Part shown: in pieces, positions 1-64,000 of the stretch
How the letters are laid out: each line of letters begins with the position of its first letter
Numbering within the stretch: the first letter of the stretch is position 1
Origin: Paraburkholderia ginsengiterrae
Lineage (GTDB): Bacteria; Pseudomonadota; Gammaproteobacteria; Burkholderiales; Burkholderiaceae
Reading direction: 5' to 3'
NCBI RefSeq assembly: GCF_001645125.1
Contig: NZ_LXKA01000220.1
Coordinates: forward strand, 1 to 64,000
Length of the DNA stretch: 64,000 nt
Program-made: the position numbers and the translations under genes
The notes under the pieces: generated by a model
Databases searched by the model: none
What the model saw: the letters and a program-made list of their open reading frames with translations, nothing else
What the model was told of the DNA's origin: nothing

Positions 1-606
1 CACCGCCTCGGCAATTGCCGCCAGCGTGGCGGTGACGATGGTCTGATTGCACAGCTTGGCGGTCTGCCCCGCGCCGACGTCGCCCATATGCGTGACGCGC
101 GACGCGTAGGCGCCGAGCACCGGCCTGACAGCCTCGACGTCCGCCGCGGCGCCGCCGGCCATGACCGCCAGCGTGCCGGCATTCGCACCGGCCACGCCGC
201 CCGACACCGGCGCGTCGATCCAGCCGAGTCCCGCCGCGCCCTCACTCTCGCGAGCCGCGGCCAGCGCGGCCGCGCGTTGCGCGAGCTCGCGCGTCGCAGC
301 CGGCGGAATGCTGGAGTGATCGACGATCCAGCGTACCCGGCGTTGCGCTGGTGTATCGCCGCTCAACAGCCCGGTGGCGCCGAACACGGTCTCCTCCACG
401 GCCGCCGCATCCGCGACGCACAGCAGCACCGCTTCACACCGCGCGGCGAGTTCACGCGGAGTCTCGACTACTTTGGCGCCATCGGCCACCAGCGCCTCCG
501 CCTTGGCCCGCGTGCGATTCCAGACATGCACGGTGTGCCCCGCGCGCAGCAGATGCCGGATCATCGGCGCGCCCATCAAACCCGGACCGCAAAAACCAAT
601 TTCCAC
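1..606 (-). CDS. NAD(P)-dependent 3-hydroxyisobutyrate/tartronate-semialdehyde reductase family protein (partial)
   Basis: The window holds only the first 202 residues; the C-terminal part runs off the left edge. The N-terminus carries a Rossmann GxGxxG motif (G4-F-C-G-P-G-L-M-G12). The family signature DAPVSGG is at residues 131-137, and the catalytic Lys is K184 in the QTAKLCNQ stretch. These belong to the beta-hydroxyacid dehydrogenase family, which reduces or oxidises short 2- or 3-hydroxyacids with NAD(P). The start is GTG at 606, preceded by a GAGG sequence. Because the neighbouring island produces glyoxylate, a tartronate semialdehyde reductase (GlxR-like) role is attractive, but the substrate cannot be read from this sequence. 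Confidence 0.85.
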   Translation of the reverse strand, partial: MEIGFCGPGLMGAPMIRHLLRAGHTVHVWNRTRAKAEALVADGAKVVETPRELAARCEAVLLCVADAAAVEETVFGATGLLSGDTPAQRRVRWIVDHSSIPPAATRELAQRAAALAAARESEGAAGLGWIDAPVSGGVAGANAGTLAVMAGGAAADVEAVRPVLGAYASRVTHMGDVGAGQTAKLCNQTIVTATLAAIAEAV

Positions 607-802
607 TTTCGAGCCTCGTCAGGTTGCAGATTGAGTTGCGTGGACATGATAACGGCCACGCCTCGCCCCGGCATATCGGACAAGCGATCCGCGGCATGAC
701 CCGCCGATTCGCCGTTTCATGCCATTTCTCGCGACCGCCGCCGGTTGCGCTTGCCGTTGCCTATACTTTTTGAACACCAACGACGATCAACGGAGGCGTT
801 TC

Positions 803-1012
803 ATGTCAGACCACGTCTACAAGAAAATCGAGCTGACCGGCTCATCGACCAAATCGATCGACGACGCCATCAGCACGGCGATTGCCAAAGCGTCGAAGAC
901 GCTGCGCAATCTGCACTGGTTCGAAGTGACGGAAACGCGGGGCCAGATCGAGAACGATAAGGTGGCGTTCTGGCAAGTGACCATCAAGGTCGGCTTGCGC
1001 ATCGACGACTGA
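803..1012 (+). CDS. Dodecin (flavin-binding protein)
   Basis: This 69-residue protein is the usual size of dodecins, which assemble into hollow dodecamers that bind and buffer flavins in the cytoplasm. The sequence shows the characteristic VYKKIELTGSS start, the acidic/serine stretch around SIDDAI, the flavin-stacking Trp in LHWFEV, and the closing VTIKVGLRID strand. A good ribosome-binding site (CGGAGG, 791-796) sets the ATG at 803; the reading frame is open further upstream but nothing supports an earlier start. It is a single-gene unit, transcribed away from the reductase at the left edge. Confidence 0.93.
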   Translation: MSDHVYKKIELTGSSTKSIDDAISTAIAKASKTLRNLHWFEVTETRGQIENDKVAFWQVTIKVGLRIDD

Positions 1013-1060
1013 CCCACAGTCGAGGCGACGGCCAGCGCCAATACCCGGAATACCTGGAGC

Positions 1061-1092
1061 AAAAAAAGCTGCGTCCGCACGGGACGCAGCTT
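1061..1092 (-). terminator. Rho-independent terminator of the ABC importer operon
   Basis: A perfect 11-bp stem (1066-1076 with 1082-1092) and a 5-nt loop are followed, on the minus strand, by a run of seven T (1067-1061). It sits about 110 bp past the end of the BMP binding-protein gene and faces the dodecin gene, so it may act in both directions. Confidence 0.85.
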
Positions 1093-1199
1093 CTCAAGGC
1101 AGCGGTTGCTGAGACCGCCGCCTGGTCGATCGCGACCTTCACTACAGCGCCACCATCGGGGGGGCCCCTTCGACGGCGACGCCGCGCATTGTCGCGGCC

Positions 1200-2294
1200 T
1201 TACTTCGGCAGCGATCCGTCCACGCCTTCCACATACCAGTTCAGGCGTTGCAGTTCAGGATCGGCCAGCGTCTTGCCGGCGGGCACCTTCACCGCGCCGG
1301 ACTGGTCCTTGATCGGGCCCGTGAACACGTCCCACTTGCCGCCCGCCAGTTCGTCGCGCTTCGCCGCCACCTGCTTCTGCGCGTCAGCCGAAATCGCGGA
1401 GGTGTTCAGGTCCTCGAGATTGACGGCCTTTTGCGGAATGCCCCACCACACCGGATCGTTCTTCCATTTGCCGTCCAGCACCTGCTGGATCGCCGCGTTG
1501 TAATACACGCCCCAATGCGCGACCACCGAGCCGAGGTGGGCGTCAGGACCGAACTTCTTCATGTCCGAATCCCAGCCGAACGCGTGCACGTGCTTTTCCG
1601 ATGCAGTAGCAAGCGTGGCGCTCGAATCGGTGTTTTGCAGCAGCACGTCGGCGCCCTGGCCGATCAGCGTTTCAGCCGCCTGCTTTTCCTTGCCCGGATC
1701 GAACCAGCTATTGATCCAGATAACCTTGGTGTGCACCTTCGGGTTCACCGAGCGCGCGCCGAGCGTGTACGCGTTGATGTTGCGGATCACTTCCGGAATC
1801 GGCACCGAGGCCACGAAGCCGAGCGTGTTGGTCTTCGTCACGTAGCCCGCGGCGACGCCGGCGAGGTACGCGCCCTGATACATCCGCACGTCATAGGTGC
1901 CGAAGTTCGGCGCCTTCTTGTAGCCGGTTGCGTGCAGGAACACCGTGTCGGGGAAATCCTTCGCGACCTTCAGTTCGAAGTCCTGATAGCCGAAGCTCGA
2001 ACCGATGATGATCTTGTTGCCCTTGTTTGCCAGATCGCGGAACACACGCTCGGAGTCGGCCGATTCCGGCACGTTTTCGATGCGGGTGATCTTGATCTTG
2101 TTGCCGAATTTCGCTTCCGCTTCCTTCGAGCCCTGGTCGTGCGCGAACGTCCAGCCGGCGTCGCCGGGATTGCCGAGATAGACGAACGCGACGCCCGGCG
2201 CGTCGGCGGCCTGCGCGGATTGCGCGAGCGGCGCGGCGAGCGCCAGCGAGGCTGCGCCCCATGCGAATGCGGTCAGCAGATTTCTTCTCTTCAT
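1200..2294 (-). CDS. BMP-family ABC transporter substrate-binding protein (purine/nucleoside uptake)
   Basis: This 364-residue periplasmic binding protein belongs to the Bmp/Med family, whose members bind nucleosides or related purines. A signal peptide covers roughly the first 28 residues (MKRRNLL, a hydrophobic core, then AQA before AD). The mature start GVAFVYLGNPGDAGWT is typical of the family. The ATG at 2294 has a strong AGGAG site just upstream. No lipobox cysteine is present, so it is likely a free periplasmic protein. It is the last gene of a four-gene importer operon (ATPase, permease, permease, binding protein) and ends before a clear terminator. Substrate purine or nucleoside is inferred from family and from the surrounding purine genes. 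Confidence 0.92.
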   Translation of the reverse strand: MKRRNLLTAFAWGAASLALAAPLAQSAQAADAPGVAFVYLGNPGDAGWTFAHDQGSKEAEAKFGNKIKITRIENVPESADSERVFRDLANKGNKIIIGSSFGYQDFELKVAKDFPDTVFLHATGYKKAPNFGTYDVRMYQGAYLAGVAAGYVTKTNTLGFVASVPIPEVIRNINAYTLGARSVNPKVHTKVIWINSWFDPGKEKQAAETLIGQGADVLLQNTDSSATLATASEKHVHAFGWDSDMKKFGPDAHLGSVVAHWGVYYNAAIQQVLDGKWKNDPVWWGIPQKAVNLEDLNTSAISADAQKQVAAKRDELAGGKWDVFTGPIKDQSGAVKVPAGKTLADPELQRLNWYVEGVDGSLPK

Positions 2295-2351
2295 GTTTTC
2301 TCCTGTCGTGTGTATCGAACGATGTAAAACTTGGGGTCCATTTCCCGTCAA

Positions 2352-3281
2352 TCAGCCCGCCGAGAAAAACGGCTTGCCCAGCGATGCGGGTGCATTCAGA
2401 CGAATCGTGTTCGGATTGCGGGAGATCAGCACCAGCACGACCACCGTCGCGATGTACGGCAGCATCGCGAGGAACTGGGTCGGCACCGGCACGCCGATCG
2501 CCTGCGCATAGAACTGCAGGCCGGTCACGGCGCCGAACAGCAGCGCGCCGATCAGGAGGCGCCCCGGGCGCCACGTCGCGAACACGACCAGCGCGAGCGC
2601 GATCCAGCCGCGGCCTGAGGTCAGGTTTTCCTGCCAAAGGTGCAGATTGACGATCGAGTAGTAGCCGCCCGCGAGTCCGGCCATGCCGCCGCCGAAGGCC
2701 ACCGCGCCGTAGCGCACGCCGACCACCGGAAAGCCCACCGAGTGCGCCACTTGCGGCGATTCGCCGACCGAGCGCAGCACGAGACCGGCACGCGTGCGGT
2801 ACAGAAACCAGCCGATCACGGCGAACATCAGGAACGCGAGGTAGTCCAGCGGCGTCAGGGTGAACAGCGCGGGTCCGAGCACCGGAATCTTCGAGAGGCC
2901 GGGAATGGTCCATGTGTCGATGGTCGCGCGCACCGCCGCCGATGTGTACGGTTTGCCGATGTACGCCGAGAGGCCGATGCCGAAGATCGTCAGCGACAGA
3001 CCGGTGGCGACCTGGTTGGCAAGCATGGTGAGCGTGAGAAACGCAAACAGCAGCGACATCACGAGACCGGCGCCGATCGCGGCCACGACACCGAGCCACG
3101 GGTTGCCGGTGATCGCGGTGACGGCGTAGCCGGTTACCGCGCCCATCAGCATCATGCCTTCGACGCCGAGGTTGAGGACGCCCGATTTTTCGGCGACGAG
3201 TTCGCCCGCGCCCGCGAACATCAGCGGAATCGCGGCGGTGATGGCGCTCGAGGTGAGCGAGCTGGCTTGTTGAATATCCAT
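2352..3281 (-). CDS. ABC transporter permease (BPD_transp_2 family, NupQ/YufQ-like)
   Basis: This 309-residue multi-pass inner-membrane protein of the branched-chain/nucleoside permease family starts MDIQQASSLTSSAITAAIPLMFAGAGEL. It carries the family EKSGVLNLGVEGMMLMGA segment near residue 40, which contacts the importer ATPase. The frame is open upstream of 3281, but that extension overlaps the previous gene's end and looks non-coding. It is paired with the permease at 3331-4437 to form a heterodimeric channel. Function as a purine/nucleoside importer subunit rests on the family and on operon context. Confidence 0.92.
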   Translation of the reverse strand: MDIQQASSLTSSAITAAIPLMFAGAGELVAEKSGVLNLGVEGMMLMGAVTGYAVTAITGNPWLGVVAAIGAGLVMSLLFAFLTLTMLANQVATGLSLTIFGIGLSAYIGKPYTSAAVRATIDTWTIPGLSKIPVLGPALFTLTPLDYLAFLMFAVIGWFLYRTRAGLVLRSVGESPQVAHSVGFPVVGVRYGAVAFGGGMAGLAGGYYSIVNLHLWQENLTSGRGWIALALVVFATWRPGRLLIGALLFGAVTGLQFYAQAIGVPVPTQFLAMLPYIATVVVLVLISRNPNTIRLNAPASLGKPFFSAG

Positions 3282-3306
3282 GTGTATCCGGCGGGAATCA
3301 GTGGGC

Positions 3307-3339
3307 AGTGAGCGATGAGCAGTGAGCTGATTAGTGAGC
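3307..3339. repeat. Short direct repeats between the two permease genes
   Basis: The 7-mer AGTGAGC occurs at 3307-3313, 3321-3327 and 3333-3339, with the near copy ATGAGC at 3315-3320. It lies in the 49-bp spacer between the two permease coding regions. Function unknown; it may be replication slippage. Confidence 0.6.
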
Positions 3340-4437
3340 TTGCGCGGCGACCGGCCGGCGGCGCACACGGTAGTTCACGAACAGGTCGGCACCCAGCAGG
3401 CAGAACAGCAACAGCCCCTGGAACACACCGGACAGCGCCTGCGGCAATTGCATCGAGGTCTGCACGGCTTCGCCGCCGAGATACAGCAGCGCCATCAGCA
3501 GGCTCGCGAGCACAATGCCGAGCGGATGCAGCCGCCCCACGAACACGACGATGATCGCGGTGAAGCCGTAGCCGGGCGACCACGTCGCCTGCAACTGGCC
3601 GATCGGGCCGGCGATCTCGCCCATGCCCGCGAGTCCCGCGAGGCCGCCGCTGATCAGGAGCGACGTCCAGATGGTTTTCTTGTCGGAGAAACCGGCGTAG
3701 CGCGCGGCGAGCGGCGCGAGACCGCCGACGTTCATCCGGAACCCAGCGAAGCTCTTGCGCATGAAGACCCACACGAGCGGAATCGCCACCAGCGTGACGA
3801 ACACCGACGCGTTCAGACGCGTACCGCGCAGCCATTTCCAGTGCCAGTCGCCGGAGAAGGTCGGGTACAGCGCGTCGCCGGTGAACATCTCAGAGAGCGG
3901 GAAGTTCATGCCCTGCGGATCGCGCCACGGACCGCTCACCAGATAAATCAGCAGCTGCGTGGCCACATACGTGAGCATCAGGCTGACGAGAATCTCGTTG
4001 GTGTTGAAACGGCTCTTGAGCAACGCGGGAATCGCGGCCCAAGCCATGCCGCCCAGCACGCCGGCGGTCATCATGGCCGGCAGGATCCACCAGCCGGTGG
4101 CCTGATCGAAATAGATCGCGACGCCGCTCGCGGCAATGCCGCCGAGCAGCATCTGCCCTTCAGCGCCGATGTTCCACACATTGGCGCGATAGCCGATCGC
4201 GAGGCCAAGCCCGATCAGGCACAACGGAGACGCCTTCAGCAGCAGCTCGGACCACCCGTTCACGCTGGACAGCGGCTCGATGAAGAACGCGTGCATGGCC
4301 TGCAGCGGATCGCGGCCCACCAGGCTGAAGATCAGAAAACCGATCGCGAGCGTGAGCAACGCGGCGATCAGCGGCACGGCGAGCTGCATGGTGCGCGAAG
4401 GCGTCGTGCGGGCTTCGAGTCGATACGGAAGAATCAT
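3331..4437 (-). CDS. ABC transporter permease (NupP/YufP-like)
   Basis: This 368-residue inner-membrane permease begins MILPYRLEARTTPSRTMQLAVPLIAALL, with a short cytoplasmic N-terminus followed by a transmembrane helix. The family motif GYRANVWNIGAEGQMLLGG lies near residues 85-105, and many hydrophobic segments follow. The ATG at 4437 is preferred over an upstream in-frame ATG because homologues begin at this hydrophilic stretch. It is second in the importer operon, 96 bp after the ATPase. It should form the translocation pore with the next permease. Confidence 0.92.
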   Translation of the reverse strand: MILPYRLEARTTPSRTMQLAVPLIAALLTLAIGFLIFSLVGRDPLQAMHAFFIEPLSSVNGWSELLLKASPLCLIGLGLAIGYRANVWNIGAEGQMLLGGIAASGVAIYFDQATGWWILPAMMTAGVLGGMAWAAIPALLKSRFNTNEILVSLMLTYVATQLLIYLVSGPWRDPQGMNFPLSEMFTGDALYPTFSGDWHWKWLRGTRLNASVFVTLVAIPLVWVFMRKSFAGFRMNVGGLAPLAARYAGFSDKKTIWTSLLISGGLAGLAGMGEIAGPIGQLQATWSPGYGFTAIIVVFVGRLHPLGIVLASLLMALLYLGGEAVQTSMQLPQALSGVFQGLLLFCLLGADLFVNYRVRRRPVAAQAH

Positions 4438-4533
4438 GGTTAGCGTGTGATTTATCGGGTTCTTGATCTCGCGCCGTATCACGGACCTGGTTGCGGCACA
4501 TCCATCGGTGCCATGGCCGGCGCGACTGTCGGA

Positions 4534-6135
4534 TCAGGCATGCGCCGGCTGTTCCGCCGAGGGCGCCGAGCCCTCGCGTCCGCCGAACAGGCCCGCCATC
4601 CAGCGGCCGATTTCCTCCGCGTTGGTCGCCCCCGTGGCACGCACCGGCGAGAGTCTGCCGCCGGCGAGCACCGCGATGCGATCGCAGATATCGAACAACT
4701 CCTCCAGCTCCTCCGAAATCACCAGAATCGCCACGCCACGCGCAGACAGGTCGAGCAGCTGCTGGCGAATGAACGCCGAGGCGCCGACGTCGACACCCCA
4801 AGTTGGCTGCGCAACCACCAGCACCTTGGGCCCCTGCAGAATCTCGCGGCCCATGATGTATTTCTGCAGATTGCCGCCCGAGAGACTTTGCGCCAATGCC
4901 TCGCCGCCACCGCAACGCACGTCGAAAGCTTCGATACAGCGTTTCGCGAACGCGCGCATCGCACCCGCCTTGATCCAGCCGGAATTCACCATTTGCTGCC
5001 GGTGCGCGGTGAGCAGCGCGTTTTCCGACAGCGTCATGGCCGGCACCGCGCCGCGCCCAAGGCGCTCTTCCGGCACGAAGCCGAAGCCGAGTGCGCGCCG
5101 CCCGCCAGCGCCGAGGCGCCCCGCCGCCGTGCCGCAAATCGTCACCGCGTCGGCGCGCACGCCGCGCTTTTCACCTGAGAGCGCCGACAGCAGCTCCGCC
5201 TGTCCGTTGCCCGAGACGCCCGCGATGCCGAAAATCTCGCCGGCATGCACGCCGAATGACACGTTATCGAGCGACGTGCCGAACGGGTCGTCGCTCTCCA
5301 CCGACAGCTGTTTGACCTCGAGCAGCACGGCGCCCGGATTGTGTTCGCGCCGCGTGTAGTCCGGCAGCGAATGGCCGACCATCAATTGGGCGAGCGAGGC
5401 GTGCGTCTCGCCCTTCGGTTTCACGTGGCCTGTCACGCGGCCGCCGCGCATGACCGTCGCGGTGTCGCACAGCTCCTGAATTTCGTCGAGCTTGTGGCTG
5501 ATGTAGAGAATGCTGCAGCCTTCGGCCGCGAGGCGCCGCAGCGTTTCGAACAGCTTGCGCACCGCCTGCGGCGTGAGCACCGAGGTCGGCTCGTCCATAA
5601 TCAGCAGGCGCGGGTTCTGCAGCAGGCAACGCACGATCTCGACCCGCTGCCGCTCGCCCACCGTCAGGCTGTGCACGTGGCGCTGCGGGTCGATGTCGAG
5701 GCCGTAATCCGCCGAGACTTCGCGGATGCGTTTGGAGAGCGTCTTCAGATCGAACGGCTCGTCGAGTGCCAGCGCGATGTTTTCGCCGACCGTGAGCGTC
5801 TCGAACAGCGAAAAATGCTGGAACACCATGCCGATGCCGAGCTTGCGCGCCGCTGCCGGACTGGCGATCTCGACCGTCTGGCCTTCCCAGCGAATCTCGC
5901 CGGCGTCGGGCCGCACCGCGCCGTAGATGATTTTCATCAGCGTGCTTTTGCCGGCGCCGTTTTCGCCGAGCACCGCATGGATTTCGCCCGGCGCGACGAT
6001 CAACGTGACGTCGTCGTTGGCTCGCACGGCCGGATACTGTTTGGTGATGCCCTGAAGCACCAGCCGGGGCGCCGCCTGTTCCGGCCTGTCTGCCGGCTGC
6101 GCGGCGGCGCCGTCGCTATAAGAAGAGTGGCTCAT
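4534..6135 (-). CDS. ABC transporter ATP-binding protein, double-domain (NupO/YufO-like)
   Basis: This 533-residue cytoplasmic ATPase has two nucleotide-binding domains fused in tandem, as in sugar and nucleoside importers. The first domain has Walker A GENGAGKST near residue 59, signature LTVGERQRVE and Walker B LLIMDEPTSVL. The second has a degenerate Walker A (GVSGNGQAE) but a good LSGGNLQK signature near residue 420. Degeneracy of the second P-loop is usual in this family. It is the first gene of the operon and is transcribed divergently from the LysR gene at 6399, which is the natural candidate regulator. Confidence 0.93.
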   Translation of the reverse strand: MSHSSYSDGAAAQPADRPEQAAPRLVLQGITKQYPAVRANDDVTLIVAPGEIHAVLGENGAGKSTLMKIIYGAVRPDAGEIRWEGQTVEIASPAAARKLGIGMVFQHFSLFETLTVGENIALALDEPFDLKTLSKRIREVSADYGLDIDPQRHVHSLTVGERQRVEIVRCLLQNPRLLIMDEPTSVLTPQAVRKLFETLRRLAAEGCSILYISHKLDEIQELCDTATVMRGGRVTGHVKPKGETHASLAQLMVGHSLPDYTRREHNPGAVLLEVKQLSVESDDPFGTSLDNVSFGVHAGEIFGIAGVSGNGQAELLSALSGEKRGVRADAVTICGTAAGRLGAGGRRALGFGFVPEERLGRGAVPAMTLSENALLTAHRQQMVNSGWIKAGAMRAFAKRCIEAFDVRCGGGEALAQSLSGGNLQKYIMGREILQGPKVLVVAQPTWGVDVGASAFIRQQLLDLSARGVAILVISEELEELFDICDRIAVLAGGRLSPVRATGATNAEEIGRWMAGLFGGREGSAPSAEQPAHA

Positions 6136-6398
6136 GTGATTCCGTAGTACCGAAATACGTCATTGAGTGACTGCCGGTCGGTGCCCATCCGCGCACCGTG
6201 CCGGCCGACGATCCGTCACCATAACCGGATGACAATACCTAATTCGACCCAGTCAGTCGAGCCGCCAAAATTCCCCGCAAACCCCCGTCGCAGCGCGCTC
6301 TGCGGGTATCCCACTCTTGACGTGGGCGCATGTTCATATTAAAAAGCATATATACCCACGCCCGTTCGATCAGCCAGAACATATATTTCGGAGAAGTC

Positions 6399-7331
6399 AT
6401 GAGTCAGCAACGCGAGGCGATCGATACGTATCTATTACGCGTCTTGCACACCCTGTTGATGGAACGCAGCGTCACGCGCGCGGCCGTCAAACTGAATCAA
6501 TCGCAACCCGCCATCAGCGCGGCGCTGCGCCGTTTGCGCGACATTACCGGCGACCCGCTGCTGGTGCGCGGCAAGTCCGGCATGGTGCCGACGGAATACG
6601 GCCTGCGCCTGCTCGAACCGGTGCAGAACGCACTGCGCGAGATCGAACGCATCAAGTTTCAGCAGCACAACTTCGACCCCGCAACCTCGATCCGCTGCTA
6701 CCGGATCGGCTGCCCGGACTACCTGAACGTGCTGTTCGTGCCGACGGTGGTCGAACGCTTTCGCCAGGCTGCGCCGAACGCGACGCTCGAATTTCATTCG
6801 CTGGGCCCGGCCTTCGACTACGAGCTCGCGCTCGAAGACGGCAAGCTCGACACCGTGGTCGGCAACTGGCCGGAACCGCCGGAGCAACTGCACCTGTCGA
6901 ATCTGTTCGTCGACCAGATCGTCTGCCTGATGAGCAACACGCACCCGTTCGCCAAGCGCGGCGGGCTGACGCTCGATCAGTACCTGAATGCTCCGCATCT
7001 TGCGCCTACTCCTTACTCGGTGGGCCAGCGCGGCGCGATCGACGTGCATCTCGCGCGCGAGCGGTTAAAGCGCCATGTAGTCGTTACGTTGCCCTACTTC
7101 AATCTGGCGCCGTACGTGCTGATCAAGTCAGATCTGATCTTTACGACGACACGCCTCTTTGCCGATTACTACGCCAAGTTCCTGCCGCTGACCGTGGTGC
7201 CGGCACCGCTCGATTTCCCGCCGATGCAGTACTACCAGCTGTGGCACGAACGCGTGCATTATTCCGACGAAGTGCGGTGGCTGCGCAGTCTGGTCGCCGA
7301 AGCGACCAAGACGTTGATCGACAAGCCTTAA
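6399..7331 (+). CDS. LysR-family transcriptional regulator
   Basis: This 310-residue protein has an N-terminal winged helix-turn-helix (about residues 8-65, including SVTRAAVKLNQSQPAISAALRRLR) and a C-terminal periplasmic-binding-like effector domain. The ATG at 6399 has an upstream CGGAGAA site; an earlier in-frame ATG at 6330 lacks one. It lies between the importer operon (divergent) and 8-oxoguanine deaminase (convergent). A role in sensing a purine or purine product is inferred from that position only. The 263-bp upstream intergenic region is AT-rich near 6335-6360, where its own promoter and operator would lie. Confidence 0.9.
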   Translation: MSQQREAIDTYLLRVLHTLLMERSVTRAAVKLNQSQPAISAALRRLRDITGDPLLVRGKSGMVPTEYGLRLLEPVQNALREIERIKFQQHNFDPATSIRCYRIGCPDYLNVLFVPTVVERFRQAAPNATLEFHSLGPAFDYELALEDGKLDTVVGNWPEPPEQLHLSNLFVDQIVCLMSNTHPFAKRGGLTLDQYLNAPHLAPTPYSVGQRGAIDVHLARERLKRHVVVTLPYFNLAPYVLIKSDLIFTTTRLFADYYAKFLPLTVVPAPLDFPPMQYYQLWHERVHYSDEVRWLRSLVAEATKTLIDKP

Positions 7332-7345
7332 GCCTTTGTTTTGCA

Positions 7346-7372
7346 GGTTATCGGCAGCCATTGCCGATAACC
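7346..7372. terminator. Hairpin terminator between convergent genes
   Basis: A perfect 11-bp stem (7346-7356 with 7362-7372) and a 5-nt loop lie in the 54-bp gap between the convergent LysR and 8-oxoguanine deaminase genes. T-rich sequence is weak on both sides, so it may serve both directions or act as a 3' end stabiliser. Confidence 0.65.
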
Positions 7373-7385
7373 TTGCCCTCTCCTG

Positions 7386-8774
7386 TTACGCCGCTGCTTC
7401 GTAAAGCGTCTTCGCCAGCCGGTTGTGCTGCTCGATAACCGGATCGAGTTCCAGCGTCGTCAACTGCCCATCCTTCACGACCACCCTGCCGCCGATCACG
7501 CTGTAGCTCACCTGCGACGGCGCGCAGAACACCAGCGCCGCGACCGGGTCATGCAACGCGCCCGCAAAGAGCGGCTGACGCAGATCGAACGACACGAAAT
7601 CCGCCGCCATGCCCGGCGCCAGCGCGCCGATGTCGTCGCGATTGAGCACCTTCGCTCCGCCGAGAGTCGCGATCTCCAAGGCTTCACGCGCGGTCATCGC
7701 ATCCGGCCCGAAGCCGACGCGCTGCAGAAGCAGCGCCTGGCGCACCTCGGCGACCATCTGCGCGCCGTCGTTCGACGCCGAACCGTCCACGCCCAGCCCC
7801 ACCGGCACGCCAGCAAGGCGCATGCGCTTGACCGGCGCGATGCCCGAGGCGAGACGCATGTTCGAACACGGACAATGCGCGACGCCGGTGCCGGTGCGCG
7901 CGAACAGTTCGATGCCCGCGTCGTCGAGCTGCACACAGTGCGCGTGCCACACGTCGTGACCGACCCAGCCGAGGTCTTCCGCATACTCCGCCGGCGTCAT
8001 GCCGAACTTCTCGCGGCTATACGCGATGTCGTTGACGTTCTCCGCCAGGTGCGTGTGCATCGACACCCCGTACTGCCGCGCCATGACCGCCGATTCGCGC
8101 ATCAGATCGCGGCTCACCGAGAACGGCGAGCACGGGGCGACCACCACGCGCAGCATCGCGTAACGCCCTTCGTCGTGATAGGTCTCGATCAGGCGCTGCG
8201 TATCTTTCAGGATGTCGGCTTCGCGCTCGACCACCGAATCCGGCGGCAAGCCGCCGTCCTTCTGGCCCACGCTCATGCTGCCGCGCGCGGCGTGAAAACG
8301 CATGCCGATCCGGCGTGCCGCGGCGATGCTGTCGTCCAGACGGCTGCCATTCGGGTAGATATACAAATGGTCGCTCGATGTCGTGCAACCGGACAGCAAC
8401 AGCTCGGCCATCGCGGTCAGCGTCGAGACTTCGATCATTTCCGGTGTGAGGTTCGCCCACACCTTGTAGAGATTAGTCAGCCAGCCGAACAATTCGGCGT
8501 TCTGCGCGGCGGGGATCGCGCGCGTCAAGCTCTGATACATGTGGTGGTGCGTGTTCACGAGCCCCGGGATGACCAGATGCCCGCGCATGTCCAGCACTTC
8601 GTCGGCCGTTTGCGGCAATTCCGCCGTCGGGCCGACCGCGACGATACGGTTGTCCTCGATGTACAGTCCGCCGTCGCGCAGTTCGCGCCGGGCGCCGTCC
8701 ATCGTGACCAGCACGTCCGCGTGCTTGACCAGCATCGTTTTCTTTGGCTTGTTAGCCGCCTGCTCCATCGTCAT
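7386..8774 (-). CDS. 8-oxoguanine deaminase (amidohydrolase family)
   Basis: This 462-residue amidohydrolase is of the guanine deaminase/TrzN-AtzA branch. Metal-binding motifs are visible: NTHHHM after the first strands, HTHLAEN, HAHCV, and the late VGLGVDGSASND Asp. Its length and sequence style fit bacterial 8-oxoguanine deaminases, which convert 8-oxoguanine (or isocytosine-like substrates) to urate and ammonia. That would feed the urate genes next door. The start is taken at ATG 8774 because CGGAGAAA precedes it; the frame stays open upstream but looks non-coding. Guanine or another aminopurine as substrate cannot be excluded. Confidence 0.85.
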   Translation of the reverse strand: MTMEQAANKPKKTMLVKHADVLVTMDGARRELRDGGLYIEDNRIVAVGPTAELPQTADEVLDMRGHLVIPGLVNTHHHMYQSLTRAIPAAQNAELFGWLTNLYKVWANLTPEMIEVSTLTAMAELLLSGCTTSSDHLYIYPNGSRLDDSIAAARRIGMRFHAARGSMSVGQKDGGLPPDSVVEREADILKDTQRLIETYHDEGRYAMLRVVVAPCSPFSVSRDLMRESAVMARQYGVSMHTHLAENVNDIAYSREKFGMTPAEYAEDLGWVGHDVWHAHCVQLDDAGIELFARTGTGVAHCPCSNMRLASGIAPVKRMRLAGVPVGLGVDGSASNDGAQMVAEVRQALLLQRVGFGPDAMTAREALEIATLGGAKVLNRDDIGALAPGMAADFVSFDLRQPLFAGALHDPVAALVFCAPSQVSYSVIGGRVVVKDGQLTTLELDPVIEQHNRLAKTLYEAAA

Positions 8775-9324
8775 TCGTTTCTCCGCTTTATTGCTTCCGT
8801 GCAAAGCCGTTCGAACGCGATGTGACGGCACGCCACCGTGCCGCCGCGTCTCGTTGAACGCCGTTGGCCCGGTTACCCAGCATGCTTCTGCCGTCTTCGG
8901 GGTGTGCGCCGCGCTCGAACCTGGCTTGAGTCGCACAGGAACCGTCTCTGCCGCGGTGCACGGGTGTAACCTTCAGCGGCCAAAATAATGCTGGCAACTC
9001 GCGCCAATGCGATACCCAACCTAACGCCGGGAATATAGTGGGCCTTTTTTGGTGACAGTACGATTCCCCGCCAGATTAAATACACTGGAATAGTCGAGTC
9101 ACGTGGTCCGTGGCGGCTTTCAACAGGCTGTCTGTCATGCGCCAGGTATTATCTTTCCTATCTCTCGCGCGCTGAGCGGAACAACCTTTTTACAATGGCT
9201 GCCACGGCGCTCGCTTCAATTCGCCGACGGGTATGTAGCCACTGACGTGGAGCCTCGATCCGCCGCAAACGTTTCTGGATCGGGCCGCCGCCGAAACCTC
9301 GCATTCACATAAGGAAAATTGCGA
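8775..9324. other. Gene-free divergent intergenic region
   Basis: These 550 bp separate 8-oxoguanine deaminase from uraH, which are transcribed away from each other. No coding pattern is convincing here. The region must hold both promoters, and an AT-rich stretch around 9045-9095 is the likeliest place. No clear operator palindrome was found. Confidence 0.5.
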
Positions 9325-9678
9325 ATGGGAAAGCTCACTACTCATGTGCTCGACACCGCGAACGGCCGTCCCGGCGCGGGCATCAAGGTCGAACTCTTCG
9401 CGCTCTCGGGCGACACGCGCCGCGCGCTGAAAACCACCCTCACCAATGACGACGGCCGTTGCGACCAGCCGCTGCTCGAAGGCGAAGCGCTCGTCACCGG
9501 CGAATACGAACTCGTATTCGGCGCCGGCGATTACTTCGCGTCGATCGGCACGAAGGTGCCGGAGCCGCGTTTCGTCGATCGCGTCGTGCTGCGCTTCGGC
9601 GTAGCCGATGCCGGCGCGCACTACCACGTGCCGCTGCTGGTGTCGCCGTGGTCGTACAGCACGTATCGCGGCAGCTAG
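9325..9678 (+). CDS. uraH: 5-hydroxyisourate hydrolase
   Basis: This 117-residue transthyretin-related protein hydrolyses 5-hydroxyisourate, the product of urate oxidation, to OHCU. The diagnostic N-terminal LTTHVLDTANGRPG (catalytic His) and C-terminal YRGS tetrapeptide are both present, separating it from true transthyretins. The ATG at 9325 follows AAGGAAAA; a TTG two codons earlier is less likely. It precedes puuD, whose product makes its substrate, with a 348-bp spacer. No signal peptide is present, so it acts in the cytoplasm. Confidence 0.96.
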   Translation: MGKLTTHVLDTANGRPGAGIKVELFALSGDTRRALKTTLTNDDGRCDQPLLEGEALVTGEYELVFGAGDYFASIGTKVPEPRFVDRVVLRFGVADAGAHYHVPLLVSPWSYSTYRGS

Positions 9679-10026
9679 GAGACAGCTGCCGAGAGATGCT
9701 GAAGGCGCTGGAAGAATCGAGGCCGGGTTCGCGCAGTATTCCGATCCCGCCCGATTGCCTTGCGCAGATGCTCGCAGGACTCACGCGAGCACCCGCGAAA
9801 AGCAATCGGACGCAAGCAACCCGCCCCGAAGCACCCATAAAAAACGGCGTCGTGCGAACTGAGCGCACTGCGTCTTCGCCCTGAAGGGGCGCAGTCCCCC
9901 TGGGGGCGCCCCGCACTTTGCGCAGCGACGTCATGCGCGCCGACGACCCTTCAACTAGGTCGCCGAAGGCGCGATCAAGGCACCAACGTCGTTGCGCGTA
10001 CAACGAATCAGAAGTGGAGGAGTTTC
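9679..10026. other. Intergenic region with G/C-run inverted repeat
   Basis: No gene is visible between uraH and puuD. A compact structure lies at 9886-9912: GGGGCGC (9886-9892) pairs with GCGCCCC (9906-9912), and inside it runs of five C and five G flank a single T. It could be a weak terminator of uraH or a dispersed intergenic repeat. Confidence 0.5.
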
Positions 10027-11217
10027 ATGGAAGGCTTTATTACTGACTGGGTGAATCTGGCCCTGCGCTGGTTTCACGTCATCGCCGCCATTGCGTGGAT
10101 CGGCGAATCGTTCTATTTCGTCGCGCTCGACAACAGCCTGAAACCGCCTACGGATCCGAACCAGCGCAAGCGCGGCGTGTTCGGCGAGCTGTGGCACGTG
10201 CACGGCGGCGGCTTCTACAACATGCAGAAGTACACCGTCGCGCCGCCGGAAATGCCGGACGACCTGCACTGGTCCAAGTGGCCGTCGTACACCACGTGGC
10301 TGTCGGGTGCGAGCCTCTTCACGGTGCTGTACCTGTTCGCGCCGAGCACGTACCTGATCGACAAGAACGTGCTGGACATGGGTCCGGTGGTGGCCGTCGC
10401 GGCCGCTCTCGGCTTCCTCGCGGCGGGCTGGATCGTGTACGACTCGCTGTGCCGCCTGCTTGGCAACAAGGACAAGCTGCTTGGCGTTGGCGTGGGCATT
10501 TACGTGCTGATCGCGGCATACCTCGCGTGCCATATCTTCGCGGGCCGCGCGGCTTACCTGATCATGGGCGCGATGCTGGCGACGATCATGTCGGCGAACG
10601 TGTTCTTCGTGATCATTCCGGGCCAGCGCAAGATGGTTGACGCCATGCTCAAGGGCGACACGCCGAACCCGATCTACGGCAAGCGCGGCAAGCAACGTTC
10701 GGTGCACAACACGTACTTCACGCTGCCGGTGGTGTTCGCGATGCTGTCGAACCACTACGCAATGACCTACACGAATCAGTACAACTGGGTCGTGCTCCTG
10801 ATGATCATGCTGGCCGGCGCGCTGATCCGCCAGTTCTTCGTGATGCGTCACCGTGGCCAGGTGCTGTGGTACCTGCCTCTGGTCGGTATCGTGCTGATGT
10901 TCGCCGCCCTCTTCTGGACTATGCCGAAGCCGATGGTGGCGCAAGCGCAAGCCGCGAATGCACCGACGATCAAGGTGGGCGACATCGCTCCGGTGCTGCA
11001 ACAGCGCTGCGTGGCATGCCACTCCGCTCATCCGACGATGATGGGCAGCGCCCCGGCCGGCGTGCTGCTGGATACGCCGGATGAGATCTCGCAGAACGCC
11101 CAGCGTATCTATCAGCAGGCCGTGACGCTGAAGGCGATGCCGCTTGGCAACGTCACGCACATGACCGACGACGAGCGCATGAAGATCGCCGCGTGGTTCG
11201 AGGGTGGCGCGAAGTAA
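10027..11217 (+). CDS. puuD: Urate hydroxylase PuuD (membrane protein with cytochrome c domain)
   Basis: This 396-residue protein oxidises urate to 5-hydroxyisourate and is one of several non-homologous bacterial urate oxidases. It has an N-terminal multi-pass membrane domain (DUF989-type; begins MEGFITDWVNLALRWFHVIAAIAWIGESFYF, many helices up to about residue 300) and a C-terminal single-haem cytochrome c domain with CVACH near residue 328. A Met ligand is plausibly supplied in KAMPLGN. The haem suggests electrons go to the respiratory chain instead of making peroxide. GGAGG just before the ATG supports the start. Located after uraH and before a strong terminator. Confidence 0.95.
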   Translation: MEGFITDWVNLALRWFHVIAAIAWIGESFYFVALDNSLKPPTDPNQRKRGVFGELWHVHGGGFYNMQKYTVAPPEMPDDLHWSKWPSYTTWLSGASLFTVLYLFAPSTYLIDKNVLDMGPVVAVAAALGFLAAGWIVYDSLCRLLGNKDKLLGVGVGIYVLIAAYLACHIFAGRAAYLIMGAMLATIMSANVFFVIIPGQRKMVDAMLKGDTPNPIYGKRGKQRSVHNTYFTLPVVFAMLSNHYAMTYTNQYNWVVLLMIMLAGALIRQFFVMRHRGQVLWYLPLVGIVLMFAALFWTMPKPMVAQAQAANAPTIKVGDIAPVLQQRCVACHSAHPTMMGSAPAGVLLDTPDEISQNAQRIYQQAVTLKAMPLGNVTHMTDDERMKIAAWFEGGAK

Positions 11218-11282
11218 GTGTTAATACCTGGCCGGGCGCCCTGCCCGCCCAGGTGATGGACGAAGTACCGAAGTACTATGAA

Positions 11283-11318
11283 GCGGGCTTTTCGCGCGAG
11301 CGGGAAGCCCGCTTTTTT
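11283..11318 (+). terminator. Rho-independent terminator after puuD
   Basis: Stem GCGGGCTT (11283-11290) pairs with AAGCCCGC (11305-11312), followed directly by six T. It lies 65 bp past the puuD stop and ends the uraH-puuD unit. Confidence 0.88.
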
Positions 11319-11425
11319 ATGGCCGTTGCCCATTTCGCCGCGTTCCGGCCCCCCGGATCTGGCGGCAGCGGCCGATTCGATGGCACAGCACAGCGAGGCC
11401 CCGCAGCGGGTTGCTGGTCGATAGA

Positions 11426-12421
11426 TCAATGGACCTGCATTCGAAAGGAACCCGGCGACATCCCTTTCCAGCCCTGGTACGCGCGGATAAACGAGTTGGG
11501 CTCCTGAAAGCCCAGCAGAAAAGAAATCTCTGCCAACGACAGCGCCGATTGCTTCAGGTAGTGGTCGGCCAGTTCGGTCCGGGTCGACGTCATGATGCCC
11601 TGAAAGCTCTCGGCCTCTGACGTCAGCTTGCGCTGCAAGGTGCGCTTGCTCATGGCCAGTCTGTCGGCGACCGTTTCGATGCTCGCCTCGCCGCTCGGTA
11701 GCGCCTCGAGCAGCACCGCGCGAACGCGCGCCGCCGTGCTGGCGCGAGCGTCCATGTCCGCCAGCTTCTGGTTCAGCCTGCTTTCGAAGAAGTCCCACAT
11801 GGCGGCGTTGGAGGTCAGGAATGGCCGGGCCGCATCGGCCGCCGAGAAACATATTTCGGTTCGGTCGGCCCTGCGCAATGGGCACCCGAAGTACGCTTCA
11901 TAGGGCGCGATGTCTCGCGGCAGTTCGGGTAGCCAGGCGGCCTGCGGCACGATGTGCTCGCGCGTACCGACCCGGATCAGCTGGCAGAAGAACACCAGTT
12001 CGGCAAGACTGAGCGTATGGGGAAGTCGGCCCTCCGCGCCATATATGCTTAAGGTCAAGCGCGTCGATTTCAGGCCTTGATCCACGTCCAGCAGCATTGG
12101 ACCGATCAATGGCTTGTACAGACTCAGCCGCCTCGCGGCGACGTTGAAATTCGGGCTGCACAGGCTGGCGAAGATGGGGGCGTCAAACGCTTCGGCCCTG
12201 AAGTGCTCGACAAGCAGCAAGGCCACTTCCCGGTCGCCCGCGGCCAGCTCCATGCCGCGCCACAACCGGAAGTAATCGGGCGCGGACAGCGCGATGTCGT
12301 CACGATGGAGCAGATCGGCGGGCAGCCCCGCGTGGGCCAGCACCGCGGCAGGATCGATCCGCATGTCGTTCAGCATCAACCTCCAGTTGGTGCCGATCAC
12401 GAATCGGTTGGCTCGTTTCAT
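11426..12421 (-). CDS. AraC-family transcriptional regulator
   Basis: This 331-residue regulator has an N-terminal arabinose-binding-type domain of the class found in OruR/ArgR2-like regulators (starts NRFVIGTNWRLMLNDMRIDPAAVLAHAGLP). A C-terminal AraC double helix-turn-helix covers about residues 240-325 (VADRLAMSKRTLQRKLTSEAESF, then LSLAEISFLLGFQEPNSFIRAYQGWKGMSPGSFR). It begins 27 bp after the SDR gene and is probably co-transcribed with it. The pair interrupts the purine genes and has no visible link to them. Its likely target is its own operon. Confidence 0.92.
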   Translation of the reverse strand: MKRANRFVIGTNWRLMLNDMRIDPAAVLAHAGLPADLLHRDDIALSAPDYFRLWRGMELAAGDREVALLLVEHFRAEAFDAPIFASLCSPNFNVAARRLSLYKPLIGPMLLDVDQGLKSTRLTLSIYGAEGRLPHTLSLAELVFFCQLIRVGTREHIVPQAAWLPELPRDIAPYEAYFGCPLRRADRTEICFSAADAARPFLTSNAAMWDFFESRLNQKLADMDARASTAARVRAVLLEALPSGEASIETVADRLAMSKRTLQRKLTSEAESFQGIMTSTRTELADHYLKQSALSLAEISFLLGFQEPNSFIRAYQGWKGMSPGSFRMQVH

Positions 12422-12448
12422 CGTGTGTTGTCCGATGCAGCGTGATGG

Positions 12449-13234
12449 TCACGCTTTTTCCATTGCCTGGCGCGACATCTTGAGCATGGTCTTGCGTGGC
12501 AGCAGGGGCACGACCCAGTTCAGCAGGAACTTCAGCTTGCCCTCGTTGAAGGCGACGAGTTCGCCACGCTCCATGGCGCCGTAGCCGAATTGTGCCACCG
12601 ACTGCGCCGACTTCGCCTGCTTCCAGATATCCACGCCTTCGAGGTTGCCGGCTGCCACGAATCCGGTGGCCACTGCCCCTGGGCACAGCGCGGTCGCCGT
12701 GACGTGATCGACGGCCACCTCTTCGGCGATGGCCTGGGTCAATGACGTCACGTAGGCTTTGGTCGCGTAGTACACCGCCTGCAGCGGGCCAGGCATGAAC
12801 GACGCCGTCGACGACACGTTCAGGATGCGGCCGCGCTTGCGCTGCACCATGCCCTTGAGATAAAGGTGCGTCAGCTCGGTCAGCGTCGCCATGTTGACCT
12901 GCATCATCGCCTGAATGTTGACCAGGTTCTGCTCGTGAAACAGCCCATGCCCGCCAAAGCCGGCGTTGTTGATCAACACGTCGACCGTAATGCCACGCGC
13001 TTGCGTTTCGTCGAAGATGCGTTGCGCGGCGCCCGGCTTCGACAGATCCTCGGCGATCACGGTCGCGGAGATGCCGTACTGAGCCTCCAGTTCCAGTTTC
13101 AGCGCGTCGAGCTTGTCGCGCGAGCGCGCCACCAGCACGAGGTCGCCGCTCTTCTTTGCATGGATCTTCGCCAGTTCCCAGCCGATGCCGCTGGATGCGC
13201 CGGTGATCAGGGCGGTATTGGATTGCTTGGTCAT
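12449..13234 (-). CDS. Short-chain dehydrogenase/reductase (SDR)
   Basis: This 261-residue NAD(P)-dependent oxidoreductase has the cofactor motif TGASSGIG near residue 11, the NNAG motif near residue 90, and the catalytic YxxxK (YYATK, about residue 160) with an upstream Ser in NVSSTASF. It matches the group of SDRs often annotated DltE/YdfG-like or ketoacyl-reductase-like, acting on hydroxy/keto substrates that cannot be identified here. An AraC gene follows 27 bp downstream. No membrane segments except a mildly hydrophobic C-terminus (LNWVVPLLP). Confidence 0.92.
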   Translation of the reverse strand: MTKQSNTALITGASSGIGWELAKIHAKKSGDLVLVARSRDKLDALKLELEAQYGISATVIAEDLSKPGAAQRIFDETQARGITVDVLINNAGFGGHGLFHEQNLVNIQAMMQVNMATLTELTHLYLKGMVQRKRGRILNVSSTASFMPGPLQAVYYATKAYVTSLTQAIAEEVAVDHVTATALCPGAVATGFVAAGNLEGVDIWKQAKSAQSVAQFGYGAMERGELVAFNEGKLKFLLNWVVPLLPRKTMLKMSRQAMEKA

Positions 13235-13389
13235 GACTTTCTCATCCGGTGGGGCTTCGATGCAGGCATCTTAGGATCGCAGATCGCGCCACGCACTGGC
13301 GAACGACGCCATTCTGCTATCAGATCGTGCCATCGAGGCGCTCCGTCGCAGGCGGCAACATCCGCGCCGCGCCAGCTTTCCGGTCCACC

Positions 13390-13428
13390 AAAGCAAAGAG
13401 CCCGCAGCGCTGTCGCACTGCAGGCTCT
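13390..13428 (-). terminator. Terminator after allA
   Basis: Stem 13397-13407 with 13418-13428 (11 bp including one G-U pair in the transcript) is followed on the minus strand by TTTGCTTT. It lies about 50 bp past the allA stop and ends the allantoin degradation operon. Confidence 0.72.
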
Positions 13429-13476
13429 TCTGAATCAACCTGCATGGCAGGTCAGATCAGACCAAAGCGGCAAACC

Positions 13477-13989
13477 TCAAACAGCCACCGCGTTCAACGC
13501 ATCTTCCGTCAACCACAGCGACTCGGCGAGATCCTGCTCGTTGAGGTTGAGTCCATCCCCGCCGCGATCGACGACGATGAAGTCGCTCACGTCACCCAGC
13601 GCGATCAGCGGATGGTGCCATACGCCCTTCGCATAGTTGACGCCCTGCCAGCCGCTCGTCACGAACGCGCGAATCTTCGCGACATCCAGCTCGCCTGCCG
13701 GCGCCACGACCACCAGATACGGCTTGTCGTTCAGCGGCACGAAGGCCTGGCTGCCGAGCGGATGCCGTTCGAGCATCTTCACTTCGAACGGCAGCGTGCG
13801 CGGCTGCCCGCGAAACAGGTTCACGAGCGTGCGGCCATTCTCGTCGGTGACGTCAACTTTCGCCAGATCGTGATAGCGGATCGTCGTGCCGAGGTTGATC
13901 GGAATCTGCTTCGCGCCCTCGAGTTCGACCACGTCGCCGAACGCCGCGAACGCGTCTTTCGTCAACGGTTCGATAGCGAGCGTTTTCAT
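13477..13989 (-). CDS. allA: Ureidoglycolate lyase
   Basis: This 170-residue cupin-fold enzyme splits ureidoglycolate into glyoxylate and urea, the last step of this route. The sequence is typical throughout: [22 protein letters not shown], then the metal/active-site region [16 protein letters not shown] and [10 protein letters not shown]. The start codon overlaps the allantoicase stop by four bases (ATGA), indicating translational coupling. An upstream in-frame ATG would overlap allantoicase further and is not supported. The transcript ends at the hairpin at 13397-13428. Confidence 0.95.
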
Positions 13990-14996
13990 GCGAGCGTGCC
14001 CCACAGACGAAGACGCGACACGCCGCCGTCCGGAATGATGTTGAAGCGCACGTGTGTCACCGGGCCCAGCGACGCGATTTCGCTTTCGTAGTAGTGCTGG
14101 TTGTCCATCTTCAGCTTCTGTTCGCCCAGCAGGACCGGCCAGAACATTGCCTGGGTGATCAGCGAGCTATCCGTGCCGCCCGTCACATAAGCAGCCTGGA
14201 CCGAGCAGCGGTCCGGGAAGTTGCCCTTGAAGTGCGCCGTATCGACTTCGATCTTCTTGATCACGCCCGGTTGCGCCAGCGCGACGATGGCCCAGTCATT
14301 GCCCGGTTCGCGGCGGCGGCGCGTTTCCCAGCCGTCGCCCATGTTCACGCCACGGCCCGGCATCAGGATCGTCGACGCAGCGCCGAAGTGCTGGTTGTTC
14401 GCCGCAACCAGATACGCGCCGTTTTCCATTGCGGCCAGGTCGAACAACTCGGTGCGGCTCGCACCCGCCCAGTCGACCTGCGGCTGACCGTACACGCGCA
14501 GACGCGCGATACCGCCGTCCGGGTAGATGTTCACGCGCAGGTGCGTGTAGGCGTTCGTGTCGCTGACTTCGTGATAGTGGTGGCTATTGCCTTGCAGCGT
14601 GGTGGACGCGACGATTTCGGTCCACTGGGTCGACTGGTTCGGCACGCCGTCTACCACGCGCGCGGCTTCCACCGATGCTGCCGGCGGGAAGTTGCCCGTG
14701 AAGTGGCTGGTGTCGAGATCGAGGCCCTTGATCACGCCCGGGCGCGCGAGCTTGATCACGCACCAGTCGTAGCCGTTGGCGCGCTTGCGGCGGGTTTCCC
14801 AGCCGTCCATCCACTTGCCGTGGTCGTCGTACTTGCCAGGAATGAAGACGGCCGGCTCCGGATTCAGCATGCGCTCCTTCGGTGCGAAGAAATCGTCGCT
14901 AGCCTCGAGCGCCTGCGCGCCCAGACGCGGGTCGGCCAGATTCACATAGCGGCGCGTGAATTCCGGGGCGTTGGGATCGAGAATCGGGAGTGCCAT
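13986..14996 (-). CDS. alc: Allantoicase
   Basis: This 336-residue enzyme hydrolyses allantoate to ureidoglycolate and urea. The two internal repeats of the family are clear: DGWETRRKR...HFTGNFPP around residues 64-105 and DGWETRRRR...HFKGNFPD around residues 220-262. It is the gene immediately before allA, sharing a 4-bp overlap. A roughly 105-bp gap with a hairpin separates it from uraD upstream. The symbol alc is used for the fungal and bacterial family. Confidence 0.95.
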
Positions 14997-15064
14997 CTTT
15001 GTCTTCCTTAATGTTTGTCAGTGCTGAAAAAACGTTTCGGTTCGAGGTCCGTGGCGCGTGGCTG

Positions 15065-15096
15065 AGGCGTGGCTCAGGTGTGAACAAGCCACGCCT
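15065..15096 (-). other. Hairpin between uraD and allantoicase
   Basis: A perfect 10-bp inverted repeat AGGCGTGGCT (15065-15074) / AGCCACGCCT (15087-15096) lies 7 bp past the uraD stop. There is no T run, so it is more likely a partial attenuator or an mRNA-stabilising structure inside the operon than a full terminator. Confidence 0.5.
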
Positions 15097-15102
15097 GACA
15101 CC

Positions 15103-15624
15103 TCACGCGTCGATCAGGTCGTCGAGCCGGAAACGTGCGATACGGTAGATCTGGTCGAGGCTCGCGCGCAGTTCGTCCGCGCGGCTGTTGTTCACCCGCG
15201 CCTCGAAGTTCGCGATGATGCCGTGGCGGTCATACCCGCGCACCGCGAGAATGAACGGGAAGCCGAATTTCTCGCGATACGCGGCGTTCAGGGAGATCAG
15301 CTTGTCGAACTCTTCCTGCGTGCATTGCGCGAGACCGGCGCCGCTTTGCTCACGCGTCGATTCGGCCGTCAGTTCACCGCGCACGGCCGCCTTGCCGGCG
15401 AGCTCCGGGTGGGCGTTGATCAACGCCAGTTGCTTCGCTTCACCGGACGTTTCGACGATGTTCGACATCTTGCTATGCAATTCGTCGATGCTGGCGAACG
15501 GCCGTTGCCGCGCGGCGATTTCCGCGACCCACGGCGAGTGCTCGAAAATGCCCGACAGTGCTGCGACGAACGCGTCGGCCGAGGTGCTGTTGAGTTGGTC
15601 CAGTGTGTATTGCATCGCCTTCAT
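15103..15624 (-). CDS. uraD: OHCU decarboxylase
   Basis: This 173-residue enzyme converts 2-oxo-4-hydroxy-4-carboxy-5-ureidoimidazoline to (S)-allantoin. The catalytic His lies in AHPELAGKAA (H72), and the substrate-binding REKFGFPFI segment is at residues 117-125. The start ATG at 15624 overlaps the puuE stop by four bases (ATGA), and an upstream in-frame ATG is inside puuE. It works downstream of PuuD and UraH, whose genes are about 5 kb away on the other strand. Confidence 0.95.
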   Translation of the reverse strand: MKAMQYTLDQLNSTSADAFVAALSGIFEHSPWVAEIAARQRPFASIDELHSKMSNIVETSGEAKQLALINAHPELAGKAAVRGELTAESTREQSGAGLAQCTQEEFDKLISLNAAYREKFGFPFILAVRGYDRHGIIANFEARVNNSRADELRASLDQIYRIARFRLDDLIDA

Positions 15625-16571
15625 GCCGCAGCCCCGCGGTTGTTTTGCTGGTAAGGGTGATGTTCGCGCCAGTGGCGCGCAATATCGACGCGCCGCGTCA
15701 CCCACACGCGATCGTGTTGTTCGATATGGTCGAGAAAACGCTGCAATGCGCGGAAACGCCCAGGGCGTCCGAGCAGGCGACAGTGCATGCCGATCGACAG
15801 CATCTTCGGCGCTTCGTCGCCTTCTTCGTAGAGCACGTCGAATGCGTCGCGCAGGTACGTGAAGAAGTGGTCCGCCGTGTTGAAACCTTGCGGACTGGCG
15901 AAGCGCATGTCGTTGGTGTCGAGCGTGTACGGCAGGATCAGTTGCGGCACCTTCGCGCCGCCCGTGACCTCGACGTCCATCCAGAACGGCAGGTCGTCGC
16001 CGTAGTTATCCGAGTCGTACAGGAAGCCGCCGTATTCGGCGACGAGTCGATGCGTATTGGGACTGTCGCGGCCGGTGTACCAGCCAAGCGGACGCTCGCC
16101 CGTCACACGCTGGATCGCGTCCATGCCGAGGCGCATATGCTCCGCCTCTTTCTCCGGAGACACGTCCTGGTAGTGAATCCAGCGATAGCCGTGGCAGGCA
16201 ATCTCATGACCGAGCTCGACGAACGCGCGTGCCACTTCGGGATGGCGTTCGATCGCCATGCCGACGCCGAACACCGTGAGCGGCAGACCGCGCTTTTCGA
16301 ATTCGCGCAGAATACGCCAGACGCCCGCACGCGAACCGTATTCGTAGATCGACTCCATGCTCATGTGGCGAGCCGGATAGGCCGCGGCACCGACAATTTC
16401 CGACAGAAACTGCTCCGAACCGGGGTCGCCGTGCAGCACGCAGTTTTCACCGCCCTCTTCGTAATTCAGGACGAATTGCACCGCAACACGCGCTTGACCC
16501 GGCCAGTTTGCCTGCACCGGGTGGCGGCCGTAGCCGATCAGATCGCGTGGGTAGTTCGGGTCGAGTGGCAT
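15621..16571 (-). CDS. puuE: Allantoinase PuuE (polysaccharide deacetylase family)
   Basis: This 316-residue enzyme opens the allantoin ring to allantoate. It belongs to the NodB/polysaccharide deacetylase fold, unlike the metal-dependent AllB amidohydrolases. The start DLIGYGRHPVQANWPGQARVAVQFVLNYEEGGE and the HEIACHGYRWIHYQDVS segment are characteristic. It is the first gene of the puuE-uraD-alc-allA block, with a 4-bp overlap into uraD. The gene upstream on the same strand (the racemase) ends in a terminator, so puuE should have its own promoter at 16572-16750. Confidence 0.95.
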   Translation of the reverse strand: MPLDPNYPRDLIGYGRHPVQANWPGQARVAVQFVLNYEEGGENCVLHGDPGSEQFLSEIVGAAAYPARHMSMESIYEYGSRAGVWRILREFEKRGLPLTVFGVGMAIERHPEVARAFVELGHEIACHGYRWIHYQDVSPEKEAEHMRLGMDAIQRVTGERPLGWYTGRDSPNTHRLVAEYGGFLYDSDNYGDDLPFWMDVEVTGGAKVPQLILPYTLDTNDMRFASPQGFNTADHFFTYLRDAFDVLYEEGDEAPKMLSIGMHCRLLGRPGRFRALQRFLDHIEQHDRVWVTRRVDIARHWREHHPYQQNNRGAAA

Positions 16572-16765
16572 GATTTGACGAATGCGTGGTGACGGTACGT
16601 AATATTCGCGTGAGACTCATGTGGCAAGCACATGGATTGGACGTGGGCTTGCGTGCGGCGTGCGCTCGAGTCACGCCGGCGCGGGTCAAAACACCTTAAA
16701 ATCAACGCCATAATCGGCTTTTAAAAGCCTTTCAGGCACCCGCACTGAGTTGAACCAGTGTAGCG

Positions 16766-16795
16766 AAAACACCCGGGTGTGCCCATACACCCGGG
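16766..16795 (-). terminator. Terminator after the racemase gene
   Basis: Stem CCCGGGTGT (16772-16780) pairs perfectly with ACACCCGGG (16787-16795), 6-nt loop, followed on the minus strand by a T4 run. It starts 14 bp past the stop of the racemase gene. Confidence 0.78.
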
Positions 16796-16808
16796 CAGAT
16801 AGTGCGAG

Positions 16809-17675
16809 TCAGACTGAATGTATGTGCTGCTCCGTTTCCCTCGCGTTTACCCGCGGTAAATCGGCCGTTGCGGCGCTTTCCCGGCCATTTGCCAAGGAAA
16901 CGCCGGCAGAACCACGGACCGGAAGCGGATTGTGGCCTGCGTCAGCCGGGCTGAACGATTCGAGCGCGCCGTCGTAGCGCTTCGCGAGCGGCCGGGCGTA
17001 GTCGCCACGCTTGGCGGTGGCAAGGCCCAGCGCGATCAGCGCCTCGGTCCACTTGACGGCCGCCGTCACGCCTTCTATCACCGGCGCGCCCAGCGCGTCT
17101 TCAATCTCCGCGCACAGTTCGGCCATGCCCGCGCAACCGAGCACGATGGCATCCGAACCGTCTTCCTCGAGGGCACGCCGGCATTCGTCGAGGATGATGC
17201 GGCGCGCCGCCGAGCCGGGCGTGTCGAGATCGAGAACGGCGACGTCGGTGGCGCGAACGTTGCGGCAGAAACGTTTCATGCCGTAGCGCTCGGCGAGGTG
17301 CCATGCCATGCCGCAGGTGCGCGCCAGCGTCGTCACCACCGAGAAACCAGGCGCCACCACGCTGGCCGCGTGCATCGCCGCCTCGGCGATACCGATCACC
17401 GGGCCCCGCGCCAGTTCGCGCGCGGCGTACAAACCCGGATCGCCGAAACAGGCGATCACGTAACCGTCATAGCCCTCCCGCTCGCCCGCGATGACCTCGG
17501 CCAGCAGGCCGGGGGTAGCGAGCGCTTCGTCGTAGTAGCCTTCAATCGACGGCGGCCCCATGGTCGGACTCACCGCCACCACCTCGGTGCTAGGCGCGGC
17601 CACTTCGCGCGCGCAACGGCCCATTGCCTCCGTCATGCGTTGGGTCGTATTCGGGTTAATCAGTTTGATGCGCAT
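16809..17675 (-). CDS. Asp/Glu/hydantoin racemase family protein (probable allantoin racemase)
   Basis: This 288-residue protein begins MRIKLINPNTTQRMTEAMG, the standard start of hydantoin/allantoin racemases. The two catalytic cysteines are visible in VIACFGDPG (about residue 75) and VLGCAGMAEL (about residue 180). Such enzymes interconvert R- and S-allantoin so that both can be used. The last 45 or so residues (after AKRYDGALESF) extend past the usual family end and look disordered. CAGGAG precedes the ATG. The gene sits 55 bp behind the NCS1 permease gene and is likely in an operon with it. Substrate inferred from context. Confidence 0.88.
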   Translation of the reverse strand: MRIKLINPNTTQRMTEAMGRCAREVAAPSTEVVAVSPTMGPPSIEGYYDEALATPGLLAEVIAGEREGYDGYVIACFGDPGLYAARELARGPVIGIAEAAMHAASVVAPGFSVVTTLARTCGMAWHLAERYGMKRFCRNVRATDVAVLDLDTPGSAARRIILDECRRALEEDGSDAIVLGCAGMAELCAEIEDALGAPVIEGVTAAVKWTEALIALGLATAKRGDYARPLAKRYDGALESFSPADAGHNPLPVRGSAGVSLANGRESAATADLPRVNARETEQHIHSV

Positions 17676-17729
17676 ATCGACTCCTGTTGCGATGCCCCAA
17701 AGAACGTCACCTTGAGGGACCCGCGAAAC

Positions 17730-19211
17730 TCAGCGTGCAAGCACGCGATAGAACAGCGCAGCCAGGCCGGCGCCGATGAACCATGAGAAATTAGCTGTGC
17801 TTTCGAGCGCCGGCGTCATCACGCAGATCACGGCGATCACGGCGGCCGGAAGCAGCGCCGCCACGGCACGGTAGTTGACGCCGTTGCGATACCAGTACGA
17901 ACCGCTGGGCGCGACCGTGTACAGGTCGTCGAGAACGATCTTTTGGCGCTTCACGAGGTAGTAGTCAACGATCAGGACACCATACAAAGGTCCGATGAAG
18001 CTGCCGAGCACGTCCAGCGTGTAGTGAATCACGGCCGGGTTGTTGAACAGATTCCACGGCGTGATGAAGATCGATGCCACGGCGGCGAGCATGCCGCCCG
18101 CGCGCCAGCTGATCAGACGCGGCGCGACGTTCGAGAAGTCGAAAGCCGGCGACACGAAATTGGCCACGATGTTGATGCCGATGGTCGCCACCGTGAAAGT
18201 CAGCGCACCCAGAATCACAGCGGTCGGATAGTCGATATGTCCCACCGTTTCGACCGGGTCCGTGATCAGCTCGCCGAACACCGGCAGCGTAGCCGCGGTC
18301 GTGATCACCGTCACCAGCGAAAAAGCGAGGAAGTTGACCGGCAGACCCCAGAAGTTGCCGCGCTGCACGCTGCGAAAGCTCTTGCCGTAGCGCGAAAAGT
18401 CGCCGAAATTCAGCATCGGCCCCGAGAAATACGACACCACCAGCGAGGTAGCCGTGATCATCACCGGCACGACTTCCATGCCGTGATACTTGACGCCGCC
18501 GAGGTTGATGCCGATGTTGCGCCAACCCGCGCGATACACCATGTAGCCCGCGAGAATGAACATCACCACATAGACGGCCGGACCGGCGAAGTCGATGAAC
18601 TTCTTGATGGTCTCCATGCCGTGCCAGAACACCAGCGCCTGCAGGACCCACAGGAGCATGAATCCGGCCCAGCCGAGCGTCGACAGACCCATGAAGCCAT
18701 GGTGATGAACGTCGGCGTAAGGCAGCAGTTGCGGGACGAATTTCAGCACCACGATCACCAGCGCGCTCGACGCCAGATACGTCTGGATGCCGTACCAGGC
18801 CACCGCGATCAGGCCGCGAATCACAGCGGGAATATTTGCGCCCAGCACGCCGAAAGTGGCGCGGCACGCCACCGGATACGGCACGCCGTTCGCCTGGCTC
18901 GGCTTGGCGATCAGATTGCACAGCAGATTGACGATCGTGATGCCGACCAGCAGCGCCACCAGCACCTGCCAGCTTGTCAGCCCGAGCGCGAACAGACTGC
19001 CCGCGAACACGTAGCCGCCGACGCTGTGCACATCCGACATCCAGAACGCGAAGATGTTGTACGCGCCCCAGGTCTGATGACGCAGCGGTGCGAGGTCTTC
19101 GTTGTAGAGCCGCTCGCTGTAGCCTGCCGGGATCGACGGATCGCTGGGCGCGCTGTCGTCTGCATAAGCGGGGATTGCCGGACTGCTGGGCGCTGCACTG
19201 AACTGAGCCAT
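17730..19211 (-). CDS. NCS1-family nucleobase/allantoin:cation symporter
   Basis: This 493-residue inner-membrane protein has about 12 transmembrane helices. Family landmarks are the N-terminal YSERLYNEDLAPLRHQTWGAYNIFAFWMSDVHSVGGY region and later VAWYGIQTYLASSAL. It resembles the PucI/YbbW allantoin and nucleobase carriers. An AAGGAGG site lies just before the ATG. With the racemase behind it and allantoin genes around it, allantoin is the most likely substrate, though hydantoin or uracil are possible. Confidence 0.9.
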   Translation of the reverse strand: MAQFSAAPSSPAIPAYADDSAPSDPSIPAGYSERLYNEDLAPLRHQTWGAYNIFAFWMSDVHSVGGYVFAGSLFALGLTSWQVLVALLVGITIVNLLCNLIAKPSQANGVPYPVACRATFGVLGANIPAVIRGLIAVAWYGIQTYLASSALVIVVLKFVPQLLPYADVHHHGFMGLSTLGWAGFMLLWVLQALVFWHGMETIKKFIDFAGPAVYVVMFILAGYMVYRAGWRNIGINLGGVKYHGMEVVPVMITATSLVVSYFSGPMLNFGDFSRYGKSFRSVQRGNFWGLPVNFLAFSLVTVITTAATLPVFGELITDPVETVGHIDYPTAVILGALTFTVATIGINIVANFVSPAFDFSNVAPRLISWRAGGMLAAVASIFITPWNLFNNPAVIHYTLDVLGSFIGPLYGVLIVDYYLVKRQKIVLDDLYTVAPSGSYWYRNGVNYRAVAALLPAAVIAVICVMTPALESTANFSWFIGAGLAALFYRVLAR

Positions 19212-19408
19212 GATTCCTCCTTGGGATAGGGACCGTCGATAGCAAAATCGAAGGACGATGCATCGGCTGTGCCAGCCGCGCCCTCCTCGCCCAGGTGAGG
19301 CAAAGGGAGCCGGCGTCGGCTGTCGTGCCGTGCCGCGGATGTCTCCGTACTTGAGGTACTTGTGGTTATCGCACCGCCAGCAGCCGCGAATTCCAGCGAT
19401 GCGTTGTT

Positions 19409-19434
19409 ACTCGAAGCCCGTACTCGAAGCCCGT
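19409..19434. repeat. 13-bp tandem duplication
   Basis: ACTCGAAGCCCGT occurs twice in direct succession (19409-19421 and 19422-19434). Non-coding, upstream of the permease. Confidence 0.8.
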
Positions 19435-19500
19435 CGCCCGGCGGCGGACACGCGTGCGCAAGCCGGCAGCGCTCACGCCGAGCCGCCTTGCAACGCTTGA

Positions 19501-19525
19501 TTCAGTTCAGTTCAGTTCATTTCAG
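19501..19525. repeat. TTCAG pentanucleotide repeat, five units
   Basis: Five consecutive 5-bp units TTCAG, the fourth changed to TTCAT. It lies just past the end of the GntR gene in non-coding DNA. A short microsatellite that could vary in copy number. Confidence 0.8.
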
Positions 19526-19563
19526 TGCGGCGCGCACCGCCAGGGAGCTCGCCGGCCGCCTGC

Positions 19564-20307
19564 CTAACCTGGCGCGGACTTTCTTCTGGGTGCATCCTTC
19601 GGCGCGCCGTTCAGTGCGCCGAACACTTCATGGAGATCCGCCGCGCCAACGGCGGGACGGTCCAGCATTTTCAACTCGACGCTTTGCAGATGGCGCGACA
19701 TCAGGGCCGCAGCCTCTTTGGCATCGCCGGCGTCGAGCGCGGCGAGAATCGCTTCGTGGTCCTCGAACGAGCACGGGCTGCGTCCGAGCGACTCGTACAG
19801 CGCGGAAATCAGCGTGGAGCGCGCCACCAGTCCGTTCAGGCAATCGCACAGCACGGCGTTGCCGGTGAGGCCGGCCAACTCGGTGTGAAACTCGCCCGAC
19901 AGGCGAATCCATGCCGGAAAATCACGTGTTTCGAATGCCTTGCGTTCACGGCCGATCATGCTGCCGATGCTCTTCAAACGCCGCACTCCGTGACCGCCGC
20001 TGCAAATCTTTTCAACAACAGCCAGTTCGATGATGCGGCGCATTTCGAACACCTCATGCACTTCCTGCAGCGACGGACTCGCCACGAACGCACCGCGATT
20101 CGGTTCGAGATCGACGAGGTGGTCGGTCGCCAGTTGCGCCAGCGCTTGCCGGATTGGGCCGCGCTTGACGCCGAATACTTCGCATAACTGTGCTTCTGTC
20201 TGCTTGGCGCCCGGCGCGAGCCGATGTTCGAGGATCGCGGAGCGGATGCGCTCGGCGATCACCTCAGGTTTCGAACTACTCGCGTTGGCGGACTCTGTGT
20301 CGGACAT
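19564..20307 (-). CDS. GntR-family regulator (FCD domain)
   Basis: This 247-residue regulator has an N-terminal winged helix (about residues 15-78, with LCEVFGVKRGPIRQALAQLATDHLV) and a C-terminal FadR-type FCD ligand domain with His/Asp metal-site residues (SGEFHTELAG, DHEAILAAL, SRHLQSVE). It lies next to the allantoin permease unit and probably controls purine or allantoin genes. Two perfect palindromes with a TTGTCAACAA core lie upstream of it, consistent with autoregulation. The ribosome-binding site before ATG 20307 is weak. Confidence 0.92.
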   Translation of the reverse strand: MSDTESANASSSKPEVIAERIRSAILEHRLAPGAKQTEAQLCEVFGVKRGPIRQALAQLATDHLVDLEPNRGAFVASPSLQEVHEVFEMRRIIELAVVEKICSGGHGVRRLKSIGSMIGRERKAFETRDFPAWIRLSGEFHTELAGLTGNAVLCDCLNGLVARSTLISALYESLGRSPCSFEDHEAILAALDAGDAKEAAALMSRHLQSVELKMLDRPAVGAADLHEVFGALNGAPKDAPRRKSAPG

Positions 20308-20347
20308 GATATGTGTCTCGGTATGTAGGTCATCATAGGATGGACAT

Positions 20348-20367
20348 AAAAATTGTCAACAATTTTT
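20348..20367. promoter_or_regulatory. Palindromic operator candidate for the GntR regulator
   Basis: Nine-base arms AAAAATTGT and ACAATTTTT with a 2-bp centre, 41 bp upstream of the GntR start codon. The core TTGTCAACAA fits the T-N-GT-N3-AC-N-A pattern recognised by FadR-type GntR proteins. Autoregulation is inferred. Confidence 0.65.
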
Positions 20368-20490
20368 GCGGCGAATTTCAACAATTTCCATGGAACGGCT
20401 GTACTGGCGGCCAGCCGGGACGGCCTGGATGCGCCGTGCCGCCTCAGTACGAGTTTAATTAGGTTAGGTAGTCGCCGTCTATTGGTGGCG

Positions 20491-20508
20491 GATTTTGTCA
20501 ACAAAATC
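20491..20508. promoter_or_regulatory. Second palindromic operator candidate, same core
   Basis: Perfect palindrome GATTTTGTCAACAAAATC. It shares the TTTGTCAACAAA-like core with the site at 20348-20367, 143 bp away, so the two may be bridged by one regulator. Confidence 0.6.
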
Positions 20509-20582
20509 TATGGACCTTCACCGCGCGCTCTGCTGGAAGTAGGCTCGGAAAAATATGCCGTTAGTTGCGTTCTAGTGCGAAG

Positions 20583-20601
20583 AAAAACGGGCATGCGCCC
20601 G
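20583..20601 (-). terminator. Terminator after the LD-carboxypeptidase gene
   Basis: Stem CGGGC (20588-20592) with GCCCG (20597-20601) and a 4-nt loop, followed on the minus strand by five T. Short but GC-rich, about 20 bp past the stop. Confidence 0.65.
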
Positions 20602-20619
20602 CTTCCCTGTCCCGTGGCT

Positions 20620-21546
20620 TCAGGCCAGATGTGGATAGCCCGACAAGCTCAGTTTGAAGCCGTGCGCGTCGGCGATAAGGTGCGCATCCGCGCCCACCGG
20701 CAGGGTCAGCATGTTGCGAACATGCCCGAATTGCAGCCCCGTGACGATCGGAATGCCAATCACCGACCTCACCTGCTCGATCATTGCGTGCAGGTCATAG
20801 CCGTTGTCGTATTCGTAGTACTTGGCACCGGAGAAGTCGCCCAGCACGAGCGCCTGTTGCTGCGCGAGGATGCCGGACAGGTGCAGTTGATAAATCATCC
20901 GTTCGACGCGGAACGGCTGCTCATTGACGTCCTCGATAAACAGGATGCCGCCCTCCACCGGCGGCATGTAAGGCGTGCCGATCAGCGACGCCAGCACGGC
21001 AAGATTGCCGCCCCACAGCATGCCCGAGACGTCCACCGCTTGCGCCTGCGGCACGGTACTCGTGACGCTCATGGTCGGCTTCGTCACTGCCGACCAGAAA
21101 TGCTGCATGGTGAATTCGCTGAGCTCTTCCGCGCCGAAGTCGCTCATCAGCATGGGACCGCCGAAGGTTTTCACGCCGGCGCGCGCCAACAATGCGAGCT
21201 GGATCGCGGTGAAGTCGCTGTGTCCGACGAGCACAACCGGCTGGCCGGCGAGCCGCCGTTGCAGGCCTTCATAGTCGAGCCCGTGCAGAATGCGCGCCGC
21301 GCCGTAGCCCCCGCGCACGGTCAGCACGATGTCCGGCAACGGGCGCGACGGATCGGCAAGCCGGTTCAGATCCGCTGCACGTTCGCCGTCGGTGCCGGCA
21401 AAGCGCTGATAGCGGCGCTTCGCCGCCTCGACACCCTCGACGCGATGCCCCTGCGCATGGAAGCGCTGCAATGCACGATGCAGGACCTCCGGGTCATGCG
21501 GGTAGCCGGACGGCGCAATCAATTCGATAGTGCGATGGACGGTCAT
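20620..21546 (-). CDS. ldcA: LD-carboxypeptidase (muramoyltetrapeptide carboxypeptidase, S66)
   Basis: This 308-residue enzyme removes the terminal D-Ala from murein tetrapeptides during cell-wall recycling, in the cytoplasm. Motifs of family S66 are the start ELIAPSGYPHDP, the RGGYGAARIL loop near residue 85, and the nucleophile Ser in GHSDFTAIQLA near residue 115. The Glu/His partners are expected in the C-terminal half (GGNLAVLASLIGTP and LQFGHV). The ATG at 21546 is chosen because the open frame upstream is low-complexity and overlaps tadA. Confidence 0.93.
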   Translation of the reverse strand: MTVHRTIELIAPSGYPHDPEVLHRALQRFHAQGHRVEGVEAAKRRYQRFAGTDGERAADLNRLADPSRPLPDIVLTVRGGYGAARILHGLDYEGLQRRLAGQPVVLVGHSDFTAIQLALLARAGVKTFGGPMLMSDFGAEELSEFTMQHFWSAVTKPTMSVTSTVPQAQAVDVSGMLWGGNLAVLASLIGTPYMPPVEGGILFIEDVNEQPFRVERMIYQLHLSGILAQQQALVLGDFSGAKYYEYDNGYDLHAMIEQVRSVIGIPIVTGLQFGHVRNMLTLPVGADAHLIADAHGFKLSLSGYPHLA

Positions 21547-21574
21547 TTGACGAGACCTGCTGGATGTTGTTGTT

Positions 21575-22171
21575 TTAGAGCGGCTTGGCCTGGTCCGGTT
21601 CGCCACCCTCGCCACCTTCGCCGGCATGCGCCGCGGCACGTGCCTCGCGGCCGGCGCGCCGCCGCTCGGCGAAAAACGATTTGAGCGCCGCGCCGCATTC
21701 GTCTTCAAGCACGCCGCCGATCACGGTAGTGTGATGGTTCAACTGCGGATTCGCAAAGGCGTCGACCACACTGCCGCACGCCCCGGTCTTCGGATCACGC
21801 GCCCCGAACACCACGCGGGCGATGCGCGCGTGCATGATTGCGCCGGCGCACATCAGGCAAGGCTCGAGCGTCACGTAAAGTTCGCAGCCCGGCAGCCGGT
21901 AATTTTCGACCGATTGCGCGGCAGCGCGCAGTGCGGCCATTTCCGCATGTGCCGAGGGATCGTGGCCGCCGATCGGGTGATTGAAACCCTTGGCGATGAC
22001 CTCGTCGCCGCGCACGAGTACCGCGCCGACCGGCACTTCGCCGGCCGCGCGGGCCTCTTCGGCGGCGGCTTGCGCCAGCGTCATGAAGTAGCGGTCGCGC
22101 TCGGAAACAGGGGGGGACGCGGGTAGGTCGGCCGGATTCGGCTGGGCGGCATGGACGAGCGGTTCGCTCAC
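21575..22171 (-). CDS. tadA: tRNA-specific adenosine deaminase
   Basis: This 198-residue zinc enzyme makes inosine at the wobble base of tRNA-Arg(ACG). The deaminase motifs are complete: HAE at residues 75-77 (zinc His and catalytic Glu) and PCLMC at 104-108 (zinc cysteines). It is longer than Escherichia coli TadA because of extra residues at both ends; the C-terminal tail is rich in Arg, Ala, Gly and Glu. The start is GTG at 22171, overlapping the stop of the DUF1992 gene (GTGA). A later ATG (MTLAQAAAEEA) would also leave the catalytic domain intact. Confidence 0.94.
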   Translation of the reverse strand: MSEPLVHAAQPNPADLPASPPVSERDRYFMTLAQAAAEEARAAGEVPVGAVLVRGDEVIAKGFNHPIGGHDPSAHAEMAALRAAAQSVENYRLPGCELYVTLEPCLMCAGAIMHARIARVVFGARDPKTGACGSVVDAFANPQLNHHTTVIGGVLEDECGAALKSFFAERRRAGREARAAAHAGEGGEGGEPDQAKPL

Positions 22172-22569
22172 TGCGAACTCACGTCGGCCGTATTGAGATT
22201 GCCGGCACGTTCGGACAGCCGCTCGGCGATTCGCCGGCAGTATTCGCGCGGCAGAACCAGCGGGCCGCCCCGCAGCGATTCAAGTGCCATATCGAGCGCC
22301 AGCATGCGCGCCTTGAGACGGCAAAGCGCAGCCCGGTCGCTCGCGGCATTCCATTCCAATTGCAGGTCACGCAACGCGCGCAACTGCTCAGCCGCGGGCG
22401 GCACGAAGCCCGCGCTCTTCAAAATCCGGTTGGCGACGCACACTTCCTCGGGGACCTGTGTGTCGTCGCCCAAGGACGGCGGCGCACCCGCGCCATGTAA
22501 CTCGTCGAACTCATCGCGCGCGGCGGCGGCGGCAATTCGCTGTTCGACCAATGCATCAAGCAATTTCAT
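22168..22569 (-). CDS. DUF1992 (DnaJ-subfamily-C member 28 conserved domain) protein
   Basis: This 133-residue protein has the conserved N-terminal signature: MKLLDALVEQRIAAAAARDEFDELHGAG, then VPEEVCVANRILKSAGFVPP. Function of the family is unknown in bacteria; it is widespread and often sits near housekeeping genes. The frame is open upstream, but the family start is at MKLLDALVEQ (22569). It overlaps tadA by four bases, so the two are translated together. Confidence 0.85.
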   Translation of the reverse strand: MKLLDALVEQRIAAAAARDEFDELHGAGAPPSLGDDTQVPEEVCVANRILKSAGFVPPAAEQLRALRDLQLEWNAASDRAALCRLKARMLALDMALESLRGGPLVLPREYCRRIAERLSERAGNLNTADVSSQ

Positions 22570-22706
22570 CTGCAATCCACTACGTTGCGGCCCAAGCATT
22601 CTATCAGGGAGCGCACGAGCGTTTCGTTTCTCCAACCGACGAACACCCCTAAGCTTTCGGATAATGCGCATACGGGCGCGCACATGGCCGTAGACCAGGC
22701 TGCGCG

Positions 22707-23309
22707 CTATGACCCGGCGCCCGACAGCGGCCAGCGAGCCAGCGCGATGTGCCGGGTACGCCCGAGCAAACTGTGCATCAAGGCAAACTCACGGACGTTC
22801 CAGCACAGGGATTCCGCAGGGCGCGCGGCGGTCCACGGCATGCCATACGCCAGTGTGACATGCGGCGTAAAGGGCACGGCGGCGTTCGAACGATCGCCGA
22901 AACCCGCGTTCTGCAACGCGCCTTCCAGCGCGTCGTGGAGCGCGCACAGGCCCGCGACGCCATCGCCCCCGCTCAAGACCAGCGGCCCCGGTCGCCGTTT
23001 CGTGGCAAAGCTGACTACCGTGTCGAATTCGACGCTAAACGGGTCCATTGCGATCGATGCTGCCGCCTGCATTGCGGCATCGACTCGCGGCCCCGGCAAA
23101 CCGCCCGCGAAATTGCCCAGGTGCAGCAGCGTGATGTGCAGACGGCCGGCCACGAGCGGCTTGCTCCGCGCACGTGTCTCTGCGCAAAGCTGTTGCGCGA
23201 GCTTTGCGATGCTTGCCGCCGTATTGCTGTCAGGGAAGACGGCGAAGAAGAGGCCGTCTGTCGGTGTTGGCGGCGCCTCGAGTCCGGGCAGCCAGAGTTG
23301 TTCAGGCAT
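22707..23309 (-). CDS. thpR: RNA 2',3'-cyclic phosphodiesterase (2'-5' RNA ligase family)
   Basis: This 200-residue protein is of the 2H phosphoesterase superfamily, with both catalytic HxT motifs present (HIT at residues 58-60 and HVT at 150-152). Family members open 2',3'-cyclic phosphates and can join tRNA halves through 2'-5' bonds in vitro. A near-perfect LexA box lies 78 bp upstream of the start, suggesting DNA-damage control. The gene is 137 bp from the DUF1992/tadA pair and may have its own promoter. Confidence 0.92.
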   Translation of the reverse strand: MPEQLWLPGLEAPPTPTDGLFFAVFPDSNTAASIAKLAQQLCAETRARSKPLVAGRLHITLLHLGNFAGGLPGPRVDAAMQAAASIAMDPFSVEFDTVVSFATKRRPGPLVLSGGDGVAGLCALHDALEGALQNAGFGDRSNAAVPFTPHVTLAYGMPWTAARPAESLCWNVREFALMHSLLGRTRHIALARWPLSGAGS

Positions 23310-23796
23310 CTTGCGCCTGACCGGGTAGAGCCGGCATGGGGTGACATCTCCATTCGTCGTTCAGGTTGAGCCGTGCGGCCTGAGTACTGTACATTCATAC
23401 AGCACCAGCAGCAATAGTCAGGCATGTAACGCCGAACGGGAAAGGGTCACGATTCGTGGTGACGCGGGTCGGTCGCTTTCGTCAAACAAGCGGATTTTCC
23501 GCAAAAAATCGATTCGGAATACAAATTAATTTTGATTTGATTTTTCGCCCCGAAAAAATAAGCCCGGAGCAATGCGGCTCGCCCGAAGTTCATAGAAGTA
23601 ACGGCAGCGACACAGCGATGTTGTACAGTTTCCCTAAGGGGACTGAGCGGTATAACATCTGTGGACGTTGAGCGGCCTTGCGTTCATCTGCGCCCTCTCC
23701 TTGCAGTCAGACCCGGTCTGCTCAGAAGACAGCGGCCGGCGCGACAGACAATCCGCTGTTGTTGGAACCCGTCATAGCTCATCACCATTCGATCCG
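23310..23796. other. Divergent regulatory region between thpR and the encapsulin operon
   Basis: No gene is seen in these 487 bp. Besides the LexA box there is a markedly AT-rich segment (23505-23570) that breaks with the surrounding composition and is a good place for the encapsulin operon promoter. Confidence 0.55.
23387..23402. promoter_or_regulatory. LexA (SOS) box
   Basis: CTGTACATTCATACAG is an exact CTGT-N8-ACAG site, with TA before and CA after, close to the classical consensus. It is 78 bp from the thpR start codon and about 395 bp from the Dyp peroxidase start on the other side. thpR is the likelier target. Confidence 0.75.
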
Positions 23797-24855
23797 ATGC
23801 CAAAAGACACTCCAGAATCGCAGTCCGTTTGTAATACCGTCACGCGTAGCGCGATTTTCATCGTAGCGACCCTGGTGGACGGCGAGAACAACGCCGACAC
23901 GGTGCGCGCATGGTGCGCCGATATAGCCGCCCTCGTACGTTCGGTCGGCAAGCGCGTCCCCTCCGGCAATCTGTCGTGCGTGTGCGGCTTCGGCTCCAAG
24001 GCCTGGGATACGCTGTTCGGCGCGCCGCGTCCGGCGGGCCTGCACCCGTTCCGCGAAGTCGGCGAGGGAGAACGCCGCGCCGTGGGGACGCCGGGCGATA
24101 TCCTGCTGCATATCCGCGCGGACCAGATGGATCTCTGCTTCGACCTCGCCACGCAACTGGTAGGACGGCTCGGCGAAGCGATCGCCGTAGTGGATGAAGT
24201 GCACGGCTTTCGCTACTTCGATATGCGCAGCATGGTGGGTTTCGTCGACGGGACCGAGAATCCGGAAGGCCGCGAGGCCGCCGATTTCACCCTGATCGGC
24301 GACGAAGATCCGGAGTTCACCGGCGGCAGCTATGTCCTCGTGCAGAAGTATCTGCACGACATGGCCGGCTGGAATGCGCTTTCAGTCGAGACCCAGGAGC
24401 GCATTATCGGCCGTACCAAACTCTCCGACATCGAGCTGGATGAAGCGGTCAAACCGTCGTCATCGCACAGTTCGCTGACCACGCTCGTGGAAAACGGCGA
24501 GGAAGTGAAAATCCTCCGCGACAACAAGCCGTTTGGCCGCCCCGGCATGGGCGAGTTCGGCACTTACTTTATCGGCTACGCGCGCTCGCCTCGTCCGATC
24601 GAACAAATGCTGGAAAACATGTTCGTCGGGCGGCCGCCGGGCAATTACGACCGGCTGCTCGACTACAGCCGCGCGGTCACGGGCGGCCTCTTTTTCCTCC
24701 CGTCGGCCACCTTGCTCGAGGCGCTCGCGGAACGCGCCCCCCAGAGCAACGCGGCCTGCGCCGGCCAGCAGCCCGTTGCGCCCTCGCCTGCCGAACCACG
24801 CCACGACGGTTCACTGAATATCGGCTCTCTCAAAGGAACTTCGCAATATGAATAA
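23797..24855 (+). CDS. Dyp-type haem peroxidase, encapsulin cargo
   Basis: This 352-residue peroxidase is of the P class (YfeX/DypB type). Catalytic residues are all visible: distal Asp D151 in GFVDGTENP, proximal haem His H224 in PSSSHSSL, and distal Arg R241 in LRDNKPFG. After the catalytic domain there is an Ala/Pro-rich linker (about residues 311-336). A C-terminal targeting peptide follows (DGSLNIGSLKG, residues 337-347), the type that docks cargo inside encapsulin shells. It overlaps the shell gene by 8 bp. The ATG at 23797 is chosen by family N-terminus; the ribosome-binding site is weak and the frame is open upstream. Confidence 0.93.
   Translation: MPKDTPESQSVCNTVTRSAIFIVATLVDGENNADTVRAWCADIAALVRSVGKRVPSGNLSCVCGFGSKAWDTLFGAPRPAGLHPFREVGEGERRAVGTPGDILLHIRADQMDLCFDLATQLVGRLGEAIAVVDEVHGFRYFDMRSMVGFVDGTENPEGREAADFTLIGDEDPEFTGGSYVLVQKYLHDMAGWNALSVETQERIIGRTKLSDIELDEAVKPSSSHSSLTTLVENGEEVKILRDNKPFGRPGMGEFGTYFIGYARSPRPIEQMLENMFVGRPPGNYDRLLDYSRAVTGGLFFLPSATLLEALAERAPQSNAACAGQQPVAPSPAEPRHDGSLNIGSLKGTSQYE
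24832..24837 (+). promoter_or_regulatory. Ribosome-binding site of the shell gene inside the cargo-peptide codons
   Basis: AAAGGA is both the Lys346-Gly347 codons of the peroxidase targeting peptide and, 10 bases before ATG 24848, the only plausible Shine-Dalgarno site for the shell gene. The two genes therefore appear translationally coupled. Confidence 0.65.
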
Positions 24856-25651
24856 TCTGCATCGCGAGCTTGCTCCCATCTCCAGCGCCGCCTGGTCGCA
24901 GATCGAAGAGGAAGTCGCGCGCACCTTCAAGCGCTGTGTCGCGGGCCGTCGCGTGGTCGACGTCAAGGGCCCTGGCGGCACGGAACTGTCTGGCGTTGGC
25001 ACGGGTCATCAGATCGCCGTCACCGCGCCGCAAGCCGGTGTCGTGGCCAAACTGTCCGAGGTGAAGGCGCTGGTGCAACTGACCGTGCCATTCGAACTGC
25101 AACGCGAGGCAATCGACAGTGTCGCGCGCGGCGCGAAAGACGCCGACTGGCAGCCCGCGAAAGATGCCGCGAAGGAACTCGCCTATGTGGAAGATCGCGC
25201 GATTTTCGACGGCTATCAGGCGGCGGGCATCGGCGGGATTCGCGAAGGTTCGTCGAATCCGCCCCTCGCGTTGCCCGCCAACGTCAGCGACTATCCGGCC
25301 GCAATCAGCGGCGCGCTCGAACAGTTGCGGCTCGCCGGCGTCGACGGCCCCTACTCCGTGCTGCTCGGCGCCGACGCGTTCACCGCCCTCGGCGAAGCGA
25401 GCCATCAGGGGTATCCGGTCATCGAGCACATCAAGCGGATCGTGAACGGCGACATCGTCTGGGCGCCCGCGCTCACCGGCGGCTGTGTGCTGTCCACGCG
25501 CGGCGGCGACTTCGAACTGCACCTGGGCGATGACCTGTCGATCGGCTACACGAGCCATACCGACACAGTCGTGCGACTCTATCTGCGCGAGACGCTGACA
25601 TTCCTGATGCTGACGAGCGAGGCATCGGTTTCGGTGACGGAAGCGGAATAG
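24848..25651 (+). CDS. Family 1 encapsulin shell protein (linocin M18 family)
   Basis: This 267-residue protein has the HK97-like fold of encapsulins, which self-assemble into icosahedral protein nanocompartments. The N-terminus (MNNLHRELAPISSAAWSQIEEEVARTFKRCVAGRRVVDVKGPGG) and the middle GYPVIEHIKRIV and GGDFELHLGDDLSIGYTSH segments are typical of the Linocin_M18 family. It follows the Dyp peroxidase with an 8-bp overlap, the classical cargo-then-shell order. Expected role: enclosing the peroxidase, probably for oxidative-stress defence; the physiological substrate is unknown. Confidence 0.95.
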   Translation: MNNLHRELAPISSAAWSQIEEEVARTFKRCVAGRRVVDVKGPGGTELSGVGTGHQIAVTAPQAGVVAKLSEVKALVQLTVPFELQREAIDSVARGAKDADWQPAKDAAKELAYVEDRAIFDGYQAAGIGGIREGSSNPPLALPANVSDYPAAISGALEQLRLAGVDGPYSVLLGADAFTALGEASHQGYPVIEHIKRIVNGDIVWAPALTGGCVLSTRGGDFELHLGDDLSIGYTSHTDTVVRLYLRETLTFLMLTSEASVSVTEAE

Positions 25652-25705
25652 ACTGCCGGGCGTCTCGATAATGGCCGGTCATGAATTGAATCCACCAGGC
25701 GGCGT

Positions 25706-26950
25706 TCAACCGGCCATCAGTTTCTCAATCGCGGACACAGCATGTGTCAATCCGTGCTCGGCGCTCATCTGGATGCCAAGCTCGCGCGCGCGCATACGCA
25801 CCTCCGACCGTTCCGCGAATTCGATGCCCTGTGCAAACGATAAAGCTCGCACACGCCTTCCGCCTACGGGCTCGGCGGCAACGCCTGCACGCCTGAGGCG
25901 ATCGGCCCAGAAAAACTGGTCGCCCGCAAACGGCACCACGACTGAAGGCACCCCCGCCCGCGCCGCGGAATGCGTAGTGCCGGAGCCGCCGTGATGAACC
26001 ACCAGCGATGTCCTTGGAAATAGCCAGTCATGAGGCGTGTCGCCGATCACGTGGAAATTGACTGGCAGCGCCGCCCCGTCCACGCCGCTCCAGCCAGGAT
26101 AGAACACCGCGCGGCGCCCCGCGGCGGCCTCGATAAGATCGTTGAGCAACTTCGGCCTGTCGAACCCAACCATGCTGCCGAAGCCGATATACATGGGCGC
26201 TTCGCCAGCCTCGAGGAAATCGGTCAACGCCTTCGGTGCACACCAGTCGAGCGACGAAGGTACCCATTGTCCGCAGGCATGCGCATTCCCAGGCCAGTCG
26301 CCGGGCTGCTGTCCAGATGCAGTCAGCAAGCTGGGCGACACGCCGAAGAGCATCGGATGATCGGTCCACAGTTCGTCTCTGGGCGGCAACCCGCACACGG
26401 CTGCCCGCGCCGCATTGATCTTCTTTCGAAAGGCGCGCCACAACATGCCGTTGACGAAGTGATGGCTTGCGCGGTTGAAAATCGCCGGTACGTACCTGGG
26501 TGGAAGGAACGGTGAAGCGAACGCCGAGGTTGGCGTAATCGGGATGAACCCCGTACCGATGGCCTTGACGCCGAGATATTCGGCGGCCGATAGACCAGCG
26601 AATGCCGCAAGCCCGGACACGATAACGGCGTCGCAACCATTGCCCGCCGCCACGATGTCACGCAGCCATGCCTCAGCGTTGGTATTGGCAATGTACGCCA
26701 GCGCGTTCGCCGTGCCTGAGAAGCTGCTTTTCCCAGCCTCGACGCCGGAGCTGGCGAGCGCGGGCTGCAACATCCCTTTGATGTCTCCAGCCAGTGCCGC
26801 CGACGGCACCTTGAGTGCGCGGGCCGCGCCAAGCGTCGCGCCGTCGGCCAGCAAAACCGCCTCGTGGCCGGCATCCATTAGCGCACGGCACAGTGCCGCG
26901 AGCGGGCGCGTATCGCCTTCCGTGCCATAGGTTGCGGCAACGAATCTCAT
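25706..26950 (-). CDS. GT1-family glycosyltransferase (UGT-like)
   Basis: This 414-residue glycosyltransferase has a GT-B fold. The N-terminus MRFVAATYGTEGDTRPLAALCRALMDAGHEAVLLAD is typical of sterol- and lipid-type UDP-sugar glycosyltransferases. The donor-binding signature is HHGGSGTTHSAARAGVPSVVVP followed by FAGDQFFWADRL (about residues 325-360). Acceptor not identifiable. The start codon overlaps the TetR stop (ATGA), so it is the second gene of a TetR-glycosyltransferase operon. Such pairs can modify and detoxify small lipophilic molecules. Confidence 0.9.
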   Translation of the reverse strand: MRFVAATYGTEGDTRPLAALCRALMDAGHEAVLLADGATLGAARALKVPSAALAGDIKGMLQPALASSGVEAGKSSFSGTANALAYIANTNAEAWLRDIVAAGNGCDAVIVSGLAAFAGLSAAEYLGVKAIGTGFIPITPTSAFASPFLPPRYVPAIFNRASHHFVNGMLWRAFRKKINAARAAVCGLPPRDELWTDHPMLFGVSPSLLTASGQQPGDWPGNAHACGQWVPSSLDWCAPKALTDFLEAGEAPMYIGFGSMVGFDRPKLLNDLIEAAAGRRAVFYPGWSGVDGAALPVNFHVIGDTPHDWLFPRTSLVVHHGGSGTTHSAARAGVPSVVVPFAGDQFFWADRLRRAGVAAEPVGGRRVRALSFAQGIEFAERSEVRMRARELGIQMSAEHGLTHAVSAIEKLMAG

Positions 26951-27591
26951 GATTTTCGGCTCTTGACGGTGGGAGCGGACGGGCACGCGGCACCCTCGAT
27001 GAACAGCTTGACGATCGCCGCGAATTCTTCCTGGAGGTCGAGTTCGGGGGTTGCAAGCCAGCGCATCAGTGCGCCGAGATAAAGATGGTGCAACAGCGTC
27101 GCGAGATGAGATGCGGCGAGATCGTTGCGCAGTTCGCCCGTGTGCTGAGCTCTACCGATCAGCATGGCAAAGCCATCAATATGGTCGCTGGGTGAAGACG
27201 TGCCCGCTTCGCGTTCGACACCCGTGAAACTCAGGAAGCGAAATCGAAGATATGGCGCGATCCAGGCCCGATGTGCTTCGCACCAGGCGGCCGAAGCATC
27301 GAGCATGACCGAGATAGCCGGCGCGAAATGCGGTTCACGCTCGATACGAGGCCCCAGATGCGCCATGTCGATTGCCAGTTGCGCGTGAATCCAGTGCGCT
27401 AGCACCGCCTCTTTGGTGGCGAAATGGTTGTAGAGCGTCCCCTTGGCTACGTCCGCTTCGAGAGCGATCTGCTCCATCGTCACCGCTTCGTAGCCGTGCG
27501 AATGAAACAGGCGGATAGCGTTTTCCGCGAGGGCATCGAGCGTACTCGCACGCTTCCTCGCGCGACGGCCTGGCGTGTCCGAATCGGTCAT
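26947..27591 (-). CDS. TetR-family transcriptional regulator
   Basis: This 214-residue regulator has an N-terminal TetR helix-turn-helix (about residues 17-65: TLDALAENAIRLFHSHGYEAVTMEQIALEADVAKGTLYNHFATKEAVLAHW) and a divergent ligand-binding C-terminus. The frame is open 30 codons upstream, but ATG 27591 fits family length, and the upstream part coincides with the operator. It overlaps the glycosyltransferase start by four bases and should repress this pair. Confidence 0.92.
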   Translation of the reverse strand: MTDSDTPGRRARKRASTLDALAENAIRLFHSHGYEAVTMEQIALEADVAKGTLYNHFATKEAVLAHWIHAQLAIDMAHLGPRIEREPHFAPAISVMLDASAAWCEAHRAWIAPYLRFRFLSFTGVEREAGTSSPSDHIDGFAMLIGRAQHTGELRNDLAASHLATLLHHLYLGALMRWLATPELDLQEEFAAIVKLFIEGAACPSAPTVKSRKS

Positions 27592-27600
27592 GTCACCCAC

Positions 27601-27637
27601 ATAATTGAACGTTGCACATAATTGAACGACGTTCAAT
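27601..27637. promoter_or_regulatory. TetR operator region
   Basis: A perfect 17-bp palindrome ATTGAACGACGTTCAAT (27621-27637) is preceded by a direct copy of its left half (ATAATTGAACG at 27601-27611, repeated at 27618-27628). It starts 10 bp upstream of the TetR start codon, where an autorepressor would bind. Confidence 0.8.
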
Positions 27638-27665
27638 AAAATATATGACGGCACCCCGTCGACTG

Positions 27666-28238
27666 TCAAGGGGAACACCACTCGTTGACGCCGAGCCCCA
27701 CCGCCTTCACGACGCCTTCGTCGCGGCGTTTCAGCAATGCTTTCGACGCACCCGGCATCGCCGCCTCGAACATCTCGGGCTGACGCTCTCCGTGCGTAAA
27801 GACATCGATATCGTGGATCAGCGCGATATCGATATGCTCCAGCGCAAGACGCTGCAGACTGTCCTCGATCGAGCGCATCGTGCCGTCATAGCTGTAGTCG
27901 AAAACCGGTTCGAACGGCAGTCCGTCCACCCAAGGCGCGAAGTTGATCCCGGCGCGCTTGCGCGGTTTCAGAATACGTCCGACCTTGGTCGATAGCACAT
28001 ACTGGTCGCGCGGATACCACCGCAACCCCTGCCCGCAACGTGCCTCGCTCAGCCCATGCCCGTACATCGGCGAGGTGTCGAAGTAACGCACGCCCGCATC
28101 CCACGCAGCCTTGATCAGGGCGGCTGAATCCTCTTCACTGATCGGCCTGAAGATGTTGCCGATCGGCGCGGCGCCGAAGCCCATCACGGTTGTCTCGAGC
28201 CCTGAACGCGGCCATTTTCGCTTCGCTACCGGATCCAT
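27666..28238 (-). pseudogene. Aldo/keto reductase, truncated at the C-terminus
   Basis: The 190 residues match the first half of the D-threo-aldose/L-fucose dehydrogenase branch of aldo/keto reductases, normally about 320-340 residues. The catalytic tetrad positions are present: FDTSPMYG (Asp, Tyr), LSTKVGR (Lys) and IALIHDID (His). The frame stops abruptly after GLGVNEWCSP, where homologues continue for some 140 residues. The break lies 28 bp from the TetR operator palindrome. This suggests the TetR-glycosyltransferase unit arrived by a recombination event that removed the 3' half. AGGAG before ATG 28238 shows the start is original. Confidence 0.8.
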
Positions 28239-28640
28239 CTTTGTCTCCTGCCCCATGCAAGGTGGTTGCCGCCGCAGGCAACAGCGCTGGTTTCAACGCT
28301 GCTTCGCCCGACACTGTTGGTCACTTGACCTTGGCCGCAGCGGCGAGCTTGCGCACCCCTTCTTTCGGATCCTCGTTCGAGTTCACGAAACAAGTGAAAC
28401 GTGTACCAGCATGATTAATCCAACGGCGAACACTAGATAATCGGTAACCGCAGGGAGCGAAATCTGGAAGGTTTGGAAACTAAAACTGGGGAAACTCAGC
28501 TTATCCAGACTACCAAACGATAACGCCTCTTATCACGGGCATGTCTCCGCCCTCCCCTCAGCCGCTCGAGCGCGCCGAGACGCCGTACCTGCTGCCACCG
28601 GTTGAATCCGCCCGCAGATTGCTGACGGTGGCGGCATTGT
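28239..28640. other. Intergenic region, possible coding remnant
   Basis: No intact gene. On the minus strand, codons at about 28435-28321 read NHAGTRFTCFVNSNEDPKEG and then an Ala/Lys-rich end before a stop. This looks like the C-terminal tail of a decayed gene, which I could not identify. Confidence 0.35.
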
Positions 28641-29531
28641 TCAGTTGGTCCATTCCTGTAGCAGTGCAATCGCGCGCTGCGCGAGCGGAGAAAGGTAAGC
28701 GTCCTTCCGGAAGACCACCCCGATGTGCCGTCGCAAGTCGAGTTCGCTGGTATCGACATTGAGCGCGCGCAATCCTTCCAGCGCGTCAAATGACTCCGTG
28801 CCCGCTACGCAGAGCATCGCGGTGCCGCGCAACAGATGCAGAAGCGAGGTGCTGCCGAAATCAGTTTCCACACGTAACCTTGGCACGTCGAGACCAAGCC
28901 TCGCGAAGGCCGCGTCCACTTGCTGACGAACGGGTATGGTCGGCCCCGGTAGCAGCCATTCCTGATCCGCCAGATCGGCCAGCCGAAGATTGCGCTTGAG
29001 GTGCAACGGATGCGACTCATCGGCGAGCACGGACAGGTTGTCGCGAAAGAGTTCGACGAACGACAGTCCGTCTGCATCCGCTTTCGGCTCGGGAGCCACG
29101 ATCAGGTCGAGTTCACCCGCAACGAGTAAGTCGACAAGGTCGCGCGCAAGCCGGCGCCGCAATCGCAGGCGTGCAGCAGGTCGTTCCTTCAACAACTGGC
29201 GACATGCGCCCAGAACGAGTGCCGCCGGCACCGTCGGAGAATAGCCAAGACTCAGCACGCCCTGTTCGCCGCTGCGGATCGCGTGCATTTCCTTGAGCGC
29301 GTCCTCGTATTCCAGTGCAATCCGTCGCGCACGCGCGAGGAATAGCGAACCCGCCTGAGTCGGCGTGACCCCATTCGCCGTGCGCTGGAACAGCGCGAGG
29401 CCGGTCTGCGCTTCGACACGCTGAATGGCTTTCGTCAGCGCCGGCTGGCTCATGCCCAGCGCTTCCGCGGCCTTGCCGATGCCGCCGTGCTCTTCTACCG
29501 CAAGCAGGTAATCCAGATCCCGCGTTTCCAT
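28641..29531 (-). CDS. LysR-family transcriptional regulator
   Basis: This 296-residue protein has an N-terminal winged helix (AAEALGMSQPALTKAIQRVEAQTGLALFQR, about residues 16-50) and a C-terminal effector domain. ATG 29531 is preferred over the one at 29537 because AGAGGA is 6 bases before it and abuts the other. It is divergent from the acyl-CoA ligase operon, with a 22-bp inverted repeat in the gap, so it is very likely the activator of that operon. Confidence 0.92.
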   Translation of the reverse strand: METRDLDYLLAVEEHGGIGKAAEALGMSQPALTKAIQRVEAQTGLALFQRTANGVTPTQAGSLFLARARRIALEYEDALKEMHAIRSGEQGVLSLGYSPTVPAALVLGACRQLLKERPAARLRLRRRLARDLVDLLVAGELDLIVAPEPKADADGLSFVELFRDNLSVLADESHPLHLKRNLRLADLADQEWLLPGPTIPVRQQVDAAFARLGLDVPRLRVETDFGSTSLLHLLRGTAMLCVAGTESFDALEGLRALNVDTSELDLRRHIGVVFRKDAYLSPLAQRAIALLQEWTN

Positions 29532-29542
29532 AGACATTCCTC

Positions 29543-29564
29543 TTGGCTATGACTTTATAGCCAA
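29543..29564. promoter_or_regulatory. LysR-type operator (inverted repeat)
   Basis: TTGGCTAT (29543-29550) and ATAGCCAA (29557-29564) form a perfect inverted repeat with a 6-bp spacer, between the divergent LysR and acyl-CoA ligase genes. This matches the usual position of LysR recognition sites. Confidence 0.75.
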
Positions 29565-29629
29565 CGGCGCATTGTGGTGATGACGTGCATCTTACAGACT
29601 AACGCCAGCATTGATAAAGGAGACACCGA

Positions 29630-31183
29630 TTGGGCTTTGCTTACTTTCTGCGCCGCGCCGCGCGTTATTGGGGCGACAACGTTGCGGTAATTCATCGCAA
29701 CCGCGAGCTGACGTACCGTCAGCTCGACGAGCGCTCGACCTTGCTGGCGAATGCACTACTCGGCTTGGGGCTCGCGAAAGGCGACCGGGTTGCGGTCCAG
29801 GCCCGCAACTGCTCGGAGCTGGTGGAAATCGAATGCGCGCTATACAAGGCGGGGCTCGTCAAGGCCGCGCTGAATCCGCGCTTTACGATGCACGAAGCGG
29901 CTGACGTTGTGGAGAATTGCGCGCCACGCGTCATGATCGCGGGCGAAGGATTCACGGCTTACGATCGTGCGTCGCCCGGGTTCGGTTCGGTCGAGTCGTT
30001 CATTTCGCTCGGCGTTCCTGCGAACGGGTACGCCGAATACGAAACACTGATCTCGCGCGCCAGCCCGCATTTGCCCGAGGTCGCGTTGTCGTCCGACGAT
30101 CTCGCTGTGCTGCACTTCTCGTCCGGCTCGACCGGCAAGATCAAGGCGGCCATGCAGACCTACGGCAACCGCCTCGCGTCGCTGCGCAAAATCCTGCAGG
30201 GCATGGATTGTCCGGCGAAACCCGGCGATCGGCTCGCACTGATCGGTCCGGTCACTCACGCGTCCGGCATGCTGATGCAGCCGTACCTCTATTCGGGCGC
30301 CACACTCGTGCTGTTCGACACGTTTGAGCCCGCGCACTTTCTACGGGAAATCGAGCGGCTGCGGATCACGCACGTTTTCATGGTGCCCGCGATGATCAAT
30401 ATGCTTCTCAACGATCCCGCGCTGGACACGGCCGATCTGACGAGCCTGAAGATGCTCGGCTACGGTGCGGCGCCAATGGCGCCGGCGCGTATTCAGGAAG
30501 CGTGGACGCGTATCGGTCCGGTGCTGTCGCAAGGTTACGGCGCAAGCGAGTCGACTTCGGGCGTCACGCGTCTTTCCATCGCGGACCACGCGGAAGCGAT
30601 TGCACATCGCCCCGAGCGGCTCGCGTCGTGCGGCCGGCCCACGGGCGAGACCGAAGTTCTCGTCGTTGACGAACACGGCCGCGAGGTCTCCGGGGATGCG
30701 ATTGGTGAAATCATCATTCGCGGCGCAGATGTGTTTCAAGGCTATTGGGGTGCGCCGGAGCTTACGCGCGAAGTGCTCGTCGACGGTTGGCTGCGGACCG
30801 GCGATCTCGCGCGCGTCGATGACGAAGGGTACATCTACCTCGTCGATCGTCAGAAAGACATGATCATTTCCGGCGGCTTCAACGTTTATCCGACCGAAGT
30901 CGAGGCCTCGCTCTATCAGCATCCTGATGTCATGGAAGCTTGCGTGATCGGCGTTCCCGACGAGAAGTGGGGAGAAAGCGTGAAGGCCGTTGTGGTGCTG
31001 AAGAGCGGACGTAACACGATTGCGGACGAGATCATCTCCCATTGCCGCGCGCGGCTCGCTGACTACAAACTGCCCCGGACCGTGAGCTTCGTTGCCGATC
31101 TGCCCAAGAACGCGAGCGGAAAGATCGCCCGCAAGCTGGTTCGCGAGCAGTACTGGCAGGGCGTCTCGCGTCGAGTCAATTGA
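29630..31183 (+). CDS. AMP-forming acyl-CoA synthetase/ligase
   Basis: This 517-residue adenylating enzyme activates a carboxylic acid to its CoA thioester with ATP. Motifs: P-loop-like SSGSTGKIKAA (about residue 165), YGASEST (about 300), RTGDLARVDDEGYIYLVDRQKD (about 385) and the C-terminal catalytic Lys in NASGKIARK (about 500). The start appears to be TTG at 29630, with AAGGAGA 6-12 bases upstream; no ATG fits. First gene of an operon with an acyl-CoA dehydrogenase and CaiB-like transferase. The acid substrate is unknown. Confidence 0.9.
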   Translation: MGFAYFLRRAARYWGDNVAVIHRNRELTYRQLDERSTLLANALLGLGLAKGDRVAVQARNCSELVEIECALYKAGLVKAALNPRFTMHEAADVVENCAPRVMIAGEGFTAYDRASPGFGSVESFISLGVPANGYAEYETLISRASPHLPEVALSSDDLAVLHFSSGSTGKIKAAMQTYGNRLASLRKILQGMDCPAKPGDRLALIGPVTHASGMLMQPYLYSGATLVLFDTFEPAHFLREIERLRITHVFMVPAMINMLLNDPALDTADLTSLKMLGYGAAPMAPARIQEAWTRIGPVLSQGYGASESTSGVTRLSIADHAEAIAHRPERLASCGRPTGETEVLVVDEHGREVSGDAIGEIIIRGADVFQGYWGAPELTREVLVDGWLRTGDLARVDDEGYIYLVDRQKDMIISGGFNVYPTEVEASLYQHPDVMEACVIGVPDEKWGESVKAVVVLKSGRNTIADEIISHCRARLADYKLPRTVSFVADLPKNASGKIARKLVREQYWQGVSRRVN

Positions 31184-31194
31184 AGAGGAATGCT

Positions 31195-32376
31195 ATGTTC
31201 GATTACCTGAAAAGTCCGGCGTTCGTCGAAACCCGCGAAGGTATTCGCCGCTTCGTGGCGGAAGAGCTGCGGCCGATGGAGCAGGAGCTCGGCCTCGGCA
31301 GCGAAGACGTCTGGCCGCGCGAGACACTGCGCCGCGTATGGCGCCGCTCCGCCGCACTCGGTTTCTACGCGGCATGCCTGCCCGCCGCACAGGGCGGCAA
31401 GGGGCTCTCGATTCTTGAGCAGTGCGCGCTCAAGGCGGACCTTGCCGCGTCCGGGTCGGCGCTCGCGCCACATGTGCTCGGCGACCTGGGTGGTCCGCCG
31501 CGTGTCGGCAACATGCTCAAGTACGCAAGCGCGGATCAGCTCGCGGGCTATTTCGCCCCGGTGATTCGCGGCGAGAAGTCGACCTGCTTCGCGCTGACCG
31601 AACCGCACTCCGGTTCGGACGCGCAGAGCATTTCCACCACCGCGGTCGTGGACGGCGACGAACTGGTGATCAATGGTGTCAAGCATTACATCAGCGGTGC
31701 ACCGTTCGCCGACTTTGCGATCGTCATGTGCGTGACCGACGCAACGACCACGCCGCCCGCCATCACCGCGGTGCTCGTCGAACTCGATCTGCCTGGCGTG
31801 ACGGTGGAACAGCAATACGTGCCGATGTCAGGGCAGCACATCGATGCCGACATCCGCTTCGTCGATGTGCGCGTGCCGCGCGCGAACGTGTTCGGCGGGG
31901 AGGGCAACGGGTTCAAGCTCGGCATGTCGCGCATCAACGTCAACCGGCTGTTGCACTGTCCGACGATGCTTGGCCTTGCCACCGCAGCCTATGAAGCGTC
32001 GCTCGATTACGCGCGCACGCGCCGGCAGTTCGGCGGTCCGATCGCGCGGTTTCAGGCGATCCAGCACATGCTCGCCGACATGGCCGCGGCGCTATGGGCA
32101 TGCGAAAGCATGATCGCGCAGACGGCCGCGCTCGCCGACGCGGGCGCCGATCTGCGCATGAAGGCGGCTGCCTGCAAGCTGTTCGTGTCGGAACGCTGTT
32201 TTGAAATCGCGGACAAGGCCGTGCAGATTCACGGCAACGTCGGGGTGACGCGTCATCATCCGATCGAGCAGACGTTCCGCAAACTGCGCATGTTCCGTGT
32301 CTTTACCGGTACGAGCGAAATCCAGCGCAATACGATCGCCCGCGTGATTCTCGACCCTGCCGGCACAGTGGCCTGA
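31195..32376 (+). CDS. Acyl-CoA dehydrogenase
   Basis: This 393-residue flavoprotein oxidises acyl-CoA to enoyl-CoA. Family features are FALTEPHSGSDAQSI (FAD/substrate region), RRQFGGPIARFQAIQHMLADM, and the C-terminal FTGTSEIQRNTIARVIL. ATG 31195 follows AGAGGA. The ligase ends 11 bp upstream, so the genes are co-transcribed. Electrons would pass to electron-transfer flavoprotein, which is not encoded here. Confidence 0.93.
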   Translation: MFDYLKSPAFVETREGIRRFVAEELRPMEQELGLGSEDVWPRETLRRVWRRSAALGFYAACLPAAQGGKGLSILEQCALKADLAASGSALAPHVLGDLGGPPRVGNMLKYASADQLAGYFAPVIRGEKSTCFALTEPHSGSDAQSISTTAVVDGDELVINGVKHYISGAPFADFAIVMCVTDATTTPPAITAVLVELDLPGVTVEQQYVPMSGQHIDADIRFVDVRVPRANVFGGEGNGFKLGMSRINVNRLLHCPTMLGLATAAYEASLDYARTRRQFGGPIARFQAIQHMLADMAAALWACESMIAQTAALADAGADLRMKAAACKLFVSERCFEIADKAVQIHGNVGVTRHHPIEQTFRKLRMFRVFTGTSEIQRNTIARVILDPAGTVA

Positions 32377-32426
32377 CGGGCCAGCACAGTACGCGTGATA
32401 CACGCCGTACCCTTTGCAAGGAAACA

Positions 32427-33530
32427 ATGCAGATGAAACCGGACTGGTCATGCCTGAACGGCGTCAAGATTGTCGATCTGAGTCAATTGTTGCCCGGGCC
32501 GCACGCCACTTCAATGCTGATGCAATTGGGTGCGGACGTCGTCAAGGTCGAACCGCCGGGCATGGGTGATCCGGCGCGGCAACTTGGCGGCGCGGTGTTC
32601 GCGCAGCTCAACCGCGGCAAGCGCTCTGTCGCGCTCGATCTGAAAAGTGCCGTCGGCAAGGCGACGTTTCTCGATCTGATACGGGGCGCGGATGCGGTCG
32701 TCGAAGGCTTCCGGCCGGGTGTCATGCAGCGGCTCGGACTCGACTACGCCACGCTCGCCGGGGTGAACCCGCGCATCGTCATGTGCTCGATATCCGGGTT
32801 CGGGCAGACCGGACCGTATTCGGCGCTGCCCGGCCACGATCTCAACTATCTGGCGCTTGGCGGCTTCTGGTCGATTCCAGTTCAGGTCAACGACCGCGTT
32901 GCGCGTCCACGGGTTCGCCTCGCGGACTATGCCGCGTCGAGTCATGCCGCGCTCGCGCTGGCCGTGGCAGTTCTTAGTGCACGTCAGAGTGGCCAAGGCC
33001 AGCATCTCGACGTCTCGATTCACGATTGCGTGATGGCGTGGACGGCGCCCGCCGCATGGACGTCGCGCGACTACGTGGAGGAGCCCATGGCATCGCCGAC
33101 GGTCATGCCCGAGAACGATGTTTTCGAAACCCGGGACGGGCGCTACCTCGCGCTCGGCATTCTGGAAAACAAGTTCTGGCTGACCCTGCGCGAAGCGCTC
33201 GGAGCCGACTACCCCGCGCTGATGGACGATCGGTTCGCATCGCGCCTCGGCCGGCAGCAGTTCAAGCGCGAGATCAACGGGCTGCTCGTCCAGATGTTCT
33301 CGGCGCGCACGCTCGCGGAATGGCTCGACACGCTAGGGACTTTCGATCTGCCGGTTTCGCCGCTGCTAGAAGCGCACGAGCTGTTTCTCGATCCGCACGT
33401 GCGCGCACGCGGCATGGTCCGCGAGTTCGCTCACGACGGCTCCATCGCGGTGCGCTTTCCCGTGAAGTTCTCCGCAGGTTTGCCCGACGCCGGCGACACA
33501 GTCCCACTGCTCGGTCAGCACGATGACTGA
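32427..33530 (+). CDS. CaiB/BaiF (family III) CoA-transferase
   Basis: This 367-residue protein moves CoA between carboxylic acids through an aspartyl-CoA anhydride. Features: N-terminal GVKIVDLSQLLPGPHATSMLMQLGADVVKVEPPG, the NRGKRSVALDLK segment, and the probable nucleophile Asp in RLADYAAS (about residue 170). AAGGAAAC precedes the ATG. Its stop overlaps the possible start of the MFS gene. Together with the ligase and dehydrogenase it suggests stepwise degradation of a branched, aromatic or carnitine-like acid, not a standard fatty acid. Confidence 0.92.
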   Translation: MQMKPDWSCLNGVKIVDLSQLLPGPHATSMLMQLGADVVKVEPPGMGDPARQLGGAVFAQLNRGKRSVALDLKSAVGKATFLDLIRGADAVVEGFRPGVMQRLGLDYATLAGVNPRIVMCSISGFGQTGPYSALPGHDLNYLALGGFWSIPVQVNDRVARPRVRLADYAASSHAALALAVAVLSARQSGQGQHLDVSIHDCVMAWTAPAAWTSRDYVEEPMASPTVMPENDVFETRDGRYLALGILENKFWLTLREALGADYPALMDDRFASRLGRQQFKREINGLLVQMFSARTLAEWLDTLGTFDLPVSPLLEAHELFLDPHVRARGMVREFAHDGSIAVRFPVKFSAGLPDAGDTVPLLGQHDD

Positions 33531-33585
33531 GGCAACGCAATACCAGGGACGCAAAGACGTTCCGACAATCATGGAGACAAACCGA

Positions 33586-34890
33586 ATGGGAATCGAACCA
33601 GGCCGGTATCGGCCCTGGCGGGCGTGGTCCATCGCGATCATGCTGGCCTTGATGATGCTCGTGAACTTTCTGGACAAGGTCGTGCTTGGCCTCGTATCTG
33701 TGCCGATGATGCGTGAGCTTCATCTGTCGCCCACGCAGTTCGGGCTGATCGGCGGCAGCCTCAACTGGCTGTTCTCGATCTCCGCAGTGCTCGGCGGGCT
33801 CGCGGCGAATCGGGCATCGACAAAATGGCTGTTGCTACTGATGGCCGGCGCATGGACCGTGCTGCAATTGCCGATGCTGGTGGCTGGCTCGATCTGGAGC
33901 GTTATCGCATGCCGTGTCCTGCTCGGCGCGGGCGAAGGGCCTGCGTCGCCGGTTGCCGTGCACGCGCTCTACAAGTGGTTTCCCGACGCAAAGCGCAATC
34001 TGCCTGTCGCGGTACTTCATCAAGGCAGCGCGCTCGGCCTGCTGCTGGCGGGCCTGACGATTCCGGCTATTACTGCCCATTGGGGCTGGCGTGCCAATTT
34101 TCTCGTGCTGTCCGCACTCGGCAGCCTTTGGTGCGTCGCGTGGCTGGTGTTTGGCGCGGAGGGGGCCCTGTCGAGTCCGGTGCGATCGGGTCATACCGCG
34201 CGCGTTCCTTATGGGCTGCTGCTGACCGACCGAACAGTTCTGGGCATTTTCGCGGGGCATTTCGCTGCAAACTGGATTCTCGCGATGACGCTCACCTGGA
34301 CGCCGACCTGGTTGCAACTTGGGATGGGCTACTCGGCCCAGACGGCAGGCCGAATGTTCGCGCTGTTCGTGGCGGTCACCGCGCCGCTTAGCCTGGGCCT
34401 GGCCTGGCTGTCCCAGCGCCTGCTGGTGCGCGGCGTGCCGTCGCGGGTTGGGCGTGGCGGCTTCCTGACCGTGACGCTCGTCGTGGCGGGTGTGCTGCTT
34501 GTCTCCCAGGCGTGGCCGGGTCTCTCGCCAATGCTCAGGTTCGTCCTGCTAACGCTCGGCAGCGGCATGACGCTCGTGACGTACTCAATTGGGCCAGCCG
34601 TGCTCGGCGAAGTGACGCCTGATTCACAGCGAGGCGGCATTCTCGCGCTAAGTAACGGCTTTTCGTCACTCGCCGGACTCGCTGCGCCGATCGTGACCGG
34701 CTTGTTGATCGAAGGCGCCGGCCGATCGACTGCTGCCGGGTTCGAACAGGCGAGTGTCGCAAGCGGTGTGGTGCTGCTGGGATGCGCCGTGCTCTGTGCT
34801 TACTGCCTCGACGCGCAGCGCTCGCAACGCCGCCTTGCTCTCGGCACGACATGTGTGCCGGGGGAGATCAACCTGGTGGAACGGGGCTGA
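33586..34890 (+). CDS. MFS transporter
   Basis: About 434 residues with 12 transmembrane helices. The first helix region contains VNFLDKVVLGLVSVPMMREL, the D-K/R motif typical of the anion:cation symporter (ACS) branch, which takes up organic acids. A start at 33586 (MGIEPGRYRPW) is preferred because GGAGA lies 8 bases upstream; an alternative ATG at 33523 would overlap the CoA-transferase by 8 bp and add 21 residues. As the fourth gene of the operon it probably imports the pathway's acid. Confidence 0.88.
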   Translation: MGIEPGRYRPWRAWSIAIMLALMMLVNFLDKVVLGLVSVPMMRELHLSPTQFGLIGGSLNWLFSISAVLGGLAANRASTKWLLLLMAGAWTVLQLPMLVAGSIWSVIACRVLLGAGEGPASPVAVHALYKWFPDAKRNLPVAVLHQGSALGLLLAGLTIPAITAHWGWRANFLVLSALGSLWCVAWLVFGAEGALSSPVRSGHTARVPYGLLLTDRTVLGIFAGHFAANWILAMTLTWTPTWLQLGMGYSAQTAGRMFALFVAVTAPLSLGLAWLSQRLLVRGVPSRVGRGGFLTVTLVVAGVLLVSQAWPGLSPMLRFVLLTLGSGMTLVTYSIGPAVLGEVTPDSQRGGILALSNGFSSLAGLAAPIVTGLLIEGAGRSTAAGFEQASVASGVVLLGCAVLCAYCLDAQRSQRRLALGTTCVPGEINLVERG

Positions 34891-34993
34891 CACACCAGTA
34901 AGACTGTCTTTCGTCGCGTGTCTCGGGATACGTGACAGTTTCATGTTTTGTTAGTTATCCATATAAACATATATAAAATAATCAAGGAGACGT

Positions 34994-36052
34994 ATGAAGA
35001 AGGTTTTGTATGCGACGCTGATGAGTGTGCTTTCCGGTGCGGCCTACGCGCAATCGAGCGTCACGCTGTACGGAGACATCGGTGGAGGCGTCCGCTGGAC
35101 GAACGGCACTAAGGGCGGTAGTGTAGTCGGCTACAACAACAATATCATCGCCGGTAATCAGTTCGGCTTTACCGGCAAAGAAGACCTGGGCGATGGTCTC
35201 AAGGCGATCTTCAAGCTCGAGGGCGCATTCAATAGCGGCACGGGTGCGGTGAAAACCACGGGTACGCTATTTTCTCAAGCGGCCTTTGTCGGTTTGACCG
35301 GTGATTTCGGGCGCCTGACACTCGGCAGGCAACTGAACGCCAACGAAGACTTTGGCATTCTCATCGATCCTGCCGGCGGCCGGGGGCAGTCCATCGCGAT
35401 CGAACCTGGCGTTGTGTACAGCGCGAGTTATTTCACGCTCGATTCGCGCTTCAATAACACCATCAAGTACCTCGGGCAGGTCGGCGGATTTCGCTTCGGC
35501 GCAAGCTATTCGCCAGGTGGCGTGGCCGGCAACTCGCGCGCCGGCACGAACTATTCCGGCGCCGCCATGTATCAATGGGGACCGGCGCTCGGCGGCGTGT
35601 CGTATCAGAAGACCTGGAGCGCCACCGCGATGCAGTGGGCGCAAACGTTCCAGACCGGCGGCACGCTGCAGATCGGGCCGGCGCGCCTTTACCTGAGCTA
35701 TGCCGACCTCACGGTCACGGGCACGACACCGGGCGCGCCCCGGCGTCGCGACAAAATTCCGGGCGGCGGCATGGTGTGGATAGTCACACCGTCATTGCAA
35801 GTCACAGCGGCGTTCATCGACGATATCGCCAGCGACCTCGGCAACGTTCAGGCAGCCAGCGGTCACAAAATCACGACCTTCGCGATCGCCGAGTATTTTC
35901 TTTCCAAGCAGACCGAACTTTATGCCGAGGTGGATCGCAACGGCTTCTCGGGTGCGTATCGCTATGACCCTGCGAACATCACGGCCCTTGGTCTCAATCC
36001 TGGCGGCCATACATTGACCGGCGTTTCAGTCGGCCTGATGACCCGCTTCTAG
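34994..36052 (+). CDS. Outer-membrane porin (Gram-negative, OmpC-like)
   Basis: This 352-residue beta-barrel porin has a signal peptide ending AYA before QSSVTLYGDIGGG, the standard mature start of betaproteobacterial porins. It ends in the outer-membrane signature SVGLMTRF with a terminal Phe. It is 100 bp after the MFS gene, with an AT-rich leader (34955-34985) and AAGGAGAC before the ATG. Likely supplies outer-membrane passage for the same substrate; general porin function cannot be excluded. Confidence 0.93.
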   Translation: MKKVLYATLMSVLSGAAYAQSSVTLYGDIGGGVRWTNGTKGGSVVGYNNNIIAGNQFGFTGKEDLGDGLKAIFKLEGAFNSGTGAVKTTGTLFSQAAFVGLTGDFGRLTLGRQLNANEDFGILIDPAGGRGQSIAIEPGVVYSASYFTLDSRFNNTIKYLGQVGGFRFGASYSPGGVAGNSRAGTNYSGAAMYQWGPALGGVSYQKTWSATAMQWAQTFQTGGTLQIGPARLYLSYADLTVTGTTPGAPRRRDKIPGGGMVWIVTPSLQVTAAFIDDIASDLGNVQAASGHKITTFAIAEYFLSKQTELYAEVDRNGFSGAYRYDPANITALGLNPGGHTLTGVSVGLMTRF

Positions 36053-36116
36053 CCATTCATGGCGACGTGATGAGCGTTCATCGTCCCCTCTTGTTCACAT
36101 TGACCGAAGGAATAGC

Positions 36117-36485
36117 ATGATTAATCCAGACCGAAACCTGCATGCGCTGTTTGCCGCGACGCTTCTAGCATTCGCCTGCAATGCCATGGCGCAGGTCAGG
36201 CCCGTCCCGGCAGAAGGGGCGTCCGCCAGTGCCTCTGCCGTAGTCTCCGCGAAGGCTTCGAAGACTGCGGACCGGAGGCTTGCTCACCGTGTTGCTACCG
36301 CGCTCGAGAGAACCCGCGGACTGAATGCGGCCCGTATTCTCGTCAAGGTTCGCGACGGGCATGTCACGCTAAACGGCTCGGTAACCGATAACGAGCAGGT
36401 CTCGTTGGCTGCTGATGCCGCAAGGCAAGTCGACGGCGTCAAGACTGTGGAGAATTTCGTCCGCGTCGCCGGGCCGTCGCTCTAG
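36117..36485 (+). CDS. BON-domain periplasmic protein
   Basis: This 122-residue secreted protein has a signal peptide of about 25 residues ending AMA before QVRP. A single BON domain covers about residues 52-118 (HRVATALERTRGLNAARILVKVRDGHVTLNGSVTDNEQ...VDGVKTVENFV). BON domains bind membranes or lipids and are common in osmotic-shock proteins. Its presence between a porin and a secreted hydrolase suggests an envelope-associated operon tail. Role in the pathway unknown. Confidence 0.88.
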   Translation: MINPDRNLHALFAATLLAFACNAMAQVRPVPAEGASASASAVVSAKASKTADRRLAHRVATALERTRGLNAARILVKVRDGHVTLNGSVTDNEQVSLAADAARQVDGVKTVENFVRVAGPSL

Positions 36486-36589
36486 TAGCGTTGAGAAACC
36501 TCGTATCACGCGACGTCGAGCCTTGCTGCTACCGGGAAGGCAACGGCGACAACGATAAACCCGCAAGACCGCCTACCCACAGAAAACGT

Positions 36590-37933
36590 ATGAACATCAG
36601 CACACTTTCGTTGGCTTCGACAATCTGCGTGCGCGTTGCCGCGTCCGCCATGCTCATCGGCACAGTGCTGCCGACAGCCGCGTATTCGCAACTGGCTGCG
36701 CCCGTTACCGATCCCGTTGAACTTGGTGTCATGCAAGGTTTTCCTCCGCCGGAGGACAAACTGGTAACGAAGGCGAACTCCATGCGCTTTCCCAATCTTG
36801 TCTGGGCGCTGCGACACACCCGCATGATGATGCCGACGGCCCATGTCCAGCATGCGCGTGTGCCGATGCCTTTGCCAGCCGCGTACACGCTCGATCCGGA
36901 CAAAGTGCAGTTCACGGTGGATGGAACGACGTTGAGTCTGAGCGACTATCTGAGGCGAACCTACACCGATGGTTTTATCGTTATTCACGATGGAAAGATC
37001 GTCTACGAGGGTTATTTCAACTCCTATACGCCGCATCAGACTCACGCCTGGGCCTCCATGACCAAATCGGTGACGGGACTGATTGCCGCGCAATTGATCG
37101 ACGAGGGGAAGCTCGACCCCGAAGCGAAACTGTCCGCATACGTGCCTGAATTGGCGGGGACCCCGTTTGGGGAAGCCACCGTGCAGCAGAACCTCGATAT
37201 GGAGGTGCCGGTCAGTTATCCGGCAGATTTGCCGCCGGATCTGGGGCTCTTTGGCGCCGTAGGATTTATTCCCAGGCGCAGCGATGCACCGGACAGCATC
37301 TACGATTTTCTGAAGGTGACACATGCAACGCCGAATGTGACAGCGGGTAAGGTGTGGTACTACCAGAACGGGTCACCGGAAGCGGTCAGCTGGGCGCTCC
37401 GGCGCATTACCGGGTTACCGTGGAGCGAGATGGTATCGCGCTCGGTTTGGCAAAAAATCGCTGAAGATGACGGTGACGTCGTCGTGGATCGCACGGGGAC
37501 GGAAATGGCAAGCGGCGGCTTCAATACGACGCTGCGCGACGCCGCGCGCTTCGGTGAATTGATGCGAAAGGGAGCGGCTGGTGCTTCAACGCAGCTCCCG
37601 GTTTCGTCGATCCGTCTTGCCTTGAAACCCACCGACAACGCTGGCGCATTCGCGAAGGGTAATCTTGCCGCGGGGCGGCCCGGCTATTCCTATCACGACT
37701 ACTGGTACCAGGTGAACGACGGTGAGAGATCATTCGCGGCCGGCGGCCGATTTGGTCAATCGATTCTCGTGAACCCCAAAGCCGGTATCACGATCGTCAA
37801 GTTTTCATCATATCCCGATCAGGCCGCGCGGCCGACAAGCGCAGCAGCAGGAAAAGCCATTCCACGCGAGTCGCTTGCAACTGCCAGCGCTCTGAACGAT
37901 GCGGCGCGCGCAATCAAAGCCGCTATTAAATGA
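36590..37933 (+). CDS. Secreted serine hydrolase (class C beta-lactamase / 6-aminohexanoate-dimer hydrolase family)
   Basis: This 447-residue protein has a signal peptide of about 33 residues (ending AYSQ). The penicillin-binding-protein fold motifs are present: SMTK with nucleophile Ser156 and Lys159, and YQN at 258-260. The overall sequence is closest in style to NylB-type amide and ester hydrolases (GFIVIHDGKIVYEGYFN, THAWASMTKSVTGL). It would act in the periplasm on an ester or amide. As the last gene of this block it could release the acid used by the acyl-CoA ligase. Substrate unproven. Confidence 0.88.
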   Translation: MNISTLSLASTICVRVAASAMLIGTVLPTAAYSQLAAPVTDPVELGVMQGFPPPEDKLVTKANSMRFPNLVWALRHTRMMMPTAHVQHARVPMPLPAAYTLDPDKVQFTVDGTTLSLSDYLRRTYTDGFIVIHDGKIVYEGYFNSYTPHQTHAWASMTKSVTGLIAAQLIDEGKLDPEAKLSAYVPELAGTPFGEATVQQNLDMEVPVSYPADLPPDLGLFGAVGFIPRRSDAPDSIYDFLKVTHATPNVTAGKVWYYQNGSPEAVSWALRRITGLPWSEMVSRSVWQKIAEDDGDVVVDRTGTEMASGGFNTTLRDAARFGELMRKGAAGASTQLPVSSIRLALKPTDNAGAFAKGNLAAGRPGYSYHDYWYQVNDGERSFAAGGRFGQSILVNPKAGITIVKFSSYPDQAARPTSAAAGKAIPRESLATASALNDAARAIKAAIK

Positions 37934-38773
37934 AGCACCGTACCTCTGAACGACCGCGAAGGCGAAGAATTGCCGACTGACTACTTCGTTGTGAGGGGCA
38001 TCGCGAGGCGAATGCCCTAATCGCACTCGGCTTTGGACGTTTGGGAATGCGGGGACGAGTGTCTGCGATGGGTCGAGAGTCTGAGTTCGCTGAAGCATGC
38101 TGCCGTCCGGCTGCTCAATGCCACCATCGTCAGCAATCCGCCACCGTATTGCTGACGTAGAACGCAGCCCGCTCGAATGTCGGCAATGACCGATCAGCTG
38201 CCGACCTCTATGCCGACACCAACGACCGTTGTGCTTTGCGGATTCAAATGCCGACGCTGCACTTGAGGTGAGACAACGGCCAGTTCAGGGACGATCCCGG
38301 CTGTGCCCGGCGCTTGACAGGCGGGGCGGGAAGCGCCCGGTGGTGCGGCCTCCTGACGGGCCCGCGGAGTGGCCGCGATAACCCCCGTTATCACGGCAAC
38401 CGACTCTTGATAGAAATTGTGGATTCCGTAGGGCAGAGAGGCGTCTGACTGCAGTTCGGCCGTAGCCGACGGTTGCACGTCGAAGCGGATATGCCGGCTT
38501 ACGGAGGCTCACCGGTCGTTCATTAAGGGCCACCGGCGAACGACCGCTACCGAGTTCAATGAATGGGTAGTTTCGACCCACAGCGGGCATTCGACTTTCT
38601 CCTAAGCGGCCGCTGGGAGAAACCTCCATGCGAAGGCCATTCCCACACAGCCTGCCCCGAAGACTCAGCAATCCGCAATGCCCCGTTTCGGTTCGAATCG
38701 GCGACACTTTAACGCTACCGCATTTAATCCAAAGACTTGCGCATCGGCTCAGCCTTGGCGGATTGTAGCGCGC
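37934..38773. other. Gene-free, decayed region
   Basis: No convincing gene in 840 bp. Open frames exist on the minus strand but have non-protein-like composition and no ribosome-binding sites. Several short motifs of the GACCGGT / GGTCGAA type recur. This is probably eroded intergenic or dispersed-repeat sequence. Confidence 0.5.
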
Positions 38774-39577
38774 TCACTCCTGGTCGCAGTGCACCTCGAA
38801 GTGCGTTAGTACGGCTGGCCCGAAAGCGTTGCTGATTGCGACATCGGCGGCGTCACGACCGTACGCCATCAGTACGCGCCCGATGCGTGGCGCGTTGTTT
38901 CGCGGATCGAAGGTCTCCCAGCCATCACCTACGTAGGCTTCGAACCACCCCGCGAAATCCATCGGTGCAGCAACGGGCGGCAAGCCGACATCGCTAATAT
39001 AGCCAGTGCAGTAGCGCGCCGGAATATTCATCGCGCGGCATAGCGCGACGCCCAGATGCGCGAAATCGCGACAGACGCCTTTGCGTTCGTGGTACGCGTC
39101 CAGTGCGGTTTTGGTCGGCCGCGCGTGCCCGTAGTCGAATTCGATGTGACGGTGCACGAAGTCGCATATTGCCAGTACAGTCTCGCGCCCCGGCGCGCAC
39201 TGGCCGAAAATCCGCCACGCGGTTTCGACCAGCAGATCGGTTTCGCAGTAGCGGCTGCCAAGTAGGAAAATCAGCGTATCGTCGGGCAACTGCTCCACCG
39301 GATGCCCCCAACCGCCGCTGAGGCGCGTTTCCATTGCACTTGACACATTCAGCAGCGCTGTTGTGCGCAATTCCAGACGCCCGACGGGCGCGACGATCCG
39401 GCTGCACAGGTTGCCGAACAAATCGCGATACTGCCTGATGGGCACCGGCGGATCTGTAACGAGCAGATCCGCCACGACAATATCCTTCGCATGCGAAAAA
39501 TGCGTGTTGAGCATCAGCATCATCGGCGTGAGCTGCGGACACTCGTACGATAGTTCGTACCCGACGCGAAGCTTCAT
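38774..39577 (-). CDS. Transglutaminase-like protein lacking the catalytic histidine
   Basis: This 267-residue protein of the bacterial transglutaminase-like (COG1305) family is related to cysteine-protease-fold enzymes. The catalytic Cys is present (C169 in KGVCRDFAHLG) and the Asp is present (D224 in WETFDPRN). The His normally found in the MDFHAWFEAY motif is replaced: here it reads MDFAGWFEAY, with Ala209 at the His position. The rest of the fold is intact, so it may be non-catalytic or use another residue. It has no close partner gene; the region to its left is decayed. Confidence 0.85.
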   Translation of the reverse strand: MKLRVGYELSYECPQLTPMMLMLNTHFSHAKDIVVADLLVTDPPVPIRQYRDLFGNLCSRIVAPVGRLELRTTALLNVSSAMETRLSGGWGHPVEQLPDDTLIFLLGSRYCETDLLVETAWRIFGQCAPGRETVLAICDFVHRHIEFDYGHARPTKTALDAYHERKGVCRDFAHLGVALCRAMNIPARYCTGYISDVGLPPVAAPMDFAGWFEAYVGDGWETFDPRNNAPRIGRVLMAYGRDAADVAISNAFGPAVLTHFEVHCDQE

Positions 39578-39902
39578 GAATCCTCCGGGATTCGGCTGAT
39601 TCGGGGAGGGCGTTGGGCCTCGCCTTTCGAAGGGACGCCGCCCGAGGCAGCGACAAGAATAATCCCACGATACAGGGCCTCAAGCTCGCATTCAAAAACA
39701 ATCACCTGCTGCCTTACCGCCGCGGCACCACGGTATATATCGCATTTAACGCCGTACTTCCGGTCGGGAATTTGGGGACTACCAAGAATCCGATTCCGGC
39801 CACGGGTGATTGTCAAACATCCCGAGCGTAGCGTCGAACGCGGCTAGGGGGCGCACCTGTACGACCACTGAGTGTACCCGGGTCGAGCAAACCACGATGG
39901 AA
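39578..39902. other. Gene-free region
   Basis: Nothing convincing. A plus-strand reading frame at 39613-39831 (TTG start) lacks family resemblance and codon bias and is judged spurious. Confidence 0.45.
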
Positions 39903-40139
39903 TCAGTCGACTGGGCCGAGTAACACGTCGATTGCGGCTTGGCCGGCGATTTCGGCTACCAGATAGGCCCATCGTTCAGTAAAGGGGCCGTTGCGCAGCA
40001 CTATGCGGCCTCCTCGCGCGCCCAGCACTTCGAGGTTTGTGCCGCCTTTTACCTGAAAAGTCACGTCAAACATGTCCTGAGCAACCGGAGTCAATTCGAC
40101 GTGAATCTCGAAGCTCCGATACGCGATCATTCGGTTCAT
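39903..40139 (-). CDS. Small hypothetical protein
   Basis: Seventy-eight residues starting MNRMIAYRSFEIHVELTPVAQDMFDVTFQVKGG. The pattern of strands suggests a compact beta-rich cytoplasmic protein; no signal peptide or membrane segment. An AAGG sequence precedes ATG 40139. It is the last of three small genes on this strand (with 40240-40488 and 40491-40682). Not recognised; function unknown. Confidence 0.6.
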   Translation of the reverse strand: MNRMIAYRSFEIHVELTPVAQDMFDVTFQVKGGTNLEVLGARGGRIVLRNGPFTERWAYLVAEIAGQAAIDVLLGPVD

Positions 40140-40239
40140 GAAAGACAACCTTGATCGGTTTACACCGCTGCCAGCGACGCTTCGACGAAGCTTCGCGGCC
40201 ATTCGCTGCACGAACAGCTAGACCAGACCGTGGCCTTCA

Positions 40240-40488
40240 TCAAATCGAATATCGATTCTGCGGACCACGAACGTATCGGCTTTTCGCGATTTCAAGTAGC
40301 TTTTCGCGAAATTCGTCAAATGCCACGAGAAACGACCGTTCGTCGGATCCAAGTGCGGGTTGCAGGCCTTTGAGCGTTGCGCTGTCGACCTCGAACGTGA
40401 TTTCCCGGGAATCGTCATATCCCCAGAAAAACACGCAATGCCTAGTGGCATCGTAGCTTCGGCTCGGATTCGGAAAACGGAGCGCCAC
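40240..40488 (-). CDS. DUF1488-family small protein
   Basis: Eighty-two residues with the DUF1488 signature: FPNPSRSYDATRHCVFFWGYDDSREITFEV at the start and SDERSFLVAFDEFREKLLEIA before the end. The start is GTG at 40488, two bases past the stop of the preceding small frame, with AAAGAG upstream, so coupling is likely. The family is of unknown function. Confidence 0.72.
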   Translation of the reverse strand: MALRFPNPSRSYDATRHCVFFWGYDDSREITFEVDSATLKGLQPALGSDERSFLVAFDEFREKLLEIAKSRYVRGPQNRYSI

Positions 40489-40490
40489 GA

Positions 40491-40682
40491 TCAGCTCTTT
40501 GTGGTGTTAGCGGAATATCGCCACTTGCTTGCGGTGGAATCGATGAGTGAATAACTGATGCGCCTCTGGTCTGCCCGGTTATCGTCCGCAGTTTTGAGAA
40601 AGAGAAGCTGCGCCCGACGATCCCGGTTGTAAGCAGTCTCATTTACCGCGAGAGGAAACGTTTTCTTGATATCTAATCGCAT
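40491..40682 (-). CDS. Small hypothetical protein
   Basis: Sixty-three residues starting MRLDIKKTFPLAVNETAYNRDRRAQLLFLKTADDN. AGGGG lies 5-9 bases upstream of the ATG. It is immediately followed by the DUF1488 gene, which supports it being real. Basic, Ser/Arg-rich, no membrane segment; not recognised. Confidence 0.5.
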   Translation of the reverse strand: MRLDIKKTFPLAVNETAYNRDRRAQLLFLKTADDNRADQRRISYSLIDSTASKWRYSANTTKS

Positions 40683-40994
40683 GACTGCCCCTGAAAGACC
40701 GTTCCACAGAGTGAGGACGGTCCACTCACTGTATACCCTTCCTGCTGCGCGAACCCGTTTTATTAGTCACCTTATGATCTGAACAAAGTGCTGGTTCCAC
40801 GGCGGCCCGAAACGGGGAGCGCCGGCACCGATCCAGAACCATTCACCGGGCTCGCCAATGGGTGTCGACGATCACGGTCAAGATGTAGAAGGTTCGTTGC
40901 TGGCCGTAGAAGTCCAGTCAAGCGGTAAGCCCTGCTTTCGGCTCCGTCAAACGGGGTCAAATAGGCGCGAAAACAGAGCAGCCAAAGAAGCCGT
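40683..40994. other. Gene-free region
   Basis: No gene is seen in 312 bp. GTGAG (40711-40715) and CTCAC (40725-40729) form a short inverted repeat about 30 bp upstream of the small-gene trio. The rest resembles eroded coding DNA without an open frame. Confidence 0.45.
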
Positions 40995-41639
40995 TCATTT
41001 CTGGATGTTGTCCTCGCAATCTTCCCAGTACCGAAGCGGATCGCGATGTTCTGGATAGCGTAGGTTGAGCCACTGCGACAGCCTCGTCCAATCTGGATGG
41101 TGGGTACCTGTTTGAGCGGACCAGATCGACGACCTCTCAAGGATCTGACCGTTCTCGCGGTCACGGACCAGCACGCTGCTCAGTCCGCTTGAACTGTTCG
41201 CCTGTGTCTCCACCAGATACCTTGGCAGAATCCTGAGCTCAGCATCCTCTGCCCACCCGTATAAGGCGCGGACGACGCCGGAGGGATCCCGCAACTCGAT
41301 GGGTCCGCTTTTCGGGCGAACGGCTGTCCATCCTTCAGGGAATTCGGTGACAACCTCGTTTTTCCCTTCCCTCACCCACCTGACGCGCCATGCCCGCACT
41401 ATCGCCTCGCGCATACGAGCCACCGACTCGTAGCCGGCAGGCAATTCGATCGCCACCGGAAGATTGATGAGGTTGTCTTTCCAGAGTTTGGTTTCGTCGT
41501 CGACGCGCCTGACCACGTCGAACACCCCTGCCTCAAATGGGTTCACGGGCCGGCTCGATACGCTCACCTTCCCTTCGGGCAATCCCTCGAAAAGGCGCTC
41601 AGCATCATGCCGGGTAAGTTTCGTCTTTCCTTTTTTCAT
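40995..41639 (-). CDS. Hypothetical protein (214 residues)
   Basis: Soluble protein without signal peptide or membrane segment. It starts MKKGKTKLTRHDAERLFEGLPEGKVSVSSR and ends CEDNIQK, rich in Trp and charged residues. A central EFPEGWTAVRPKSGPIELRDPSGVVRALYGW may be a beta-rich domain. I do not recognise a family. It lies alone between gene-poor stretches beside a damaged insertion sequence, so acquisition by transfer is possible. Immunity- or defence-type roles would be guesses. Confidence 0.6.
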   Translation of the reverse strand: MKKGKTKLTRHDAERLFEGLPEGKVSVSSRPVNPFEAGVFDVVRRVDDETKLWKDNLINLPVAIELPAGYESVARMREAIVRAWRVRWVREGKNEVVTEFPEGWTAVRPKSGPIELRDPSGVVRALYGWAEDAELRILPRYLVETQANSSSGLSSVLVRDRENGQILERSSIWSAQTGTHHPDWTRLSQWLNLRYPEHRDPLRYWEDCEDNIQK

Positions 41640-41879
41640 TTTGTCGCTCTGCAGAAAAGTTGTCGCTAACGCCAGGGCCCTAACGACCGGAATTAGGCGC
41701 CACGTCCTCTCACACGCTTGAACGTGCTCGCAATCGTATTCTGCTCCATTCGCATGTTACTGGCGTGCGCGGTCACGTTGGCCCGGCCGGTGCCGCCATC
41801 GCTGCCAAAGGATCTCGGATTGATCGATCCAAGCGATTGCTAACGATCTGAACGGCAACGTCGACCGACCGCTATGGGT

Positions 41880-42638
41880 CGATTTTGTTGAAAAAGTCGC
41901 GTTTTGATTGGGGCACGGGCTTTGGCAATACGTTCCGAGCTGGAAAGTTCAGAGAGGCAGCGGTCCTGCAAGGTGCGACGCCCCCCGTTTCTCGTCATGT
42001 AGCCGCCTCGTTTGTCTGCTTACCGTCAGGCATGAGCCACTTGGCCATTCTTCGCAGATTTTGCGCAGTTGCTGCCATCAGAAACTCATCATGGGCACCG
42101 CTTGGGCCACGCAGTCGCAAGCGATCAAGTTTGAGGATGCGTTTGAGGTGGGCGAAGAGCATTTCCACCTTCTTTCGCTGCCGGCGCGACTGTTTGTATT
42201 CTGGGGTTGTCGCGATACGCCTCGCTTCATCACGTGCAGCTTCATGAGTGTTCCGGTACGGCATCCTCCAGACCTAACCGGCAGAACCAGCGGTATGCGA
42301 GGTTCAGATGCACCTCTTCGCATAGACGTCGCTCGGACCGGATGCCAAAGCAGTAACCCACGATCAACATCCGGATCATGAGCTCCGTGTCAATTGATGG
42401 ACGACCCATCGGGTTGTAAAACGGTGCGAGGTGTTGACGCAGATCTCGCAGATCAAGGAAGCGATCAATGCCTCTCAACAGGTGTGATTGCGGGACGTGG
42501 TTGTCGAGGTTGAACGAGTGGAAGAGCTCGTCCTGTCCGCCGTCCAATCGAGCCGTCATGACGATTCACTCCCGTCGTTCGATGTCTCCCAGGATACCCA
42601 ACATTCCGCATCTACGGCGACTTTTTCAACAGAATCGG
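41880..42638. mobile_element. Internally deleted insertion sequence (IS1182/IS5-like)
   Basis: Terminal inverted repeats are intact: GATTTTGTTGAAAAAGTCGC (41881-41900) matches the reverse complement of 42618-42637 at 19 of 20 positions. Between them lie the two ends of a transposase gene with the middle missing, giving a 0.76-kb element instead of the usual 1.5 kb or more. No obvious target duplication was found. Confidence 0.82.
41995..42559 (-). pseudogene. Transposase remnant, middle deleted
   Basis: The N-terminal part (42559-42242) reads MTARLDGGQDELFHSFNLDN... and RPSIDTELMIRMLIVGYCFGIRSERRLCEEVHLNLAYRWFCRLGLEDAVPEHS, typical of DUF772/IS1182-type transposases. The C-terminal part (42264-41995) reads EARRIATTPEYKQSRRQRKKVEMLFAHLKRILKLDRLRLRG, the end of the same protein, in another frame. 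The catalytic DDE core between them is gone, so the protein cannot be active. Confidence 0.85.
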
Positions 42639-42871
42639 CCAGTGTCGGTCATTCGCCATCGAAATGCGTTGCTCAATTGAATGTCGGACTCGCACTTGCA
42701 TGCGACCTCAGCGAATATCTGACGCAGCCTATAGGGGTGTCGATTCGAAGGCCCTGCTCTTACACCAAGGGCCAGCCGTCTCCCCAATGTCGTGCTTAAA
42801 AAAGTCCGGGCGCCAAGAACGTCCCCGCGCACACTAAAGCCAGCGCATTCAGCGTCGGGGCCGCAGGCCAT

Positions 42872-43204
42872 TCAATGAAGCATTGAGTAGGCGAAGAGGC
42901 CACCGACAGCGAAGCCGATGTGCACTGCCCACATAAGCACGATCCATAGACCCTTATACCCCACCCAGAGCATTTTTACCTGAGCGTTCATGACGGCGAT
43001 CACTATCAGCCCTATGCCGATCATCGACAGTACGCCTCCGTCTGGCTGTTTCACCAGACCGTGAACATTCGCGGCCATGCCATGCTTGGATAGCCATTGC
43101 CCTGCCGCCAATATTGCAGCAGCAGTAAGCAGATTCCGGAAGTGCTCGAAAATCGCCTTTGTTGCGTTGCCGTCGAGCGCGTACTTATCAAGGTAGTGAA
43201 ACAT
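42872..43204 (-). CDS. Small membrane protein, hypothetical
   Basis: One hundred and ten residues with two clear transmembrane helices (VLSMIGIGLIVIAVMNA and IVLMWAVHIGFAVGGLFAYSML) and a third weaker one near residues 25-40. A G-run (GGGGG) lies about 8 bases before the ATG. Not recognised. It stands alone, 230 bp from the insertion sequence. Confidence 0.6.
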   Translation of the reverse strand: MFHYLDKYALDGNATKAIFEHFRNLLTAAAILAAGQWLSKHGMAANVHGLVKQPDGGVLSMIGIGLIVIAVMNAQVKMLWVGYKGLWIVLMWAVHIGFAVGGLFAYSMLH

Positions 43205-43228
43205 AGCGTTAGCCCCCTGTCATGTGAC

Positions 43229-43530
43229 CTAGAGTACGGGTATCACTTCAAGCGGATGCGTACTTGCGGTAGGGTCGAGATGTGGCGCGGTAGCAATAGG
43301 TTCGGTTTCCGTCAGCGACGGCAGCGTACGCACAGCATTGCGAATGAAGTCTTCACGCGGATAATCCGTCAGGGCATGCATCGAGCGCGTCGCATAGATC
43401 ACTGTGAAATCGTCGTTGTTCAACTGCCGGTATAAAACTGTTTCATCCTGTCTGCGATGCTACGCATGATGGTCAACTTGTCGCCGAAATGGTCCATCGC
43501 GTGCCGCATATCGATCAGGTTCTGGTGCAT
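43229..43530 (-). pseudogene. Frameshifted small gene remnant
   Basis: Two overlapping frames read as one protein if a single base is shifted near 43423. MHQNLIDMRHAMDHFGDKLT... (from ATG 43530) ends at a stop at 43420. NNDDFTVIYATRSMHALTDY... continues in the next frame to 43229. Both halves look protein-like. Not identified; it could also be two unrelated spurious frames. Confidence 0.4.
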
Positions 43531-43611
43531 CGACGTCTTCGCCCTCAGTGCTCAAATCAGTCTGCGGCCCTCGCGAAAAACCGTGTCGTCGAACGCCGTG
43601 CGCAAAGCGGT

Positions 43612-43634
43612 CCGGGCATGACAACCATGCCCGG
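43612..43634 (-). other. Hairpin after the porin gene
   Basis: Perfect 8-bp stem CCGGGCAT / ATGCCCGG with 7-nt loop, 13 bp past the porin stop on the minus strand. No T run follows; it may end or stabilise the porin transcript. Confidence 0.5.
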
Positions 43635-43646
43635 GATCTCACTTCA

Positions 43647-44873
43647 TCAGAAGTTGACGCGAATGCCCGCCATCAAGGCAAGTTGACGGTCAGAGTTGCT
43701 GTTCACCAGATTCGGGATCTGTGCGTAGTTCGCAGACGAGCCCGTGGCCGGATCGACACCCAGCCCTGCACCCGAAGCCTTTTGTGCAATCCCGACCGCG
43801 TAGAGCGCCGTACGCTTGGACAGCGAGTACGTCGCACCGAGATTCAATTGATGAAAACGCGTCGAGCTTGCGCCACTCACGCGCACGTTGTTGAAGATAT
43901 ACGCAGCGCCGAGTGACCAGTCCGGCGTCAGCGTATAGACCGTGTTCAACTCCGCAATGTCGAAGGTCGCAGTCGAGCCATTGGGACGCGTGGCACTTTT
44001 GAAATAGGCGCTGTCTTCGAGACGCGTATGCGTATAGACGAGGGCCACCGTAGCCTTTCCGACAACTACCGATCCGCCCGCGCCGAACTCCTTCATCGAC
44101 CGTGCGTTCTGCAACTGGCAATACATGGCCGCCGGATTGCTGCACGCGAAGTCGCCGATATAGCCGCTCGAACCGCCTAGCGCGGCGTTCAACGGATCGT
44201 TCAGCGACAGATATCCTGCGCTCAGCGATACCGGCCCGTGGTTGTAGGCGGCTGCGAGCGAGTACCCGCGACGCGCACCGAAATCGCCCGCCTGACCGCC
44301 GAAGCTGAACGTGCCGCCGAACGTCAGACCGCTGAAATCGGAGCTCGTGAACTTGATTGCGTTGTTCATGTTGAACGCTTCGTTCAGGTTGTCGACGTCG
44401 CCGAAGTGCGATCCATAGAGCGTCGACCACACATTACTCGACGCGTAGACGCCGAGGAAATCCGAGTATGAGTCGTACTGACGTCCCATACTGAACGTGC
44501 CGAAGCGATCGTCACGCACGCCGACCCACGCCTGCCGGCTGAATAGCGAGCCGCTTTGCAGCATGGCACCATTGCCGGTCAGAAACTGGTTTTCGAGCGC
44601 AAACATCGCCTTGAGTCCGCCGCCCAGCTCTTCCGTTCCCATCAGGCCCCAACGCGACGGCACAAGATTGCCACCTCCGACCTGCACGTCGTGGCCGCCA
44701 TGGACCGCACCTCCTGCGTCAGTGACCTGCTGGTTGGTGGAATAGATCACACCGGCATCGACGGTGCCGTACAGCGTGACACTGCTCTGTGCATTGGCAT
44801 CTTGCGCACCGAATATACCGACGGCACCGAGCAGGGAGGAGAGCAGCGAAGACAGCAATAAGTGCTTTTTCAT
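43647..44873 (-). CDS. Outer-membrane porin (OmpC-like)
   Basis: This 408-residue porin has a signal peptide ending ANA before QSSVTLYGTVDAG and the terminal motif ALMAGIRVNF. The internal GLMGTEELGGGLKAMFALENQF and RQAWVGVRDDRFGTFSMGRQY are standard for the family. ATG 44873 begins MKKHLLLSSLLSS; the open frame upstream is not secretion-competent. It is the last gene of the amine cluster on this strand, 208 bp behind the APC permease gene, and may admit the same substrate. Confidence 0.93.
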   Translation of the reverse strand: MKKHLLLSSLLSSLLGAVGIFGAQDANAQSSVTLYGTVDAGVIYSTNQQVTDAGGAVHGGHDVQVGGGNLVPSRWGLMGTEELGGGLKAMFALENQFLTGNGAMLQSGSLFSRQAWVGVRDDRFGTFSMGRQYDSYSDFLGVYASSNVWSTLYGSHFGDVDNLNEAFNMNNAIKFTSSDFSGLTFGGTFSFGGQAGDFGARRGYSLAAAYNHGPVSLSAGYLSLNDPLNAALGGSSGYIGDFACSNPAAMYCQLQNARSMKEFGAGGSVVVGKATVALVYTHTRLEDSAYFKSATRPNGSTATFDIAELNTVYTLTPDWSLGAAYIFNNVRVSGASSTRFHQLNLGATYSLSKRTALYAVGIAQKASGAGLGVDPATGSSANYAQIPNLVNSNSDRQLALMAGIRVNF

Positions 44874-45080
44874 GATGTTTTTTAAGTCGAGGGCGTGCGT
44901 CATCGGCGGTGGCAGGCGACGCCCGACACCGAACTGAACACCGGAAAATGAAATGCAACCAGGAAAAACGGTCGGAGCGTGCCGCAAACGGCGGGTGTGA
45001 AGTGGACCGCCGCCTTTATCAGACAAGCAGTCGTGGAAGTCTGCGAATAGATGCGTCGCGAGGTCCGGCTCGCGGATTGC

Positions 45081-46529
45081 CTACAGGCGCGAACTACCGA
45101 GCCTGTCGAACGCGTTCCGATCCCGCGCTTTCAGACGCAACGCGGCAATTACGCCAATCACGCCGAACACCGGCAACAACGCGGTCAGGCTGTAGGACAG
45201 CAGCGGCCCCGCACCCGTGAGCAGCGGGAAGTTGACGACAGCCAGCGCGAGGACGGCAACCAGCGCGACACCGGAGATCAACGGGAACACCTTTACGCGC
45301 AGCGTGCTTTCTTCTCGGTTTTTAATCCGCCCGAAGAACGCTATGACCGCCGCGGATGACAGCGTCATCAGCGCAATGATGCAAAGCGTCGCGACATTGG
45401 TGAGCCACGAGAACAGGGTCAGGACCGGGTCTGCGTGGACGAGGACGAACATCAGCACCACGATCGCGGCAATCGCCGATTGCCACAGCGAGCCAATATG
45501 CGGGCTGTTATGCAGCGCATGTGTGCGGCCCAGTGAAGCGGGCAACAGGCCTTCGCGACCGCTCGCGTAGAAATAGCGCGACGCGGAGTTGTGAAATGCG
45601 AGCAGACCGGCGTAGACGCTCGTGATGAACAGCACGCTCATTGCCGCCGTCAGCGCGCGGTTCGCGTAGTGATCCGATAGCGAGTACATGAAGGTTGTCG
45701 GATCGGAGAGCGCGGTAAGTGTCTTGACGATCTCGCCACTGCCTGCACCGATCACGATGCACCACAACGAAAATGCATAGAAGCCGCCAATGAGAAGCAC
45801 CGAAATGTAAGTGGCGAGCGGCACGGTCCGCTTGGGATTCTTCGCTTCTTCGCTATAGATCGTGGTGGCCTCGAAGCCGATGAAGCTCGCAAAACAGAAC
45901 AGAAAGCCGATTGCGGGCGTGCCGCCGAGGAAGGTAGCTGGCTTGAACGACACCAGATCGATACCGTGCGCGCCGCCGGACTTGAGGATGGCGACATCGA
46001 GAATCAGCACGACGATGTACTCGCCGAACACCAGCAGCGACAGCACCTTCGCGGACAGATCGATCTGCCGGTAGCCGAGCACCGCAATGCTGGCCATCGC
46101 CGCGAAAGAGCACGCCCACCACGGCGCATTGATACCGAAATGCGCGCTCAGGAATCCCGAACACACGGCGCCGAACATCCCGTACAGACCAATCTGCATC
46201 GTGTTGTAACCGAGCAGCGCGATCAGCGCGGCCGCGCCGCCCGCGACGCCGCCCATCCCGCGCGCGGTGAATGCATAGAAGCCACCCGCATTCGTAATGT
46301 GACGCGACATCGCCGTATAACCCGCTGCGAACATCAGCAGGATCGCAACGGTCGCGACGACCAGCGACGGTGTGCCAGCGCCATTGCCGAGCATGATGCC
46401 GATGGGAAAGCCGCCTGCAATAGCCACCAGTGGTCCGGCAGCTGAAATGACAAAGAAAACGATAAAGCCCAACCCAAGTGCGCCCTGGCGCAACTCGGTC
46501 GAAGACTTGGTTTCTAACGCGACGCTCAT
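45081..46529 (-). CDS. APC-family amino acid/amine permease
   Basis: This 482-residue inner-membrane carrier has about 12 helices. The first begins GALGLGFIVFFVISAAGPLVAIAGGFPIGIMLGNG, and the consensus FIGFEATTIYSEEAKNPKRTVPLAT is near residue 215. It belongs to the putrescine/amino acid branch (PuuP-like). ATG 46529 has GGAG 11-14 bases upstream. A paired AAATTGG motif lies 130-160 bp upstream, shared with two other cluster promoters. Confidence 0.92.
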   Translation of the reverse strand: MSVALETKSSTELRQGALGLGFIVFFVISAAGPLVAIAGGFPIGIMLGNGAGTPSLVVATVAILLMFAAGYTAMSRHITNAGGFYAFTARGMGGVAGGAAALIALLGYNTMQIGLYGMFGAVCSGFLSAHFGINAPWWACSFAAMASIAVLGYRQIDLSAKVLSLLVFGEYIVVLILDVAILKSGGAHGIDLVSFKPATFLGGTPAIGFLFCFASFIGFEATTIYSEEAKNPKRTVPLATYISVLLIGGFYAFSLWCIVIGAGSGEIVKTLTALSDPTTFMYSLSDHYANRALTAAMSVLFITSVYAGLLAFHNSASRYFYASGREGLLPASLGRTHALHNSPHIGSLWQSAIAAIVVLMFVLVHADPVLTLFSWLTNVATLCIIALMTLSSAAVIAFFGRIKNREESTLRVKVFPLISGVALVAVLALAVVNFPLLTGAGPLLSYSLTALLPVFGVIGVIAALRLKARDRNAFDRLGSSRL

Positions 46530-46656
46530 GGCTCTCGCTCCGGTTGACATCACTATTGTTTATATCGGGCCGCCTGAGCCACCCGATTGCACTTCCGCAT
46601 TGAGCGGGGAACCGCCTGCTCTACCGATCCAGAGCAGATGAGTTGCAATGTAGGAA

Positions 46657-46690
46657 GCCAAAATTGGTTACCGGGAGCACAAATTGGCAA
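46657..46690. promoter_or_regulatory. Paired AAATTGG motif upstream of the permease
   Basis: Two direct copies, GCCAAAATTGGTTA (46657-46670) and GCACAAATTGGCAA (46677-46690), are spaced 20 bp apart, two helical turns. The second copy is identical over 16 bp to one upstream of the FAD oxidoreductase (52181-52196). Candidate binding site of the AraC regulator in the cluster. Confidence 0.68.
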
Positions 46691-46801
46691 TACGATATCG
46701 GCTTGGGGAAAACGCCGACACGTAGCCGTACATGCACGGCCTGATCCATCGGGACAGAGTCCGGACACGCGTCGAAGTGGTCGAAAACGCGGGAGCGCCG
46801 C

Positions 46802-47740
46802 TCAGGATTTACGAAGCGTTTGCGAAGGCAGTTCGCCGAAGAGGTCGCGATACTCGCGGGCGAAGTAACTCAGATGCGTGAAGCCCCAACGCGCCGCCGC
46901 ATCGCCGATGAGAAGCTCTGGGGCGCTGGTGGAGCGTAACAGGCGACGGACGGCGTTCAGGCGCAGCGAACGCAGATACTCCACTGGCGTGACGTTGGCG
47001 ACGCGCTGGAAGCTGGTTTGCAGCGTACGACGGCTGCACCGCACCATACGGCAGAGATCGAGCACGGTGACGGGATGATCGGCGTACTCCTGCAGGAACC
47101 GCTCGCAGCGACGGACGATGTCGCTATAGGTGGCATGCGTCAGGTCGTGCGCGTCGCCGGTTGCGCCTTCGAACAGACTGAGAAACATGCTCGTCACCTC
47201 GTCCTGGAAGCGTCGCGCGGAAGCGGCCGCGTCGAGACGGTCCGCGCTCTGTTCCGTCGCATCCAGAAACGGCACCAGCTGCTGTCGAAGCGCGGCGGCG
47301 GCCTCTTCCGGCAAGCGCAACACGCTTTGCGACAGTTTCGCCACCGCGCTTTCGTCCACGGTTTCGCTGACAAGTTGCTGCATCAGTTGCGTGGGCAGGC
47401 TCACACCGATGTAGTGCATCGACTCGGGCGTGTGCAAATGAAACTCTTCGCCCGGTCCGAGCAGCATCAGCGCAAACCCGTCGACATGATGCCCCTGGAA
47501 GGTGCCCGTCGCAAGCGCGTACAGCGGCACGGCAATCGACGAATAGCCTGGTGGCGATATGCCCGCCTGCGCGACGCGACGGTTGGTCGACTCGCGGAAG
47601 AACTGAAAGTTGTCGTCGCAGGCCTGGACAAGCGTACTTTCGAACCGTCCAGGCGTCATCTGACGGTACACCTGTTCCCACCCGTCCACCGCGAGCGAAT
47701 GGTCGTGTACGTCGTCGAGCGCGCTGACCCTGAACTCCAT
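46802..47740 (-). CDS. AraC-family transcriptional regulator (EutR/FeaR-type)
   Basis: This 312-residue regulator has an N-terminal AraC-binding-like domain and a C-terminal double helix-turn-helix (about residues 215-305: VTVLDLCRMVRCSRRTLQTSFQRVANVTPVEYLRSLRLN...LIGDAAARWGFTHLSYFAREYRDLFGE). It sits between the aldehyde dehydrogenase and the permease. It is the only regulator in the block, so it probably controls the three promoters that share the paired motif. Confidence 0.92.
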   Translation of the reverse strand: MEFRVSALDDVHDHSLAVDGWEQVYRQMTPGRFESTLVQACDDNFQFFRESTNRRVAQAGISPPGYSSIAVPLYALATGTFQGHHVDGFALMLLGPGEEFHLHTPESMHYIGVSLPTQLMQQLVSETVDESAVAKLSQSVLRLPEEAAAALRQQLVPFLDATEQSADRLDAAASARRFQDEVTSMFLSLFEGATGDAHDLTHATYSDIVRRCERFLQEYADHPVTVLDLCRMVRCSRRTLQTSFQRVANVTPVEYLRSLRLNAVRRLLRSTSAPELLIGDAAARWGFTHLSYFAREYRDLFGELPSQTLRKS

Positions 47741-47922
47741 CTATGTCTCCCGCATACGCATGCCGGTCGGAAAGATTCATCGCGTGAAACCCGCGCCAAT
47801 GAATCATCCTATCAATGCCGGCTTTCGCCGCTATTTCAAAGCATAGCAGTGTCTATTTTCGAAAACATAGCCGTCAATTTTCCGAAATGCCGACAAGCGC
47901 CACCAAAGAGGCGTGCCGTCGG

Positions 47923-49422
47923 TCAATGCGCGATGCACACCGACTTGATTTCGGTAAATGCTTCGACCGCATGCTTGCCGAATTCGCGGCCCATGCCCGA
48001 CTGTTTCATGCCGCCGAACGGCATGCTGGGATCGAGCGGCACATGCGAATTGACCCACACCGTGCCGGCGTCGATGTCGCGGACCAAGTTCATCGCAACG
48101 CGCAGATCGTTCGTCCACAGGCTTGCGGCAAGACCATAGGGCGAGTCGTTAGCGAGGCGCAACGCGTCGGCGGGATCGTCGAAAGGGACGAGCGCAAGGA
48201 CCGGCCCGAACACTTCGTCGCGGATGATCGCCGCGTCGTGCGGCACATCGGCGATCACGGTCGGACGCACGTAGTAGCCAGCCACATCGACGCGCGTGCC
48301 GCCCGCCAGAAAACGCAGACCGTCGTGCCTCGCCTGCGCGATATGCTGCTCGACGCGATCGCGATGTTGGCTCGACACCAGCGGGTTGATCTGCGCGGAC
48401 GGATCGAGACCGGGGCCAAGTGTCATCGCGTTGGCCATATCGGCCAGACCGTCGGCAATCTGCCGGTATTTGCTGCGATGCACGTAGATGCGCGAGACCG
48501 CCGCACACACCTGTCCCTGATTCAGGAACCCGCCTGCGAGCGCACCCTGCACCGCCTGATCCACGTCGACATCGGCCAGCATGATGGCCGGATTCTTGCC
48601 GCCCAGTTCAAGCGAAAAGCGTGTCATGTTCTGCCCCGCCGCCGCGCCGACCAGTTTTCCGGTCGGGGTCGAACCGGTAAACGAGATCTTGTTGACGCCT
48701 GGGTGTGCGGCAAGTGCCGAGCCGCATTCGCGACCGCCCGTCACAACGTTGAATACGCCCGGCGGGATACCCGCCTGGATAGCGAGTTCGGCGAGTCGCA
48801 ACGCGGTCAATGGCGTTTCCGGCGACGGCTTGATAACGATGGTGCAGCCTGCCGCCAATGCCGGAATCAGCTTCCAGATCGCGATCATCAGCGGGAAATT
48901 CCACGGCACGATACCCGCGACGACGCCGACTGGCTCCTTGCGCGTGAATGCCGTGTAGCGTGCGCCGGGCGGAAACGGAATCGACACGTCGAGCGTTTCG
49001 CCGGTAATCTTGGTGGCCCATCCCGCCATATAGCGAACATACTCGACACTTGCGCCAACTTCGATCGCTCGGGCGATGTTGATCGACTTGCCCTGATTCA
49101 GCGTTTCGAGCTGGGCGAGTTCTTCTGCATTGTCTTCGAGGACGTCCGCGAAATGCAGCAGGATACGTTCGCGGTCGGCGGGGCGTAGACCGCTCCACAC
49201 GCGCTGATCGAATGCGTCGCGCGCGTTGGCTACGGCACGATCGACATCCTGTGCGTCGGCGTCCGGCACCGTCGTGAGGACTTCGCCCGTCGCGGGATTG
49301 AATACATCAAGACGGCGCGACGAATGCGCGGACTGCGGACCGCCATTGATAAAGAGACAGTGTTCGCGGGACAGGAATTTCTGAGCGGCTTCGCTCAAGG
49401 CAACGTTTGCAACGTTATTCAT
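47923..49422 (-). CDS. NAD-dependent aldehyde dehydrogenase (phenylacetaldehyde/aminobutyraldehyde type)
   Basis: This 499-residue enzyme has catalytic Cys in GQVCAAVSRIYVH (about residue 310), Glu in LELGGKNPAIM (about 275) and the nucleotide motif FTGSTPTGK (about 250). The resemblance is to FeaB/StyD and PuuC-type dehydrogenases. The frame is open far upstream, but ATG 49422 (MNNVANVALSEAAQKFLSREHCLFINGG) matches the family start. It would oxidise the aldehyde made by the FAD oxidoreductase. Confidence 0.93.
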   Translation of the reverse strand: MNNVANVALSEAAQKFLSREHCLFINGGPQSAHSSRRLDVFNPATGEVLTTVPDADAQDVDRAVANARDAFDQRVWSGLRPADRERILLHFADVLEDNAEELAQLETLNQGKSINIARAIEVGASVEYVRYMAGWATKITGETLDVSIPFPPGARYTAFTRKEPVGVVAGIVPWNFPLMIAIWKLIPALAAGCTIVIKPSPETPLTALRLAELAIQAGIPPGVFNVVTGGRECGSALAAHPGVNKISFTGSTPTGKLVGAAAGQNMTRFSLELGGKNPAIMLADVDVDQAVQGALAGGFLNQGQVCAAVSRIYVHRSKYRQIADGLADMANAMTLGPGLDPSAQINPLVSSQHRDRVEQHIAQARHDGLRFLAGGTRVDVAGYYVRPTVIADVPHDAAIIRDEVFGPVLALVPFDDPADALRLANDSPYGLAASLWTNDLRVAMNLVRDIDAGTVWVNSHVPLDPSMPFGGMKQSGMGREFGKHAVEAFTEIKSVCIAH

Positions 49423-49740
49423 CGCATCACTCTCGTGGCTAAGGATGACAGGTTTCAGTTGGCAGGTTTCACAGCTGGACAGCAGCAGTCGCTCACGGGT
49501 TGCTCGCGGATGCCCGCTCGCAGCTGATGGGCTGCTCGAATGCAGCGCCCGCCTCGTAACATGCGCATGGGCGCGCGGCGGTCGTCGTGCCGCGAAGACC
49601 CTGGCTACGCGACCGGATTGGATGGACTCTAAGCAGCCCAATTGTTGTGCGTTAGCCCAAATTGGCATCGCCATCGACATTACGGGCAAACACTGAGCGG
49701 ATTTGCGCCAAAGCTATCAACACGAAAACGTGTCGATTTT
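49423..49740. other. Promoter region of the aldehyde dehydrogenase
   Basis: No gene in 318 bp. It holds the paired motif at 49635-49668, listed separately. Confidence 0.5.
49635..49668. promoter_or_regulatory. Paired AAATTGG motif upstream of the aldehyde dehydrogenase
   Basis: AGCCCAATTGTTGT (49635-49648) and GCCCAAATTGGCAT (49655-49668), again 20 bp apart. The second agrees with the permease and oxidoreductase copies at 12 of 14 positions. Confidence 0.62.
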
Positions 49741-50178
49741 CTAGACGGTGCAAATGCACTGCTCGAACGATGTGCGTTCGCGAAACGGCCGCTGCGGCAA
49801 CAGTGCAGCTTCGGCGGCGTTAATCTGCATGAGCAGAACGAAACGCACACCGTCGTCGTGGGCGACGATCGCGCAACTGGCGTCGACGAAGCCGTATTTG
49901 AAGCGCGGGTCCGCACTCACGATATCGGGTTCATCGTGCAACCCTTTGCAGCGCGCGTGATCGACGATATTCCAGCAGTCGGGCAGCCTCAACAGAATGT
50001 CCGATACATCTTCTTCACGGGAAATCACCGCCGCGAGCGCGCTGCGGTAACGCCGGAACCAGCCCGGCGCGCCGGCCGGTTCGACCTGCACGGCCGCAAC
50101 GCAATACAGTAGCAGGTCGGTCAACTCCGACGGATGCGCGAGCTCCGCGCAAACGGTGGTTTGGCGGGTATCTCTCAT
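49741..50178 (-). CDS. Hypothetical protein (145 residues)
   Basis: Starts MRDTRQTTVCAELAHPSELTDLLLYCVAAVQVEPAG and ends SFEQCICTV; soluble, rich in Cys at the ends, no signal peptide. A strong AAAGGAGG lies 9 bases before ATG 50178, so it is well translated even though I cannot assign a family. It lies between the cupin and the dehydrogenase in one direction and is likely part of the same operon. Confidence 0.72.
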   Translation of the reverse strand: MRDTRQTTVCAELAHPSELTDLLLYCVAAVQVEPAGAPGWFRRYRSALAAVISREEDVSDILLRLPDCWNIVDHARCKGLHDEPDIVSADPRFKYGFVDASCAIVAHDDGVRFVLLMQINAAEAALLPQRPFRERTSFEQCICTV

Positions 50179-50341
50179 CGTGTGCGTCCTCCTTTGCATG
50201 ACGCGTCGCTGGACGATCCGGTGAACGCCTACAGTGGCCGCGCCGCGCCTGTTGGGCGACCGGCGTTGCGATCCTTCAATGACCCGCGCGCCCAGCAAAA
50301 CCCTGACTGACGGGCGCGCGAGCAGTGAGCCTGCAACAGAC

Positions 50342-50710
50342 TTATGCGAACGACAGATAGTGCTTTGTGAATTCGTCACCGATGACTTCCCAGACGGTTG
50401 GCGTGCCCTTAGTCACAAACCACGTATCGCCCGGTCGAAAATGACGGGTTTCGCCGGTGGATTCGTCGGTTATCCTGATCTCGCCGGCAAGCAGCGTGGC
50501 CTGTTCGCTAAACGGATAGACGAGGCGGAACTTGCCCTTCGAGGTGCCGAAATAGCCCGCTGAAATCGCATCGGTGGGCGCGCCGTGCGTGAATTTCCCG
50601 AAAGCCTGGACATCGCTGCCATCCAGAATTTCGCCGCCGAGGCCGGTGAGGCTGCCCCATGCGTCCAGTTCCGAAAGTGCGACGCCATGTTTGATTGCTG
50701 TGAAACTCAT
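50342..50710 (-). CDS. Cupin-domain protein
   Basis: One hundred and twenty-two residues forming a single cupin (beta-barrel): EQATLLAGEIRITDESTGETRHFRPGDTWFVTKGTPTVWEV holds the two conserved cupin motifs. It matches small COG3450-type cupins, which often accompany amine and amino acid degradation genes. Metal ligands are poorly conserved (few His in motif 1), so a binding rather than catalytic role is possible. It follows the FAD oxidoreductase with a 49-bp gap. Confidence 0.85.
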   Translation of the reverse strand: MSFTAIKHGVALSELDAWGSLTGLGGEILDGSDVQAFGKFTHGAPTDAISAGYFGTSKGKFRLVYPFSEQATLLAGEIRITDESTGETRHFRPGDTWFVTKGTPTVWEVIGDEFTKHYLSFA

Positions 50711-50759
50711 GATCCTGAACTCCGTTGAAATTGATGTGACTTCGATGGATGTGATGACG

Positions 50760-52061
50760 TCAACGGCGACCGTGCCAGTAACCCGACGTCTGATGCATGA
50801 CCTTGCCCAGCGTGACTAGCACCGCTCGGTACTTGTCCTTGCCCTGAATGCTGGCGCGCGGGATCGAACTGACCAGCCGATATCGTTCAGAGCCGCCCAG
50901 AATGCCTTCCGAGAGAATCTTGCAGATGATCTGGCTGGGCGTGACGCCGAATCCTGAATAGCCCTGCACGAAGAACACGTTGGGCCGATCCCGCAAGGTG
51001 CCGATCTGTGGGAACAGATTGCGCGTGGACGCCATCGGGCCGCCCCACGCCAGATCGATCTGCACGTCCTTCAAATAAGGGAACACTTCAAGCATCAGCT
51101 TGCGGTTCCATTCCTTCAGGTTCGAAGGAATATGTTCGACGAGCGCCGTGGACGAGCCGAATAGCAACCGGTTCTCGTTGGTCACACGGTAGTAGTTGAT
51201 GACAGGGCGAATGTCGCTATATGCGCCGTGGATCGGACTGATCTGCCGGATTACCTCCGCGCTCAGCGGCTCGGTCATCGAGTTGTACGCGTAGACATTG
51301 ATCGTGCTGCGATGCAGTTCCGGCTCGATACCGTTGTTGAAGCCATCGCAGGCCCAAACCAGTTTTTTGGCGGTCACGGTGCCCTTGGCGGTTCGCACAC
51401 GAATGCGTTCGCCATACGTGATTTCCAGCGCGGGACTGTTTTCGAAGATGCGCGCGCCGTAGATTTCCGACACCGCTGTCGCCTCGCCGAGCAGCAGGTT
51501 CAACGAATGCACGTGTCCGCCGCCCATGTGAAGCAAGCCGGCCTGGTATACGTCGGAGCCAATGATTTTGCGCACGTCGCTTCCTTCGACATACTGAATC
51601 TCGTAGGGCGAACCCAGCGACTTGAAGTCATTCTCCCAACCGCGCAACGTTTTGGCCTGGCGCGCGTTGTAGGCCATATAGCCGTAGCCGCTCCGGAAAT
51701 CCGCGTCGATGTTGTACTTGGCGATACGCTCGCGCATGATCTGCGGGCCGAGATCGCTGAGCGCGAGAATCGCTTTTACGCCGTCGTCGCCTACGTCGCT
51801 CCGGATCGCATCCAGGTCATGCCCGATGCCGGCCATCACCTGTCCGCCGTTGCGGCCAGTGCCGCCATACCCGAGATAACGCGCTTCGAGCACGACGACA
51901 TCCGTCACGCCCTGCTCAGCCAGTTCGAGCGCGGTATGAATCCCGGAGAAACCGCCGCCGATGATGACGACCTCGGCCTGAACGTCGTCTTCGAGAGAAG
52001 GAAAGCTCAGCTCATACTTTTTCGTGGCCGTGTAGTAGGTGGCCGTTTCGTCTACGTGCAT
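50760..52061 (-). CDS. FAD-dependent amine oxidoreductase (PuuB/OrdL-like)
   Basis: This 433-residue flavoprotein of the DAO family has an N-terminal dinucleotide-binding motif VVIIGGGFSGIHTALELAEQG (about residues 30-50), followed by RYLGYGGTGRNGGQVMAGIG and a C-terminal FVQGYSGFGVTPSQII. It resembles gamma-glutamylputrescine oxidase and related deaminating oxidases that turn amines into aldehydes. AAAGGA precedes ATG 52061. No glutamate-putrescine ligase (PuuA) is in the window, so the substrate could be a free amine. Confidence 0.9.
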   Translation of the reverse strand: MHVDETATYYTATKKYELSFPSLEDDVQAEVVIIGGGFSGIHTALELAEQGVTDVVVLEARYLGYGGTGRNGGQVMAGIGHDLDAIRSDVGDDGVKAILALSDLGPQIMRERIAKYNIDADFRSGYGYMAYNARQAKTLRGWENDFKSLGSPYEIQYVEGSDVRKIIGSDVYQAGLLHMGGGHVHSLNLLLGEATAVSEIYGARIFENSPALEITYGERIRVRTAKGTVTAKKLVWACDGFNNGIEPELHRSTINVYAYNSMTEPLSAEVIRQISPIHGAYSDIRPVINYYRVTNENRLLFGSSTALVEHIPSNLKEWNRKLMLEVFPYLKDVQIDLAWGGPMASTRNLFPQIGTLRDRPNVFFVQGYSGFGVTPSQIICKILSEGILGGSERYRLVSSIPRASIQGKDKYRAVLVTLGKVMHQTSGYWHGRR

Positions 52062-52162
52062 CGTGAAATCCTTTTGGCGTCGCATCCCGTGCTTGGCAAG
52101 GTATCGCCAAGGCTAGCTGCGGGTGCGGCGTCGCCCGGTTTGCGGATAACTCATTCTCCGGG

Positions 52163-52196
52163 TGCATAATTTTTGATGGTGAGCACAAATTGGCAA
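52163..52196. promoter_or_regulatory. Paired AAATTGG-type motif upstream of the FAD oxidoreductase
   Basis: A strong copy GCACAAATTGGCAA (52183-52196) is preceded 20 bp earlier by a weaker AT-rich copy (52163-52176). About 100-135 bp upstream of the start codon. Confidence 0.6.
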
Positions 52197-53030
52197 GGCG
52201 CTGAGTCACCAGGGTAAAGCTGGTTATTGTCGGTCCGGGCCGCCGACACCTGCACAAGCTGCGTTTCGACTGAGTTGCGCGCCATACCGCCCTAGATGGG
52301 CACGGCGAAAGTGCTCCCTACCCCAGCAATGGATCGAGAGTTCACTTTTGCTGACAAGCTGTCTGGAGTTCGTGGCGAAGTGTGCCGCACTGCAGTGCGA
52401 TCTTGCGGCCAAAAGAGCTGCTCGCTGGCTCGATGACTTCGTTGCAAAAAAGAAGCGTGACGGCGTCATTGCATCGTCAGTTTTAAACGATGCGATCAGC
52501 GGCGCATCGATTGCCAACTGATCAAGCAGATTGAGGCGATCGGATGCGGCCCGAACCCTCAAGGCGCCCCCATGTTCGGGAGCTTCGGGGGCAGCCGGGA
52601 CGGCTGCATCGGGTTATTGGGTAGCACCGCGACCGGCGGTTTGATACCGCCGGCAGAAGACAAATGCCGCCGGGCGGGCCATCCGCGACGGCTCCTCCTC
52701 TTGACCGGGAAGTTCGCCTGGACCGGCCGACCATCGTCGGGTGAGAAATCCATACTAGCCGTTGAGTCTTTGAGCGACTAATGACGGCTGTGGCCGGCGA
52801 CGCGACGTGCAACAAAGGTGGTCGAGCGGCCGTTGACGAAGCGAAGCAGTTCCACGAATGTCCAAACGATGGCCGCGACGAGTGTTTCCTCCTGGCCGAT
52901 CGCCGTCCGACGCGTCAGACCGTGGCCGACCGTCAAGAGTCAGTCGCCCATGGGGCTGGAATGGCCGATTGGGAACTTATAGCGGACGCACGCCCTCTTC
53001 ACATTTCGTCGCGCATCCCTAAGTCCAGCC
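52197..53030. other. Gene-free region
   Basis: No intact gene in about 830 bp. On the plus strand, codons around 52371-52520 read LTSCLEFVAKCAALQCDLAA and then a Lys-rich stretch to a stop. This looks like a broken C-terminal coding fragment with no start. The part near 52560-52760 is GC-rich and resembles dispersed intergenic repeat sequence. Confidence 0.45.
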
Positions 53031-53768
53031 TCATTTTGCAGGGGGCGCTACCGTAGCACCGCGTATGTCGTGCCGCGCCAGCAGGCCGGCAATGTGACCT
53101 GATGTTTTCAGTTCTTCAACGAACGCCTCCAGCAGTTGCGTCGCGGCATCCCCCCGCGCTTTCGCCACCCCCATCGCCTGCTGAATCACCATAAACGGTT
53201 CTTCCAGAAGGCGCAGCCCGCTATGTCGCATCGCATCGGAAAGTAGTTGCTGTTTCACCCCGGCAGCAACCTCGAGGCCTTGCTCGACAAAAGTATCGAC
53301 TACAACCGGCGACGTCGGGACACGAATGATGTCGGCCCGAATTAGCTCCCGGCTCAAAAAAAGGTCGTACGCGCTGCCGCCGCCGACCGCCACGCGATTG
53401 TGCGATTCGTCTACCTGACTAATGTCGGTGATCGGTGAATCCTGCCTGACCAGATAACAACCTTCGATCAATACATACGGCGAACTGAAAGCGATACCTG
53501 CTCCACGAACAGGATCGACGGCGAAAAAACCGACGTCAGCACGGCCATTTGTCACCGCGTCGACGGCTTTGGCCGCAGCGTCGACCACAAGAAACTCGAC
53601 CGGCACTCCCAGCCGCTCAGCCAACTCAGTAGCGAGATCGACTGAAACGCCAAAAGGTCTTCCCGTGGCTTGATCCGTGTTCGCGAGAATGGGATTACCC
53701 AGATTGATCGTTGCACGCAGCGTACCGTTGGGCGCGAGCGCCGAGACGATTGTGTCGTTCAGTTTCAT
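53031..53768 (-). CDS. Family 3-type solute-binding-domain protein without signal peptide
   Basis: This 245-residue protein has a periplasmic amino-acid-binding fold (GTLRATINLGNPILANTDQATGRPFGVSVDLATELAERLGVPVEF near the start, AVTNGRADVGFFAVDPVRGAGIAFSSPYV in the middle). No hydrophobic leader is present in any start I can choose; ATG 53768 has AAGGAG 9 bases upstream. It is the last gene of the acnD operon and follows another binding-protein gene by 13 bp. It could be a cytoplasmic ligand sensor or enzyme instead of a transporter part. Confidence 0.85.
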   Translation of the reverse strand: MKLNDTIVSALAPNGTLRATINLGNPILANTDQATGRPFGVSVDLATELAERLGVPVEFLVVDAAAKAVDAVTNGRADVGFFAVDPVRGAGIAFSSPYVLIEGCYLVRQDSPITDISQVDESHNRVAVGGGSAYDLFLSRELIRADIIRVPTSPVVVDTFVEQGLEVAAGVKQQLLSDAMRHSGLRLLEEPFMVIQQAMGVAKARGDAATQLLEAFVEELKTSGHIAGLLARHDIRGATVAPPAK

Positions 53769-53781
53769 CAATGCCGACTCC

Positions 53782-54786
53782 TTATTTGACCTGCTCCACG
53801 AACTCGTTCGTGTAGGTGCTCGACAGGTCGATATGCTTGCCTTTGATATTGGGATTGAATTCGCTCATCACTTTCAGGACCGTTTCCGGCCCTCCCGGCG
53901 GCATCTTGCCATCTGGCGAGTACATGGGCAGAGAAGCCTTCAACGCCTGCACGTAAAGGGCCCTGTTTCCGCCGTAGTAGTCCGCCGGCATCTTCGCCGC
54001 AATGTCTTCCGCCGGGTGCGTTTGAATGAATCGCAACGTTCTGACAAAGGCCCTGGCGAGCTTGCCGGCCTCGGATTTGTGTGACTGCGCCCAGCTGCGC
54101 TGCACATAAAGACTGGACGCGGGATACAGGCCGCCCAAGGCAGCCCGGGTTCCTTCGACGCTGTTCAGGTCAACGAGAACCTTCGCATCGCCACTTGTAC
54201 GCAGCAACGATGTCGTCGGTTCTGTCGTCCACGCCACATCGACGCGCTTCTGTCTGAAGGACGCTATCAGGCTATTTCCGGCACCTACAGGCAGCATCGA
54301 ATAATCACTCGTTTTCAGACCGTATTGCGACGCCAGATATTGCCCGAGGAAAGTGGATGAGGAACCCAGCCCCGTCACGCCGAGCGTTTTCCCTTTGATA
54401 TCGCCCATGTTCCTGATCTGGTTCGCGGCGTCGACGCGGACCATTTCCATGCTTCCGGGCACAAGCCCGAAAAGAACAATGCATTCAACGGCCTTGCCCT
54501 TCGCCTGCAAGTCGATCGAATGATCATAGAAGCCGACGACCGCCTGGGCGGCTCCCGCGAGCAGTTCATTTTCGGCGTCGACACCCGCCTGCTGGGACTG
54601 AAGTTCGACATCGAGTCCCTCGTCTTTGAAATAACCCAGGCTTTCCGCCAGCTTCGGTGGAAGATAAATCAGCTTGTTCATACCGCCGACGATGATCGTG
54701 ATCTTTTCGTCCGCATGAGCGGCACATGCGCAGAAAGCGCTCGACACTATAGTGAGCATCGCAAGACGGCGAAGCGGGAAATTCAT
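53782..54786 (-). CDS. NMT1/SsuA-like ABC substrate-binding protein
   Basis: This 334-residue secreted protein has a signal peptide (LRRLAMLTIVSSAFCACAAHA before DEK). The fold is of the NMT1/THI5-like family: PPKLAESLGYFKDEGLDVELQSQQAG, later WTTEPTTSLLR. No ATPase or permease gene is next to it, so it is an orphan here. Strong AAAAGGAGAC before ATG 54786. It follows prpF by 56 bp in the acnD operon and presumably binds the pathway substrate. Confidence 0.9.
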   Translation of the reverse strand: MNFPLRRLAMLTIVSSAFCACAAHADEKITIIVGGMNKLIYLPPKLAESLGYFKDEGLDVELQSQQAGVDAENELLAGAAQAVVGFYDHSIDLQAKGKAVECIVLFGLVPGSMEMVRVDAANQIRNMGDIKGKTLGVTGLGSSSTFLGQYLASQYGLKTSDYSMLPVGAGNSLIASFRQKRVDVAWTTEPTTSLLRTSGDAKVLVDLNSVEGTRAALGGLYPASSLYVQRSWAQSHKSEAGKLARAFVRTLRFIQTHPAEDIAAKMPADYYGGNRALYVQALKASLPMYSPDGKMPPGGPETVLKVMSEFNPNIKGKHIDLSSTYTNEFVEQVK

Positions 54787-54842
54787 GGACGTCTCCTTTT
54801 TATAGTGGATTCCGCAAGCGGACCTTAAACGTTCTGCCGGTT

Positions 54843-56027
54843 TCAGCGGGATGAGTTATGTGCCAGCGGGGTCGGCACCAGCACGTGACCTTCCATCAGG
54901 CGGCGGGCGCTCCGGCTCATGATTGCCTTGCTGACCACCCATGTGCCATTGCGTTGTTCCGCTTCGGCGCCTACCGCCATCACGCCCGAAGGATGGCCGA
55001 ACCGTATCTGTTCCGCCCGGGGCGCCGGCATCAGCACGTTCACGACCGTTCCGGGTATCGCTGCCGCAACGGCTATGGCCACCGCGCCAGTGCCGGTCAT
55101 TGCGTGATGCAACTTTCCCATCGACAGGATTCGCGCGTTGATATCCACCATTGCCGGTTCAACCCGTTTGCCGCTAGACGCGGTGTAGGCACGTGGCGAT
55201 GCAACGAACGCCAGTTTCGGTGTATGGGGGCGCAACTCAGTCACCTCCTGCGGAGTCGCCGCCAGGCCCATTCTCACCGCCGCGTGCGCGCGGATAGCTT
55301 CACATTTGGCAAGGAGTGCTTCATCGTCGTTGATGTCGCGTTGCATCTCGCTGCCCTTCAGCCCGAGATCTTCCGCGTTGATGAAAATAGCGGGATTGCC
55401 CGCATTGATCAGCGTGAGCTGGTAAGTCCCGTAACCTGGAACGTCGATGGCGTCGACGACGTTGCCCGTCGGAAACATGCCGCCCGAGAGCTGGTCGCCC
55501 TCGTCGCTGCCACCTGGGTCAAGAAATTCGATGCGGATTTCGGCGGCCGGAAACGTTACACCATCGAGCTCAAATCCGCCCTCCTCTTCGACCTGGCCAT
55601 TGTTCGTTGGCACATGCGCGATGATTCTTGCGTTGATGTTCGCCTGCCAGATTCGCACGGTCGCGATGCCATCCGCAGGCGCGTTGACCAGACCTTGCGA
55701 AATGGCAAAGGGACCCACGGCCGACGTCAGATTCCCGCAATTGCCGGACCAGTCGATCACCGGTTTGTCGATCGACACGGCACCGAACAGATAATCGACA
55801 TCGCAGTCCGGGCGCGAGGAAGGCCCCACGAGCACCACTTTGCTCGTGCTGGATGTCGCACCACCCATGCCATCCGTCTGCTTCTCATAGGGATCGGGAC
55901 TGCCGATGACGCGCAGCAGAATCCAGTCTCGCTCTGCCGGGTCCAACGGCAAACTATCGGCCCGAAAGAACACCCCTTTGCTGGTGCCACCGCGCATATA
56001 GACGGCTGGAATTCTGGTTTGAGTCAC
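54843..56027 (-). CDS. prpF: PrpF-like aconitate isomerase family protein
   Basis: This 394-residue protein is of the diaminopimelate-epimerase-like PrpF/LigU family, which isomerises C=C bonds of aconitate-type acids. The start RIPAVYMRGGTSKGVFFRA and the SGNCGNLTSAVGPFAI segment (catalytic Cys) are typical. The start is GTG at 56027, with AGGAG inside the last codons of the lactonase gene, so the two are coupled. PrpF usually works with AcnD, which is two genes upstream. Another acid isomerised by this family (oxalomesaconate) remains possible. Confidence 0.9.
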   Translation of the reverse strand: MTQTRIPAVYMRGGTSKGVFFRADSLPLDPAERDWILLRVIGSPDPYEKQTDGMGGATSSTSKVVLVGPSSRPDCDVDYLFGAVSIDKPVIDWSGNCGNLTSAVGPFAISQGLVNAPADGIATVRIWQANINARIIAHVPTNNGQVEEEGGFELDGVTFPAAEIRIEFLDPGGSDEGDQLSGGMFPTGNVVDAIDVPGYGTYQLTLINAGNPAIFINAEDLGLKGSEMQRDINDDEALLAKCEAIRAHAAVRMGLAATPQEVTELRPHTPKLAFVASPRAYTASSGKRVEPAMVDINARILSMGKLHHAMTGTGAVAIAVAAAIPGTVVNVLMPAPRAEQIRFGHPSGVMAVGAEAEQRNGTWVVSKAIMSRSARRLMEGHVLVPTPLAHNSSR

Positions 56028-56030
56028 GTG

Positions 56031-57107
56031 CTACTCCTGAACGGTTTTGAATACGATGCATACGGGACTGCCGGTGTGCACCACCTGTCCCGTTGGCGAA
56101 GGCATGCCGCTCGACCTGTCGAGCGCGTACTGGACGATGCTGTCGGATCGCTCGTTGGCGACGTACAGATAACGGCCCGAAGGGTCCAGACTGATGAACC
56201 GCGGAAAATTGCCCTGGGTGTCGGTCCATCGCGGCTGACCTGGCAGTCCACTTGTGCCGTTGAGCGGCAACGTCGCAACCGAGTCATGACCGCGGTTGGA
56301 CACGTAAAGCGTCCGTCCCGCGGGATCGATCGCAATGCCGGCGGCGCTCGTATCGCAGTGGGCGTTGCAGGGAATCACCGAAACGGTATGCAGCGGTTCC
56401 AGCACTCCGGTGAAGACATCAAAGCCCCATGCCGTGACGGTCGAATCCAGTTCGTTTGCCACGTAGACGAGCGGCAACGTCGGATGAAACGCTGCATGCC
56501 GGGGACCCGCGCCGGACCTGCATCGGCGTCCAACAACGCGCGGTTCGCCGCTCTCGAGCCATTGAATCGCGAACACCGTATCGAGTCCCTTGTCCGGGAC
56601 GATGTGCCAGTTGGTGTTGTATCGCGTCGTGGCGTAGCGGGATACCTGATGCGGATGGGATCCGGCTTGTTCGGTCCGGTGCGGACCCAGCGTGCCCGAC
56701 AGCGAAACGAGCGAGGACACAGGTGCCAGTTCGCCCTCCGGCCCGACTGGAATCCGGGCCACGGTCCCTGTTGCGTAATTGGCGACGATGAGCGAGAAGC
56801 CGTCGCGCGAGAACGCAAGATGTACGGGGTTTGTGCCTTCGCATGATTGCCGGTTCAACAGGCTCAAACGTCCGCTCGAATGTTCGACGCGATAGCTGCT
56901 AAGCTCGCTGCCGTCCCCATGAACCGCATAGAGGACATCCTGCCGCGCGTTCAATGCGAGAAAGGACGGGTTGTCAGGGACCTCGCAGATATCCGTCAGT
57001 TCCCAGCGCTGGTTCACCGGATCGACTGCAAAGACGCTGATGCCGCGGCCGCGCGCGTTTCTTTCGCGTGTCGTGCGACAGCCAACGTAGGCAAAAATCG
57101 GTTTCAT
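56031..57107 (-). CDS. Seven-bladed beta-propeller lactonase family protein
   Basis: This 358-residue protein of the 6-phosphogluconolactonase (Pgl/YbhE) beta-propeller family has repeated VPDNPSFLALNARQDVLYAVH, PVHLAFSRDGFSLIVANY and PSGRYLYVANERSDSIVQY blades. There is no signal peptide from ATG 57107. It sits between acnD (13 bp) and prpF (3 bp) in one operon, away from sugar genes, so a lactone of a tricarboxylic acid is a more likely substrate than phosphogluconolactone. Confidence 0.88.
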   Translation of the reverse strand: MKPIFAYVGCRTTRERNARGRGISVFAVDPVNQRWELTDICEVPDNPSFLALNARQDVLYAVHGDGSELSSYRVEHSSGRLSLLNRQSCEGTNPVHLAFSRDGFSLIVANYATGTVARIPVGPEGELAPVSSLVSLSGTLGPHRTEQAGSHPHQVSRYATTRYNTNWHIVPDKGLDTVFAIQWLESGEPRVVGRRCRSGAGPRHAAFHPTLPLVYVANELDSTVTAWGFDVFTGVLEPLHTVSVIPCNAHCDTSAAGIAIDPAGRTLYVSNRGHDSVATLPLNGTSGLPGQPRWTDTQGNFPRFISLDPSGRYLYVANERSDSIVQYALDRSSGMPSPTGQVVHTGSPVCIVFKTVQE

Positions 57108-57120
57108 AGCTTTCGTTGCC

Positions 57121-59721
57121 TCAGGCCGCAGCGATGCATTCGTTCGCGATACGTGGCAGCAAACCGCCAGCCTCGAATATCTGCGCTTCTTCAAGTGTGT
57201 CGATTCGACACTTCACTGACGTACTGAACGTTTCGCCGTTGCGGCGTCCGATACGCAGCGTCAGAAGGCTACCCGGTTCGATCGCGCCATCGATACCTTC
57301 GATCGAAAACGTCTCCGATCCATCGAGCGCCAACGTGCGCCGAGTCACTCCTTCCGAGAATTCGAGCGGCAGCACACCCATGCCGACCAGGTTCGAACGG
57401 TGAATGCGCTCGAAGTTTTCGCAGACGACAGCGCGCACTCCGATAAGACGAACGCCTTTCGCGGCCCAGTCCCTGGACGATCCCGCGCCGTAGTTCTTCC
57501 CTGCCACGACGATGAGTTCCTGCCCACGCTCCATATAGCGTTCTGCTGCATCGAAGAGACGCATCGTGGTGCCCTCCGGTTCCATCCGGGTGAGGGAGCC
57601 TTCCTTCCCACCGGCCATTTCATTGCGCAAGCGGTTGTTCGCAAAGGTCGCCCGAATGGCCACCTTATGATCACCTCGCCGCGTGCCATACGAGTTGAAC
57701 TCCGCCGCATTGACGCCCTTGGCGATCAGATACTCGCCTGCCGCGCTTTCGGGAAGAATCGCGCCCGACGGCGACAGGTCATCTGTCGTGACGTTGTCTC
57801 CGAACACGCCAATGGCGCGCATCTGCTGGAATCGCGCAGGCTGCGTGAGGCTCGCCTGCCAATAGGGCGGGCGGCGGATATAGTTGCTATCTTCGCGCCA
57901 CGGAAAGCGTGCCGGCACTGCCTCGCTACCTTCCAGCTGGCCGGCTTTGCGAAACATCTCCGCGTAAATGCTCAGGTACTGTTCGCCATGGATGCTCGCC
58001 TTGAGTAGCGCGTCGATCTCTTCATCCGTCGGCCATAGATCCTTCAGATACACGGGGTTGCCGTCCTTGTCCGTAGCGACCACACCGTTTTCGATGTCGA
58101 CATTGATCGTGCCGGCAATCGCATAGGCGACCACCAGCGGCGGTGACGCGAGAAACGCTTCCTTCACCCGCGGATGAATGCGGCCATTGAAATTACGGTT
58201 CCCTGAAAGGACAGCGACGGCATGAACATCCCGCTTCACGATGTCCGCTTCGATCTCTTTTGGCAGAGGTCCCGACATACCGTTGCACGACGTGCAGCCG
58301 AAGCCGATGATGCCGAAACCAAGCGCCTCGAGCGGCGCCATCAGCTCCGCCTCCCGCAGGTAGCATTCCACCGGTTTCGATCCGGGAGCGAGCGATGTTT
58401 TCACCCACGGTTTGCGCTGCAGCCCGAGTGCGACCGCCTTACGGGCGACCAGGCCCGCGGCGATCATGTTGCGCGGGTTCGATGTGTTGGTGCAGCTCGT
58501 AATCGCAGCGATGACGATGGCGCCATCGTCGAGTCTGATTTCAGACGACTCTTCCTTCTCGGTGGCGAGTTGCGCAGCCGGTCGAGCGATACCCTGGCTG
58601 ACGAGCGCTGACAACGGCACACGGTCGTGCGGGTTGGACGGCCCCGCGAGCGCGCGGCCCACACCCGATAGGTCGAACGACAAAGTCCGATCATATTCGG
58701 CTTCGGCAAGATCGTCCGCCCATAGACCTTGCGCCTTCGCGTAACTTTCCGTCAGCGCGATCTGTGCATCCGACCGGCCAGTCACACGCATGAAGTCGAG
58801 TGTCTTCTCGTCGATCGCAAAGAGCGCTGCGGTGGCGCCGAATTCAGGCGCCATGTTGGAAATGGTTGCCCGGTCGCTCAGGGTCATCGCGCGCGCGCCA
58901 TCGCCGTAAAACTCGATGATGGTACCGACCACCATCTGCTTACGCAGAAACTCGGTGATGCCCAACACCAGATCGGTCGCCGTCACGCCTGGCTGCCGGA
59001 AGCCTTTGAGTTCCACGCCGACGATGGTCGGCAAGCGCAACCACACCGCGCGCCCGAGCATCACTGATTCCGCCTCGATGCCACCCACACCCCAACCCAG
59101 CACGCCAAGCGCATTGATCATGGTCGTATGGCTATCCGTGCCGACGAGCGTATCGGGGTAGGCCACGCCGTCTTTCACCTGGATGACTGGCGACAGATAT
59201 TCGATGTTTACCTGATGCAGGATGCCGTTGCCAGGCATCAGTACGTCAAGATTCGAAAACGCCTGCTTGCACCACGCCAGAAATTCAAAGCGTTCGGCGT
59301 TCTTGGTCTGCTCGATCGCCATGTTCTTCGACATCGCTTCAGGGTCGCTCCCGGCAACCTCGACATTCAGCGAATGGTCGACCACGAGATGCGTGGGCAC
59401 GACGGGGTTGATTGTGGTGGCATCGCCGCCCGCTTCCGCAACCGCGTCGCGCATACCCGCAAGATCGACCAGCGCCGGGGTGCCGAGCAGATCCTGCAAG
59501 ACGACGCGCGCCGGATAGTAAGGAAAGTCGACGTCGTGACAACGCGCGGCCAGCGCCTGCAAATAGCGCGCGGCGTCCGCGGCAGGCTGCCGGCGTACGA
59601 CGTTCTCTGCGAACACCCGCACGCAATACGGCATGCGGGCGAACTGCGCCGCGTCGAGAGACGACATCGCGTCGACGACGCTGACAAATTCGACGGTCTG
59701 ATTGGGAATGGTGCGGGACAT
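57121..59721 (-). CDS. acnD: Aconitase family, probable AcnD (2-methylisocitrate dehydratase type)
   Basis: This 866-residue iron-sulphur hydratase is nearer the length of AcnD than of AcnA. Cluster Cys positions are seen in AITSCTNTSNP (about residue 410) and GFGCTSCNG (about 475). The GTDSHTTMINALGVLGWGVGG region (about 180-200) is normal. The C-terminal domain has SYGTRRGDHKVAIRATFANNRLRNE and AGSSRDWAAKG. It heads the acnD-lactonase-prpF operon. Pairing with PrpF favours methylaconitate- or aconitate-type chemistry, though no prpB or prpC is present. Confidence 0.88.
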   Translation of the reverse strand: MSRTIPNQTVEFVSVVDAMSSLDAAQFARMPYCVRVFAENVVRRQPAADAARYLQALAARCHDVDFPYYPARVVLQDLLGTPALVDLAGMRDAVAEAGGDATTINPVVPTHLVVDHSLNVEVAGSDPEAMSKNMAIEQTKNAERFEFLAWCKQAFSNLDVLMPGNGILHQVNIEYLSPVIQVKDGVAYPDTLVGTDSHTTMINALGVLGWGVGGIEAESVMLGRAVWLRLPTIVGVELKGFRQPGVTATDLVLGITEFLRKQMVVGTIIEFYGDGARAMTLSDRATISNMAPEFGATAALFAIDEKTLDFMRVTGRSDAQIALTESYAKAQGLWADDLAEAEYDRTLSFDLSGVGRALAGPSNPHDRVPLSALVSQGIARPAAQLATEKEESSEIRLDDGAIVIAAITSCTNTSNPRNMIAAGLVARKAVALGLQRKPWVKTSLAPGSKPVECYLREAELMAPLEALGFGIIGFGCTSCNGMSGPLPKEIEADIVKRDVHAVAVLSGNRNFNGRIHPRVKEAFLASPPLVVAYAIAGTINVDIENGVVATDKDGNPVYLKDLWPTDEEIDALLKASIHGEQYLSIYAEMFRKAGQLEGSEAVPARFPWREDSNYIRRPPYWQASLTQPARFQQMRAIGVFGDNVTTDDLSPSGAILPESAAGEYLIAKGVNAAEFNSYGTRRGDHKVAIRATFANNRLRNEMAGGKEGSLTRMEPEGTTMRLFDAAERYMERGQELIVVAGKNYGAGSSRDWAAKGVRLIGVRAVVCENFERIHRSNLVGMGVLPLEFSEGVTRRTLALDGSETFSIEGIDGAIEPGSLLTLRIGRRNGETFSTSVKCRIDTLEEAQIFEAGGLLPRIANECIAAA

Positions 59722-59769
59722 CGGGGTTTTCTCCAGGGCAATGCAGGGCTGCTTGCGTTTCGATGTTGT

Positions 59770-59791
59770 GCATTCTATGATCATAAAACGC
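59770..59791. promoter_or_regulatory. Palindromic operator upstream of acnD
   Basis: A 22-bp imperfect palindrome with TATGATCATA in the middle. Read on the minus strand, its first half GCGTTTTAT is identical to the site before the MFS gene (60931-60952). It is about 50 bp before the acnD ATG and 75 bp before the GntR ATG. Confidence 0.68.
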
Positions 59792-59865
59792 AATAGGCAA
59801 ACAACCTTGTGCTCGGTGGTTACCCTGGCGCAACTCGAAACCGGCAGTCACCGGAGAAGCAGGCA

Positions 59866-60873
59866 ATGGCAAAATCGCAGATCGGTCTTTCAGATGCATC
59901 GCCTTACCGGGCGGTCGTGAACGGCCGTCCTTTGCCCGCGATCCCCATGCGCTCCTCCGAAGACACCACCACTGCGGCCCTGACCCCGCTACAAACCCGC
60001 GTGACGCGGGAGATACTTGCGCTGGCAAGGCGTGAAGATCTCGCCATCGGCGACCGCCTCGCCGAATCGATTCTTGCGGAGAAAATCGGCACGTCGCGCA
60101 CACCGGTAAACGTGGCCCTGCACCATCTCGTGACGCTCGGGGTGGTCTACTACGACGCCAATCGCGGCTTCTTCATGGCCAAGCCCGCCCGCGACGTGAC
60201 GGATGTGGCGGCGCCGTTTTTTGAGGAGCCAGACGATCCGCTGTACCTGAAGATCGCCGAGGACCGTCTTGCGCATCGGCTGCCCGACGTCCTGTCCGAA
60301 GCCGATCTGATGCGGCAATACGAGGTCTCGCGCAGCGAACTGCGGCGCGTGCTCTCCCGCATGCAGGAAGAAGGCTGGCTCGAGCGCCAGGTGGGCCACG
60401 GCTGGCAGTTCATGCCGATGATCGATTCGGTCGACGCCTACGAGGAAAGCTATCTTTTCCGGGCGGCCATCGAGCCGACTGGCGTCATGTCGCCGACCTT
60501 CAGCGCGAATCGCGTCGAACTGGAGGAATTGCGGCGCCGGCAGCGCTTTATCGCCGAAGGCGGCTATCTGTCGATGAATTCGGTCGAGCTGTTCGAGGCG
60601 ATCAGCGAGTTTCACGAAACGATCGCCAAATGGTCCGGCAACCGTTTCATCGCCCAGTCGGTACGGCGCATGGACCGCCTGCGGCGACTCGTCGAGTACC
60701 GTCAGGCAAGAGCGCGCAAACCTCGTCAGGAGCAGGCATTGGAACACCTCGCCATTCTCGACGCGATTGCGCAGCACGACCTGTTGCGCGCCGCCGCTCT
60801 ATTGCGGGATCACATTGAAGGTGCACGGCGTGCCAAGGTGCATGCGCAGGAGATCTTCACACCGCACGCCTGA
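59866..60873 (+). CDS. GntR-family regulator with two winged helices
   Basis: This 335-residue regulator has a first winged helix at about residues 40-105 (LAIGDRLAESILAEKIGTSRTPVNVALHHLVTLGVV) and a second at about 128-185 (EDRLAHRLPDVLSEADLMRQYEVSRSELRRVLSRMQEEGWLE). An FCD-like ligand domain follows. Two DNA-binding modules in one GntR protein are uncommon. GGAGAAG precedes ATG 59866. It is divergent from acnD and upstream of the MFS gene, and the palindrome near both promoters is its probable operator. Confidence 0.9.
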   Translation: MAKSQIGLSDASPYRAVVNGRPLPAIPMRSSEDTTTAALTPLQTRVTREILALARREDLAIGDRLAESILAEKIGTSRTPVNVALHHLVTLGVVYYDANRGFFMAKPARDVTDVAAPFFEEPDDPLYLKIAEDRLAHRLPDVLSEADLMRQYEVSRSELRRVLSRMQEEGWLERQVGHGWQFMPMIDSVDAYEESYLFRAAIEPTGVMSPTFSANRVELEELRRRQRFIAEGGYLSMNSVELFEAISEFHETIAKWSGNRFIAQSVRRMDRLRRLVEYRQARARKPRQEQALEHLAILDAIAQHDLLRAAALLRDHIEGARRAKVHAQEIFTPHA

Positions 60874-60896
60874 TTTACCGCAGCAGTTACGATCGC

Positions 60897-60919
60897 GCGG
60901 CCGCCCGGCCGCTTTTCTT
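60897..60919 (+). terminator. Terminator after the GntR gene
   Basis: Stem GCGGCC (60897-60902) pairs with GGCCGC (60907-60912), 4-nt loop, followed by TTTTCTTT. It ends the GntR transcript 24 bp past the stop. Confidence 0.68.
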
Positions 60920-60930
60920 TGACCATCATT

Positions 60931-60952
60931 GCGTTTTATATTCACAAAACGC
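60931..60952. promoter_or_regulatory. Palindromic operator upstream of the MFS gene
   Basis: Inverted repeat GCGTTTT (60931-60937) / AAAACGC (60946-60952) with an 8-bp spacer, 55 bp before the MFS ATG. It shares an 11-bp stretch (TTGCGTTTTAT, 60929-60939) with the reverse strand of the acnD site. Confidence 0.7.
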
Positions 60953-61006
60953 TTTTATTGCCGTTTGTCAGAGGCACGAGATTCTCAAGAATCTACGGAG
61001 ACAACC

Positions 61007-62299
61007 ATGTCGTATCGCCGAGGCTGGATCGCCCTCTTTCTCTTTTCACTTTCGATGATCAACTATATGGACCGCATCGCCCTGTCGATCGCGGCCAAAC
61101 CGATCGCGAGCGAATTCAAGCTGACCGCGGTCGGCATGGGGTATCTGTTTTCTTCGTTCATCTGGAGTTACGCGCTCTTCCTGTTGCCGATGGGCGTTCT
61201 CATCGACCGTTTCGGCACCAAACGCATGGCCGGAGTAGGTATCTTCGTCTGGTCCGCGGCAACGGCATTGACTGGTGTCGCTTCCAGCTTCTTCGGTTTG
61301 ATGGCCGCACGGCTGGTGATGGGAGCGGGGGAATCGACGAGCAATCCGGTGGGCGCGAAGGTCATCCGCCAGTGGATCCCCGCAAACGAACGGGGGATGG
61401 TCACCTCGATGTTCAACAGCGGTTCCTATGCGGGACCAGCGATCTGCTCCGTCATGCTCGGCTCGCTAATAGCATTGTTTGGTTGGCGTATATCGTTTGT
61501 CGTCGCGGGTGCGACCGGCTTTGTCTGGCTCGCGGCGTGGCTGATGTTCTTCGACGCGCCCGAGAAAGTGCGTTGGTTGAAAAACGAGGAACGCGACAAG
61601 ATTGTGCGCGAGCGGGATTCGAAACCCGCCTTCACGTCTGACGCTGTGCCTCAGCCCTCGGGTCTGCTGTCGTTGCTGCGCACACCGACCCTCTGGGGAC
61701 TCGCGATTACCCAAGGCTGTAACGTCTATACGCAGTATCTGTTTTTGACCTGGTTGCCGAGCTATCTGCAGACCAGTCGGCACCTGAGCATCACCCACAC
61801 GGGACTATTCTCCGCTGTGCCGTATGCCGCGGCCGTCGTGCTTTGCATTCTGGTCGGCCGCCTAAGCGATCAATACCTCAAGAAGAGCGGCGTGGGCACG
61901 GGTCGCCGCCGTAATGCTGTTGCACTCGCCATGCTGACAGGCGCAGCTATCCTCGCCGTGCCATTTACGTCGAACCTGATTGCACTCCTGCTGGTTTTTT
62001 CGATCACGCTAACCGGAATCGCCTCCACCACGTCATTAAACTTCGCCTTGCTGAACGATCTTCTTCCGAACTCGCGCGATGTGGCCAAGGCGATGGCCTT
62101 CGTTGTCGTCGGCGGCAACATCTTCGGCATGATTGCCCCGATCGCAACGGGCTACGTGATCAACGCGACGGGCAGTTATGACTGGGCATTCGGCATCGCG
62201 GGCATCCTTCTGCTCGTCGGCGCAACGGTCGTGCTCACCATGACGCGCTCGCCAATGGCAGTCAATCGCGGTGCTTCAACTACGCGGGTCACGGTGTAA
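61007..62299 (+). CDS. MFS transporter (ACS family)
   Basis: This 430-residue carrier has 12 helices. It starts MSYRRGWIALFLFSLSMINYMDRIALSIAAKPIASEF, where the NYMDR segment is the ACS-family hallmark. CGGAGAC precedes ATG 61007; the frame is open upstream but lies over the operator. ACS carriers import organic anions such as hexuronates, phthalate or tricarballylate-like acids. Shared operator with acnD links it to that operon. Confidence 0.92.
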   Translation: MSYRRGWIALFLFSLSMINYMDRIALSIAAKPIASEFKLTAVGMGYLFSSFIWSYALFLLPMGVLIDRFGTKRMAGVGIFVWSAATALTGVASSFFGLMAARLVMGAGESTSNPVGAKVIRQWIPANERGMVTSMFNSGSYAGPAICSVMLGSLIALFGWRISFVVAGATGFVWLAAWLMFFDAPEKVRWLKNEERDKIVRERDSKPAFTSDAVPQPSGLLSLLRTPTLWGLAITQGCNVYTQYLFLTWLPSYLQTSRHLSITHTGLFSAVPYAAAVVLCILVGRLSDQYLKKSGVGTGRRRNAVALAMLTGAAILAVPFTSNLIALLLVFSITLTGIASTTSLNFALLNDLLPNSRDVAKAMAFVVVGGNIFGMIAPIATGYVINATGSYDWAFGIAGILLLVGATVVLTMTRSPMAVNRGASTTRVTV

Positions 62300-62524
62300 C
62301 GGTTGAATGTTGCCGTGCCGGCGGCGACGGGCTCGTTCACAGTCGCAGGCAATTTTTCTCCAATGTCGGACCAGTGGACAATCAAAACTGTGCCGCGTCG
62401 GATGAACTCGTTGCCCGCGGACCATTGGATGAGTTCCACCGCACGCGCCAAGGGATCACTGCCGCGATGCGACGTGCAGTTAATACGCGCTCGGCCTGGA
62501 GTGGTCCGCATTCGCCTTGGCTTC

Positions 62525-62833
62525 TCAACTGGGTTGAGGCTGCTGGCACTCCGTTTGGAACCAGTAGTCGACCAGCCGCTGTGCCGCTTGTAGGTCATCC
62601 GGGTAATATGGGTCATACCAAGGTGACGGGTCGTAGCCCGCTTTCCTCAGGGCAGCCAGTTCGCTATGGTGTTGCGCCATCGTAGGGGGCGCGTTGGTCC
62701 TGAGCGCCGCTAGGTCGCGGCACTCTGTTGGACTGAGGTGCGGCCCGGCATACGGCCTGCCGCCGACGGCGCAGCCGGCGAGCAAAAGCACCAGAGTGGG
62801 AAGTATTGACCTTGTTCCAGGCGCTCTTCGCAT
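62525..62833 (-). CDS. DUF4148-like lipoprotein
   Basis: This 102-residue lipoprotein has signal peptide and lipobox LLLAGC, so it is lipid-anchored. The C-terminal half SELAALRKAGYDPSPWYDPYYPDDLQAAQRLVD is the DUF4148 pattern, common and often multicopy in Burkholderia-type genomes. AAGGA precedes the ATG. Function unknown. Confidence 0.82.
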   Translation of the reverse strand: MRRAPGTRSILPTLVLLLAGCAVGGRPYAGPHLSPTECRDLAALRTNAPPTMAQHHSELAALRKAGYDPSPWYDPYYPDDLQAAQRLVDYWFQTECQQPQPS

Positions 62834-63505
62834 AGTACGTGTCCTTCACTACGATGGTGGCAGCCCGCCCGGTGGCATGCGGCCGCACCCGGCGTCTCGT
62901 CGTCAAGTCGTTTCGTCCTTCGAGTGACGATGCCGTCGTGCTGCCGGCTGATACCTAGGAGCGCGACATGGCCGAACAGCACAAACCCGGCGGGAAGGAT
63001 CAGACGTCTGGGACCCTTCTGCTGATCTGACTTGCGACACGCAAGCATTGTTCCCGCCCCGCTATTAGCAGTGTAGATCAGCAAAGCGCGCCGCGAATGC
63101 TCACGCGAGGTCCGCATCCGTGCCTCGGCTGCCCGAAAGTCTCTGTTCGACCCTCTTCGGCCGTTGGAACTGGCGCGACGTGAACGGCGGCTTCAGAGGG
63201 CACAGCGGTCATTGATCTTGTCGAGTCACTCGGTAGATCAAGCGAGCAAATGAGGTACCCGGGCAGCAAGACAAAGCGGCGATCTGGAATGGGTCATTCC
63301 GGCGCGCACGTGCCGGTGGGCCTCGGTGCGGCCGATGCCTGCGGGCTGCTGCATCGGCGAGAACGCTAGGCTGTTTCCGATGATCAGAACCGGCGGCCGC
63401 AATGATTCGATTCGATTTCATATGGGGATCCTGTAATTGCATTGGAGCCCCGGCGGCATCTGGACCTTGAATCCCGAAGCGCCGAGCCCTCCGCGCTTTG
63501 GGACG
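62834..63505. other. Gene-free region with one possible tiny ORF
   Basis: No gene of normal size in 672 bp. AGGAG (62957-62961) lies 6 bases before an ATG at 62968 that opens a 20-residue frame (MAEQHKPGGKDQTSGTLLLI); it may be a small or truncated protein, but evidence is weak. Confidence 0.4.
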
Positions 63506-64000
63506 TCACTCGTTGCGCAGCGGCCTGAAGGCCGCGCGTAGCTCTTCGGCGAAGAGCCGGGGCTGCTCCCACGCGGCAAAGTGGCCGCCCTTATCGAGCT
63601 TGTTGTAATGGATGAGCCTGGGATAGGCCCTCTCCGTCCAGCTCCGCGGTGCCGCATAGATCTCGTCAGGAAAGACGCTCACGGCCACCGGGATGGTGAC
63701 GTGCTTCGGGGCGAAGAAGTCGAGCTTGTTGTCCCAATAGAGACGAGCCGAAGAGACCGCCGTGTTCGTCAGCCAGTAGAGCGTGATGTTGTCGAGTATG
63801 TCGTCTCGCGTCAGGCCTTCGCTCTGACCGTCGAAGACGCGCGCAATGAGCGCATAGCTGCGCGCGTCGTGATCGAGCATCCACGCGGCGAGGCCAACAG
63901 GCGAGTCCTCGATTCCGTACAGCGTCTGCGGGCGATTTGCCATCTCCTGGGCGTAGCCCAGGCCATGCCTGTAGAAGAAATCGAGCTGGTCGTAGGCATG
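63506..64000 (-). CDS. Epoxide hydrolase family protein (alpha/beta hydrolase), partial
   Basis: Only the C-terminal 164 codons are in the window; the start lies beyond the right edge. The sequence reads AYDQLDFFYRHGLGYAQEMA, then NRPQTLYGIEDSPVGLAAWMLDH and the C-terminal catalytic His in KGGHFAAWEQPRLFAEELR. This pattern belongs to the EHN-type epoxide hydrolases, which are larger proteins (about 400 residues). An ATG at 63943 inside the gene is not the true start. Confidence 0.85.
   Translation of the reverse strand, partial: HAYDQLDFFYRHGLGYAQEMANRPQTLYGIEDSPVGLAAWMLDHDARSYALIARVFDGQSEGLTRDDILDNITLYWLTNTAVSSARLYWDNKLDFFAPKHVTIPVAVSVFPDEIYAAPRSWTERAYPRLIHYNKLDKGGHFAAWEQPRLFAEELRAAFRPLRNE

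Follow-up and report, generated by a model that had tools for sequence, protein, structure and literature searches.

A DyP-encapsulin operon of Paraburkholderia ginsengiterrae and a putative Shine-Dalgarno sequence in the codons of its targeting peptide

DyP peroxidases are the commonest cargo of family 1 encapsulins, with 1,505 systems, 519 of them in Proteobacteria, according to the accessible part of a published survey (PMC8346489). Systems of this kind have been described from Mycobacterium, Klebsiella and other enterobacteria, Brevibacterium and Rhodococcus. For Klebsiella, the available text of the structural report (PMC10960027) names R34, D38, T217, D229 and I230 of the shell as contacts of the targeting peptide, and the peptide bound in that structure is SGSLNIGSLK, in which no Gly follows the Lys. 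That cargo and shell are tightly packed and their translation likely coupled has already been published (accessible portions of PMC7925596 and PMC8229669), as has a start/stop overlap for M. tuberculosis (accessible portion of PMC11676171).

The window, a stretch of 64,000 nucleotides from Paraburkholderia ginsengiterrae, contains the two genes of these systems in their usual order, with the same haem residues, a C-terminal GSLxIGSLK and a full-length shell match. It differs from the enterobacterial operon, as presented in the accessible text of PMC10960027, in having neither formate dehydrogenase nor RpoH-like neighbours.

The DyP-shell gene pair and its targeting peptide

The cargo gene, encoding a DyP-type haem peroxidase of 352 aa, occupies positions 23797-24855 of the plus strand, and the gene of the family 1 encapsulin shell protein (267 aa) follows on the same strand at 24848-25651; the open reading frames coincide exactly with the coordinates given in a preliminary description of this DNA. 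The peroxidase matched Dyp_perox_N and Dyp_perox_C of Pfam (PF04261/PF20628; 3.9e-31 and 2.9e-56) as well as TIGR01413 of NCBIfam, with 7bok, 8u4z and 9e5e as best solved relatives. The catalytic haem residues had been placed at D151, H224 and R241, and it was found that D151 (within GFVDG), H224 and R241 align with the same residues of 7bok. The GxxDG aspartate, the proximal His and the distal Arg expected of an encapsulated DyP peroxidase are hence all present.

The next gene had been called a family 1 encapsulin shell, with a fit to the Linocin_M18 family proposed as a check. This fit was run and gave 3.3e-93 over residues 1-251 of 267 (Pfam), and the equivalog encap_f1 (NF041155, NCBIfam) was matched with 329.9 bits at a cut-off of 100. 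Solved encapsulin shells, among them 9i8d, 7phm and 8u50, match the window shell over its full length. Encapsulins and phage capsids have the HK97 fold in common (accessible part of PMC8346489), which would allow the shell gene to be read as the remnant of a phage capsid. Against the equivalog-level match, the full-length matches to solved encapsulins, the adjoining DyP with its targeting peptide and the count of 0 phage genes among the eight proteins scanned (DyP, shell and six neighbours), we regard the probability of such an origin as practically negligible.

The cargo gene lies directly 5' of the shell gene, as expected for family 1, and the peroxidase ends in DGSLNIGSLKGTSQYE. The claimed C-terminal DGSLNIGSLKG was recovered at 24805-24837 (plus strand), followed by TSQYE. 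A degenerate DNA pattern for SLx[I/V]GSLK had a single match in the whole genome, at 24811-24834, and revealed no second cargo; the reversed control pattern also gave one match, so that this count is near noise. The peptide core was present in 78 of the 80 DyP loci examined (the window and 79 named relatives), the other two being L049, where the peroxidase stops early, and L066, which reads TLNIGSLK.

On the shell side, phmmer aligned residues 1-265 with residues 1-265 of the Klebsiella shell 8u50, and the pocket numbering was taken as equal. With this numbering, R34, D38, T217 and D229 are identical to the Klebsiella shell, and residue 230 is Leu as compared with I230. The reading of the locus in the preliminary description, as a family 1 encapsulin operon loaded with DyP, is thus supported at the level of sequence by gene families, residues and peptide. 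Judged by its sequence, the operon is another member of a well-known encapsulin class, since DyP systems make up the largest published class of family 1.

The whole genome contains one shell gene. A shell match was detected in 86 of 197 related genomes, 82 of these, by row count, being of the window's genus. Over the 80 best of 174 named relatives, shell identity ranged from 61 to 91%, and the 28 closest of these are labelled Paraburkholderia, Caballeronia or Burkholderia. DyP adjoins the shell in 79 of the 80; the sole unpaired locus, L061, carries a second shell present in a Neisseriaceae genome. The eight-base overlap ATGAATAA at 24848-24855 (plus strand), as given by the ORF coordinates, combines the shell start with the cargo stop, and an overlap of the same length occurs in 64 of the 80 best named loci. 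In L049 (Paraburkholderia sp. BL25I1N1), near 3953-4070, the peroxidase frame stops after 38 residues and the adjoining shell is full-length, reflecting either gene decay or an assembly error.

Flanking genes, promoter-like element and LexA-type box

Left of the operon and divergent from it lie genes for a thpR-like RNA 2',3'-cyclic phosphodiesterase, a DnaJC28-like protein, tadA and an LD-carboxypeptidase; on the right, genes for a glycosyltransferase and a TetR regulator are convergent with it. The thpR-like protein scored above the Pfam cut-off and reached 51.8 in NCBIfam, which is below the cut-off of 65.7. Neighbours were compared over a maximum of 5 kb to either side (less on a few short contigs), at E ≤ 1e-15 and over more than half of the query. 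None of eight flanking genes was found near the shell in the 80 named relatives (best of 174), and a ninth, acyl-CoA ligase-like, gave weak matches of 25-28% in 6 of the 80, in line with the earlier remark that the operon stands alone. A hint to its role was sought in the neighbourhoods of the 80 named loci and none was found. The Paraburkholderia, Caballeronia and Burkholderia loci L032-L057 are alike in shell (82-91% identity) and have the same eight-base overlap in 22 of 26 cases; unlike in the window, its flanking genes are absent from all of them, except for a 25% match in L056. As the flanking genes are not common to the relatives, the operon seems from these comparisons to be a portable cassette, moving as a unit.

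A promoter-like element of its own, GTTTCCcTAA-N10-CGGTATAACATC at 23628-23659 (plus strand), sets the window operon apart from the described family 1 DyP encapsulins. The element is conserved 5' of DyP: besides the window, each of the 17 nearest named relatives (L032-L048) has it with small changes, which makes 18 of 80 rows. Its distance from the peroxidase gene varies from 105 to 260 bases, and the surrounding sequence is unrelated. Further copies were not found in the whole genome at up to three mismatches, and no regulon was found by this search. The element at 23628-23659 was not among the sites returned by a sigma-70 consensus scan, and the terminator scan returned one weak site on the opposite strand, fewer than shuffles yield.

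The preliminary description had also set the operon beside an SOS-type site. Such a site is present, as a perfect LexA-type box, CTGT-N8-ACAG, at 23387-23402, and its position 395 bases 5' of the DyP start would suit an SOS-regulated compartment, in which LexA bound there would keep the DyP-encapsulin operon repressed until its induction by DNA damage. Taken alone, the box is weak evidence: one is found in the window as against 0.37 expected by chance, 31 of 100 shuffles have at least one, and genome-wide there are 59 sites per strand versus 47 for the reversed control pattern. Its conservation 5' of thpR-like genes is what gives it credibility. In the 30 best of 74 thpR matches (from 72 of 115 genomes), inspection of 400 bases upstream revealed the box in 29 of 30 loci of the genus, or 28 of 29 without the window's own. 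It reads CTGTATGnATGTACAG in 27 of the 30 and lies 79-316 bases upstream.

The same box precedes DyP in 2 of 110 loci within up to 600 bases (about 450 in short loci), namely in the window itself and in L100, and is accordingly not a conserved part of the operon's promoter region. Among the 29 other thpR genomes, a shell gene is present but distant from thpR in 23, and no shell match was obtained in 6. In L119, where thpR is preceded by a codirectional gene that ends before the box, the box can serve thpR only. The operon, moreover, has its own conserved element closer to DyP. We therefore reject SOS control of the DyP-shell operon as highly improbable: the site noted earlier stands, its link to the operon does not. 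Most likely, to judge from these loci, the box belongs to thpR, and its location by the peroxidase is an accident of cassette position. It further suggests that thpR, and perhaps the tadA gene set behind it, may be under SOS control; the word thpR was not found in the literature matches listed on this subject. That the SOS site is an unlikely regulator of the operon is a correction that matters more than one more genome of the Paraburkholderia type.

A putative Shine-Dalgarno sequence in the targeting-peptide codons

The codons of the window's peptide end in CTC AAA GGA, and AAAGGA at 24832-24837 (plus strand), 10 nt before the shell ATG, is the putative Shine-Dalgarno sequence of the shell gene; these six bases double as the Lys-Gly codons of the targeting peptide. 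Among the window and the named loci, GGA encodes the Gly after Lys in 73 of the 75 that have Gly there; when the bodies of 108 DyP genes are pooled, GGA accounts for 5.9% of Gly codons. For the window alone the signal is weak, its pairing being equalled by 8.7% of synonymous draws, and singly 32 of 132 loci reach p ≤ 0.05 in the synonymous test. In the Klebsiella plasmid copy, the predicted site lies on Lys-Glu-Val codons instead of Lys-Gly; a reading of that site as AAGGAG in Lys-Lys-Glu was rejected, the predicted site being AGAGGTT.

The last 16 peroxidase codons (24805-24852) contain both the putative Shine-Dalgarno sequence and the ATG of the shell. Their deletion, proposed in the preliminary description as a test of loading, is flawed in the native operon because it would remove these shell signals together with the peptide.

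What may be regarded as a natural test of the Shine-Dalgarno sequence in the peptide end is added by L061 (Neisseriaceae bacterium JH1-16, 4969-5008). Here no cargo gene stands beside the shell, and the DNA of the peptide end that bears the Shine-Dalgarno sequence is kept as a leader: 31 of the 32 bases before the shell ATG are those of L060, AAAGGA included. The cargo was apparently lost and the site retained.

For a wider survey, shells were sampled from the class, where 20 of 369 genomes were positive, and from two phyla, that to which a Streptomyces locus belongs (27 of 296) and that of an acidobacterial locus (12 of 199). To these came 13 plasmid records, hand-picked for breadth from 40 listed of 63. 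Of 178 shell loci entered, nine were without a tblastn shell hit (L149, L151, L155, L158-L161, L189, L192) and three without a start codon (L205, L206, L209); L162, a second copy in the L152 genome with the same upstream sequence, and L208, the other half of L204, were dropped. The motif rule recognised a peptide in 148 of the remaining 164 loci and not in 16; among the plasmid records it did so in 11 of 13, L215 and L216 being without. For L175, the start codon was shifted manually by 15 bases to an in-frame ATG also used by L177. The resulting 159 loci with a recognised peptide beside the shell (79 named, 31 from the genus, 12 from the class, 26 from the phyla and 11 from plasmids) were clustered by cargo at 80% identity into 59 clusters with one representative each, which also removed unnamed copies of named loci. 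Left uncounted were further purine-rich sites in the peptide end, seen by eye in L153, L154, L173, L199 and L216, a peptide-like end with a weak site in L178 and L186, and a site without a recognised peptide over it in L187, L188, L190, L191, L201-L203 and L207.

Overlap was scored when at least one base of the best Shine-Dalgarno duplex fell on the peptide Lys/Arg or the next codon. This applied to 52 of the 59 clusters, as well as to 28 of 34 at 70% and 89 of 97 at 90% identity. Under a stricter rule of at least three paired bases on those codons, 45 of the 59 clusters remained and 14 had fewer than three. The clusters are not fully independent, consisting mostly of DyPs related by descent, and their sampling is uneven. 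Before clustering there were nine exceptions among the 159 loci, of which one, L051, keeps the Gly and has its Shine-Dalgarno sequence elsewhere.

The Gly after Lys is encoded by GGA in 30 of 36 clusters (83%), compared with 14% in gene bodies, and in 122 of 130 loci of the wider set. The other Gly codons of the same peptides are without this bias, with GGA in 14 of 59 (24%) at the IGS glycine (p = 1e-8 against 30 of 36) and in 11% at the Gly before SL. Summed over 53 clusters, the pairing energy was -390.2 as against -298.6 (sd 15.0) on synonymous resampling, and 0 of 300 draws reached the observed value. Gly is the next residue in 36 of the 52 touching clusters and in none of the remaining 7 (Fisher p = 7e-4); the stricter rule gives 36 of 45 versus 0 of 14. 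Part of this association of Gly with the position of the Shine-Dalgarno sequence is circular, because a GGN codon contributes pairing of its own to the duplex. The non-circular evidence is the codon choice (GGA in 30 of 36) together with the synonymous null. In some of the 16 non-Gly clusters, the Shine-Dalgarno sequence lies in another frame, as with Lys-Arg-Ser encoded by AAA AGG AGC.

In tightly overlapping gene pairs, it is normal for the upstream gene to contain a Shine-Dalgarno sequence. Shell binding or a codon bias of the region might thus be what preserves the Gly behind SLK and its GGA codon, with the Shine-Dalgarno overlap as a trivial by-product of close packing, which would occur in overlapping genes regardless. 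The common descent of most clusters, the case of L051 and the partial circularity of the Gly association speak for such an explanation. It does not account well for the absence of bias at the other Gly codons, for a synonymous null that falls short even with residues fixed, or for the different residues after the core (K-R-S, R-E-G, R-K-G) that go with other Shine-Dalgarno frames; the Klebsiella peptide bound without a Gly after Lys (accessible text of PMC10960027) also argues against it. We consider this by-product explanation unlikely.

We rather lean, with some reserve, towards a dual use of the peptide end in family 1 operons generally, where it would be a translated Shine-Dalgarno sequence. 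The residues after the GSLxIGSL core (K-G, K-R-S, R-E-G, R-K-G, K-E-E) would then be set mainly by ribosome binding and not by shell binding, and a mutation ruining the tag end would also cut the shell supply. In the passages of open-access papers that were searched, no mention of a shell ribosome site lying in the targeting peptide was found. If dual use holds in general, cargo and shell would be tied together in evolution, and the consensus of the targeting peptide would mix a binding signal with a translation signal. This would bear on the design of encapsulation tags and on the reading of deletion experiments in native operons, where editing the targeting peptide also touches the putative ribosome-binding site of the shell.

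Proposed working of the operon and its occurrence on plasmids

Gene identities, catalytic residues, peptide, pocket residues, overlap and the codon bias across relatives are established by sequence, and from them we infer assembly, loading, coupling in vivo, promoter activity and a peroxide-related role. The locus is very probably a self-contained two-gene cassette for a DyP-loaded family 1 encapsulin, with the shell translated from a Shine-Dalgarno sequence in the tag codons. A single transcript would start, probably, from the conserved element at 23628-23659, with the cargo read first. The shell would be translated from AAAGGA within the targeting-peptide codons across the eight-base start/stop overlap, and the combination of an internal Shine-Dalgarno sequence with this overlap makes a coupling between shell synthesis and completion of the cargo tag probable.

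The C-terminal GSLNIGSLK of DyP is expected to dock in the inner-wall pocket of the shell, and DyP would become enclosed while the shell subunits assemble. If the particle is like its solved relatives, it would comprise 60 shell subunits and DyP hexamers. The enclosed haem enzyme would reduce H2O2 and oxidise an organic co-substrate. By analogy, the likeliest role is protection from stress, a role carried over from work on M. tuberculosis and enterobacteria and not from this genome (accessible part of PMC8346489, among other sources).

On plasmids of Sphingobium and Methylobacterium (L211, L217), the same DyP-encapsulin proteins were found with uvrA upstream. As these plasmids are typed as conjugative, some DyP-encapsulin cassettes probably move on plasmids. 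On a Roseateles-labelled plasmid (L219), a gene for a sigma-70 family factor was observed 3' of the shell at 2320-3177; it resembles the rpoH behind the Klebsiella operon in L210.
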